Source: Desulfoluna sp. (GTDB lineage Bacteria > Desulfobacterota > Desulfobacteria > Desulfobacterales > Desulfolunaceae). Taken from it: a DNA stretch of 41,521 nucleotides. How positions within the stretch are numbered: position 1 is the first letter of the stretch; every line of letters begins with the position of its first letter. Both the position numbers and the translations under genes were made by a program. This document shows positions 1 to 41,521 of this stretch, in pieces. The notes beneath the pieces are model-generated. The model saw only the letters and a list, made by a program, of their open reading frames with translations, was not told where the DNA came from and made no database searches. The stretch is taken from contig NZ_JAQYWB010000050.1 of the NCBI RefSeq assembly GCF_030145185.1, positions 1-41,521 on the forward strand, written 5' to 3'.

Positions 1-145
1 CGGTATTCTGTCTGATTTTCTCACCCTTCGGGCGAGCCGGGTGCACTCATCTGCCGCGTTATCAGAGCTTTGAGGTAAACCACTACATCTTCAGCTCTGA
101 TGCCTTGCATATGAACGCACCCAACTCGTGAAATATCCGGGTTAG
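1..145 (+). repeat. Family A palindromic repeat, copy A1 (5' end outside window)
   Basis: The copy ends at 125-145 with the terminal motif tgaaatatccgggttag. Apart from a few substitutions it matches the reverse complement of 26122-26373, and it shares its left part and right end with 36634-36786. Positions 31-128 form a 98-bp module that can fold into a long hairpin: gggtgc (39-44) pairs with gcaccc (117-122), and atcagagct (61-69) pairs with agctctgat (93-101). No coding capacity is evident. A non-autonomous mobile (MITE-like) origin is inferred from the inverted ends and the dispersed copies. Confidence 0.75.
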
Positions 146-256
146 GTTGAATTGTCGGGTGCGTTGCCGTATGGCTAATAATAAGTCTGCCGCCACAAGA
201 AGGGCTCACGGCCAATATCCTGAGCCTGAATACCAAAAGACTCCCGGAGGCCGAAA

Positions 257-1345
257 ATGGATGATTCCAAACCGTTGAATGCTGTAGGTGCTCACCCTGC
301 GCCCTCCCCTGAACTGACATCCCTGCTCCACGAAATCGCAACCGTCATCCGCACCGCCCGTACAAAGGTCCAACGCGCCGTCAATGACGCCATGGTTCAG
401 AGCTACTGGCAGATCGGGCGCCTCATTATTGAACATGAGCAGCAGGGCAACACCCGAGCCGCCTATGGAAAAAAACAGCTTCAATCCCTTTCGGAGAGAT
501 TGACCCAGGAGTTCGGCAAAGGCTTTGATGTAAGCAACCTGCGAAACATGCGGCGCTTTTACCAGGCCTTCCCAATTCAAGAGACAGTGTCTCTCGAATT
601 GAGCTGGTCCCACTACAATACCCTGAGTCGCCTGGAAAACCCCGATGCCAGATCGTGGTACCAGCAGGAAGCCATAAACCAGCACTGGAGCGTCCGCGCC
701 CTGGATCGCCAGATCGAAAAACTTTATTACGAGCGGCTACTCTCCAGCCAGGAGAAGAGCCCTGTAAGGAAAGAGGCCGAAACCAAAACGGATGAGCTTG
801 TCGACCCCCCGTGCAAGCATTATCTCAGGGACCCTTACGTCCTCGATTTTCTAAACCTGCCGAACCAGCACCTGCTGGAGGCCGACCTGGAACAGGGCCT
901 TCTGGACAACCTCCAGGCCTTTCTGCTGGAACTGGGCAAGGGGTTTGCGTTTGTGGCCCGCCAACAGCGCCTCCGCACCGAAGACCAGGACTTTTACATC
1001 GACCTCGTCTTCTACAATTTTAAGCTGAAATGTTTTCTCTTGATTGACCTAAAACTGGGCAAGCTCACCCACCAGGACGTCGGTCAGATGGACAGCTACG
1101 TCCGCATCTATGATCACCACCACCGGGACTTAGCCGATAACCCCACCATCGGCCTGATCCTCTGCAGCCAAAAAAGCGAGGCCGTTGTTAAATATTCGGT
1201 ACTCACAGATAACGCGCAACTCTTTGCCGCCAAGTACCTTCCGTATTTGCCCACCGAAGCGGAGCTGAAGCGCGAGCTGGAGAGGGAGCGGGAAAAAGTC
1301 CAGGCGCAGTTGGAACACGACCGGGAAGAAGGGGATCATGGGTAA
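257..1345 (+). CDS. YhcG/DUF1016-family PDDEXK nuclease domain protein
   Basis: The 362-residue protein has the two-part layout of the YhcG family. An N-terminal helical DUF1016 domain (about residues 20-160, including EFGKGFDVSNLRNMRRFY and the LSWSHYNTLSRLENP stretch) is followed by a C-terminal PD-(D/E)XK nuclease fold (about 175-330). The probable metal-binding residues are in DFYIDLVFYN (about 245-253) and IDLKLGKLTHQDVGQM (about 263 onward), giving a D...DxK arrangement. The start is supported by ggagg at 246-250, six bases before the ATG. The C-terminus is a charged Glu/Arg coiled-coil-like tail. The family is common in accessory and defence-type regions, but its substrate is not settled and no restriction or methylase partner is visible here. 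Family A repeats lie on both sides (1-145 and 1842-1894). Confidence 0.9.
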   Translation: MDDSKPLNAVGAHPAPSPELTSLLHEIATVIRTARTKVQRAVNDAMVQSYWQIGRLIIEHEQQGNTRAAYGKKQLQSLSERLTQEFGKGFDVSNLRNMRRFYQAFPIQETVSLELSWSHYNTLSRLENPDARSWYQQEAINQHWSVRALDRQIEKLYYERLLSSQEKSPVRKEAETKTDELVDPPCKHYLRDPYVLDFLNLPNQHLLEADLEQGLLDNLQAFLLELGKGFAFVARQQRLRTEDQDFYIDLVFYNFKLKCFLLIDLKLGKLTHQDVGQMDSYVRIYDHHHRDLADNPTIGLILCSQKSEAVVKYSVLTDNAQLFAAKYLPYLPTEAELKRELEREREKVQAQLEHDREEGDHG

Positions 1346-1841
1346 GGGGGAGTGGTTGGTGGACGAATATCACTCTTTCGTTGCGTCTTTCCCGCGAAGG
1401 CGGGAATCCATGTCCTCTATGCGATGCAGCCAAATTTTATAACTCAGGTGATCAGGTCAACACAAAGAGGGCCAAAATGATGATCAAGGCCTATGCCACC
1501 CTATCGTCCCGATGCTCTCACCGCTCCCACCCTTAAGCCGGGCAGTGGTCATCAATCTGCCACCTTATGCTTTCCGACATGGATCAACATGGCGGAAGGC
1601 CGAGACGTCTTTAGGCTGGTTGTGGAGTCTGCACCTGCAACAAATCAGTTTGTGGAGCCCAATAGCCATAATAGACTCCAATAAAATTATTGTAGCGTCT
1701 GTACCCGTCACAACAAATCGGCTGTTCGAGGGGGAGAGGCGTTGTCCTATAATAAAACAACGCAGAGGTCTCCACCATTGACAGCCAAGCAGTTTCCCGA
1801 TGCGCTTTGCCCCCACGCAGCAAGCGAAGACGGATCGCTCC

Positions 1842-1894
1842 TAACCCGGATATTTCACTATTCGAGTGCACCCATATTCAAGGCATCAGAGCTG
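1842..1894 (-). repeat. Family A repeat, truncated copy A4
   Basis: The copy begins with taacccggatatttcac and continues with gtgcaccc and aaggcatcagagctg. This is the same order as the left end of the 26122-26373 copy, with substitutions. Similarity stops near 1894, where family C sequence begins, so this looks like a fragment cut by, or fused to, another repeat. Confidence 0.6.
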
Positions 1895-1900
1895 TCACTG

Positions 1901-2067
1901 TGGGGGATGCCCCCGACAAAAAAGCCGCGACGGAGCACGGCGCGCCCAGGAGGGTGTCGTGCTTCCGACCGTAGTCAAACCCCTTGCGGTGTGGGCTTTC
2001 GGTGAGTCGTACTCTCTTTAAAGCCTCAAAGGCATGGATTTTCGGGCGCGCCGTGCTCCGCCGCGGC
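1901..2067. repeat. Family C inverted pair (GGCGCGCC core)
   Basis: One arm at about 1923-1947 (ccgcgacggagcacggcg followed by cgccc) is the near reverse complement of 2044-2067 (gggcgcgccgtgctccgccg followed by cggc). A small hairpin gggggatgccccc precedes the first arm. Matching copies occur at 24781-24841 and 31891-31951, where the flanking caggagggtgtcg is also conserved. Confidence 0.65.
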
Positions 2068-2200
2068 ATAAACGTAATACCGATGGAAAGGAGTCGTTTG
2101 TTGAGATGTGATAACGGGTGTATGGAAAGTTTTTGAGGTCAAGGAACGCATGCAAAAGATACAGGCTACATCGAGTGATAGAGTCTCGATATATTTTCAA

Positions 2201-2287
2201 AACCTGTTTATCTAACTTTCTTGTCGCGCCGTAGCCCTTGGGCGAAGGCGAATCAAAAATCTGGCCCCCGGCAGAGCCGCCGGAGGC
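2201..2287 (+). repeat. Family B repeat, partial copy
   Basis: Reads aacctgttta at the left and ggcccccggcagagccgccggaggc at the right, split here for length: ggcccccggcagagccgc then cggaggc. This matches the right end of the element at 7803-8102, which has aacctgtttgttaaac followed by gggccgccggaggc. The middle carries ttgtcgcgccgtagccc, also found inside the 7803 copy, so it is a rearranged or internally deleted derivative. Confidence 0.6.
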
Positions 2288-2384
2288 AATTTTAGCCGTT
2301 TTATTTAATCTTCATTCTTAACCCAACTTTGACTATAAAAAAGCATCGTTTTTTACACCCCACTTACCTGCGAGGAGCCCTTCC

Positions 2385-2981
2385 ATGCCCAATCCCCCCC
2401 AAGGAACCCAATGCACAGACTGCGGAGCCGTCGTCTCATCAACCAACGGGGTTTTTCTTACCCATGACAATAAGCAGCGTTTTATCTGCTCTGCGTGCTT
2501 TAACGCCATGATAGCAAAGGGCCTTGATATTCCCTTTGAACACCTGGACTTCCACCCCGTCACCCTGGCCGATGTCGAAAAAAACGAGCACACCTTTCGG
2601 TTTTTTACCCGTCTTTTTGGGGACAAGGTCTCCATCACGGCCATTGAGGTACGAGAGGAAGAGGCCGAGGGGTATGAGTTTGAAATTATCGATATGGCGG
2701 TCTGCGACCTTTTTTCGCTCTTTGGACAGTTGATAGAGAAGATAAAACGGGGACTCGCCAAAAGGCATCTAAAGCCAGGGGGAGAAGACGCCCCGTACGA
2801 TCTTACAGACGAGGCTGTGATCCGGGGACGAATAACTTGGGACGAGAAGACTGACGGGGAGAGTCCTGCTCTCATCATCGACGGCAAGAAGATGAGTTGG
2901 TACGAACTCGGGCAAATTCTGGCCAGCCACGAGGGGGCTCAGTTCAAAATGGAGATTTTTGATATGAGTGATGAAAAATGA
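2385..2981 (+). CDS. Conserved hypothetical protein with N-terminal zinc ribbon
   Basis: The protein has 198 residues. The N-terminus has two CxxC knuckles (C10-x2-C13 and C35-x2-C38) separated by 21 residues, a typical treble-clef or zinc-ribbon spacing. The remainder is acidic and mixed alpha/beta, ending in a segment around SWYELGQILASHEGAQFKMEI that looks like a small folded domain. The family has no function I can name. A purine-rich gcgagga lies 10-16 bases before the ATG and fits a ribosome site. No operon partner is present: repeats flank both sides. Confidence 0.75.
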   Translation: MPNPPQGTQCTDCGAVVSSTNGVFLTHDNKQRFICSACFNAMIAKGLDIPFEHLDFHPVTLADVEKNEHTFRFFTRLFGDKVSITAIEVREEEAEGYEFEIIDMAVCDLFSLFGQLIEKIKRGLAKRHLKPGGEDAPYDLTDEAVIRGRITWDEKTDGESPALIIDGKKMSWYELGQILASHEGAQFKMEIFDMSDEK

Positions 2982-3147
2982 ACAACGCGCCATTTAAAAT
3001 TGGGCCTTAATCATCGTTTCGGCCATCCGCCTTTTCACCCCCTGAACACTCGTCTTCCCTGGAGCGCCGCACTCCGGTGCGGCATGGACGAGGAGGAAGG
3101 AAACCATATCAAGGGTCTGTCTTTTGGTAACCGTGTCGATGTGAAAG

Positions 3148-3269
3148 GTAGGGTGCGCCGTGCGCACCGCTTAACGTCCGATAAGCCTGTAACGCCGCAT
3201 TTTGTGATACGTGTTGAGACGGGGCAGGCCGTTTGCGTGACGTTGAACGGTGCGGGAGCCGCACCCTAC
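3148..3269. repeat. Family D element with GTAGGGTGCG ends
   Basis: A 122-bp segment that starts gtagggtgcg and ends cgcaccctac, so its termini are inverted copies of each other. Subterminal gtgcgcacc and ggtgcgggagccgcacc add further dyads. Solo ends occur at 24953-24975 and, inverted, at 33868-33890. Elements with this end sequence are widespread in bacterial genomes; a MITE-like nature is inferred. Confidence 0.6.
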
Positions 3270-3428
3270 GGGCTGAAACGTTTTTGCGAAACTTTTTGCA
3301 GAAAGAGGCCATGAGCCAGGCCACCGAATAACCATTCAAGGGCAACCGCAACCCGGCTTTTAAGGTATTTTTCGGTACAATGACATCGTCATCTCCTGCA
3401 ACGACGGGTGCCGGGCTTCACCCTCCAC

Positions 3429-3519
3429 GCGAATGCGGACGCATTTCAACCCGGAATACCGACAACCGTGGCGCATTCGCAAACCCGCTTTCGAGGTGGC
3501 ACACCTCGCCGCCGGAGGC
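3429..3519 (+). repeat. Family B-type hairpin repeat X1
   Basis: Shares gcgaatgcggacgcatt, cccggaat, gcgcattcgcaaacccgc and ccgccggaggc in order with 11243-11341. The internal stem is CGAGGTG (3492-3498) and CACCTCG (3502-3508) around a GCA loop. The copy at 11563-11579 has CAAGGTG/CACCTTG with the same loop, so one base pair has changed on both sides. It lies 20 bases beyond the 3' end of the minus-strand SNF2 gene. Confidence 0.7.
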
Positions 3520-3538
3520 ACTCTTCCCCCCCCCTATT

Positions 3539-6500
3539 TTACTCCCGAATCAGCTCCAACAGCTCTCCGGTAGACATCTTACCGCTGACGTCACTGCCTG
3601 TCAGCAGACTGTCGGCAAGGTCTCGTTTTCGGTTGTGCATCCCCACGATCTTCTCCTCCACCGTGCCCCGGGCGACCAGGCGATAGATGGTAACAGGGCG
3701 GGTCTGACCGATGCGATGGGCGCGGTCTGATGCCTGGTCCTCCACGGCGGGGTTCCACCAGGGGTCCATGTGGATCACATAGTCTGCGGCGGTGAGGTTG
3801 AGACCCACGCCGCCTGCTTTCAGGCTGATGAGAAAGACATCGCCTTCCCCTGCCTGAAAGGCGTCGATGGCTGTTTTGCGCTGGGCGGTCGGGGTGCTGC
3901 CGTCGAGGTACTGGTAGGCGACCCCGGCCTCATCCAGGGCCTTTCGAATCAGAGAGAGATGGCCGACAAACTGGCTGAAGACCAGGGCCTTGTGCCGGTT
4001 TTGCAGAAGCTCTTCGAGGATTTCGGAGAACACGCTCAGCTTGCTGCTGGGAAGCGAGACCTCTTTGTTGACCAGCTCGCTGTGGCAACAAGCCTGCCGC
4101 AATTTGGTAATCTCCGCCAGGATCTTCAGGTGTTTTTTGCCCGCATGGGTCTCGTCATCGTCTGAGATCCGTTCCAGGGCCTGCCGGCGCAGGGCCTCGT
4201 AAAAGGCCATCTCCTCTTTGCTTAAGTCAACATCGAGCCGGATCTCGGTGCGGGCGGGCAGTTCCTCCATCACCTGGCTTTTGAGACGGCGCAGCATAAA
4301 GGGCTGAATCAACCGTTTCAGGTCCTTTCTCGCCTGGTTTTCTCCATGTTTTTCGATGGGGATCGCAAACTTTTTATTGAACCGCTCAAGGGACCCTAAA
4401 AGACCGGGGTTGATAAACTGAAAGAGGTTCCACAGCTCGCCCAGGTGATTCTCGATGGGCGTGCCGGTGAGGATCAGCTTAAAGGCCGCGTGAAGCTGCA
4501 TGGCCGCACGGGATCGCTGGGTGGCGTTATTTTTAATGGCCTGGGCTTCATCCAGGACGGCCATCTGCCAGGAGACGGCCGATAGCAAGGCGGCCACGGT
4601 CTTCTGCTGCATCAGGCCGTAGCTGCAGACCACCACATCAAAGGGTCCGGCCGCGTCCAGAATTTTTTTCCGGTTGTATCCGGCCAGGGAGATAAAATGT
4701 AAGGTCGGCGCAAACCGCTGGGCTTCTGCCATCCAGTTCATGCACACCGAGGTGGGGGCGATGACCAGGGAGGGTCCCTGCGGGGCATGGGTCACAAGCA
4801 TCGCCAGGGTTTGGAGGGTTTTTCCCAGCCCCATGTCGTCGGCCAGGCAGGCCCCGACCCCCCAGGCTGAAAGGCGACCCATCCAGTGATAGCCCTCCTC
4901 TTGATACTCACGCAGCTCCGCATCCAGCGTGGAAGGCACCGGCGGAAGCGCCTCCGTACCCTGTTGGAACTTGGCGATATGGGCTTTCCACGCCTTATCG
5001 GTTCGCACCTTGTGTGCGTCCTCAACCACGCCCTCAAGGGCAAAGGCCGCCAGGGGATGAAACCGGACGCCCTTGCCATGGGGCTCCGAATACCGTCCCA
5101 GCTCTCCCAGCCGTTTTTGAAACGCCTTGGTCAATTGCACGAACCGGCCTTTTCCGATCTCGACAAACCGGCCTGGACTTTTTTCAAACAGGGTGAGAAG
5201 GGCCTTCATGTCCAGGGTGAGCTGTTCATCCACCTCCACACTGCCGGTCATGGCAAACCAGTCGTCCTCTTTTTTGATGTTCAACCGGCACTGATGAAGC
5301 GAAGCCGTCCCTTCCAGGGTAAAGGGCTTGCCTTCGGGCCAGGAAAGGATGATACGCTCCCCTTGCGCATCCATCTCCTGGATCAGCTCCAGGGCCTCCT
5401 CCACCTCGGGGAAGCACCACTCACCCAGCTCCGCTTCCGCTCGTTGCAGCGAGGGACAGGCATCGACAAGGGCCTCCACCTCCGCGCCCTCCTGCAAAAG
5501 GTCCCGCGTGGTCGCCACCTGACGCCCCTTAACCTGGGCGATCACGTTTTTTCCCCCACGGCCCGGTGCATAGGAGGGGCCGCCATCGCCAAAGGGCCGA
5601 ACCACCAGGGAAGCCTTCAGGCCCTGCCCCAACGGCGAGAGATGCACATGAATATGTGCATCCGCCTCGGTCTCGGCGATCTGGCCGTTGCTGCCTTCGA
5701 TGTCTGAAACAATGGTGATGTCACCGGCCAGGGAGCTGATCACCTCCCGAAGGGTGGCCTCCCCCGAAGCCGGCACCATGAGCCCATGGCCCAGAACCTC
5801 GGCGATCTTGCGATAGTTCGTATCTAAAGTGATCAGCTTAAACCGGGTCGGCGTCTCTTCAACCACCTGATGGCTGTCCGTCTCGACCCTGTAAAGATCC
5901 GGCTCCGGAAACAAGGTTACCTCCAGCCCCTGGGCGCCCTGGTTTTCGATAATCAACTCGGGCTTGCCTTCAATCAGCTCCACCCGGGTGATGCCGTCAT
6001 CTAAAAAAAGAAGCGGGTGTCCCACGGCATCGGGCAGAGGACTGCCATTAAAGACATACTCCACATTGGTGTACCAACCATCCTTATAGTGATGGGCGTA
6101 GATATGGCTGCAGATTTTCTTATCCTGATCGGTCAGGTAGGGGAATTGGTGAAGCTCTTCACACAGACGTTTCAAGGCAACGGCCCGGCCCTTGGTCCAA
6201 TGCCCTTTGGCGTTGATCTTCTGCTCCCGGGGGCTCAGGCATGTGACTTCGTCATAATCCGGGTCAAAAAACCAGACCATACGCCGGTCATACTCCGGGA
6301 CCTCGGATACCGTCCTTGCCGGTGCATGGTCATGAATCTGGAGCAAGGCCTTCAGGGTATGCTCCCAAACCTTGACCCCTTGCGTCAGTTCGGTCAGGCC
6401 AGTGGCCTTACTGCTCTCATTTTGTTCTTCCTTTGTGCCGGAGAGGCACTGGACCAAGCCTTCCAGCTCCCGGGTAAACCAGGAATACGGCCTCTTCGAG

Positions 6501-7750
6501 GCAGACTCATGCAACCTCTGAATCTTTTTCAGCTCACCTTTCGCCACCTGTTGATCCATCCAATAGCACGCAAAAAAGGTAAAAAATGGAAGGAGGTGAT
6601 CCGCCGAAAATCCCCACCGATACTCCCAAGTAATCGTCTGAGTGATCGTGTCGACCCCCCTGGCCCGACCGGTCAGGCAATCCAGAACCATCTCCAGAAG
6701 GCTATAAACCCCCCAAAACCTCTCCACCGAACGCGTTCCAATGGCGAGATATCCCTTCGCCTGGTCCAGGCTCTCGCTGCTGCCCTCCCTGATCAGGGCC
6801 AGGAGAAAGATAATGCCCGTAAAATGGGGAAAAAAGATCTTCTTGCGGGAGCGTGAGCCTTTGTTCAAGAGCACCAGCGCCGCTTCATAGCAGGCGATCG
6901 CCTCAGCATCCCGGCCGTCTTCAAAAGCGAGCCATCCCTTCAGGCACAGGCTGTTTTCTGGATTCGCCTCCCCTTGAGTCTCCAGCCAGGCATCCAGACG
7001 CTCGCGCTGGCCGGTCAGCATCCATTTTTCAAGGACCACGCCCTGCAACACAGCCTCACACCGATCTGAGCCCTCGTCCACCAGCTGCTCCGCATAGCCG
7101 GCGTGGGGGGCACTGTTATCCCAGGACATCTCATCCGCGACCAAAGGCTCCATCAGGTATAAGGTATGGATCTCCGGTGACAGCAACCTGAACCAGTCCG
7201 GGTCAAAGGGGCGGCAGCAGATCTCTTTCCAAACCGAAAGCTGTGTCATGCCCTGGCTGATCCGCTTTATGTGGTCGTGATACAGTTCGGTGGCCTGCGT
7301 CACCTTCTTCTGATAAAAAAGGAGCCGCATGACGGCGACCAACCGACCTATCTCCAGATTCTGAGAAGAACAAAGCCCCTCATCCGTCAGCGCCAGGACC
7401 TCTTGAATGGTTTCAGCCATGGCCAGAAATCCCGTGTCGCCCGCCAGCCGCCGGGTGATGGGCTCAACCACGCGGCGGTCAACCACAAGCAGGCTGCGGC
7501 TTTTCCCCTCCAGGATCCCCAGGCTCAACAGGGAATCGAGCTGCGGCCGAAACATTTTGAGCATGGCGTTTTTTTTCCCTGAATCGAAAGCCTTGCCGTT
7601 ATCCGTTCTCACCTGCAAGGCCACCAGGCAGGCCAAAAGCTGGGTCTGGTTCAACCGCTGGTACGCCATCGATAAAACCTCAACGATCTTTTTCTCTAAA
7701 GGAGGCAGCCGGTCATATGCCGACATCAGGTCCGGGGGTGCTGGCAACAT
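3539..7750 (-). CDS. SNF2/SWI2-family helicase-like ATPase
   Basis: This very long protein (1,403 residues) carries a C-terminal SNF2 motor: Walker A in LADDMGLGKTLQT (about 970), DEAQ box VLDEAQAIKN (about 1067), motif III LTGTPIEN, and helicase C-lobe motifs ending in QASDRAHRIGQTRPV (about 1344). The N-terminal roughly 600 residues are helical and repeat-like, and the middle resembles the bacterial SNF2-associated region. Such proteins translocate on double-stranded DNA and remodel protein-DNA complexes or RNA polymerase; the target here is unknown. Start choice: a TTG lies at 7753, but the ATG at 7750 has aggag at 7759-7763, eight bases upstream, so I use 7750. No defence partners (DISARM-type methylase, DrmB) are adjacent. 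Repeats flank both ends. Confidence 0.93.
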   Translation of the reverse strand: MLPAPPDLMSAYDRLPPLEKKIVEVLSMAYQRLNQTQLLACLVALQVRTDNGKAFDSGKKNAMLKMFRPQLDSLLSLGILEGKSRSLLVVDRRVVEPITRRLAGDTGFLAMAETIQEVLALTDEGLCSSQNLEIGRLVAVMRLLFYQKKVTQATELYHDHIKRISQGMTQLSVWKEICCRPFDPDWFRLLSPEIHTLYLMEPLVADEMSWDNSAPHAGYAEQLVDEGSDRCEAVLQGVVLEKWMLTGQRERLDAWLETQGEANPENSLCLKGWLAFEDGRDAEAIACYEAALVLLNKGSRSRKKIFFPHFTGIIFLLALIREGSSESLDQAKGYLAIGTRSVERFWGVYSLLEMVLDCLTGRARGVDTITQTITWEYRWGFSADHLLPFFTFFACYWMDQQVAKGELKKIQRLHESASKRPYSWFTRELEGLVQCLSGTKEEQNESSKATGLTELTQGVKVWEHTLKALLQIHDHAPARTVSEVPEYDRRMVWFFDPDYDEVTCLSPREQKINAKGHWTKGRAVALKRLCEELHQFPYLTDQDKKICSHIYAHHYKDGWYTNVEYVFNGSPLPDAVGHPLLFLDDGITRVELIEGKPELIIENQGAQGLEVTLFPEPDLYRVETDSHQVVEETPTRFKLITLDTNYRKIAEVLGHGLMVPASGEATLREVISSLAGDITIVSDIEGSNGQIAETEADAHIHVHLSPLGQGLKASLVVRPFGDGGPSYAPGRGGKNVIAQVKGRQVATTRDLLQEGAEVEALVDACPSLQRAEAELGEWCFPEVEEALELIQEMDAQGERIILSWPEGKPFTLEGTASLHQCRLNIKKEDDWFAMTGSVEVDEQLTLDMKALLTLFEKSPGRFVEIGKGRFVQLTKAFQKRLGELGRYSEPHGKGVRFHPLAAFALEGVVEDAHKVRTDKAWKAHIAKFQQGTEALPPVPSTLDAELREYQEEGYHWMGRLSAWGVGACLADDMGLGKTLQTLAMLVTHAPQGPSLVIAPTSVCMNWMAEAQRFAPTLHFISLAGYNRKKILDAAGPFDVVVCSYGLMQQKTVAALLSAVSWQMAVLDEAQAIKNNATQRSRAAMQLHAAFKLILTGTPIENHLGELWNLFQFINPGLLGSLERFNKKFAIPIEKHGENQARKDLKRLIQPFMLRRLKSQVMEELPARTEIRLDVDLSKEEMAFYEALRRQALERISDDDETHAGKKHLKILAEITKLRQACCHSELVNKEVSLPSSKLSVFSEILEELLQNRHKALVFSQFVGHLSLIRKALDEAGVAYQYLDGSTPTAQRKTAIDAFQAGEGDVFLISLKAGGVGLNLTAADYVIHMDPWWNPAVEDQASDRAHRIGQTRPVTIYRLVARGTVEEKIVGMHNRKRDLADSLLTGSDVSGKMSTGELLELIRE

Positions 7751-7802
7751 CAAAAGGTCTCCTGTACGTCATCGGTTAAGGCGATTGCGCGGTAAAAAAG
7801 CA

Positions 7803-8102
7803 GCCTCCGGCGGCAAGGTGTGCCACCTTGAAAGCAGGTTGCGAATGCGTTTTGCCCCTATGTCACGGCGTAGCCGCAGGCGAAGACGGATCGCTTGTCG
7901 CGCCGTAGCCCATTAACGTTCGTCGCGTGGTAACGCATAGACATGGGCGTAGGCGGACTTGTCACGCCGGAGGCTTTTGCGTAGGCGGATTCCTCGGGTC
8001 AAATCACATCCGCTTTTAAAATGAAATCTAATCGTGAATAATTTTTATAACCTGTTTGTTAAACTTTTCAAAAGTTTAGCCCCCGTCAGGGCCGCCGGAG
8101 GC
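7803..8102 (+). repeat. Family B composite element, full copy B1
   Basis: A 300-bp element whose ends are inverted: gcctccggcgg at 7803 and ccgccggaggc at 8092-8102. After the left end comes the hairpin caaggtgtgccaccttg and gcgaatgcgttttgcccc. Farther in are cgcgccgtagcccattaacg, gcggattcctcgggtcaaat and cttttcaaaagttt. The same blocks occur in reverse order and orientation at 11357-11590. It fills most of the 405-bp gap between the SNF2 and HAD genes. No open reading frame of interest is seen, so it would be non-autonomous if mobile. Confidence 0.75.
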
Positions 8103-8155
8103 ACAAGCTGAATAGTTACAATGTGCGTTCATCTACGATGTAAAGAGTTAAAGAA

Positions 8156-8986
8156 TCAAAAAAAAGGAGGCGTCCAACGCTCAATGGCTTCCGAGACCCC
8201 GCAGGTGTCGTTGTCCGAAACGGTGGCAAAGGCCGACTTCAAATCGGTGGGCGCGTTGCCCACCACAAAGCCCTGACCGGACCAGTGGAGCAGATCTTCG
8301 TCATTGTAGTCGTTGCCCACGGCCATGGTGTGGGAGACCGGGATACCGCACAAACCGGCAAGGTAGGAGACGGCTTCACTTTTGCAGATCCCTTTGGGGA
8401 AGACCTCCAGCCAGGTGCTGGTGCCATTAAAAGGCGAGGTGGTTCGGATCACGGTAAAATCGGCCAGGGCCTCTGAGACCGAGGCAAAAAGGTCACTGAC
8501 GCGTGTCTCAGGCGTGATGGCGAGAAACTGCGACGCCGGACCGGAGAATCGGCCGCCGATGGGCTCTGAGAGTCCCTCGTAAAACGAGAGCCGGGTATCA
8601 AAATCGGAATTTTCAGGGGTGTTGCGATGGTAGACAAACCGGTGGCCGTGGGGCATGGCCCCATGGACCATGTAGTCGAAGCCGAAGGAATCAAAGACGT
8701 CCTTAATATAGAGGCAGGCTTCATGGGAAAGGCTCGCCTCTCGGATCATGTTCTCCATCGGGTTGGGATACCGGGCGATGCCCACGCCCGTGGAAAAAAC
8801 AAGGTAATCCACCGGCAGATCTGCCGGAGCCGCCTTCATAAAGGAATAGAGATTGCGCCCGGTGGCGATGACGCGGATCACCCCGGCCTCTCCCAGCCTG
8901 CGGAGGCTCTCCATATCTTTTTCCGCCACCGTGCGGTCGCTGCGGAACAGGGTGCCGTCAAAATCGGTAATCATCATACGCTGCAT
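8156..8986 (-). CDS. Cof-type HAD-IIB sugar-phosphatase-like hydrolase
   Basis: A 276-residue protein with the HAD hallmarks. The nucleophile motif DFDGT is at residues 8-12, a conserved ATGRN (motif II Thr) follows near 42, and the C-terminal motif AVGNDYNDEDLL near 243 supplies the Mg-binding acidic residues. The large cap between motifs II and III marks subclass IIB (Cof/YidA type), whose members dephosphorylate small sugar phosphates and cofactors in the cytoplasm. The precise substrate cannot be read from sequence. A gaggg lies about ten bases before the ATG. It is monocistronic here, downstream of nothing on its strand. Confidence 0.9.
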   Translation of the reverse strand: MQRMMITDFDGTLFRSDRTVAEKDMESLRRLGEAGVIRVIATGRNLYSFMKAAPADLPVDYLVFSTGVGIARYPNPMENMIREASLSHEACLYIKDVFDSFGFDYMVHGAMPHGHRFVYHRNTPENSDFDTRLSFYEGLSEPIGGRFSGPASQFLAITPETRVSDLFASVSEALADFTVIRTTSPFNGTSTWLEVFPKGICKSEAVSYLAGLCGIPVSHTMAVGNDYNDEDLLHWSGQGFVVGNAPTDLKSAFATVSDNDTCGVSEAIERWTPPFF

Positions 8987-9377
8987 GGGTCGTCTGCCCT
9001 CGGGTTATAACTGAACATCACATAAGCTGAATCGTTACGGTAAAAATGCATCCTACCATGATTCCCATGTCGGCTCAATTTGGAACACCAAAGGCTGGAG
9101 GCCGACTGCCCGCGGCTCAGGGTCTACCCCCAAAGTCTGAGCGCCCCTTCCGGGGTGAACCTCCTGTCAGGTCGGAAACATTTGACTTGAGTGACCCCAA
9201 CCACGTATTATTCATAGATTAACACGCCACTGGAAAGAGCAACCCTCCGAGCCCCAAGCCATTCACCGGCAAACGGCCACGTCGTGCCGTGCATCTTCCC
9301 CACCCTCAGGTCGACGGGTGTCACCCGGAGGCCGTTTATCGACGGCGGGGTGCGTCTGACTTTTTTGCGAGGCCATC
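8987..9377. other. Divergent intergenic region between HAD and moxR genes
   Basis: A non-coding 391-bp gap between divergent genes. It is GC-rich near the moxR side, with a dyad gggtgtcaccc (9316-9326). Apart from the promoter-like site at 9182-9211 I see no repeats of the families that fill other gaps. Confidence 0.5.
9182..9211 (+). promoter_or_regulatory. Candidate sigma-70 promoter for moxR operon
   Basis: TTGACT (9182-9187) and TATTAT (9206-9211) are separated by 18 bp, close to sigma-70 consensus. It would give a leader of about 160 nt before the moxR start at 9378. Prediction from sequence only. Confidence 0.4.
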
Positions 9378-10292
9378 ATGAAAAAAGCGTTTGATGATAT
9401 TATTAACACCATCAGCGAGGTGGTGTTCGGCAAAACCCACGAGGTCAAGCTGGCCATTACCTGCCTGTTTGCCGGGGGACACCTGCTCATCGAAGACCGG
9501 CCAGGCATCGGCAAGACCACCCTGGCCAAGGTCCTCTCGCGCTCCCTGGGGTTAGACTTTACCCGCATGCAGTACACCAGCGACATGCTCCCCGGGGATC
9601 TTCTGGGCGTCTCCATTTTTGACCAGAAGAGCGGCAGCTTTGTCTTTCACAAAGGCCCGATCTTTACCCAGGTGCTCCTGGCCGATGAGATCAACCGGGC
9701 CACCCCCAAAAGCCAGAGCGCCCTGTTAGAGGCCATGGAAGAGTGGCAGGTGACTGTGGAGGGGAAAAGCTATCCCCTGGCGAAACCTTTTTTCGTCATC
9801 GCCACCCAGAACCCCCTGGAGCAGTCCGGCACCTATCCGCTGCCAGAATCCCAGCTCGACCGTTTTCTCATGCGGATCAGCGTTGGCTACCCGGACCGGA
9901 AAGCCGAACGGGAGCTCCTCGAAAAAGGGAATCGCAAACACGTCATTGAAAAAATCCAACCGGTGCTGGACACCGAGCAGGTCATGGCCATTCGGGCCGA
10001 AATTGCCAAGATACATGTCTCCGGCTCCTTTTTAGACTATGTGCAGGATGTCCTCGATTTTACCCGCAACACCCCCCACTTCACCCAGGGGCTCTCCCCG
10101 AGGGCCGGACTCGCGATTCTACACACCACCCGCTCCTGGGCCTGTCTCCAGGGACGGGATCACGTCATCCCCGAGGACCTCCAGGCCGTCTTCCCCTATA
10201 TCGCCGGCCACCGTCTTCTGTCCCGGGACACCCGGGCCGAATACACCTTCCAGCAACTTCAGAACCTCCTTAGGGAGGTACCGATACCGTGA
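9378..10292 (+). CDS. MoxR-family AAA+ ATPase
   Basis: The 304-residue protein has the P-loop EDRPGIGKTTLAK (K46, T47), Walker B LLADEINRATPKSQSALLEAMEE near 100, sensor-1 FFVIATQNPLEQSGTYPLPESQLDRF, and the C-terminal lid, which is the standard MoxR architecture. MoxR ATPases act as chaperone-like factors, often with DUF58 and von Willebrand or transglutaminase partners, in maturing enzyme complexes or envelope proteins. gcgagg sits six bases before the ATG. The stop codon overlaps the GTG start of the DUF58 gene by four bases, so the two are translationally coupled. Confidence 0.95.
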   Translation: MKKAFDDIINTISEVVFGKTHEVKLAITCLFAGGHLLIEDRPGIGKTTLAKVLSRSLGLDFTRMQYTSDMLPGDLLGVSIFDQKSGSFVFHKGPIFTQVLLADEINRATPKSQSALLEAMEEWQVTVEGKSYPLAKPFFVIATQNPLEQSGTYPLPESQLDRFLMRISVGYPDRKAERELLEKGNRKHVIEKIQPVLDTEQVMAIRAEIAKIHVSGSFLDYVQDVLDFTRNTPHFTQGLSPRAGLAILHTTRSWACLQGRDHVIPEDLQAVFPYIAGHRLLSRDTRAEYTFQQLQNLLREVPIP

Positions 10293-11239
10293 GCGGAGTC
10301 CTTCGACATGCCGCCCTAAAATTCTGGGCACGGGGGCCACGCCGTGGCGTTCCTATCCCCCTTCGCAGCGTCCGCATCTACATCCTGCCCACCCATCAGG
10401 GCGCCCTCTTCGCCGGGGTGGTACTGGCCATGGTCGCCGGATCCATGAATTACAACGACAACGCCGGATTTCTCTTTGCCTTTCTCCTGGCAGCCATGGC
10501 CTTGATGTCGACCCTCTACACCCAGAAAAACCTGAAAGAGCTCACCCTGGTCTCGGAAAAGCACGACCTCGCCTTTGCCGGGGATCGCCTCTGGTTTGAC
10601 CTGGCCCTCAAGGCCAACACCGCCTCCCGCTACAAAATTTCAGTGGGTTTTCAAGACGAAGAACGCATCACCCGGGATGTGCCCTCAGGAGAAACCGTGA
10701 CCTTTCGCGTCCCCCATGCCACAGAAAAACGGGGGCTCTTTCACCCCGAGGGCCTGATCCTGAGTTCCACTTACCCCTTCGGGCTGTTTCGCACCTGGGT
10801 GGTGATCCGCATCAACACCGACTGCCTGGTCTTTCCAAAGCCCTTGACCCATCCCTTTGTGGTCGCCCAGGATCCCAGCACCGGTGACGGCACCGGAGAG
10901 TTAAAGCGCCCGGGGACCGATGATTTTAAAGAGCTTCGGCCTTACCAACCCGGAGACCCGACCCATCGCATCGCCTGGAAAACCCTGGCCCGCGGGCAAG
11001 GCGTCTGGACAAAAACCTTTGAGGCGGACCATGGCAGCGCGGTCTTTATCTCCTGGGGCCACATCCACACCCCCTCCCGAGAGACAAAAATCCGCCACCT
11101 CTGCCACCTGATCCTGGAAGCCCACCAACAAGGGCTCCCCTATGGGCTCATGGTGCCCGGCATCACCATCAAACCGGCCGAGCCCCGCAACATCGCCCAC
11201 CGGGACCGATGCCTCACCTCGCTGGCCATGATGGCATAG
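10289..11239 (+). CDS. DUF58 domain-containing membrane protein
   Basis: The protein has 316 residues and a GTG start overlapping the moxR stop (GTGA), with gggagg about a dozen bases upstream. Two adjacent hydrophobic segments (about residues 33-75, around GALFAGVVLAMVAGSMNY and FAFLLAAMALMSTL) anchor it. The DUF58 signature ELRPYQPGDPTHRIAWKTLAR is at about 215-235. DUF58 proteins are the usual partners of MoxR ATPases and resemble degenerate von Willebrand A domains. The combination MoxR-DUF58-transglutaminase is a recurrent bacterial operon of unresolved substrate. Confidence 0.93.
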   Translation: MSGVLRHAALKFWARGPRRGVPIPLRSVRIYILPTHQGALFAGVVLAMVAGSMNYNDNAGFLFAFLLAAMALMSTLYTQKNLKELTLVSEKHDLAFAGDRLWFDLALKANTASRYKISVGFQDEERITRDVPSGETVTFRVPHATEKRGLFHPEGLILSSTYPFGLFRTWVVIRINTDCLVFPKPLTHPFVVAQDPSTGDGTGELKRPGTDDFKELRPYQPGDPTHRIAWKTLARGQGVWTKTFEADHGSAVFISWGHIHTPSRETKIRHLCHLILEAHQQGLPYGLMVPGITIKPAEPRNIAHRDRCLTSLAMMA

Positions 11240-11242
11240 CTC

Positions 11243-11341
11243 GCGAATGCGGACGCATTGCAGCCCGGAATGACCGGTGACGAAACCCGATGCGCATTCG
11301 CAAACCCGCTTTCAAGGTGGCGCCACCTTGCCGCCGGAGGC
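11243..11341 (+). repeat. Family B-type hairpin repeat X2
   Basis: A close relative of 3429-3519. The hairpin is CAAGGTGG (11313-11320) and CCACCTTG (11323-11330), followed by ccgccggaggc. It begins three bases after the DUF58 stop codon and ends 15 bases before the next repeat (11357), so the gap inside this operon is almost entirely repeat DNA. Confidence 0.7.
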
Positions 11342-11356
11342 AGCCAGGTTAAAGAT

Positions 11357-11590
11357 GCCTCCGGCGGCCCTGCCGGGGGCCCACCTTTTGAAAAGGTTGC
11401 CAAACAGGCCTCTAAAAAAACTTGGGTCAATCTAAAACCTAAGGCAAATGTGATTTGACCTGAGGAATCCGCCTACGACCATGTCAATGCGTCACCATTC
11501 GAACAACGCCAATGGGCTACGGCGCGACAAGCGAAGGGCAAAGCGCATTTGCAACCTGCTTTCAAGGTGGCACACCTTGCCGCCGGAGGC
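11357..11590 (-). repeat. Family B composite element, full copy B2
   Basis: A 234-bp element with gcctccggcgg at 11357 and ccgccggaggc at 11580-11590. Read on the minus strand it follows the block order of 7803-8102, including gcggattcctc, tttgacc/ggtcaaa, gcgccgtagccc and the AAGGTG hairpin. It is shorter because interior blocks are missing. It separates the DUF58 gene from the transglutaminase gene. Confidence 0.75.
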
Positions 11591-11660
11591 ATTTTTTTGG
11601 GCCACTTTAACCATAGAAGGCACGCTTTTGCCCCATACTTTAACCAGAGAAGGCAGTCTT

Positions 11661-13697
11661 TTGAATACAGAGTTCACCCATTCAACGAAGAAGGGCCGAC
11701 ATCCCCGGGAGGAGTCGGTTACAGGGTCTCTGCCCTCCCTTGTGGCGGCGCTGGGGGCGGGGCTGCTGCCCCACATCCCCCACCTCAACCCCTGGATTCC
11801 GATGTGGTGTATCGGGTTCTGGGGGTACGCGGCCCTGTCTGAGACCCGACGCTGGCCCCTTCCCCGGATGGTCTTCCGCACCGGCCTGACCCTCCTGGGG
11901 TTTGCAGGGGTCTTTCTCTCCACCGGGGGGATCATAGACAACACCTTCGGAGCGAGCCTCCTGTGCGTCATGGCCGGATTGAAGACCTTGGAGATAAGGC
12001 GGGAGCGGGACCTGTTCATTACCATTTTTATCGCCTACTTCATGGTGCTCTCCAGCCTCTTCTTTTCCGCGTCCCTGCCCATGACCCTTTACATGGTAGG
12101 GGCCATGATTCACATCACCGCCATTTTGCTCCGCCTCCACTGCCCTGGGGTGCCACTTAAAGACGCGTTCAAAGTGTCCGGGGCCATCACCGGCACGGCC
12201 ATTCCCCTGACCCTGGTGCTCTTCTTCTTTTTCCCTCGGATCCAGGGCAACCTCTTTGGCATCACCCCCCGCCCGACGGCCACCTCTGGTTTTTCGGATA
12301 CCCTCTCCCCTGGCAGTGTCTCCCGGCTTGCCCGAAGCGATGCCCCTGTCTTTCGCGTCACCTTTGACGGCCCCATCCCGCCCGCCGATGAACGCTACTT
12401 CCGCGGCATCGTCTTCCAGACCTTTAACGGCAAGACCTGGCGCTCTGCGTCCCAGCCCCCAGCCGGTGCCTTCATCGAGGCTACGGCCAGCCCCGTCTCC
12501 TATGAGATGATTTTTGAAACAAAAAATACAGATCGTTTTTTCCCCCTGGACCTGCCCCTGGCGATCCCGAAAGTCACGGGCATCCGCGCCGACTACACCC
12601 TTAAAAAACCCACCGGTGGACTTAAGGGAACGGCCTACCGATTTCAATCCGCCACCGCCTACCACACCGGCCCGTGGACTCCCTGGGAGGCCCTGTTCAC
12701 CCTCACGCCGAAGGGAACCAACCCCCGAAGCCGTGCCCTGGCCCGCCAGTGGAGAGCAGAGGCCACAGGGCCGGAGGAGATCGTGGAAAAAGCGCTTCGC
12801 TATCTCGAGACCCATGACTTTCTCTACACCCTGACGCCCCCGACCTTAAGCGGCCAGAGGGTGGACCAGTTCCTCTTTGACACCCGAAGAGGGTATTGCG
12901 AACACTACGCATCCGCCTTTACCTTCCTCATGCGGGCGGCCGGCATCCCCGCAAGGATTGTGGGAGGATACCTCGGCGGCACCATCAACCCCTTCGGAGA
13001 CTACCTCATCGTCCGCCAGGCCGATGCCCACGCATGGACCGAAGTCTGGCTCGACGGCAAGGGCTGGGTGCGGGTAGACCCCACCTCGGTGGTGGCACCG
13101 GATCGGGTCTCCCGGGGCGCGGGCTTCGGGCTCCCTGAGATCGATCGGCCCTCCTTCTTTCTTGGGGACAGGGCCTCTTTCCTTGCCCGGGGAATCGATC
13201 GGCTGCGCCTGGGATGGGACGCCATCAACTATCAATGGGACTCCCAGGTCATCGGCTATTCCGACACCCTCCAGGACGACTTCTTAAAAAAACTGGGGAT
13301 CTCCTCCCGACACTGGACCGGATGGCTCAAAGCCACCCTCTGGGGCCTGGCCTTCTGCGCCCTCATCGTGTCCCTGGCCTGGCTGGCCGTAGAGTGGCGG
13401 GGAAGAAAACGAAAACCACGCGTCCAGGCCAGCTGGCGTCTCTTTCAACGAAAGCTTGAGAAACAGGGGCTCACACGCCATGCCGCCACCGGCCCTCATG
13501 ATTTTCTGGAGCGCATCAAAAAAGAACAGCCCCACCTCTACCCGGAGGCACGGACCATTACCCGACTTTATGTGGCAATCACTTACGGAAGGGAGGGAGC
13601 AACCCATGAAAAACAAGGTGAATTGAAACGGGCGGTTGCACGTTTCAACCCGAAGAAACTCCATCCTCGGAAACAGGGATGGAAGGCAGGGGTTTGA
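11661..13697 (+). CDS. Transglutaminase-like (TgpA/DUF3488-type) membrane protein
   Basis: About 678 residues from the start chosen here. Several transmembrane helices fill the first roughly 190 residues, starting with LVAALGAGLLPHIPHLNPW. A periplasmic transglutaminase core follows, with C413 in GYCEHYASAF, H457 in DAHAW and D473 in VDPTS, the Cys-His-Asp triad. A last helix and a cytoplasmic DUF4129-like tail end the protein. The frame stays open upstream to 11481, but those residues would translate a family B repeat, so that start is unlikely. The TTG at 11661 has agaagg (11647-11652) eight bases ahead. With MoxR and DUF58 it forms a known operon type thought to process or assemble envelope proteins. 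Confidence 0.88.
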   Translation: MNTEFTHSTKKGRHPREESVTGSLPSLVAALGAGLLPHIPHLNPWIPMWCIGFWGYAALSETRRWPLPRMVFRTGLTLLGFAGVFLSTGGIIDNTFGASLLCVMAGLKTLEIRRERDLFITIFIAYFMVLSSLFFSASLPMTLYMVGAMIHITAILLRLHCPGVPLKDAFKVSGAITGTAIPLTLVLFFFFPRIQGNLFGITPRPTATSGFSDTLSPGSVSRLARSDAPVFRVTFDGPIPPADERYFRGIVFQTFNGKTWRSASQPPAGAFIEATASPVSYEMIFETKNTDRFFPLDLPLAIPKVTGIRADYTLKKPTGGLKGTAYRFQSATAYHTGPWTPWEALFTLTPKGTNPRSRALARQWRAEATGPEEIVEKALRYLETHDFLYTLTPPTLSGQRVDQFLFDTRRGYCEHYASAFTFLMRAAGIPARIVGGYLGGTINPFGDYLIVRQADAHAWTEVWLDGKGWVRVDPTSVVAPDRVSRGAGFGLPEIDRPSFFLGDRASFLARGIDRLRLGWDAINYQWDSQVIGYSDTLQDDFLKKLGISSRHWTGWLKATLWGLAFCALIVSLAWLAVEWRGRKRKPRVQASWRLFQRKLEKQGLTRHAATGPHDFLERIKKEQPHLYPEARTITRLYVAITYGREGATHEKQGELKRAVARFNPKKLHPRKQGWKAGV

Positions 13698-13770
13698 CAG
13701 GATATTTTTTTCGTGTAAACTCAGGGGTCAATTCAATCAGGACAACACAAAAAACAGGATGTGGATAACC

Positions 13771-14091
13771 ATGAAAAAACGACTGAGAAAAAAACTGCAC
13801 CTGGGTGAATTCCAGGAGCTTGGCTTTACCCTCAATATCAAATTCAATGCCGAAAATACCAACGAAGCCCTCGATGCCTTTGTGGATAACCTCCTTGACG
13901 AAGTGATCGATCCCGCAGCCCTCGATTTCGGCGGCGGCGGTGACCGCTTCGACTTTGCCGGGTTCGTGGTTCTCGCCGCTCGTGGCAGCGTCACTGAAGA
14001 GCACCGCGCGATCACCACCGCCTGGCTCGAAAAGCGTGAGGATGTCACCTCCTTTGAAGTCGGCGAACTCGTTGACGCCTGGCACCCATAG
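13771..14091 (+). CDS. yggL: YggL (DUF469) family 50S-associated protein
   Basis: The 106-residue protein begins MKKRLRKKLHLGEFQELGF, which lines up with the N-terminus of E. coli YggL, and ends with the family's E-H-x-AI...WLEKR and VxELVDAW pattern. YggL is a small ribosome-associated protein. I chose the ATG at 13771 from this alignment; the frame is open farther upstream. A glycine-rich GGGG replaces part of the middle loop. It is followed by a strong terminator (14172-14208). Confidence 0.88.
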   Translation: MKKRLRKKLHLGEFQELGFTLNIKFNAENTNEALDAFVDNLLDEVIDPAALDFGGGGDRFDFAGFVVLAARGSVTEEHRAITTAWLEKREDVTSFEVGELVDAWHP

Positions 14092-14108
14092 CCCGGGTAA
14101 TTTTTTGA

Positions 14109-14169
14109 GCAAAGGCGCGGCCTTGGACACCTCCGTCCGTCCTGACCTGTTCAGGAACCGCGCCTTTGC
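14109..14169. terminator. Long-loop hairpin between convergent genes
   Basis: GCAAAGGCGCGG (14109-14120) pairs perfectly with CCGCGCCTTTGC (14158-14169) across a 37-nt loop. It precedes the stronger terminator at 14172 and may help stop transcription from both directions. Confidence 0.45.
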
Positions 14170-14171
14170 CC

Positions 14172-14208
14172 GGGGCGCGTCAGGGTCCCTGACGCGCCCC
14201 TCTTTTTT
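14172..14208 (+). terminator. Rho-independent terminator of yggL
   Basis: GGGGCGCGTCAG (14172-14183) pairs with CTGACGCGCCCC (14189-14200) around a five-base loop and is followed by tctttttt. The left arm overlaps the last codons and stop of the minus-strand gene ending at 14180. Confidence 0.85.
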
Positions 14209-14668
14209 GTCGATGAACCAGAAAAACATTCCCCAGCAGACTGAAACCAAAAAGAGCCCCCATCAACGGGGGAATCCGATGGGTCCCTTCCAGTACCGCC
14301 GTTTCCTGCAACGCCGTCTCTACCGCCACCTCGGCCCGGACCGCATGCCCTCTGCCATCGGTGACGAACACCCGCCACGTGCCCGTGTGATTCGGGATAA
14401 ACGCAAACCCACCCCGCTGGTCTGTCCGCCCATTCTGAAATTCCAGCTCGGCGTTTTCCGGAGAGAACACCGCCACAGAGCAATACGCCAACGGATCGCC
14501 GGTGGCATAATAAAACGAAAGAGACACGGCATCGGAGACCTCATGCCGGGTAAACCCGGTTCCATGCGCCAAGGCGTCACCACCCCCCCAGAGAAAAACC
14601 AGGCAAATCAGCCACACCATGCGTCGTAAGGCAAAGCGCTTCCGCATAAAAGCCGGCCCTGTCATCAT
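14180..14668 (-). CDS. NikL-like membrane-anchored accessory protein
   Basis: The 162-residue protein has an N-terminal signal or anchor (residues about 16-34, ending ALAHG), a small beta-rich Ig/carboxypeptidase-regulatory-like domain (GRTDQRGGFAFIPNHTGTWRVFVTDGRGH), and one C-terminal transmembrane helix near LMGALFGFSLLGNVFLV. This layout, next to a DUF4198 protein, resembles NikL, the companion of NikK in ECF-type nickel uptake systems. The His right after the putative signal cleavage (AHG) fits an N-terminal metal-binding site. Its start overlaps the upstream stop by four bases (ATGA). The rest of the transporter (NikMQO) is not in the window, so the nickel role is inference. Confidence 0.6.
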   Translation of the reverse strand: MMTGPAFMRKRFALRRMVWLICLVFLWGGGDALAHGTGFTRHEVSDAVSLSFYYATGDPLAYCSVAVFSPENAELEFQNGRTDQRGGFAFIPNHTGTWRVFVTDGRGHAVRAEVAVETALQETAVLEGTHRIPPLMGALFGFSLLGNVFLVHRQKRGARQGP

Positions 14669-15441
14669 CCCACCCCAAACACGAGAACGGCACGAATGAC
14701 ATGTTTGTCATATTCTGACGTGGGGACCTCTTCCTTCTTCTCCACCCGAATCATCCAGGTCCCGTCATGGGTGACCTTTATCCTCGCGAGCCCGTCTGCC
14801 CCGGTTGTGCTGTAATATGCGTAGGTATTGGGATCCCCGGAAAATCCGTCATACGTGGCCAGGATTTCGGTGGCCAGAGGCTTGCCCTTGTAAAGCACCT
14901 TCACGATCAGCTCCTCACCGGGGGCCACCGACGCAGGGTCTGTGACAGGGATAATTTCAAGGGCCTGTCCAAGCACCTTGGCGTAGCCCTTGTCAGGATG
15001 CCCGGAGGTCACCAGGGTCTTGCAGAATTTTTCGTACTTGCCGCTTTCGATCACCCCTTTGCACGCGCTCTTGGGGGCCTGCTTCCACCCGGAGGTGGTC
15101 TGGGTCCAGATCACCCCTTTTCGATGGCCACTGAGGATCGCGGTCCCTTCACCCGCCAGGGAGACAGCCCCGTCAAGTGTCATCAGAGTCGCGTTTTCCG
15201 TCAGGGAGACCGGCGTCTCTCTGTCGTTGGAAACCAGCCCCACCGACACGCTGGCCAGGGGTTCCACCTCTTCACTCACCATAAACACATGGGCGGAAAG
15301 GACACTGAAGGGGAGCGTCTCACCCATAGCAGCCGTGTTTTTTACCGGCTTGATAATGAATTCGTGGGCGCTGAGGCTCGCAGCAAAGACAAAACAGCCC
15401 ATAAAAACAGCCAAAAAAACAAGTCGATTGCACCGTTTCAT
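14665..15441 (-). CDS. DUF4198 (NikK-like) periplasmic metal-uptake protein
   Basis: The 258-residue protein begins with a signal peptide (MKRCNRLVFLAVFMGCFVF, cleavage near SLSAHEF) and places a His at the mature N-terminus. The DUF4198 body follows, ending with KVTHDGTWMIRVEKKEE, the family's closing strand motif. DUF4198 proteins accompany cobalt and nickel uptake systems. The start at 15441 has a perfect ggagg five bases upstream; an in-frame ATG at 15522 would run through the leader hairpin and spoil the signal peptide. The gene is translationally coupled to the downstream NikL-like gene. Confidence 0.75.
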   Translation of the reverse strand: MKRCNRLVFLAVFMGCFVFAASLSAHEFIIKPVKNTAAMGETLPFSVLSAHVFMVSEEVEPLASVSVGLVSNDRETPVSLTENATLMTLDGAVSLAGEGTAILSGHRKGVIWTQTTSGWKQAPKSACKGVIESGKYEKFCKTLVTSGHPDKGYAKVLGQALEIIPVTDPASVAPGEELIVKVLYKGKPLATEILATYDGFSGDPNTYAYYSTTGADGLARIKVTHDGTWMIRVEKKEEVPTSEYDKHVIRAVLVFGVG

Positions 15442-15485
15442 ACCATCCTCCAAAAAAGAAATTGGGTTTATAAAAAACAAAAAAG

Positions 15486-15536
15486 GCCACGACGGGATGA
15501 CAGACCGCTTGTTGCGGTGCATCAGCCTTCGTGGCC
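15486..15536 (-). promoter_or_regulatory. Leader hairpin and T-run upstream of DUF4198 gene (attenuator candidate)
   Basis: Read on the minus strand: ggccacga, then gatg c accgc, loop aacaa, gcggt ctgt catc, then tcgtggcc, directly followed by ttttttg. Three nested stems stack into one interrupted hairpin with an intrinsic-terminator tail, about 45 nt before the start codon. No gene on the minus strand lies upstream within reach, so it sits inside the leader of this transcript. It could be an attenuator or the platform of a metal- or ligand-sensing RNA. It matches no riboswitch consensus I know. Confidence 0.5.
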
Positions 15537-15655
15537 AGACGTTTTTCCTTTTCAGCCCCTCTCCAAACCCAAGGGACGATCCTGCATGCCGAACTTTTTC
15601 TTTTTGAAACCTGCGGGTTCCGATTACTTAATTTACTCTCACAACAGCATTAGCC

Positions 15656-15661
15656 TGTCAA
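15656..15661 (-). promoter_or_regulatory. Candidate -35 box for DUF4198 transcript
   Basis: On the minus strand a perfect ttgaca is followed at about 18-20 bp by agtaaatt, an A/T-rich but imperfect -10. It would start transcription about 190 nt before the gene, upstream of the leader hairpin. Confidence 0.3.
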
Positions 15662-15864
15662 CTGTTTTCATACACAAACAATAAAGTTACGGCCGCTAAT
15701 ACCTCGTCTGATCTCTCAAATTTTCATCCACACAACTCAGTTCCTCATCACATCCGGGTACATTTTTCTTCAAAAATCCTGTATAGAGCGGTAGGTTCCA
15801 ATTACTGCGGTGAGACCTTGCGCTGCGCAAACCGTCTTCCAACTCCATGCCATAGAGGTCGAAA

Positions 15865-16830
15865 ATGAAAAAGAGTCTCCCTGGGGTCACGCCCCGCATC
15901 TGCGCGCTCCTGATTTTACTCCTGCTCGGAATAACAGGCCACGCAGCCCATGCCGCCCCCCCCACCCTTCGGATCGCCCTGCTGCCCATCCCCGATGTCC
16001 TGCCCGTCTTTGTCGCCCAGGAAAAGGGCTACTTCGCCGACGCCGGCATTCGGGTGGAGACCCTCTCCGTGGGCAGCGCCCTGGAACGGGATCAGCTCAT
16101 GCAGGCAGGCCGCATTGACGCCATGGTTAACGAAATGGCCGGAACGGCAAGCTTCAACAGGAACACGGTCCGCATGAAGATCGTGGCCGTGGCCCGGGCA
16201 CCGAAAGGGGCCTCCCCCCTCTTCCGCATTCTTTCGAGCCCCACCTCAGGGATCACCACCCCGGACCAGCTTAAAGGGGTGCCCATCGCCGTCTCCAAAA
16301 ACACCGTCATTGAGTACCTCACCGACCGGCTTCTTCAGGAAAAAGGATTCTCCAAGCGCGAGATCGTAAAAAAATCGGTCCCGGTGCTGCCCGAGCGGAT
16401 GCAGCTCCTCCTCTCAGGCCAGATCAAAGCGGCCACCCTGCCCGACCCTCTGGCCTTTGCGGCCATGAAAGCCGGAGCCCATGTGGTTCTGGATGACACC
16501 CACGCCCCCTTTTACAGCGCCAGCGTCCTCTCGTTCAGTGCCGAAACCCTGGCGGCAAACGAACCTGCGGTAAAGGCCTTTATCAGCGCCTGGATGAAAG
16601 CGGCGGCGGACCTCAATGCCGATCCGGAGAGCTTCCGGCCCCTGATGCTGAAAAAAATCCGTGTGCCCAAAAACGTCCATCAGAGCTTTTCCATCCCCCC
16701 CTTCCCCATCGACACCGTGCCCACCCGGGCCCAGTGGGAAGACACCATGGCATGGATGGTGGATAAAGGCCTGCTCAAAGCGCCCCTTTCCTATGAACCC
16801 TCTGTTGTCCCCTCCGGGACCCGGGAGTAA
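15865..16830 (+). CDS. ABC transporter substrate-binding protein (NMT1/SsuA-like)
   Basis: The 321-residue protein has a signal peptide (LLILLLLGITGHAAHA) and then PTLRIALLPIPDVLPVFVAQ, the first strand and helix of the NMT1/THI5/SsuA periplasmic-binding fold. KGYFADAGIRVE, GRIDAMVNE and LKGVPIAVSKN follow the standard order. Such proteins bind sulfonates, pyrimidines, nitrate or other small organics; the ligand cannot be told from sequence. gaggtcgaaa precedes the ATG. It is the first gene of a three-gene transporter operon. Confidence 0.9.
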   Translation: MKKSLPGVTPRICALLILLLLGITGHAAHAAPPTLRIALLPIPDVLPVFVAQEKGYFADAGIRVETLSVGSALERDQLMQAGRIDAMVNEMAGTASFNRNTVRMKIVAVARAPKGASPLFRILSSPTSGITTPDQLKGVPIAVSKNTVIEYLTDRLLQEKGFSKREIVKKSVPVLPERMQLLLSGQIKAATLPDPLAFAAMKAGAHVVLDDTHAPFYSASVLSFSAETLAANEPAVKAFISAWMKAAADLNADPESFRPLMLKKIRVPKNVHQSFSIPPFPIDTVPTRAQWEDTMAWMVDKGLLKAPLSYEPSVVPSGTRE

Positions 16831-16838
16831 TCGCCACC

Positions 16839-17645
16839 GTGAACGCCCCCATGATCGATATCGACGGACTTCGCTTCCACTACCGGGATCGAGGCCTTCT
16901 CTTTGACGCCTTCTCCCTGGCCATTGCCAAAGGAGAGGCGTGGAGCATTATCGGGCCTTCCGGCTGCGGGAAAACCACCCTGCTTTACTTAATGGCCGCC
17001 TTGAATCGACCGGACGCAGGCGTTATCCGTGTGGGCGGAGTCCCCCTGGAGCGCCCCCGCCCCCGCACCGGCCTCGTCCTTCAGGATCACGGCCTCCTGC
17101 CCTGGGCCACGGTGGAGGCGAACACAAAGCTGGGATTTAAAATCCGAGGATTCTACGGCCCCGACGGCAGGCACAGCCCCAAAGATACGGTGAGAGATCG
17201 GACAACCGAAGACGCCCTCACCGACCACTGGCTCTCCTGGCTCGGCATCGATCATTTAAGGGAAAAATACCCCGCCGACCTCTCCCGCGGGCAACGTCAG
17301 CGCGCCGCCATCGCCCGCACCCTGGTCCTCCAGCCCGACCTCCTGCTCATGGACGAGCCCTTCTCCGCCCTGGATGCGCCCATTCGAGAAGAGCTGCAGC
17401 GGGTGATGAACCGCTTTCACCGAGAGACAAAACTCACCAGCCTCACCGTCACCCATGACATCGAAGAGGCGGTGGTCTTAGGAGAAAAAATTCTGATCCT
17501 CTCCGATACCCTGAACCAGGTCCCCACGGTCATTGAAAACCCCCACGCAGGAGACCCTGACCTGCGAAAAAGTGCCCAGTTTCTGGACCAATGCGATCGA
17601 CTGAGACGGCTTCTGGAGCCTCGGAACCGAAAGGGGGAGGCATGA
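16839..17645 (+). CDS. ABC transporter ATP-binding protein (SsuB/TauB-like)
   Basis: A 268-residue nucleotide-binding subunit: Walker A GPSGCGKTT (39-47), Q-loop VLQDHGLLPWATV, signature LSRGQRQRAAIAR (about 148-160), Walker B LLLMDEPFSALD, and the switch His in TVTHDIEEA. The wording LLPWATV is typical of the nitrate/sulfonate/taurine importer subfamily. The gene starts with GTG eight bases after the preceding stop. An ATG at 16851 is an alternative. An insertion of about 20 residues (FYGPDGRHSPKDTVRDRTTE) between the Q-loop and signature is longer than in SsuB. Confidence 0.93.
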   Translation: MNAPMIDIDGLRFHYRDRGLLFDAFSLAIAKGEAWSIIGPSGCGKTTLLYLMAALNRPDAGVIRVGGVPLERPRPRTGLVLQDHGLLPWATVEANTKLGFKIRGFYGPDGRHSPKDTVRDRTTEDALTDHWLSWLGIDHLREKYPADLSRGQRQRAAIARTLVLQPDLLLMDEPFSALDAPIREELQRVMNRFHRETKLTSLTVTHDIEEAVVLGEKILILSDTLNQVPTVIENPHAGDPDLRKSAQFLDQCDRLRRLLEPRNRKGEA

Positions 17646-18391
17646 GCGAATCCCGGCAACGCACCACCCCCATGGGGACTCTCCTGGGCAGCCTGACCCT
17701 GCTTCTTCTCTGGCAGGGAGCGTCCATGCTCCTCGCGCGCCCCATCCTGCCGCCCCCCACCGTCGTCGTGCCCCTGTTCCTCGCCGCCCTCCCCGGAGAC
17801 CTGGGCCTTCACCTTTTGGCCAGCACCGCCCGAGTCCTGGCGGCTGTCTTCCTTGCCGTGATCACCGCAGCCCCCTTGGGCCTGGCCCTGGGCCAGTTAC
17901 CGAAACTCGATCGCATCATGGGACCGCTCATCGCCATCATCTACCCCATCCCCAAGATCATCTTCCTTCCCGTGATCTATGTGCTGCTGGGCATCACCGA
18001 TTTTTCTAAGATCATCCTCATCGCCATCATCATCTTCTTCCAGATCCTGGTGGTGGTCAGAGACGAGGCGGCAGGACTCCGCCGTGAACTCATCGTCTCG
18101 GTCCAATCCCTGGGAGCCGGCAGACGCGCCCTGTTCCGTTATGTCTATCTCCCGGCCTCCATCCCGGCTGTCTTAACGGCCCTGAGGGTCTCCGTGGGCA
18201 CCGCCGTGGCGGTCCTCTTCATCGCCGAACAGTCCTTAACCAGTTGGGGCTTGGGCTATTACATCGTGGTGGAGACCTATCAGGTGCTCATGTACCCGGA
18301 AATGTACACCGGCATCATGGCCATGGGGCTCCTGGGAGCCTCTCTTTATGGACTGATCCACGCCATTGAAACGCGCTATTCAAAGGGATAA
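17642..18391 (+). CDS. ABC transporter permease (SsuC/TauC-like)
   Basis: The 249-residue inner-membrane protein has about six hydrophobic segments. The EAA loop region reads VVRDEAAGLRRELIVSVQSLGAGRRALFRYVYLPASIPAVLTALR, given here only to show its order: E-A-A, then G-A, then the LPASIP motif that docks the ATPase. The start ATG overlaps the stop of the ATP-binding gene (ATGA) with gggggagg upstream. With the two preceding genes it forms a complete importer. Confidence 0.92.
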   Translation: MSESRQRTTPMGTLLGSLTLLLLWQGASMLLARPILPPPTVVVPLFLAALPGDLGLHLLASTARVLAAVFLAVITAAPLGLALGQLPKLDRIMGPLIAIIYPIPKIIFLPVIYVLLGITDFSKIILIAIIIFFQILVVVRDEAAGLRRELIVSVQSLGAGRRALFRYVYLPASIPAVLTALRVSVGTAVAVLFIAEQSLTSWGLGYYIVVETYQVLMYPEMYTGIMAMGLLGASLYGLIHAIETRYSKG

Positions 18392-18411
18392 ATATGCGCA
18401 CATAAAATGAC

Positions 18412-18642
18412 CCCTATCGCCTATTGCCTTTAGCCCTTAGCCTATCGCCTATTGCCCTTAGCCTTTAGCCTATTGCCCTTAGCCTTTAGCCTATTGCCCT
18501 TAGCCTTTAGCCTATTGCCCTTAGCCTTTAGCCTATTGCCCTTAGCCCTTAGCCTATCGCCTATCGCCCTTAGCCTTTAGCCTATTGCCCTTAGCCTTTA
18601 GCCTATCGCCCTTAGCCCTTAGCCTATCGCCCATCGCCCTTC
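18412..18642 (+). repeat. Heptamer tandem array, 33 units
   Basis: Thirty-three consecutive 7-bp units with no slippage of register. The units are chiefly GCCTATT, GCCTATC, GCCCTTA and GCCTTTA, ordered into a higher-order 21-bp repeat (GCCCTTA-GCCTTTA-GCCTATT) in the centre and more mixed at the ends. The array starts 20 bases after the permease stop and ends 18 bases before the prenyltransferase ATG, so it occupies nearly the whole gap. Short tandem heptamers are known from cyanobacteria and some other bacteria and are prone to length change. Confidence 0.9.
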
Positions 18643-18660
18643 CCTCTTCCGGAGTCTCCT

Positions 18661-19560
18661 ATGATTTCTACAACAAAAACAATCCAAACCATCACGGCAT
18701 CGCCCTGGTTCCTTGCCATCCGCCCCAAGACCCTGCCCGCCTCTGCCGCCCCGGTGATCGTGGGCACCGCCTGTGCCGCAGGCGACGGGGGATTCGCCTT
18801 GCTGCCAGCCCTGGCGGCCCTGTTGGGCGCCCTGCTCCTGCAGGTGGCCGTCAACCTGGCCAACGACTACTTTGATGACAAAAACGGCATCGATTCAGAA
18901 GAACGGGTCGGCCCCATACGCGTCACCCAGAGCGGCCTGATTCCTGCCCGGGCTGTCTTCACCGCCATGGGGGTCTGCCTTGTGCTGGCCTCGGCGGTCG
19001 GTGTCTACCTCATGATGAAGGGCGGCCTCCCCATTCTTCTCATCGGCCTCGCCTGCATCCTCTCAACCCTTGCGTACAGCGGCGGCCCCTACCCCATCGC
19101 CTCCAACGGCCTGGGTGAAATATTTGCCTTTTTCTTCTTCGGGCCCGTGGCTGTCTGCGGCGCCTACTACGTGCAGACCCTCCAGATGGGCCTGCGCCCC
19201 TTCATCGCCTCCATCCCGACAGGACTGCTGGTGGCAGCCATCATGAACGTCAACAACTTAAGAGACATCCACACGGACACCGCCGCCGGCAAGCGAACCT
19301 TGGCCGTTCGACTGGGTCGAGGGAAAAGCTCGGTGATCTGTGGGCTTCTGATCCTGATTCCCTTTCTCATGCTCCCCCTGCTCCACCTTTTCGGCGTGAT
19401 CAGCGGCTTCGGCTACCTGGCTCTGGGGTCTGCCCCCCTCACCCTGCCCCTGCTGCACGCCCTGTTTTACGTGGAAGGCACCCCGTTAAACCAGACGCTG
19501 GCCAAAACCGCCCAACTTTCGGTCCTCTTCAGCCTCCTGCTTGCCATCGGGCTCCTCTAA
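18661..19560 (+). CDS. menA: MenA-like UbiA-family prenyltransferase
   Basis: A 299-residue polytopic membrane protein with about eight helices. It carries the first Asp-rich motif NDYFDDKNGID (from N68) and the second, NNLRDIHTDTAAGKRTLAVRLG (near 195-216). These bind the Mg-diphosphate of a polyprenyl donor. The sequence pattern matches 1,4-dihydroxy-2-naphthoate octaprenyltransferase (MenA), the menaquinone step that attaches the tail. ggag lies seven bases before the ATG, immediately after the heptamer array. No other menaquinone gene is nearby, so exact substrate assignment (menaquinone versus futalosine-route naphthoate) is inferred. Confidence 0.85.
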   Translation: MISTTKTIQTITASPWFLAIRPKTLPASAAPVIVGTACAAGDGGFALLPALAALLGALLLQVAVNLANDYFDDKNGIDSEERVGPIRVTQSGLIPARAVFTAMGVCLVLASAVGVYLMMKGGLPILLIGLACILSTLAYSGGPYPIASNGLGEIFAFFFFGPVAVCGAYYVQTLQMGLRPFIASIPTGLLVAAIMNVNNLRDIHTDTAAGKRTLAVRLGRGKSSVICGLLILIPFLMLPLLHLFGVISGFGYLALGSAPLTLPLLHALFYVEGTPLNQTLAKTAQLSVLFSLLLAIGLL

Positions 19561-19565
19561 GAAAA

Positions 19566-19598
19566 GACAGGTCATGGCCGCTCCTGCCATGGCCTGTC
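19566..19598 (+). terminator. Hairpin after menA
   Basis: GACAGGTCATGGC (19566-19578) pairs with GCCATGGCCTGTC (19586-19598), a 13-bp stem with one G-T pair and a seven-base loop. No T-run follows, so it may be an mRNA 3' end stabiliser or a weak terminator. Confidence 0.55.
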
Positions 19599-20452
19599 CC
19601 CGAACAATCCTCGGTCGGCCTTCGCAATAAAACAGAACGCTCATGATATCCGCCCATTGGCGAAATCAGGCGAACGTCCCATCAACATCGTTTCGCACAT
19701 ATGTGATATATCAGATATCAAACAATTTCACGCGATTCCCCTCATTTTAAAGGGTACCAACCCCTCGCCTGCGACCACATTTAACGTTAACGTAAGCTCT
19801 TGCCGCGAAAAAAATAACGTTACCTCTCCTTGCATTATTCGGCCTATCGGCATAAAGCCCGAATAAAATTCGGATCGGTCACCCCCCTTTTTGTAAGTCA
19901 TTCTAAAACTTATCCCGATAAAACCGTCCAAACCCATATTTTTCCATTGATTCGTGCCTCTCCGAATCAAGTCGACACCACGATATCTCACTCAATTTTT
20001 TCTTGAACTGTCATATAAACTGTGTTTTGGTTCGGCCTTAACGGTCTAACTAATGATTTAAAGCGCTGCACTCATGTTGCGTACCTTTGTTGAGTTCTCC
20101 TGAATGATAGAGAGAAGTCCCCAGGTTAAATTTGCTCATCCTTTATAATATGAGCCCGCGATACCATACGTGGTGATTGCAAACCTCTCTTCATCATGGA
20201 TACGTCTGTCTGAGCAGAAGAACACGATCCGTACGACCTGACCGCCTATATTATTGCATGACTCACGACGTGTATAAAATCGCTGAGATCCGGCGACAGA
20301 TCGGTGAAATCAACCAGCCTCACCACGCCGCCAACAAAAGACGTTCATGCCTTTCAGGAGACAGGAATCAGCAGCGCTATAACCACCGCCATCCGCATCA
20401 CGATAATTTTGATTTAAAATATATTTAAGATCACTTGAGAAGGAGAATTGTC
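19599..20452. other. Long AT-rich intergenic region before glutamate synthase-like gene
   Basis: About 850 bp with no supported gene and none of the GC-rich repeat families seen elsewhere. It contains overlapping palindromes at 19696-19719, a second AT-rich stretch around ttaacgttaacg (19781-19792) and ataacgttacc, and a tataat hexamer (20144-20149) with no good -35. The final 50 bases are strongly AT-rich before the ribosome site. Confidence 0.5.
19696..19719. promoter_or_regulatory. Cluster of overlapping palindromes
   Basis: CACATATGTG (19696-19705), GATATATC (19705-19712) and GATATC (19714-19719) overlap or abut. Such stacking suggests an operator, but no regulator can be assigned and chance in AT-rich DNA is possible. 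Confidence 0.25.
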
Positions 20453-22090
20453 ATGCGTTTTGCCAAGAACAACGATGTACTCGGAACCGTAAACCGTGGA
20501 AACCCCGCTGAATCAGGTCTTTGCACCCTTTGCCGCGCCGATTGTCAGGGCAAATGCGAAACCTGGCTTTCCAGTATGGTTGGCCGTAAACTTCTCTATC
20601 CCCGTGATTTCGGAGTCGTCACCGCCGGCGCCAACAACACCACACACCTAGGTGTTTCCTATAACTCCCTGCGAATTCAGGGTTATGCCTACGGCGCACT
20701 GGGCTTACAAGACCACCTCACAAGCGACCCGGACGACTGCATCTTCCCCAACGTGGATTTGACCACCGAATTCGGCAATGAGATCAAGACCAAATGCCGT
20801 ATGCCCCTGATGACCGGCGCCCTGGGTTCCACCTTCATCGCCGCCAAATACTGGGATTCCTTCGCCATTGGTTGTGCCTTAACCGGCATTCCCATCGTCA
20901 TCGGTGAAAACGTCGTGGGCGTGGACCAGAAGTCCATCATCGAAAACGGCCAGGTGAAGAACTCTCCCGAGCTCGACCGCCGCATCGACACCTACCTGCG
21001 CTACTATGACGGCTACGGCGCCATCATCGTTCAGCTTAACGTGGAAGACACCCGAAACGGCGTGGCCGAATACGTGGCTGGAAAATACGGCGACAAGTGC
21101 ATCATCGAGCTGAAATGGGGCCAGGGCGCCAAGGACATCGGCGGGGAGATTCAGGTCTCCAGCCTCGATTACGCCATCTTCCTTAAAGAGCGCGGCTACG
21201 TGGTCGACCCCAACCCTCTGCTCCCTGAAGTTCAGGAAGCATTCAAGAGTGGGTCCATCAAGACCTTCGCACGACACAGCCGCCTGGGCGGAACCAACCT
21301 CTCCAGCGTGGAGCTCGTTCGCGAAGACTTCATGAAGAGCGTGGACTACCTCCGCAGCCTGGGATTTGCACGCATTTCCCTTAAAACCGGGTCCTACGGT
21401 ATGGAAGAGCTGGCCATGGCCATCAAGTTCGCCTCCGAAGCCAAACTGGACCTTCTGACCATTGACGGCGCCGGCGGCGGCACTGGCATGAGCCCCTGGA
21501 ACATGATGCAGAGCTGGGGCGTCCCTTCCATCAACCTCCACTCCAAAGCGTACGAATACGCAGCGGCCCTTGCGGCCAGTGGACAGGACGTTGTGGATAT
21601 CTCCTTTGCCGGCGGCTTTGCCCTGGAAGACAGCATCTACAAAGGCCTCGCCCTGGGCGCCCCCTTCACCAAGATGATCTGCATGGGCCGCGCGCTCATG
21701 ATCCCGGGCTTCCTGGGAGCCAACATCGAAGGTGCCATCAACCACGAGCGCAAAGAGAAGATCAACGGCAACTGGGATGCCCTTCCCAAGACCGTTACCC
21801 AGTTCGGAACCACCCCCCAGGAGATCTTCTCCTGCTACTACGACGTAGAGAAGAAGGTGGGTAAAGAGGAGATGGCCAACATTCCTTATGGCGCCCTGGG
21901 CATCTGGACCCTCACCGACAAACTCGGCTGCGGCATCCAGCAGCTCATGGCCGGAGCCCGTCGTTTCTCCATGAAAACCCTGAGCCGAAACGACATCTTC
22001 GCAGCCAACCGCGAGACCGCCGAAGAGACAGGTATCCTGCACATTTCAGACAGCAATGACCAGTCCGCTCGAAAGATCCTCCTGGGTTAA
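20453..22090 (+). CDS. FMN-binding glutamate synthase-family protein (stand-alone GltB central domain)
   Basis: The 545-residue protein is the FMN/synthase domain of glutamate synthase without the amidotransferase domain. Key stretches are VGVDQKSIIENG, IIELKWGQGAKDIGG (an equivalent of the KxGxGAKPGxGG signature), LTIDGAGGGTGMSPW (phosphate and FMN binding) and DISFAGGFALEDSIYKGLALGA. A Cys cluster, C24-x2-C27-x3-C31-x3-C35, precedes it and could hold an iron-sulfur centre. The start at 20453 is fixed by aggag at 20441-20445; an in-frame TTG at 20435 lies upstream of that site. It is monocistronic, with a terminator at 22137. The reaction is probably glutamate-synthase-like, but the ammonia source and electron donor are unknown. 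Confidence 0.88.
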   Translation: MRFAKNNDVLGTVNRGNPAESGLCTLCRADCQGKCETWLSSMVGRKLLYPRDFGVVTAGANNTTHLGVSYNSLRIQGYAYGALGLQDHLTSDPDDCIFPNVDLTTEFGNEIKTKCRMPLMTGALGSTFIAAKYWDSFAIGCALTGIPIVIGENVVGVDQKSIIENGQVKNSPELDRRIDTYLRYYDGYGAIIVQLNVEDTRNGVAEYVAGKYGDKCIIELKWGQGAKDIGGEIQVSSLDYAIFLKERGYVVDPNPLLPEVQEAFKSGSIKTFARHSRLGGTNLSSVELVREDFMKSVDYLRSLGFARISLKTGSYGMEELAMAIKFASEAKLDLLTIDGAGGGTGMSPWNMMQSWGVPSINLHSKAYEYAAALAASGQDVVDISFAGGFALEDSIYKGLALGAPFTKMICMGRALMIPGFLGANIEGAINHERKEKINGNWDALPKTVTQFGTTPQEIFSCYYDVEKKVGKEEMANIPYGALGIWTLTDKLGCGIQQLMAGARRFSMKTLSRNDIFAANRETAEETGILHISDSNDQSARKILLG

Positions 22091-22128
22091 TCCCCTTGAG
22101 GAGACCGCGTCGTTGGTCACAGTATGAA

Positions 22129-22162
22129 TAAAAAAAGCCCCCGGATTTCGGGGGCTTTTTTT
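22129..22162. terminator. Bidirectional rho-independent terminator
   Basis: GCCCCCG (22137-22143) pairs with CGGGGGC (22149-22155), with a run of A before and TTTTTTT (22156-22162) after. It serves the glutamate synthase-like gene and, read on the other strand, the sulfotransferase whose stop codon begins at 22163. Confidence 0.9.
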
Positions 22163-22796
22163 ATGAAGAGAGGCAGTCTGGCATATCGGTGCGAAGATTA
22201 GGAACGGTTTTGCGGACCTCATCGAGGGTCTCGGGGCGGGAGCGGTAAAGGCTGCGGTCTACCTGGGCGGCCCCTTTTTCAATATCGGTCACGGGCCAAC
22301 CGGCCTGGCACAGGCGCGTCAGCACCCCTGCCGGATCGCTTAGCATCTCCGCATGGGCCACAGGCAGGATCTCCGAATCGCCCCTGGCCTTCACGTCCCG
22401 CACCACCGCCTCCACCAGTTCGTGGTACCGCTGCAGGACAAAGGGCGGACGACGCTGGAACATCTTAAGGTAACTGACCTCAATCTCTTTGGGATCACGC
22501 GTCATAAAACAGATGCGATAACGATGGACAGGCAACCCCTTGAGCCGCCAGTGAAGCACTTTGATCAGCTCCCCATCAAACATTCCCGGAAACCCGGGGT
22601 CATCAAACTCTCCCCGGCCCAACTCAAAAAAGCCCTCCGGGTTGGGATGGTAATCCCCGCGACCGTATTTCTTTCCAAGTACCTCATCCTTGCGGCTGTT
22701 ATACCGTGCGGCAAGCCCCGCCCCCTGCAGAGCCTTCATCATCATTGAGGTCCCGGAACGCATGTATCCCGACACAATATACACCGGCTTCTCCAT
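22161..22796 (-). CDS. Sulfotransferase-family protein
   Basis: The 211-residue protein begins MEKPVYIVSGYMRSGTSMMM, the 5'-phosphosulfate loop (SGxxRSGTS) of PAPS-dependent sulfotransferases. Later, CFMTRDPKEIEVSYLKMF provides the 3'-phosphate Arg and Ser. Sulfotransferases move sulfate from PAPS to hydroxyl or amino groups; the acceptor is unknown. The protein is short, so it may be a minimal member. The gene diverges from an APS kinase (23029), the enzyme that makes PAPS, which supports the assignment. gggag precedes the start. Confidence 0.85.
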   Translation of the reverse strand: MEKPVYIVSGYMRSGTSMMMKALQGAGLAARYNSRKDEVLGKKYGRGDYHPNPEGFFELGRGEFDDPGFPGMFDGELIKVLHWRLKGLPVHRYRICFMTRDPKEIEVSYLKMFQRRPPFVLQRYHELVEAVVRDVKARGDSEILPVAHAEMLSDPAGVLTRLCQAGWPVTDIEKGAAQVDRSLYRSRPETLDEVRKTVPNLRTDMPDCLSS

Positions 22797-23028
22797 TCTC
22801 CCACTCCCCTTCCATCAAGACGTTTTCCCTTCGTATAGTACACCTTGTGCCCCCACGCCACCCCTTTCCGGCCAGGTGAGCCGCCTTATCCCTGATCTTT
22901 CACGAGTCGAGGGTTTGATCGCGCCAGGCCCAAGGAGGCAAATCGGACAAAGGTCTTTTCTCTCATTGCTTCCAATGGTATGAACGAACCGCGTCCACAC
23001 GGTACCCCCAATCAAGAAGGAATCCCCC

Positions 23029-23625
23029 ATGGCCCCGCGAATCTTCACCCACAACCACCCTGTCAACCCGGAGATGCGCGCCGCCCGCATGGGCCATCGT
23101 CCCCTGCTTCTCTGGTTCACCGGCCTGAGCGGTTCGGGAAAATCAACCCTGGCAGGACACCTTGAGCTTCGCTTTCATCAGGAAGGGTTACACACCTTTC
23201 TTCTGGACGGCGACAATGTTCGTTCCGGGCTCAACCGGGACTTGGGACTCTCCACAGCCGACCGAAACGAGAACATCCGCCGGATCGGCGAAGTGGCCGG
23301 GCTCTTCTTAGATGCCGGACTCATCACCCTTTGTGCCTTCATCAGCCCGTTTCGCAAAGAGCGGGAGGCCCTCCGAACCCAATTCGGAGACCGGTTCATC
23401 GAAATCCACGTGACCACCCCCCTTGAGGTCTGCCGACAGCGGGACCCAAAAGGCCTTTATGCTAAAAGCGACCGCGAGCCCCTCTCCTGTATGACCGGCG
23501 TGGATGCCCCCTACGAGCCCCCACAGGCCCCCGAAATCCAATTGGACACCACCCACTTAAGCCTTGACGCCTGCACTCTCCTGCTCTTCAACCAGATCGC
23601 CCCTGTTCTGAAAAAGGGATCCTGA
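23029..23625 (+). CDS. cysC: Adenylylsulfate (APS) kinase
   Basis: The 198-residue kinase has the P-loop TGLSGSGKST (near 36), LDGDNVRSGLNRDLG (substrate pocket), the NENIRRIGEVAGL helix, ISPFRKER and YAKSDREPLSCMTGVDAPYEPP, all in the CysC order. It phosphorylates adenosine-5'-phosphosulfate to PAPS in the cytoplasm. aagga lies seven to eight bases before the ATG. The stop is one base from the start of the DMT transporter gene, so the two are co-transcribed. Confidence 0.95.
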   Translation: MAPRIFTHNHPVNPEMRAARMGHRPLLLWFTGLSGSGKSTLAGHLELRFHQEGLHTFLLDGDNVRSGLNRDLGLSTADRNENIRRIGEVAGLFLDAGLITLCAFISPFRKEREALRTQFGDRFIEIHVTTPLEVCRQRDPKGLYAKSDREPLSCMTGVDAPYEPPQAPEIQLDTTHLSLDACTLLLFNQIAPVLKKGS

Positions 23626-23626
23626 A

Positions 23627-24535
23627 ATGGAATTCACCGCCATCGTCCTCATCATTGTCTCCGCCTTCACCCACGCCGGCTGGAACCTTTTGGGAAAACA
23701 CGAGCACCCCACCCTCGCCTTTTTCCTCGTGGGAACCGTCATCGGGACCCTTTGCCTCTCACCGATGGTGATGCCCGTGCTCTCCAATGTGAGTCAATTC
23801 CCGGCCTCTGTCTGGATCCCCCTGACCCTTGGCGGCCTCTTTCAATGTCTCTACTACACCAGCCTCTCCGCGGCCTACCGAAGCGGTGAACTCTCCGTGG
23901 TCTATCCCATTGCCAGGGCCTTTCCCGTGATCTTCGTGGCCCTCGGTGCCTTTCTGCTGGGACGGGGAGACACCCTCTCGCTTCACTGCCTGCTGGGTGG
24001 GGCCTTCATCATAGCCGGCTGCTTTGTGCTGCCCCTGGCCTCCTTCCATGAAATTAAACCCGCAAACTACCTCAACCGCACCTCGGCCATCGCCCTCCTC
24101 GTGGCCCTCTGCACCGTGGTCTACTCCCTGGCCGATGACCATTGCCTCCGCCTGCTCTCGCCCCTGACAGGCCAGAGACTCTCTTCATTCCGGCTCTCCG
24201 TGCTCTACCTCTTCGTCCAGAACCTCACCAGCATCAGCTTCATGCTCCTGCTCGTTCTCTTCAGGGCCCAAGGGAGACAACGACTCCGACAGGTCATCAC
24301 CCGACGCCTTAAAAATGCCGCCATCACCGGCATCGGCGTCTCCGGGACCTACAGCCTGGTGCTCACCGCCATGAACTTTGCCTCGGACGTCACCTACGTA
24401 GTGGCCTTCCGCCAGCTCAGCATCCCCATCGGTGCCCTCATGGGCATGGGCATCCTCAAAGAGAGCCGCACCGCCCCGAAATTTGCGGGTATTTTTATTA
24501 TGTCCATCGGGCTCGTGCTCGTGGCCATCGGGTAA
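23627..24535 (+). CDS. DMT/EamA-superfamily transporter
   Basis: A 302-residue membrane protein with about ten predicted helices arranged as two EamA-like halves. SVVYPIARAFPVIFVALGAFLLG in the first half and YVVAFRQLSIPIGALMGMGILKE in the second are the paired signature helices of the family. Members export metabolites, drugs or amino acids. The gene begins one base after the cysC stop, so a link to sulfate activation or export of a sulfated product is possible but unproven. Confidence 0.85.
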   Translation: MEFTAIVLIIVSAFTHAGWNLLGKHEHPTLAFFLVGTVIGTLCLSPMVMPVLSNVSQFPASVWIPLTLGGLFQCLYYTSLSAAYRSGELSVVYPIARAFPVIFVALGAFLLGRGDTLSLHCLLGGAFIIAGCFVLPLASFHEIKPANYLNRTSAIALLVALCTVVYSLADDHCLRLLSPLTGQRLSSFRLSVLYLFVQNLTSISFMLLLVLFRAQGRQRLRQVITRRLKNAAITGIGVSGTYSLVLTAMNFASDVTYVVAFRQLSIPIGALMGMGILKESRTAPKFAGIFIMSIGLVLVAIG

Positions 24536-24550
24536 GGGCATGAAAAAAAA

Positions 24551-24599
24551 GCCTCCGGCAAGGTGACGCCACCTTGAAAGCGGGTTTGCGAATGCGCAG
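24551..24599 (+). repeat. Family B hairpin repeat
   Basis: gcctccgg followed directly by caaggtgacgccaccttg (stem CAAGGTG/CACCTTG, loop ACGC) and aaagcgggtttgcgaatgcg. It lies 15 bases after the DMT transporter stop, in the orientation of the 7803 copy. Confidence 0.65.
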
Positions 24600-24780
24600 G
24601 GAGTATGAAGGTCGGCACCGTACGCCACAAATGCGTGATTTGGGCCTGGGTCAAATCAGGGTTACACGTTTAAATGTGGCCCATCATCTCGGACCACATT
24701 TGTTGAAAAGTTAAAGAGAGCTGGGGCCCACAGAAAAAGAGCATTGCCAAGGTTTTGAGAATGGAGTGGAAGCAACACCA

Positions 24781-24841
24781 CACCCTCCTGGGCGCGCCGT
24801 GCTCCGCCGCGGCTTTTTTTGCCGGGGGGCTTGCCCCGGCC
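24781..24841 (-). repeat. Family C repeat
   Basis: Reverse complement of the unit at 31891-31951: ggggcaagcccc hairpin, a run of A, ccgcggcggagcacggcgcg and caggagggtg. The match extends through the conserved ccctcctg at the left end. Confidence 0.6.
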
Positions 24842-24952
24842 AGAGTTCCCCTGAAATGCTTATTATTGAACCAAGCCCAAAAGAGGTTCCGGTGGAAAGG
24901 GGGCGCAAGGGCACCCTTATGTGATGCGTTGCCGACGGTGTGGGGGATGTGA

Positions 24953-24975
24953 GGTAGGGTGTGCTTGCGCACCGT
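24953..24975 (+). repeat. Family D solo end
   Basis: gtagggtgtgcttgcgcacc is the left end of the 3148-3269 element with one dyad; the right end is missing. It abuts the DUF1016 relic. Confidence 0.45.
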
Positions 24976-24992
24976 GGACCCACCGTAACGGT

Positions 24993-25260
24993 TATGGAGA
25001 TGCATTGCTTCGAGAGCTCTCCCGGCGATTCGGGGAAGAATTCGGCAAAGGATTCTTCGTGGCCAACCTCAAAAATTTCCGGCGATTTTATATAGCCTTT
25101 TCGGATCTTGAAAAAGGCTACGCGCTGCGTAGCGAATAGGGCTGGCCCCAGTACCGGCTGATATGCCAGACCCCCAAAGCATTCCGTTTCCATAGCAACC
25201 ACCATCGTGCCTCTGACATGGCGTATCACGTGGTCAGCCAAACATTCTTCTATGGAAATC
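24993..25260 (+). pseudogene. DUF1016/YhcG relic, 5'- and 3'-truncated with a nonsense codon
   Basis: The frame reads LLRELSRRFGEEFGKGFFVANLKNFRRFY in two parts: LLRELSRRFGEEFGK then GFFVANLKNFRRFY. It aligns with LSERLTQEFGKGFDVSNLRNMRRFY of the intact gene at 257-1345. After LRSE a TAG replaces the Leu of the conserved LSWSHY, and the frame continues GWPQYRLICQ. No start codon region and no nuclease domain remain, and the 5' end merges into a family D repeat end. It is therefore a decayed fragment. Confidence 0.75.
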
Positions 25261-25495
25261 TTCCTAAAAAGCAGATATAAATTCCCCCCAATAGAACATA
25301 AAAAAGACCAAAAGGCCCCACGGGGATACCCCTTTTTCTCTTATAATCAGATGCTTCTAAAAAGTCGATCACCGCTTTTCTGTTCATAAGCCACAGGTGT
25401 ATGTCCGAAGAACCATACCAGAACAGAGAGACAGCCCCCTTTTTATGAAGCAATCACAGAGTCGCCATGCAGCTTATGACAACTGGGAGTTCGCG

Positions 25496-26059
25496 ATGAG
25501 CCAGGTCAACGAAAAGATATTTATTGATGCCCTTCAGATGGAAAGAGACTGTTGGGGATTTGCCAAGAAAATATACACCGCCGGAGAAGACTTTGACATC
25601 CTCTCAGGCATCACCCGAGGGGGCGCCCAGATCTGCATCTACATGCAGGAGGTGTTTGCGCTGCTCTCCGGTAAATCCAAGGAGTTCACCACCATCCATG
25701 CCCAGTCCTACACGGGAATCGCCCAGGCCGGTGAGGTGAGGGTGGAAAACCTCGAATCTTTGAAGCGCCGCATGGCCAAAGGCAAACGCCTGCTCATCGT
25801 GGACGACATCTTCGATCGAGGAAAGACCTTCAAAGCCGTCTACGACAAGGTCGTGGCAGAGGTGGAATGCAACCCCGAAGACGTAAAAATGGCCGCCCTC
25901 TACTACAAGCCCGAAAACTCCCAGGTGGACATCACCCCCGACTTCCACTACCGCACCTACGCCTCCCAGGACTGGCTGGTGCTCCCTCATGAGCTGGAAG
26001 CCCTCTCCAAAGAGGAGCTGGCCGCCAAAGGCTTTATTTTTCCCACAGCCAAAAGCTAA
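25496..26059 (+). CDS. Hypoxanthine/xanthine-type phosphoribosyltransferase
   Basis: The 187-residue protein carries the PRPP-binding loop RLLIVDDIFDRGKT (about 98-111), preceded by a flexible segment and followed by VKMAALYYKPEN and YASQDWLVLPHE, the purine-contacting end typical of the Gpt/Hpt group. It likely salvages purine bases with PRPP in the cytoplasm. The start at 25496 has gggag six bases upstream (25485-25489). An upstream ATG at 25445 is in frame but lacks a ribosome site. Confidence 0.85.
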   Translation: MSQVNEKIFIDALQMERDCWGFAKKIYTAGEDFDILSGITRGGAQICIYMQEVFALLSGKSKEFTTIHAQSYTGIAQAGEVRVENLESLKRRMAKGKRLLIVDDIFDRGKTFKAVYDKVVAEVECNPEDVKMAALYYKPENSQVDITPDFHYRTYASQDWLVLPHELEALSKEELAAKGFIFPTAKS

Positions 26060-26121
26060 ACGGCTTTTAAGCGACACCCCGAATATCAAGCGGGCCGCTC
26101 TGGAATGTAAGCCCCCCGGTT

Positions 26122-26373
26122 TAGCCCGGATATTTCACGAGTTGGGTGCGCTCATATGCAAGGCATCAGAGCTGCAGATGTAGTAGTTTACCTCAAAGCT
26201 CTGATAACGCCGCAGATGAGTGCACCCGGCTCGCCCGAAGGGTGAGAAAATCAAACAGAATACCGTTGATTACATTTTGCATTTTTGAAACGACTAAAAG
26301 CATTACTACAAAGAGCTGTAATTATAAGTTATTCCTTGGCTCTGATTGTTTTCTCATGAAATATCCGGGTTAG
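26122..26373 (-). repeat. Family A palindromic repeat, full copy A2
   Basis: A 252-bp element bounded by tagcccggatatttca (left) and tgaaatatccgggttag (right), which are inverted copies. The 98-bp hairpin module lies at 26138-26235. It is inverted relative to A1 and A3. Its right end supplies the stop codon of the minus-strand amidohydrolase (stop at 26370-26372). Confidence 0.85.
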
Positions 26374-27599
26374 CCGGTCGCTTCCTGCCCGAGAAAGGCC
26401 CGCACCGGGTCAAGGCGTGTTTTACACGAGAGGGTCTGGCCCTCGGTGTCATGAAAAAGCCAAAGACCCTCTCTTTGTTTGAAAATCGTCAGGGAGAGAC
26501 GGGCGCCCTTTGTTATGCCTGACTCCAGGCCCAGCCTCTCCCGGGGTACCACCGCCACGGCACGAATGACCTCCTCCAGAGACAGCCCCAGGGCCAAGCA
26601 GGACGACGCCACGGTAAATAGAGACCGATCGCCGCTCATCGACGAGAGAAGGTGGAGATCCGTGCTGAGGGTAAAATCACGAAAGCCCTGATCCAACGCG
26701 GCTTTCGCCGTCTCAAAAGAGAAACTGGTCATGCCGTGGGCCAGATCAAACCGAACCCCCCGCGCCAGGGCCTCGGAGACCTCCGGCTTCAGCGCCCCGG
26801 AGGCCGAAACCACGGCGTTGTCTTTTCGAAAAGCGTGGGAAATAATATCTCCCGGCCTGGCAAGGAAGAGAAAATCCAGGAGCGTCGGAGGGGAGGCCCC
26901 CAGATGATACATGACCGGCAGATTAAGCTCCTCTCCGAGTGAGGCGGTCGCCCTCGCCAAAAAAAGAGGATCGTCTGCATACAGGTTCCCCTGATCGATC
27001 CGAACCTTGAGTCCCCGAATCAAATCCGGACGCTGCGCCGCAAGAAGGCGCGCCCCCACCACATCCTCCACCCCCGGCCCGTTCGGGCTGGCCAGATTGG
27101 CCAGAGTGATCCCGTCTTTACGCAGGTTCAGCATGGCGTAAAGAGGAATGGGAGCCTCAGGAACAATCCCTTCCGCAAAGGACGCGAAGGTCTCCGGGCC
27201 ATAGGTCCCGGCATCCACCAGGGCCGTCACCCCTTTTTTCGGACCCAGGCGATCCACCGATAGCCCCATTCCCCCCACATGGCAGTGGGAGTCCACCCAG
27301 CCCGGTGAAATGTACTGCCCGCGGCAATCTTTGCTCGTCACCTCCCCCCGGTCAATCCAGGGAGTAAGAAGCGCGGCGAGTCGCCCCGAGTTGTCCATCT
27401 CCTCCACGACGCCATGACTCACCAGAAGATCCCACCGAGAGAAGCCGCCCCCCACAAACACAAGCCCCCCTTGAAGCAAAAGGGTCTCGGCCTCATCATC
27501 GCAACCGGTGAGAAGCAAGGCCGTTGCAGGAAAAAGCGCCGCCAATGCCGCGGAGCCACACACCTTCAAAAAATCTCGTCTGTGCAATGAACACCTCAT
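26370..27599 (-). CDS. Amidohydrolase-family lipoprotein (dihydroorotase/deacetylase-like)
   Basis: The 409-residue protein starts MRCSLHRRDFLKVCGSAAL, a twin-arginine-like signal followed by the lipobox LLTGC, so it is probably an exported lipoprotein. The amidohydrolase fold follows: metal-binding HxH in DSHCHVG (about 115), the Lys in LKVRI (about 205), His in MYHLG and SHAF, and the catalytic Asp in STDLH. It resembles the EF_0837/AHA_3915-type deacetylases. The start at 27599 has ggag seven bases upstream; the frame continues open to 27662. The last residues ATG are followed by a TAA that belongs to repeat A2, so the original C-terminus may have been altered. Confidence 0.85.
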   Translation of the reverse strand: MRCSLHRRDFLKVCGSAALAALFPATALLLTGCDDEAETLLLQGGLVFVGGGFSRWDLLVSHGVVEEMDNSGRLAALLTPWIDRGEVTSKDCRGQYISPGWVDSHCHVGGMGLSVDRLGPKKGVTALVDAGTYGPETFASFAEGIVPEAPIPLYAMLNLRKDGITLANLASPNGPGVEDVVGARLLAAQRPDLIRGLKVRIDQGNLYADDPLFLARATASLGEELNLPVMYHLGASPPTLLDFLFLARPGDIISHAFRKDNAVVSASGALKPEVSEALARGVRFDLAHGMTSFSFETAKAALDQGFRDFTLSTDLHLLSSMSGDRSLFTVASSCLALGLSLEEVIRAVAVVPRERLGLESGITKGARLSLTIFKQREGLWLFHDTEGQTLSCKTRLDPVRAFLGQEATG

Positions 27600-27789
27600 G
27601 TCGAAACTCCTTTCCATGTGGGCCTGTAAAATCGCGGGAAACACTGCCGCCGCTTTTGTCATCGCCAGCCAATATGGGCCAAATTTACACGGCCTTTCTG
27701 TTTCCAGGCCTTCTCATCTTCCTGTGACGGATCCTCTTGTCGGGGAGATCGCCGCCTGAAAAGTCCACGCAGCCCCTTCATCGCCCCCC

Positions 27790-27818
27790 TTTACATTGTC
27801 ATAAACCTGCCCTATATT
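27790..27818 (+). promoter_or_regulatory. Candidate sigma-70 promoter for map
   Basis: TTTACA (27790-27795) and TATATT (27813-27818) are 17 bp apart, near-consensus. A transcript from here has a leader of roughly 190 nt before 28015. The gap 27600-28014 otherwise shows no repeats or genes. Confidence 0.5.
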
Positions 27819-28014
27819 TATTCATTCGAGCCGCCCCGGCACAGCGTGGGGGTGTTCGAAAAAAGGAACCATCGTAAACGTCTCACCACGACATATCGTT
27901 TCGAAGTGATGACGTATGACTATATAGTGTACACCGATACGGCCTCGTTCAATTTTTTTTCGAGACCATCATGGTGCATCCATGACATTTACCATGCCAC
28001 TCAGACTGGGCCTT

Positions 28015-28908
28015 ATGAAAAACAAATTAGGAATTAAAATCGGAAGAAATGAGCTCTGCCCCTGCGGCAGCGGGAAAAAGTACAAAAAATGCTGCGCCCT
28101 GAAAAAAGGCCAGCCGGATCCGGACAACGTCGAAGCGTACTACAAAAAGAAATTCGACATCCGCCTGAAAAACGCAGACGACGTTGAAAAAATTCGTACG
28201 GCGGGCGACCTGGTGGTCAAGACCCACGAGCTGGTTAAAGCCATGATCAAGCCGGGCATCACCACCAACGAAATCAACACCGCCGTCCACGACTTCACCG
28301 TCAAAAATGGCGGTATTCCGGCCCCCCTCAATTATAAAGGGTACCCCAAAAGTGTCTGCCTCTCCTTAAACGACGTCATCTGCCACGGCATCCCCGGTGA
28401 CCGGGTGCTCAAAGACGGAGATATCATCAACGTGGATATCACATCCATTGTAGACGGATTTTACGCAGACGCCAACCAGACCCATTTTGTCGGCACCCCA
28501 TCCAAAGATGCCATCAAAATCGTCTCGGTAGCCCGGGAGAGCCTCAAGCAGGCGCTTAGCGTGGTAAAACCTGGCAACACCATTGGCGACATCGGGCACG
28601 CCATCCAGTCCTATGCCGAAGGCCAGGGCTGCTCGGTGGTCCGTGAGTTCATCGGCCACGGCGTGGGCCACGAATTCCACGAAGGCCCCCAGGTTCCCCA
28701 CTTCGGCCGCAAAGGTCACGGCATCCCCCTGGTGCCCGGCATGGTCTTCACCATTGAACCCATGATCAACCTGGGAAGCCCTGAGCTCTATATCCTTGAC
28801 GACAAGTGGACGGCCGTCACCCGTGACGGATCTCTCTCCGCACAATTCGAGGAGACCCTCGTGGTCACCGAGACCGGCTATGAGAGCCTGACTCCGCTGG
28901 GATTATAA
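28015..28908 (+). CDS. map: Type I methionine aminopeptidase with SEC-C zinc motif
   Basis: The N-terminus carries a SEC-C zinc motif, CPCGSGKKYKKCC (C15, C17, C26, C27), as in ribosome-associated long bacterial MAPs. The pita-bread peptidase follows with metal ligands in INVDITSIVDGFYADANQT (two Asp), GHGVGHEFHEGP (His), FTIEPM (Glu) and FEETLVVTE (Glu). It removes the initiator Met from nascent proteins in the cytoplasm. The start is uncertain: 28015 gives the compact form (297 residues), an ATG at 27982 adds 11; neither has a strong ribosome site. Confidence 0.93.
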   Translation: MKNKLGIKIGRNELCPCGSGKKYKKCCALKKGQPDPDNVEAYYKKKFDIRLKNADDVEKIRTAGDLVVKTHELVKAMIKPGITTNEINTAVHDFTVKNGGIPAPLNYKGYPKSVCLSLNDVICHGIPGDRVLKDGDIINVDITSIVDGFYADANQTHFVGTPSKDAIKIVSVARESLKQALSVVKPGNTIGDIGHAIQSYAEGQGCSVVREFIGHGVGHEFHEGPQVPHFGRKGHGIPLVPGMVFTIEPMINLGSPELYILDDKWTAVTRDGSLSAQFEETLVVTETGYESLTPLGL

Positions 28909-28910
28909 AA

Positions 28911-28958
28911 AAACAGCCGTGGACGACGAGGGGCCTGCTCAGGCCCTTCGTCCACGGC
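28911..28958 (-). terminator. Terminator between map and merR genes
   Basis: GCCGTGGACGA (28916-28926) pairs with TCGTCCACGGC (28948-28958), with an inner ggcct/aggcc stem. On the minus strand it is followed by tgttttttt, so it chiefly ends the MerR-type gene, and may also slow plus-strand transcripts. Confidence 0.8.
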
Positions 28959-28974
28959 GTTTCATAAAGCCGAA

Positions 28975-29703
28975 TCAGCCCTTGGGCTTTGCCTTCACAT
29001 CCCCTGAAACAGACCCCACAATCACCTTTTGAAAGGTCCGATCAAACAGGTAGATTCGAAACGCGCGCCCCATACGCGCCAACTCGAGGGTCATGGCGCT
29101 GTTCTCCGCCACGCTCAGGCCTCGGCTGACACTCCGCCTCAACCGCATTTCACGAGCCGCCATCTTGCCCACCAGCTCCGAATAAAAGGTCAGCTCCTCC
29201 AAGTCCACCCCCATGGCCAGGGCCTTCCAGGCCAAAGAGGCCACCATCACATCCTCTCGATCAAATTTTCCGTCGCTGACAGGCAACAGAAGGCCTAAGC
29301 GCACCAGCTGATCCAGCGTCTCCGAAGAGAGCCCGGTCTCACTGAGAAAGGCCTCCCGTGACAACGCCTGGGGATCCTCCTGCCCAAAAACCACCTCATG
29401 CAGGCTGGCCATGACAGAGACGTCGTCATCGGTCCCGGTGTCCTTGAATAAAGACCCGATCTGGGCCAGAGAGAGGCGATGGCGTTTCTGCAGCAGACGG
29501 ATAAGCCGAATACGATCCACGGTTTCGGGGGGATACCATGCCATATTGGCATCGGTTTTCACCGTGCCGGAGAGAAGCCCTAAATTTGCATAGTGCTGAA
29601 TGGTCGAGCCCGGCAATCCTGTCAGCAATTTAAGATCGCGCATTTTAAGATAAGGTGGCCCACTGTCAAGCGGTTGTGTGCCTTCTGATATCATCGATTT
29701 CAT
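28975..29703 (-). CDS. MerR-family transcriptional regulator
   Basis: The 242-residue protein has a winged-helix MerR DNA-binding domain near residues 16-85: YLKMRDLKLLTGLPGSTIQHY, the ANLGLLSG turn and RIRLIRLLQKRHRLSLAQIGSLF. The C-terminal part (about 100-242) looks like a second helical region with no metal-binding Cys pattern, so a metal sensor is unlikely. The ATG at 29703 is the best of several starts (gagg about ten bases before). It is divergent from the flavoprotein gene at 30270 and may control it. Confidence 0.82.
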   Translation of the reverse strand: MKSMISEGTQPLDSGPPYLKMRDLKLLTGLPGSTIQHYANLGLLSGTVKTDANMAWYPPETVDRIRLIRLLQKRHRLSLAQIGSLFKDTGTDDDVSVMASLHEVVFGQEDPQALSREAFLSETGLSSETLDQLVRLGLLLPVSDGKFDREDVMVASLAWKALAMGVDLEELTFYSELVGKMAAREMRLRRSVSRGLSVAENSAMTLELARMGRAFRIYLFDRTFQKVIVGSVSGDVKAKPKG

Positions 29704-30269
29704 GAAGCCCAATCCTCGCCCCTTTCTCATGGGTTGTTGGTACCATCGCCTTTCAGGAGGGGCGACCGGTAAACAACCGACGATCAATCTACCCATGACG
29801 CATGAACCGATCCCAGTATCATGCAGACATAAACGCGGAGTACTCAGGGGGCTCTTGCCCTAAAAAGGAAAAGCCATTGACCGGCCTTACTCTATAGAAT
29901 CCGATCTTTTTATTATTTTTTTAGACCGTTACCGCCCTGTTATCCATTTTTTTTCAAAAAAAGTCGGTTCAACAAAGAACCCTTTTGCCTTTGAGCAGTT
30001 ACATAAGAATTACCAAATCGAGTATAAAACACGGAATTTAAAATTAATCCGCTCCAAGCGGTCTATCACAGCAACGGTTCTGATCTTAGAACATTGTTTA
30101 CTTCTTTACAACCATGAAAGTATCAAGTGAAACTTTCCACTTTACACAAGAATTGACCGTCTGCTAAAACCCATCCAGTGGAGAAGGGGGAAGTAGACAT
30201 TGCAGTATTTTTCATCGTGCACTTTCCGACGCCTAAAGCCTTGCTTATGCAACTTCAAGGAGTCCAAAG
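29704..30269. other. Divergent regulatory region, merR / flavoprotein
   Basis: A 566-bp AT-rich gap without repeats or genes. It holds a possible promoter ttacat (29999-30004) and tataaa (30023-30028) 18 bp apart, and an inverted repeat aagtg-N8-cactt (30125-30142). The length exceeds what a simple divergent promoter needs. A caaggag ends about eight bases before the 30270 start. Confidence 0.4.
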
Positions 30270-31664
30270 ATGAACATCACCGTCCTTAGTGGGAGCCCGA
30301 AGGGAAAGAACAGCGTTACCCTTCAATCGGTTAACTACATCAGCAAACTGTTTCCAGAACACAGCGTCAATGTGTTCCACATTGGCCAGACCATCAAAAC
30401 CCTCATGGAGGATGACACGGCCTTCGACTCCGTCATGGCGTCGGTCAAAGCCTCCGACCTGATCATATGGGCCTCACCGGTGTATGTCTGTCTTGTGCCT
30501 GCGCAATACAAACAATTCATCGAAAAAATCTTTGCAAGCGGCATGGCAGATGTTTTCAAAGATAAATACTCAGCCGTAATCACCACATCCATTAACTTTT
30601 TTGACAACTATGCCGTGGACTACCTGCGCGCCGTCAATGATGACCTCGGAACCCTCTTTGCCGGGTCCTATGCCTCAGACTCCTATGATCTTCTGACGGA
30701 AACCGGGCAAACAAAGCTCGCCCATTTTGCTGCCCAGGTTTTTGAGGATGTGCAGGCCAAAGCCATGTTCGGCAGGCGCACCTACCCACTCTCCTACAGC
30801 TGGCACGTCTATGAGAGTGGTCCGGCCCCTGAGAAAGTGGATTCCGGGACCCAAAAAGTCCTCCTCCTCCAGGACGAGAACTACGACGGCACCAACCTCG
30901 GACGCATGGTCGAACGCTGTGTGGCAGGGTTCAAAGCCGAAATCGAGGTGGTGACCCTTTCAGATCTCACCGTCAAAGGGGGCTGCCTCGGCTGTATCCA
31001 ATGCGGTTTTGACCACGAATGCATCTACGAAGGAAAAGATGATTTCATCGCCTTCTCCCGGGAAAAGGTCGCCCAGGCCGACATTTTAATCCTGGCCGGG
31101 GAAATCAAAGATCGCTGGCTCTCCTCTACCTGGAAGCAATTCTTCGATCGCAGCTTCTTTCAGAACCATGTCCCTGTCCTGAAAGACAAACAGATTGGCT
31201 TTCTCATTGCAGGGCCCCTCACCCAGATGGTCGCCCTCAAAGGGACCCTTGACGCCATGATAGAATGGCAGGGGGCTCATTTAACAGACACCGTCACCGA
31301 CGAGGTGGAAGACAGCGCCTTCATCGACGCCCGCATCGACACCATGGTGCGCCGAATCACCGCCTTTGCAGAACGTGAGTACATCCGTCCCCCCACCTTT
31401 GTGGGCATCGGCGGCCGAAAAGTCTTCCGCGACGATGTCTGGGGTCGCCATCGTTTTGTCTTCCAGGCGGACCATGCCTATTACGAATCCAACGGGCTTT
31501 ACGATTTCCCCCACGACGACACCGCGGCCCGTAAAATGAGCGACGACATGATCGAACTCACCAAAGATCCGGACATGCGCCAGACCGTGAGGCAAATGAT
31601 CAAAAAAGAGATGGTCAAACCCCACATGGCGATCGTGGAAAAGGCCGAAGCAAAAAAAGAGTAG
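30270..31664 (+). CDS. Two-domain flavodoxin-like / iron-sulfur flavoprotein-type oxidoreductase
   Basis: The 464-residue protein contains two flavodoxin-fold NADPH:FMN oxidoreductase-like domains in tandem. The first starts MNITVLSGSPKGKNSVTLQ (FMN phosphate loop) and the second begins near residue 190 (KVLLLQDENYDGTNLGRMVE). The second domain includes GGCLGCIQCGFDHECIY (about 238-254), whose spaced Cys resemble the compact cluster site of iron-sulfur flavoproteins. The C-terminal extension of about 90 residues is basic. Such enzymes move electrons in anaerobes and detoxify oxygen species or reduce quinones and nitro compounds; the physiological partner is unknown. aaggag precedes the ATG. 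Confidence 0.85.
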   Translation: MNITVLSGSPKGKNSVTLQSVNYISKLFPEHSVNVFHIGQTIKTLMEDDTAFDSVMASVKASDLIIWASPVYVCLVPAQYKQFIEKIFASGMADVFKDKYSAVITTSINFFDNYAVDYLRAVNDDLGTLFAGSYASDSYDLLTETGQTKLAHFAAQVFEDVQAKAMFGRRTYPLSYSWHVYESGPAPEKVDSGTQKVLLLQDENYDGTNLGRMVERCVAGFKAEIEVVTLSDLTVKGGCLGCIQCGFDHECIYEGKDDFIAFSREKVAQADILILAGEIKDRWLSSTWKQFFDRSFFQNHVPVLKDKQIGFLIAGPLTQMVALKGTLDAMIEWQGAHLTDTVTDEVEDSAFIDARIDTMVRRITAFAEREYIRPPTFVGIGGRKVFRDDVWGRHRFVFQADHAYYESNGLYDFPHDDTAARKMSDDMIELTKDPDMRQTVRQMIKKEMVKPHMAIVEKAEAKKE

Positions 31665-31674
31665 CCCCCTATTC

Positions 31675-31715
31675 CCCCTGCACGCAAAGGGTCCGCGTGC
31701 AGGGGCATCTCTTTC
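31675..31715 (+). terminator. Terminator of flavoprotein gene
   Basis: CCCCTGCACGC (31675-31685) pairs with GCGTGCAGGGG (31695-31705), loop of nine bases, then a T-rich catctcttt. Confidence 0.65.
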
Positions 31716-32151
31716 ACCTCCGGCACGCCTTACCCCGGTAAAAAGCCCCCCAGATATCAGCCAGAGAGCATAGCCCGAACCGTTCATGGGACACCGCCAT
31801 ACGACAGGTCATTGCAACGATTCAGCTTCGAGTCTTATCCAACGGTGGATGATCTGACGCGTTGCAAATCCTCTCATCAGGGGCACTATGGCCGGGGCAA
31901 GCCCCCCTGCAAAAAAAACCGCGGCGGAGCACGGCGCGCCCAGGAGGGTGTCGCGACTCCACTCGAACGTCATGGTTTCCTACCCATAGTCATAAATCTC
32001 TTGACAAATGACCGTCAGTCACGGTTTTTTAATAACGCTGTTTCAAACGGACAGTTCCCCTGTCATCAGCAACCCGACATTTTTTCATTCCGAAGTCCTT
32101 CCCCATCAGCGCTTCGGAAAGCAAACCACCGTGATATCCAAGGAGTGCATC
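31716..32151. other. Intergenic region before TRAP operon
   Basis: No gene is supported. It holds the family C repeat at 31891-31951. A -35-like cttgaca occurs at 31992-31998, but I see no matching -10 at standard distance. A ribosome site aaggag is found at 32140-32145. Confidence 0.45.
31891..31951 (+). repeat. Family C repeat
   Basis: ggccggggcaagcccccc hairpin, a run of eight A, ccgcggcggagcacggcgcg and cccaggagggtgtcg. It is the best-preserved plus-strand copy. Confidence 0.65.
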
Positions 32152-33186
32152 ATGAAGCGACGTGTTCTTCGCTGTATCTGCGTTCTTTCCGCCGGGGTCC
32201 TTATGCTGACCCTTTTTGCCCCCCCTGCCGCTGCCAGAACCTGGCGGTTTTCCTACAGCGTTTTCTTCCCCGCATCCCACGGGCAGGCCCAGGCGGCCGA
32301 TGCCTGGGCCAGAGAGGTAGAAAAACAAAGCCAGGGACGCATCAAGATCACCGTCTTCCCCGGCGGCACCCTCACCAACGCCAAAAATTGCTACGATGGC
32401 GTAGTGGGCGGTATCACCGACATCGGTATGTCGGTCTTCGCCTACAACCGGGGACGTTTTCCCGTCATGGAGGCCTGTGACCTGCCCATGGGATACCCGG
32501 ACGGCCTCACCGCCTCACGGGCCGTTAACGCCTATTATCAGGCCACCACCCCCCCGGAGCTGGACAAAGTCAAAGTGCTCTACCTCCACGCCCACGGACC
32601 GGGCCTCCTCCACACCCAAAAACCGGTCGCAACCCTTTCTGACCTTGCGGGGATGAAAATCCGCTCCACCGGCCTCTCCGCCAAGGTGGTGGAAGCCCTG
32701 GGCGCCGTGCCCGTGGCCATGCCCCAGGGCAGCACCTACGAAGCCCTCCAGAAAGGGGTGGTGGAAGGCACCTTCGGTCCGGTGGAGGTGCTCAAAGGGT
32801 GGCGTCAGGCCGAGGTGATCCGCTCCACCACCCTGTGCGAAGCCGTGGGGTACACCACCACCATGTATGTGGTGATGAACCAAAAGAAATGGAAGACCCT
32901 CCCCGACGACCTCAAAGCCATCCTGGAGACGACAAGCGCCCGGTGGATCGATGTCCACGGCAAGGCATGGGACGACCTGGACACCCTGGGCATGGCCGCC
33001 AGCCTTGCGAGAGGCAACCAGAAGATCTCCCTTTCCCCTGACGAGAGCGCTGCCTGGAAAAAAGCGGTGACGCCAGTGGTCACGGACTACATCTCCCGCG
33101 CCTCGGCCAACGGGGTGGACGCGGCCAAGCTGGTGGAGACCCTGAAACGCCTCATCACCCAAAAAGCCCGGACCCACGACTCATGA
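32152..33186 (+). CDS. TRAP transporter substrate-binding protein (DctP-type)
   Basis: The 344-residue periplasmic protein has a signal peptide (RVLRCICVLSAGVLMLTLFA, cleavage after AAA). The DctP fold follows: RTWRFSYSVFFPASHG, GRIKITVFPGGTL, DIGMSVFAYNRGRFPVME, LSDLAGMKIRSTG with the conserved carboxylate-binding Arg in this region, and PQGSTYEALQKGVVEGTFG. It delivers an organic acid or related solute to the DctQM permease. aaggag is seven to eight bases before the ATG. The stop overlaps the dctQ start by four bases. Confidence 0.92.
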   Translation: MKRRVLRCICVLSAGVLMLTLFAPPAAARTWRFSYSVFFPASHGQAQAADAWAREVEKQSQGRIKITVFPGGTLTNAKNCYDGVVGGITDIGMSVFAYNRGRFPVMEACDLPMGYPDGLTASRAVNAYYQATTPPELDKVKVLYLHAHGPGLLHTQKPVATLSDLAGMKIRSTGLSAKVVEALGAVPVAMPQGSTYEALQKGVVEGTFGPVEVLKGWRQAEVIRSTTLCEAVGYTTTMYVVMNQKKWKTLPDDLKAILETTSARWIDVHGKAWDDLDTLGMAASLARGNQKISLSPDESAAWKKAVTPVVTDYISRASANGVDAAKLVETLKRLITQKARTHDS

Positions 33187-33650
33187 TGCCGACTCTCAAA
33201 ATCAACACCGCGGTGACACGCGGGGCCACCTTTGCCGCCTGGATCGCCGCCCTCTGTCTCCTGGGCATGATGGGGATCACCTGCCTGGATGTTGTCCTGC
33301 GATTTTTCCGCCACCCCATCCCTGGGGCCTACGAAACCGTAGGGTTCCTCGGCGCCCTTATGGTGGCCTTTGCCCTGGCCGATACCACCTTGAAAGGGGG
33401 CCACATCGCCGTCGAATTTCTCGTGGAGAAGCTCAGCTCCCGCACCCGAAAATGGATAGATCGGATCACCACCCTCGTGCTGGTCCTTCTCTTTGGCCTT
33501 CTTACCCTGCGCATGGGCGGCTATGCCCTGGACCTCAAAGAGGCCGCCGAAGTCTCCATGACCCTGAAAGTCCCTGTCTGGCCCGTGGTGACCGGACTCT
33601 GCGCCGGCATGGGGCTCTTCGTCGCCGTGCTGGCCACGCGGCTGAGGTAG
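33183..33650 (+). CDS. TRAP transporter small permease (DctQ-type)
   Basis: The 155-residue protein has four hydrophobic segments and the DctQ pattern CLDVVLRFFRHPIPGAYE followed by GGHIAVEFL. It starts within the dctP stop (ATGA overlap). The large permease gene follows only after a gap of 520 bp filled largely by repeats, an unusual break in a DctPQM operon. Confidence 0.88.
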   Translation: MMPTLKINTAVTRGATFAAWIAALCLLGMMGITCLDVVLRFFRHPIPGAYETVGFLGALMVAFALADTTLKGGHIAVEFLVEKLSSRTRKWIDRITTLVLVLLFGLLTLRMGGYALDLKEAAEVSMTLKVPVWPVVTGLCAGMGLFVAVLATRLR

Positions 33651-33660
33651 CGTAAAGCGT

Positions 33661-33720
33661 GCCTCCGGCGGCCAGGGGATAATCCCCTGGACCCCAGATT
33701 GCGAATGCGCTTTACCCCTC
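33661..33720 (+). repeat. Family B-type repeat, variant hairpin
   Basis: Starts gcctccggcgg, ten bases after the dctQ stop. The AAGGTG stem of other copies is replaced by ccagggga/tcccctgg; the following gattgcgaatgcgctttacccc matches the 7803 element. Confidence 0.55.
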
Positions 33721-33976
33721 GTTCCTCGGGGCAAATCACATTCAGCGTTGATCCGAGGATGTCTTGGAATCAACGACAGATCAACCGCAACGTCCAAGAA
33801 AGTCCATGACCGGATACCCCTCAAGCAGCATAGAAATGGCAAAAGACGTTGGTTTTCCGAACAAATGGTGCGCAAGCACACCCTACGTGGTGTCACATGG
33901 CGGGATGTTTTCGTTAATCTGGCGGTCTGAAGTAGATTGGACTGAATCGTTACATAAATTGGTGACGATTCAACTT

Positions 33977-34013
33977 ACGCCTCCGGCGGCCCTGCCGGGG
34001 GCCAAACTTTTGC
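33977..34013 (+). repeat. Family B end, partial copy
   Basis: gcctccggcggccctgcc followed by gggggccaaacttttg equals the left end of 11357-11590 and the reverse complement of 8068-8102. Confidence 0.55.
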
Positions 34014-34171
34014 CAATTATACCCTCGGGCGCAGCCCGGAAATGAATGTGAGCACCCCGGACACCTCCCTTGCCCGTGTCTTCTGTGTCACGATTCAACA
34101 TGACCACACAGGACGACGCGATACCGACCAGGGGTGGGCGCATTCGCAAAACAAAAGGTTCCGATTTTTTT

Positions 34172-35476
34172 ATGATTTCCCCAACAACAGCCGGTGCCAT
34201 CGGCATTGTCTTTCTCTTCGTTCTTCTCTTCACGGGCATGCCGGTGGGCTTTGTCATGGCCCTAACCGGCATCCTGGGTTTTGGGGCTCTCGTCTCCTTT
34301 GACGCGGCCTTAAACCTGGCGGTACGGGACATCTTCGACATCTTCGGGTCGTACAACCTCACCGTGATCCCTCTGTTCATCTTCATGGGCCAGATCGCGT
34401 TCCATGCCGGGATCAGCACCCGCCTCTTCAACGCAGCCTACCGATTCATGGGGCACCTGCCCGGGGGCATGGCCATCGCCACCATCGGTGCCTGCGCCGG
34501 ATTCTCTGCCATCTGTGGATCCACCAACGCCACCTGCGCCACCATGGCCTCGGTCACCATCCCCGAGATGAAGCGCTACGGGTACAAAGACAGCATCGCC
34601 TCCGGGGTGGTGGCCGCGGGCGGGAGCCTGGGCATCCTGGTTCCCCCCAGCGTTATCTTCATCATCTACGGCATCATGACCGAGCAATCCATCGGGGAGC
34701 TGTTCATGGCCGGAATCCTTCCCGGAATGCTCCTCACCGGCCTTTTCGCTCTCTCCGTCGCCATCTGGGCGCTTGTGGACCCTGACGTGGCACCCCGAGG
34801 CCCCAAGAGCTCTGCCAGAGAACGCATCGCCTCCCTAAGCGGCCTGGTCGAAACCCTCTTTCTCTTTGCCCTGGTCATGGGCGGGCTCTTCTTCGGCCTC
34901 TTCACCCCCACAGAGGCCGGGGGCGTCGGCGCCTTCGGCACCCTGATGATCGCCCTGGTACGTCGCACCATCAACACAGACGGCCTCCTCGCGGCCCTGT
35001 CCGAGACCACCCGCATCTCCTGCATGATCCTGGTCATCGTGGCAGGAGCCACCATCTTCGGCCATTTTCTCGCCGTCACGCGCATTCCTTTTGACATCGC
35101 CACCGGGGTGGCCGGGCTCGACCTGCCCCCCCACGCCGTTCTCGGGCTCATTGTCCTGGTTTACCTGGTGGGGGGATGTTTCATCGACTCCCTGGCCCTG
35201 ATCATGCTCACCGTCCCCATTTTCTACCCGGTGGTGACCCAGCTCGGGTTTCATCCCATGTGGTTCGGTGTGGTCATCGTTCTTGTCACCCAGATCGGTG
35301 TCATCACCCCGCCGGTGGGGATCAATGTCTATGTGGTCCGAAGCGTGGCCCCGGACATTCCCCTGTCCGTCATCTTCAAAGGCGTGCTGCCCCTGCTTGC
35401 CGCACTGGCTCTGACCGCCCTACTTGTGATACTATTTCCAGACATTGCCCTGATTCTTCCCACGGCCATGCGGTAA
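34172..35476 (+). CDS. TRAP transporter large permease (DctM-type)
   Basis: The 434-residue protein with about twelve helices starts MISPTTAGAIGIVFLFVLLF and carries GMPVGFVMALTG, the CAGFSAICGSTNATCATMASV discontinuous-helix region (residue order S-T-N-A-T), and late PPVGINVYVV, all standard for DctM. The start at 34172 aligns with the family; the frame is open to 34070, but those residues are unlike family N-termini. The ribosome site is weak, so coupling with dctQ is not obvious after the 520-bp gap. Confidence 0.9.
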   Translation: MISPTTAGAIGIVFLFVLLFTGMPVGFVMALTGILGFGALVSFDAALNLAVRDIFDIFGSYNLTVIPLFIFMGQIAFHAGISTRLFNAAYRFMGHLPGGMAIATIGACAGFSAICGSTNATCATMASVTIPEMKRYGYKDSIASGVVAAGGSLGILVPPSVIFIIYGIMTEQSIGELFMAGILPGMLLTGLFALSVAIWALVDPDVAPRGPKSSARERIASLSGLVETLFLFALVMGGLFFGLFTPTEAGGVGAFGTLMIALVRRTINTDGLLAALSETTRISCMILVIVAGATIFGHFLAVTRIPFDIATGVAGLDLPPHAVLGLIVLVYLVGGCFIDSLALIMLTVPIFYPVVTQLGFHPMWFGVVIVLVTQIGVITPPVGINVYVVRSVAPDIPLSVIFKGVLPLLAALALTALLVILFPDIALILPTAMR

Positions 35477-35546
35477 ATCACGAACGCAAAAGCCCCAATC
35501 ACCACACGCCCCAGTCATGATGGTTTAAAGAAATACGGGAAACACC

Positions 35547-36209
35547 ATGCAGGTAAAAAAAAATATTCTGATCCCCCTTGCCGCCGGCTGCCTCTTTTTC
35601 AGCCAGAACGGTTACGGTGAATTTTACCAGTATCGCAATGAAGACGGGGTGATCTGCTTTACCGATGATCTCAGCAAAGTGCCGGAAGAAGGCGTGAAAA
35701 AAACAAAGGTCTACTACGATCAGTTTGACAAGCCGCCGCAGCAGGATCCCGCGGGACTCAAAGAAGAAGAGATGACAAAGCAGGAACGGGAAAGAAAGGA
35801 TCAACCCGTGGCCGACGTCCAGCCCACGGCCACCCGGTTCACCTTTGCCGACAATAAAATTCTGGTGCAGGTCAACATCGGCAACAACAGTAGGTCCACC
35901 ACAGCCATCCTCCTCCTGGACACCGGCGCCAGCACCACGGTCATCCACGAGGCGCTGGCCCAACGCATCGGGCTGAGAAACCTGGCCATGGGCCAGGCGT
36001 CCATTGCCGGAGGCCATACCATCTCCACCGGCATTACCACCGCAGACTTCATCTCCTTAGGGCCCAAGCGTCTGGAGAACCCAACCCTCACCGTGATCCC
36101 CTATTACGGGGGCCATACTCAGCACGAAGGACTGCTCGGCATGGATTTTCTCAAAAACTTTCCCCACACCATCGACACAAAAAACAGGCGCATCCTCTGG
36201 GCGAAATAA
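35547..36209 (+). CDS. DUF4124 / retropepsin-like aspartic protease
   Basis: The 220-residue protein has a signal peptide (ILIPLAAGCLFFSQNGYG), a DUF4124 segment (FYQYRNEDGVICFTDDLSKVP), a Glu/Lys-rich linker, and a retropepsin-like domain with the active-site LLDTGASTTVI (D125) and a closing LLGMDFLKNF. It resembles TIGR02281-type clan AA proteases, which act as homodimers, here in the periplasm. No clear ribosome site precedes the ATG. It stands alone between the TRAP operon and a tiny gene on the other strand. Confidence 0.82.
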   Translation: MQVKKNILIPLAAGCLFFSQNGYGEFYQYRNEDGVICFTDDLSKVPEEGVKKTKVYYDQFDKPPQQDPAGLKEEEMTKQERERKDQPVADVQPTATRFTFADNKILVQVNIGNNSRSTTAILLLDTGASTTVIHEALAQRIGLRNLAMGQASIAGGHTISTGITTADFISLGPKRLENPTLTVIPYYGGHTQHEGLLGMDFLKNFPHTIDTKNRRILWAK

Positions 36210-36263
36210 GATGCGCCGATGAACCCCGACCCCTTGCCATTCAGACCCGGGCTCCACAAAAAG

Positions 36264-36464
36264 TTAAGAGCCTGACGTCTCCCCCGCACCGTCCCGGCGA
36301 TTCAAGGGGCTGCTCCATTCATTCAGATGACTCCACTGCTCTCTCCGATCCTGGGGTTTCCTGCGGTCCACACCCTCGGGCGGGGGCACATCCCGTTCCC
36401 GCCTGTTCCGTCCGGACCGCTGACCCGACATCCCAGCTTTGCTCTGCGTATACCTTTCTGACAT
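36264..36464 (-). CDS. Small Arg-rich hypothetical protein
   Basis: The 66-residue hydrophilic protein is rich in Arg, Ser and Glu, with no hydrophobic segment; for example RSGRNRRERDVPPPEG and DRRKPQDRREQW. It is unrecognised. Support comes from an almost perfect ribosome site, ggaggtgatc, directly before the ATG at 36464. A longer frame to 36494 exists but bypasses that site. Its disordered, basic character would suit an RNA- or DNA-associated peptide, but that is inference. Confidence 0.55.
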   Translation of the reverse strand: MSERYTQSKAGMSGQRSGRNRRERDVPPPEGVDRRKPQDRREQWSHLNEWSSPLNRRDGAGETSGS

Positions 36465-36633
36465 GATCACCTCCGTATCTTTCGAATCGTGCATGAATGG
36501 ACACGTCTTCCGGCCCCCCTTAAATAGATCGGCACAACAGAGAGACTCGACAAGAAATTATCCCGAATGTTCCCTGTGAAGTATACGCGGTATCCCTGTT
36601 TTCTGTCAACGCCCCCTCTGCCTGCCAAAGGTC

Positions 36634-36786
36634 TAACCCGGACATTTCATGAGAAAACAATCAGGGCTAAGGAATAATTTGTAATGACAGTTCTTTGCAG
36701 TAATCTTTTCAGTCGTTTCAAAAATGCGAAATGTAATCCACGGTATTCTGTTTGATTTTCTCACCCTTCGTGAAATATCCGGGATA
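36634..36786 (+). repeat. Family A palindromic repeat, short copy A3
   Basis: The 153-bp copy is bounded by taacccggacatttcatgag and cgtgaaatatccggga. It matches A2 throughout but lacks the 98-bp hairpin module: cacccttcg runs straight into tgaaatatcc. Confidence 0.85.
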
Positions 36787-37008
36787 ATCCGTCGAAGGAA
36801 AACCATCCCCGCATCGCCGCCTCTGAAACCATGGAAAATCTCCATTTCCTGTGAAAAACCATTTACAACCCCGGCAGGAATTCGGTAAGAGATCCTGTAG
36901 CATAAAAAGGATCATTCTCACGCTGTTTCCTCCTCAGTCACCCGCCCGGTGGAAATCCCACCCGATTATGACAAGACAGAGACATAATCCTTGTCAATGC
37001 CTGTAAGG

Positions 37009-37023
37009 TTGACCGTCGGTCAA
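37009..37023. promoter_or_regulatory. Palindromic operator candidate TTGACCGTCGGTCAA
   Basis: A perfect inverted repeat (TTGACC-GTC-GGTCAA) about 100 bp before the XRE-cupin gene. It is the right size for an operator of TetR- or XRE-type dimers and may control the regulator and downstream acyl-CoA ligase. Confidence 0.4.
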
Positions 37024-37126
37024 TGTCTCGGCAGGTGAAAAACAAGGAAGGAGACACCGATGGAATGCAGGAAACACGGATTGGACTTTTGGCAAGGCAA
37101 TCACGGAACAAGAAAGGAGTCATGGC

Positions 37127-37699
37127 ATGAAAATCGAGAAAGTCGGCAGCCGAATCGCAAAGCTGATGAAACAAAGGGGCGTTACCCTGAATGATCTCGT
37201 GGACCGCACGGGGCTTAAAAGGGAATTCCTGGAAACGATCGGAGATGAAAAAGAGTATTTTCCATCCCTGGGTCCCCTGCTTAAAATTTCCCGGGCCTTA
37301 GGGGTCCGACTCGGCACCCTTCTCGACGATCAGGTGAGCAGCGACCCCCTCATTGTCCGCAAAGGCGATGAAAAAAAAGAGATCGACATGCTGCCCGACA
37401 AAGACAAGCCCGTGGCCCTTAAATTTTTCTCGCTGGGACGAGGCAAGACCGATCGTCATATGGAGCCCTTCTTCATCGAAATTCTCCCCGAATCGGCCCA
37501 GGAGAAAAAACTCTCCAACCACGAAGGCGAAGAGTTTATTGTGGTCACCGAAGGAGAAGTCGAGGTGATTTACGGAACCGAGACCCATCGCCTCAAGACC
37601 GGAGACAGCATCTACTACAACTCCGTGGTCCCCCACTGCGTCAGCTGTGCCTCGAAAACCAAAGCCTGCATCTACGCCGTTCTCTACATTCCGGACTAG
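37127..37699 (+). CDS. XRE-family regulator with cupin domain
   Basis: The 190-residue protein joins an N-terminal helix-turn-helix (about 6-65: VGSRIAKLMKQRGVTLNDLV, RTGLKREFLETIG) to a C-terminal cupin_2 domain (about 100-188, with the GEEFIVVTEGEVEVIYG strand pair and VVPHCVS). The first cupin motif has no G(X)5HXH His pair, so a metal-free ligand pocket is likely. XRE-cupin proteins often sit beside acyl-CoA ligases and sense small ligands. aaggag lies seven to eight bases before the ATG. Confidence 0.9.
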   Translation: MKIEKVGSRIAKLMKQRGVTLNDLVDRTGLKREFLETIGDEKEYFPSLGPLLKISRALGVRLGTLLDDQVSSDPLIVRKGDEKKEIDMLPDKDKPVALKFFSLGRGKTDRHMEPFFIEILPESAQEKKLSNHEGEEFIVVTEGEVEVIYGTETHRLKTGDSIYYNSVVPHCVSCASKTKACIYAVLYIPD

Positions 37700-37761
37700 C
37701 CCTCCATGACGCCGTAAGAGGCCCTCGGGCTCTTTGGAGAGAAAAAACTCATTTATCACGT

Positions 37762-37798
37762 GTTTCAAAAGTTTGGCCCCGGCAGGGCCGCCAAAGGC
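37762..37798 (+). repeat. Family B end, partial copy at acyl-CoA ligase 5' end
   Basis: tttcaaaagtttggcccc followed by ggcagggccgcc is the right end of the family B element. It lies 19 bases before the likely start at 37817. Confidence 0.55.
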
Positions 37799-37816
37799 AA
37801 TATGGAGCAGCAGACC

Positions 37817-39466
37817 ATGACCAGCACACACCTTCAGGATCTGACCCTGGGTCAAATCCTCGACAAAGCCGTTGCCGAGCATCCCGACAACGAAGCCATC
37901 ATCTACGTGGACCGGGACTTTCGCCTGACCTACCGCGAATTTGGAGCGACCGTGGACCGGGTGGCCAAAGGGCTCATGGCCCTGGGCGTGCAAAAAGGAG
38001 AAAAAGTGGCGGTCTGGGCCACCAACATCCCCTACTGGGTCACCCTTCAGTTCGCCACCGCCAAAATTGGGGCCATCCTCCTCACCGTCAACACCAACTA
38101 CCGCACCGCCGAGCTGGAATACCTGCTCCAGCAGTCAGAGTCAGAAAACCTCCTGGTGATCAACGGCTATCAGGACGCCGACTTCATCAACATCGCCTGC
38201 GAACTCATCCCGGAGCTGAAAACCTGCCAGAGAGGCTACCTGAAAACCGAGCGCTTCCCTCACCTCAAGCGAGCCTTCTTCCTCGGCCACGAAAAACACC
38301 GGGGCATGTACTCCATCCCCGAGATCGAAGCCATGGCCCCCATGGTCCCCGAAGAAGAGTACCTGGCTCGCCAGAACCAGCTCTCCTGCCACGAGGTGGT
38401 GAACATGCAATACACCTCCGGCACCACCGGTTTTCCCAAAGGGGTGATGCTCTCCCACCACAGCATCGGCAACAACGGCTTCTGGATCGGAGAAAACCAG
38501 AACTTCACCCACGAGGATCGCCTCTGCCTTCCGGTGCCTCTCTTCCACTGCTTTGGCTGCGTCCTGGGCGTCCTGGCCGCCGTGAGCCATGCCGCCACCC
38601 TCGTGGTCCTGGAGAGCTTCGATCCCATCCAGGTCATGGCCTCCGTGGAAGAGGAGCGCTGCACCGCCCTCTACGGCGTCCCCACCATGTTCATCGCCAT
38701 CTTAGACCACAAGCTCTTCGCCAAATTTAATTTTTCCTCCCTGCGCACCGGCATCATGGCCGGATCCTCCTGCCCCATCAACGTGATGAAGCAGGTCATC
38801 CGCAAGATGTACATGAGCGAGATCACCATCTGCTACGGCCTCACCGAAGCCTCACCGGTGATCACCCAGACCCGTATCGAAGACAGCATTGAAAAACGGG
38901 TGGAGACCGTCGGACGCGCCATGCCGGGAATCGAGGTAAAAATCGTGGACCCGGAAACCGGAGACGAAGTGCCCCCCGGCGGACAGGGCGAGCTCTGCTG
39001 CCGGGGCTACAACATCATGAAGGGCTATTACAACATGCCCGAAGCCACGGAGAAGGCCATTGATAAAGAGGGTTGGCTCCACTCCGGCGACCTGGCCGTC
39101 ATCGACGGCGATGGCTACATCACCATCACCGGACGCCACAAAGACATGATCATCCGCGGCGGCGAAAACATCTATCCCCGAGAGATCGAGGAGTTCCTCT
39201 ACACCATGGATGGCATTCAGGATATCCAGGTGGTCGGCATCCCCAGCCGCAAATACGGCGAAGAAGTAGCCGCCTTCGTGATCTTGAAAAAAGGCGCGGA
39301 CATCCTCGCCGAAGATGTCCGGGACTTCTGCCGAGGCAAGATCAGCCGGTTCAAAATTCCCCGGCACGTGGCCATCGTCACAGAATTCCCCATGACAGCC
39401 AGCGGTAAAGTGCAGAAATTCAAACTACAGGAAGATTATAAGCGCTACTTTCCCCACCTCGATTAG
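37817..39466 (+). CDS. AMP-binding acyl-CoA ligase (FadD-like)
   Basis: A 549-residue adenylate-forming enzyme. It has the P-loop YTSGTTGFPKGVM (from Y199), CYGLTEASPV (A5), GWLHSGDLAVIDGDGYITI with Asp for ribose (A7), GRHKDMIIRGGENIYPREIE (A8), and the catalytic Lys in ASGKVQKFKL (A10). It activates a fatty or other carboxylic acid to its CoA thioester. The frame is open to 37760, but the first 14-19 residues would translate the family B end. The ATG at 37817 has ggag nine bases ahead (37804-37807), so I prefer it. It follows the XRE-cupin gene by 117 bp and is plausibly regulated with it. Confidence 0.93.
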   Translation: MTSTHLQDLTLGQILDKAVAEHPDNEAIIYVDRDFRLTYREFGATVDRVAKGLMALGVQKGEKVAVWATNIPYWVTLQFATAKIGAILLTVNTNYRTAELEYLLQQSESENLLVINGYQDADFINIACELIPELKTCQRGYLKTERFPHLKRAFFLGHEKHRGMYSIPEIEAMAPMVPEEEYLARQNQLSCHEVVNMQYTSGTTGFPKGVMLSHHSIGNNGFWIGENQNFTHEDRLCLPVPLFHCFGCVLGVLAAVSHAATLVVLESFDPIQVMASVEEERCTALYGVPTMFIAILDHKLFAKFNFSSLRTGIMAGSSCPINVMKQVIRKMYMSEITICYGLTEASPVITQTRIEDSIEKRVETVGRAMPGIEVKIVDPETGDEVPPGGQGELCCRGYNIMKGYYNMPEATEKAIDKEGWLHSGDLAVIDGDGYITITGRHKDMIIRGGENIYPREIEEFLYTMDGIQDIQVVGIPSRKYGEEVAAFVILKKGADILAEDVRDFCRGKISRFKIPRHVAIVTEFPMTASGKVQKFKLQEDYKRYFPHLD

Positions 39467-39472
39467 CCCGTG

Positions 39473-39507
39473 CAGGGCAACGGGAGACACGCTCACCCGT
39501 TGCCCTG
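39473..39507 (+). terminator. Hairpin after acyl-CoA ligase
   Basis: CAGGGCAACGGG (39473-39484) pairs with CCCGTTGCCCTG (39496-39507) across an 11-base loop. No T-run follows directly, so termination strength is uncertain. The rest of the gap to 39784 is AT-rich with the palindrome at 39753 and nothing else I can support. Confidence 0.6.
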
Positions 39508-39752
39508 ACATCATTCAGCTCCCCCAAACCGTCCCCACCTCCCGACACCTCTTTTGCTTCCCATAAAAAGAGAAGCCTTTGTCCCCTGACCGGTATCCCT
39601 GCCCTGGTTTGACACGCAATAGGTTTCCCCTACACGCAACACACCAAAACAAAACCCCTTTCCCTCCTTGATTCGTTGCATTTTCTCTTTTGATGGATCT
39701 ATAGTTCTCTTATCCAAACAAAATTTATCAAAGTTATGATTTTGAATTATGA

Positions 39753-39767
39753 GTAATCATTGATTAC
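39753..39767. promoter_or_regulatory. Palindrome GTAATCATTGATTAC
   Basis: A perfect inverted repeat (GTAATCA-T-TGATTAC) whose end lies 17 bases before the hydrolase ATG, overlapping the likely leader. A repressor bound here would cover the ribosome-site region of the DNA; the regulator is unknown. Confidence 0.35.
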
Positions 39768-39784
39768 CATACCCGGGAGGCATC

Positions 39785-41371
39785 ATGAACCGAGTCCTTA
39801 TCCTCTTTGTTTCAACCGTTCTCTTCATTACAGCCACGGCTCTTCCTGCCTGGTCGACCTGCGACATCACCTATGAAGAGCACCTCTTCTTCACCTCAAA
39901 AGATGGAACCGAAATTGCCGGAAACGTCTTTATTCCTCAATCAGACGACCCGAACCAAACCTTCCCCGCCATCCTCTTCATCAACAGCTGGGCCATGGAG
40001 GAGCACGAGTACATCGTTCAGGCCGCCAAATTTGCCAGAGAAGGCTACGTGGTCTTAAGTTACTCGGCCAGGGGCTGGGGAAAATCCGGGGGTAAGGCCG
40101 GCATCGGCACAGAGGGAGACATGGACGACGTCCGGGCCGCGGTGGCATGGCTCGGCGAGAACACCCCCACCAATATGGAACACATCGGAGCCAGCGGCAT
40201 CTCCTACGGAGCCGGCACCTCTCTGCTCGCCCTGGCCCAGGTGGATGAGATCCAAACGGCAGTGGCCATGAGCACCTTTGTGGATGTCTTTAAGCACCTC
40301 TACGGCTGGGAGACCTCCCGCCTCACCTGGGGGAGCTTTCTCATCGGCTCCGGCTACCTGACGGGCAATATGGACCCCATCCTGCCGGAAATTTTCAAAG
40401 ACACCCTGCACCACCGCGATATCGACCTGATGGAGGCGTGGTCGGTTTCCCGCTCTCCCATCACCTGGATCGAGGCCATCAATGAGAAGAAAAAACCCGT
40501 CTACATCTGCCAGAACTTTGCCGACTACATGTTCTGGCCCAACCTGATCGTCGATTACTTCGAACAACTCACCGGCCCCAAAAAACTGGACCTCAGCCAG
40601 GGCATCCACGCCAGCGCCGAACTCAAAGGGCTGGCCGGTCTTCCCAGCGAACTCTGGGACAACACCCACGCCTGGTTTGATTATCACCTCAAGGGAAAAG
40701 AGAACGGCATCATGGACACCCCTGAAGTCACCATGGAAGTCAAAAACACCGGCATCCGAGACACCTTTGAGACCTGGGAATCCAAAGATCTCTATGAAAA
40801 ATCCCTGGCCTTGAGCCCCCGAACCTTCTTCTCCAACGGCAAGCTCACCGAAAACGGTCCCCGTTTCGCCAGGACCAACCGCATCGTCTCCGGAATACCC
40901 TCCGGCGCCACCGCAGGCATTCCCATCCTCAGCCCCTTTGCCGATGCCCACATCAACCTGCCCATCTTAGCCTGGATCCCAGGCCTCAACCGCCTGAGCT
41001 CCGTGGCCTACCAGAGCGCAAGACAAAAAAGCACCCTGCAACTCCGGGGAGCCCCGACCCTGGATCTCTGGATCACCCCCTCCACCCCCGATATCCAGAT
41101 CATCGGCTACCTCTACGACATGAGCAAAACCGGCCTCGGCACCCTCATCACCCACGGCCCCATCACCAAAATCGGAATGACTCCCGATGAAACCGAGATG
41201 ATTACCCTGGAGTTTGCCACCACCGCCTACGACCTGCCCCCAGGCCACAAACTCGTGCTGGTCCTGGACACCGCAGATCCGGCCTACGGACCGGCAAGCC
41301 TGACCCCGTTTAAAGTGAAGCTCCCCATCTCCGGCAAAAGACCCTCCGTGTTGAGACTGACTGTGAGATAA
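39785..41371 (+). CDS. Secreted CocE/X-Pro dipeptidyl-peptidase-like alpha/beta hydrolase
   Basis: The 528-residue protein has a signal peptide (VLILFVSTVLFITATALPAWS) and the S15/CocE hydrolase fold: VVLSYSARGWGKSGG oxyanion-side loop, nucleophile S140 in GASGISYGAG, a possible Asp in NFADYMF (about 248) and His in GIHASAEL (about 276). A C-terminal jelly-roll of the X-Pro dipeptidyl-peptidase type follows (around TLDLWITPSTPDIQIIGYLYD). It would hydrolyse esters or peptides outside the cytoplasm; the substrate is unknown. gggagg lies just before the ATG. It is monocistronic here. Confidence 0.88.
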   Translation: MNRVLILFVSTVLFITATALPAWSTCDITYEEHLFFTSKDGTEIAGNVFIPQSDDPNQTFPAILFINSWAMEEHEYIVQAAKFAREGYVVLSYSARGWGKSGGKAGIGTEGDMDDVRAAVAWLGENTPTNMEHIGASGISYGAGTSLLALAQVDEIQTAVAMSTFVDVFKHLYGWETSRLTWGSFLIGSGYLTGNMDPILPEIFKDTLHHRDIDLMEAWSVSRSPITWIEAINEKKKPVYICQNFADYMFWPNLIVDYFEQLTGPKKLDLSQGIHASAELKGLAGLPSELWDNTHAWFDYHLKGKENGIMDTPEVTMEVKNTGIRDTFETWESKDLYEKSLALSPRTFFSNGKLTENGPRFARTNRIVSGIPSGATAGIPILSPFADAHINLPILAWIPGLNRLSSVAYQSARQKSTLQLRGAPTLDLWITPSTPDIQIIGYLYDMSKTGLGTLITHGPITKIGMTPDETEMITLEFATTAYDLPPGHKLVLVLDTADPAYGPASLTPFKVKLPISGKRPSVLRLTVR

Positions 41372-41389
41372 GGGTTTAAAAACGTTTTT

Positions 41390-41417
41390 CGTGCTTCGTT
41401 CTTGGTGCTTGGTTCGA
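41390..41417 (+). repeat. Degenerate heptamer run
   Basis: cgtgctt cgttctt ggtgctt ggttcga: four consecutive 7-bp units sharing a G-T-T pattern, shortly after the hydrolase stop. It is much shorter and more diverged than the 18412 array, and the two do not share sequence. The remaining bases to 41521 show no gene. Confidence 0.35.
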
Positions 41418-41521
41418 GGAGTCGCTGCGCTCCGTCACTGATGAAAAAGCCATGCGTTGGCGGCTGACGTCACAGCTCGGAGATGTCACGGGTCGAAGGG
41501 GGAGACAAGGGGTAACGATTC

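Follow-up and report, generated by a model that had tools for sequence, protein, structure and literature searches.

An apparently undescribed leader-RNA family before nickel/cobalt-type uptake genes of sulfate reducers, with a proposed antitermination switch

The minus-strand leader of a DUF4198 gene in Desulfoluna sp. is probably an attenuator of a new family, a factor-dependent antitermination switch for transition-metal uptake, most likely of nickel and/or cobalt. It lies in a 41,521-nucleotide stretch of DNA (the window; contig NZ_JAQYWB010000050.1 of the genome called G000 below), and comparison with other genomes places it in what is apparently a large and undescribed family of leader RNAs that precede nickel/cobalt-type uptake genes of sulfate reducers. 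At the level of sequence comparison four things are established: a conserved predicted terminator, a 5'-end hairpin (P1) coupled to both the putative promoter and the terminator, a 5' arm that the terminator shares with a second small hairpin (P2), and the kinds of gene that follow. We found no description of the element in the open-licence literature, including the available portions of PMC3369931, PMC545781, PMC2864571, PMC8620254 and PMC11247825.

The leader in the window and its closest relatives

The terminator hairpin occupies positions 15485–15536 of the minus strand, with an outer stem formed by GGCCACGA (15536–15529) and TCGTGGCC (15492–15485), whose covariation over 115 distinct family rows is taken up below. 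In the minimum-energy fold its inner stems are ACCGC/GCGGT and TGATG/TGTCA; the outer and ACCGC/GCGGT stems had been recognised by an earlier sequence-only reading of this DNA, and the gatg/catc inner stem that the same reading proposed gives way to the TGATG/TGTCA pairing. The apical stem-loop of this fold (ACCGC-AACAA-GCGGU, 15504–15518) does not have the loop ending in GAA that is found in other family members. A 65-nt piece carrying the hairpin folds with −30.2 kcal/mol (z −4.6), a value equalled by none of 200 dinucleotide shuffles; the stability of the 196-nt leader overall is ordinary (z −0.94), and what distinguishes the window leader is the hairpin itself and the fact that it is conserved elsewhere. 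A simple promoter/terminator scanner called neither a promoter nor the terminator of this leader.

The hairpin runs into a U tract, TTTTTT at 15484–15479, which lies 37 nt from the DUF4198 start codon at 15441 (the sequence-only reading had put the distance at about 45 nt). A GGAGG ribosome-binding site (15447–15451) precedes the DUF4198 gene (14665–15441; PF10670, E 2.9e-39), which is followed on the same strand by a NikL-like gene of uncertain start (14180–14668; NF058648, E 2.8e-11, 43.7 bits against a curated cut-off of 100). At 14172–14200 there is also a strong plus-strand terminator (13 pairs) behind a YggL-type gene. Upstream of the leader the nearest plausible gene (at 15865) lies on the opposite, plus strand, which bears out the earlier view that no gene precedes the hairpin on its own strand. 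The TTGACA that had been pointed out upstream is present at 15661–15656 (minus strand) and is a likely −35 box; we found no convincing −10 sequence for it in the window. No match at gathering score was returned by a scan of the window against Rfam 15, and around the leader only chance-level matches appeared at E values up to 10, in agreement with the statement that it resembles no known riboswitch.

Neither the two smaller hairpins, P1 and P2, nor the wider family figured in that reading. P1 (GGAACC-CGCA-GGUUUC, 15606–15621, minus strand) begins 40 nt after the TTGACA, the usual distance in the family, and is common to four Desulfoluna-type leaders, where its loops are CGCA, UGCA, UGCA and UGUA. 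A linker of 69 nt (15537–15605; 70 nt if counted to the G of GCC) separates it from P2 (GGCC-ACGAA-GGCU, 15524–15536), the proposed antiterminator, which fits the family consensus GCC-ANGAA-GG(C/U).

A DNA search found the leader in three genomes of the same genus (G002, G006 and G004), and in their alignment the TTGACA, the palindrome GAAACCTGCAGGTTTC or variants of it, the hairpin and the T tract are all kept. A hairpin with an identical GGCCACGAAGGCT arm also stands before an operon for a FecCD permease, an ATPase, a methyltransferase and a binding protein in G000, G002 and G006, and G000 has a further covariance match upstream of ExbB-ExbD-TonB. In one G002 locus (contig C3; L041:6259-6460) P1, P2 and the terminator are intact and all that is left of the DUF4198 gene is its start and last 35 codons. 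The proposal of a built-in stop signal gains from the retention of hairpin and U tract in the three same-genus leaders and throughout the wide family, and the structure, whose lack of conservation had been named as one of two outcomes that would count against the proposal, is conserved in relatives and family alike.

P1, P2 and the terminator arm across the family

Family members have a common anatomy: TTGACA, about 40 nt, P1, an A-rich linker, and P2 overlapping the terminator. For the measurements on P1 a scanner collected 161 elements, of which 148 were left after overlapping and opposite-strand calls had been dropped and 147 had enough upstream sequence. A hairpin with a 4–5 nt loop ending in GAA and at least five pairs occurs within 130 nt upstream in 96 of these 147 leaders, compared with a mean of 4.45 and a maximum of 7 in 20 dinucleotide-shuffled sets; GAA ends the loops of 98 upstream hairpins and the next-best ending, AAA, those of 12. 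The P1 loop is usually (A)NGAA, mostly AGAA, UGAA, AAGAA or AUGAA, and the CGCA of the window is not of the commonest type. Under a looser NGNA loop rule, within 200 nt upstream, P1 is found in 122 of 147 leaders and is missing in 25.

P1 is tied to the promoter box by its spacing. Of the 122 leaders with a P1, 84 have a TTGACA-like sequence (one mismatch allowed) that starts 37–45 nt upstream of it. ACAGTT was spoiled as a spacing control by its overlap with ACAGTTGACA, and motif-linked TTGACA was compared with other TTGACA instead: in the loci used, an exact TTGACA is followed at 34–48 nt by a P1-type hairpin in 52 of 87 motif-linked cases and in 4 of 397 others, and these four exceptions are three full copies of the motif that the scanner had missed and one cut by the end of a contig piece. 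A spacing of about 40 nt means that the transcript should begin right at P1, and the position of the TTGACA in the family makes it probable that transcription starts upstream of the terminator; a start downstream of the hairpin was the other outcome that the sequence-only reading had named as counting against its proposal. Beyond P1 the linker to P2 has a median length of 53 nt (quartiles 38 and 87), and no conserved sequence was found in it other than A/T-rich words. P1 is rarer outside the class (4 of 14 true-looking placements examined), and the scanner rule found none in the CbiM leaders L201–L203, L239 and L256.

The 5' arm of the terminator reads GCCA-N-GAA followed by GG(C/T); in 161 arms the N position is C in 130, T in 14, A in 8 and G in 6, the remainder being shorter arms. 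Its outer stem is formed in 97.0% of cells over the 115 distinct rows, and three of its pairs vary in both partners, the basal one (AU/GC/CG) and that of the N position (CG/UA/AU) among them. The covariation score of this stem is 0.188 against 0.119 when shuffled, in an alignment that was itself fitted to the stem, and 188 of 500 shuffles also give three doubly changed pairs. The GGC after GAA is kept although it has no fixed partner in the terminator; with ANGAA as the loop, it can pair with the arm's GCC. This alternative pairing is P2, whose 5' strand is at once the 5' arm of the intrinsic terminator. Counted alone, P2 is paired in 92.0% of cases against 90.8% after shuffling, its two doubly changed pairs are equalled in 213 of 500 shuffles, and the stem extends past GCC/GGC no further than it does with shuffled partners. 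In four rows, from genera g28, g16, g20 and g31, the first base of the arm is A and not G, and in all four there is a T/U at both of its alternative partners; this three-way change and the stepwise folding of growing window transcripts, in which P2 forms first and the terminator later, speak for P2 as the proposed antiterminator.

A loop ending in GAA also caps the apical hairpin of the terminator in 60 of 241 elements, where simple shuffles give 1.9, with no trade-off between this hairpin and P1 (p 0.63), and some leaders have as many as three (A)NGAA hairpins. Such repeated, freely spaced hairpins look like the sites of a multimeric protein, as far as comparison of the leaders can tell.

Distribution, downstream genes and NikR

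A first pattern, GCCACGAAGGCT-N15-44-GTGGC, matched 65 of 291 genomes of the class, and its reversed control matched 8 of 291; five of 30 pattern loci that were opened (L044–L046, L057 and L058) have no terminator-like tail, so the 65 include false matches. One of them, L044 (G246), has tandem, partly palindromic GCCACGAAGGCTCTTTGTG repeats unrelated to the leaders. A covariance model, R1, built from 20 pattern matches with only the outer stem written in by hand, gave matches in 137 of 192 class genomes (E 0.01 per genome) and in 61 of 247 phylum genomes (E 0.001). Named matches (at least 117 stretches, with titles for 80) are mostly from Desulfobacterales and their relatives, and others among those listed come from Syntrophales, Nitrospirota, a few Clostridia, Synergistales and other groups. 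Five phylum matches of 37 nt (in G311, G411, G413, G438 and G509) look false, and the two opened show the same plain hairpin: in L309 and L310 (from G311 and G413) a near-identical hairpin, GGCCACAAAGACTTTTGACTTTGTGGCC, mimics the motif in the covariance search, and in L309 it precedes a cold-shock-like ORF.

For the 143 leaders that have an ORF behind them we examined the first downstream gene, its label being transferred by BLAST from members checked against Pfam. In 84 of the 143 this gene is a TonB receptor or plug, DUF4198, FecCD, FecB, ExbB, DUF3450 or an ABC ATPase. The individual counts are TonB receptors 25, plugs 3, DUF4198 18, FecCD 15, FecB 11, a family without a Pfam name 10, FmdE 9, porin-like 6, ExbB, DUF3450 and DUF3842 5 each, methyltransferases 3, ABC ATPases and ChlI-type 2 each, TrmO, a tetrapyrrole methylase and an amino-acid-permease-like gene 1 each, and other genes 21. 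Behind named matches we further found CbiM (checked in L202, L203 and L216), a DUF4198 gene in a Synergistales record (L271) and, in L231, a protein distantly like nickel/cobalt efflux permeases; CbiK and CbiQ are present in regulon loci. The FmdE and porin-like genes give no specific pointer to nickel. Two CbiF-like tetrapyrrole methylases of the regulon (L117:6321-7175 and L083:1434-2282) begin with a signal-peptide-like stretch, and a periplasmic location would be odd for them. LarE makes a nickel cofactor, and in two Clostridia-type MAGs a LarE gene scoring above the cut-off (L195:1168-1938 and L240:3352-4122) is preceded by a motif-like terminator with no P1; these terminators may reflect chance or a distant family member.

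The family is found mostly where the nickel repressor NikR is missing. NikR_C was detected in 5 of 192 class genomes and not found in G000; four of those five also have a motif match. NikR occurs in 110 of the 247 genomes of a phylum sample and the motif in 61; the two coincide in 7 (odds ratio 0.10, p 4e-10, shared ancestry uncontrolled). Five of the seven genomes with both owe their motif to the 37-nt matches, and neither of the two opened is this element; without these five, NikR is found in 2 of 56 motif genomes (p 2e-14). Families f69, f70 and f104 each contain genomes with the motif and genomes with NikR but no genome with both, and f97 has two genomes with both. NikR sites lie ahead of nikMQO and nikK in other delta-proteobacteria, where NikR controls DUF4198/NikK-, NikL- and NikM-type genes, according to the available portions of PMC545781; the gene kinds are thus shared, whereas NikR is a DNA-binding protein and the present element a leader RNA. 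The exact NikR site (GTGTTAC-N13/14-GTAACAC) is absent from 308 loci, and its N13 form is absent from the window even with up to three mismatches; with no such site, and no NikR_C found in G000, control of the element through a NikR operator was rejected. A metal link, which the sequence-only reading had raised for this leader, is thus favoured by the downstream genes of the family and by its avoidance of NikR.

Proposed mechanism and competing explanations

In the mechanism we favour, polymerase would start about 40 nt after the TTGACA and make P1 and then P2 (GCC-ANGAA-GGC). Where P2 is left unheld, the 3' arm would take over its 5' strand and form the intrinsic terminator before the gene; a trans-acting factor that recognises the (A)NGNA loops would grip P1 and P2 together, so that P2 persists and transcription continues. 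What the family would control in this way is transition-metal uptake, most likely that of nickel and/or cobalt, with nickel as the presumed signal, and control of metal uptake leads one to expect antitermination when the metal is scarce. More tentatively, and at somewhat less than even confidence, we suggest that dozens of leaders are read, through (A)NGNA loops at their 5' end and terminator, by a hitherto unrecognised RNA-binding regulator that fills the role of NikR in Desulfobacterota and in some neighbours such as Nitrospirota.

The closest parallel in plan is with the ANTAR target RNAs (the eut, nas and ami leaders), which likewise have two small hairpins with conserved loops, the second overlapping the 5' arm of a terminator; as described in the available portions of PMC3369931, their loops are hexaloops with A1 and G4 and their linkers are 5–12 nt long (14 nt has been tested), whereas the element has (A)NGNA loops of 4–5 nt and a median linker of 53 nt that exceeds the tested length. 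The presence of ANTAR genes shows no association with the motif (83 of 137 genomes that have it, 34 of 55 that do not, p 1); G025, with eight motif matches, is one of the 54 motif genomes (of 137) in which no ANTAR match was found, and in G000 there is one. CsrA-regulated leaders have GGA in their hairpin loops, and CsrA bridges such loops, which makes it the other known regulator to consider for tandem hairpins; the element's loops end in GAA; of 192 genomes 72 have CsrA, and G012, a single contig with six motif matches, is not among them. That either ANTAR or CsrA binds these hairpins seems to us extremely improbable, and the element is a case of leader-RNA attenuation on an ANTAR-like plan, but with other loops, other genes and no known factor. 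Two further candidates were set aside. DUF3842 is present in 131 of 137 motif genomes and in 41 of the 55 without the motif (p 6e-5; ancestry uncontrolled, and 4 of 24 negatives missing from the list), and its tracking is imperfect, G113 lacking it in spite of six motif matches. FmdE with a DksA/TraR-type zinc finger, as in the element-linked proteins L048:255-1247 and L115:6491-7246, is not a satisfactory factor either: FmdE has no clear association with the motif, and at least 12 motif genomes are without it, a count from which 5 of 25 negatives are missing.

The main rival to a protein reader is a ligand-binding RNA, in which P1 and P2, sometimes with the apical hairpin, form a pocket for a small ligand or metal ion with no protein involved. 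The strong conservation of the loops and the imperfect tracking of every protein family tested speak for it, and guanidine-II (mini-ykkC) RNAs provide a protein-free precedent, with tandem hairpins, a variable linker and similar ACGR loops that pair with each other. The element shares the tandem similar loops and the variable linker and differs in working at a terminator, in having no Rfam match and in having no CG pairing between loops: any base may precede GAA, and the combination of A in P1 with C in P2 occurs in 46 of 112 leaders, which means that guanidine-II-type loop pairing is not kept and led us to reject loop–loop kissing. The wide range of linker lengths, the use of either 4 or 5 loop nucleotides and the conservation of nothing but A/T-rich words between the hairpins also count against a common pocket, and we consider a riboswitch unlikely; NiCo and cobalamin riboswitches, which resemble the element as leaders for a metal or a cobalt cofactor, gave no match at gathering score. 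A signal other than nickel, such as a corrinoid or tetrapyrrole, iron or molybdenum, is a real possibility that on balance we doubt. CbiK, the tetrapyrrole methylase, the ChlI-type chelatase, FmdE and many FecCD and TonB genes in or near the regulon would suit it; against this, the only Rfam match in eight scanned regulon loci was a separate, standard cobalamin riboswitch (L110) away from the motif copies, and the DUF4198/NikL, CbiM and LarE genes favour nickel, as does the exclusion of NikR. Lastly, terminators are common, and G002 keeps its leader though the DUF4198 gene is mostly gone, as might be expected of a plain unregulated terminator or small-RNA end with P1 as a mere 5' stabiliser; the fixed 5' arm, the coupling of P1 to promoter and terminator and the restriction to one kind of gene make this very unlikely.

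Most genomes of the class carry nickel/cobalt-type uptake genes yet have no detected NikR, and a common RNA element of defined anatomy makes the control of these genes testable. The element can be used to trace a metal regulon in uncultured sulfate reducers, points to a regulator that has still to be recognised, and gives functions to hunt for in the DUF4198, DUF3842, DUF3450 and FmdE genes.
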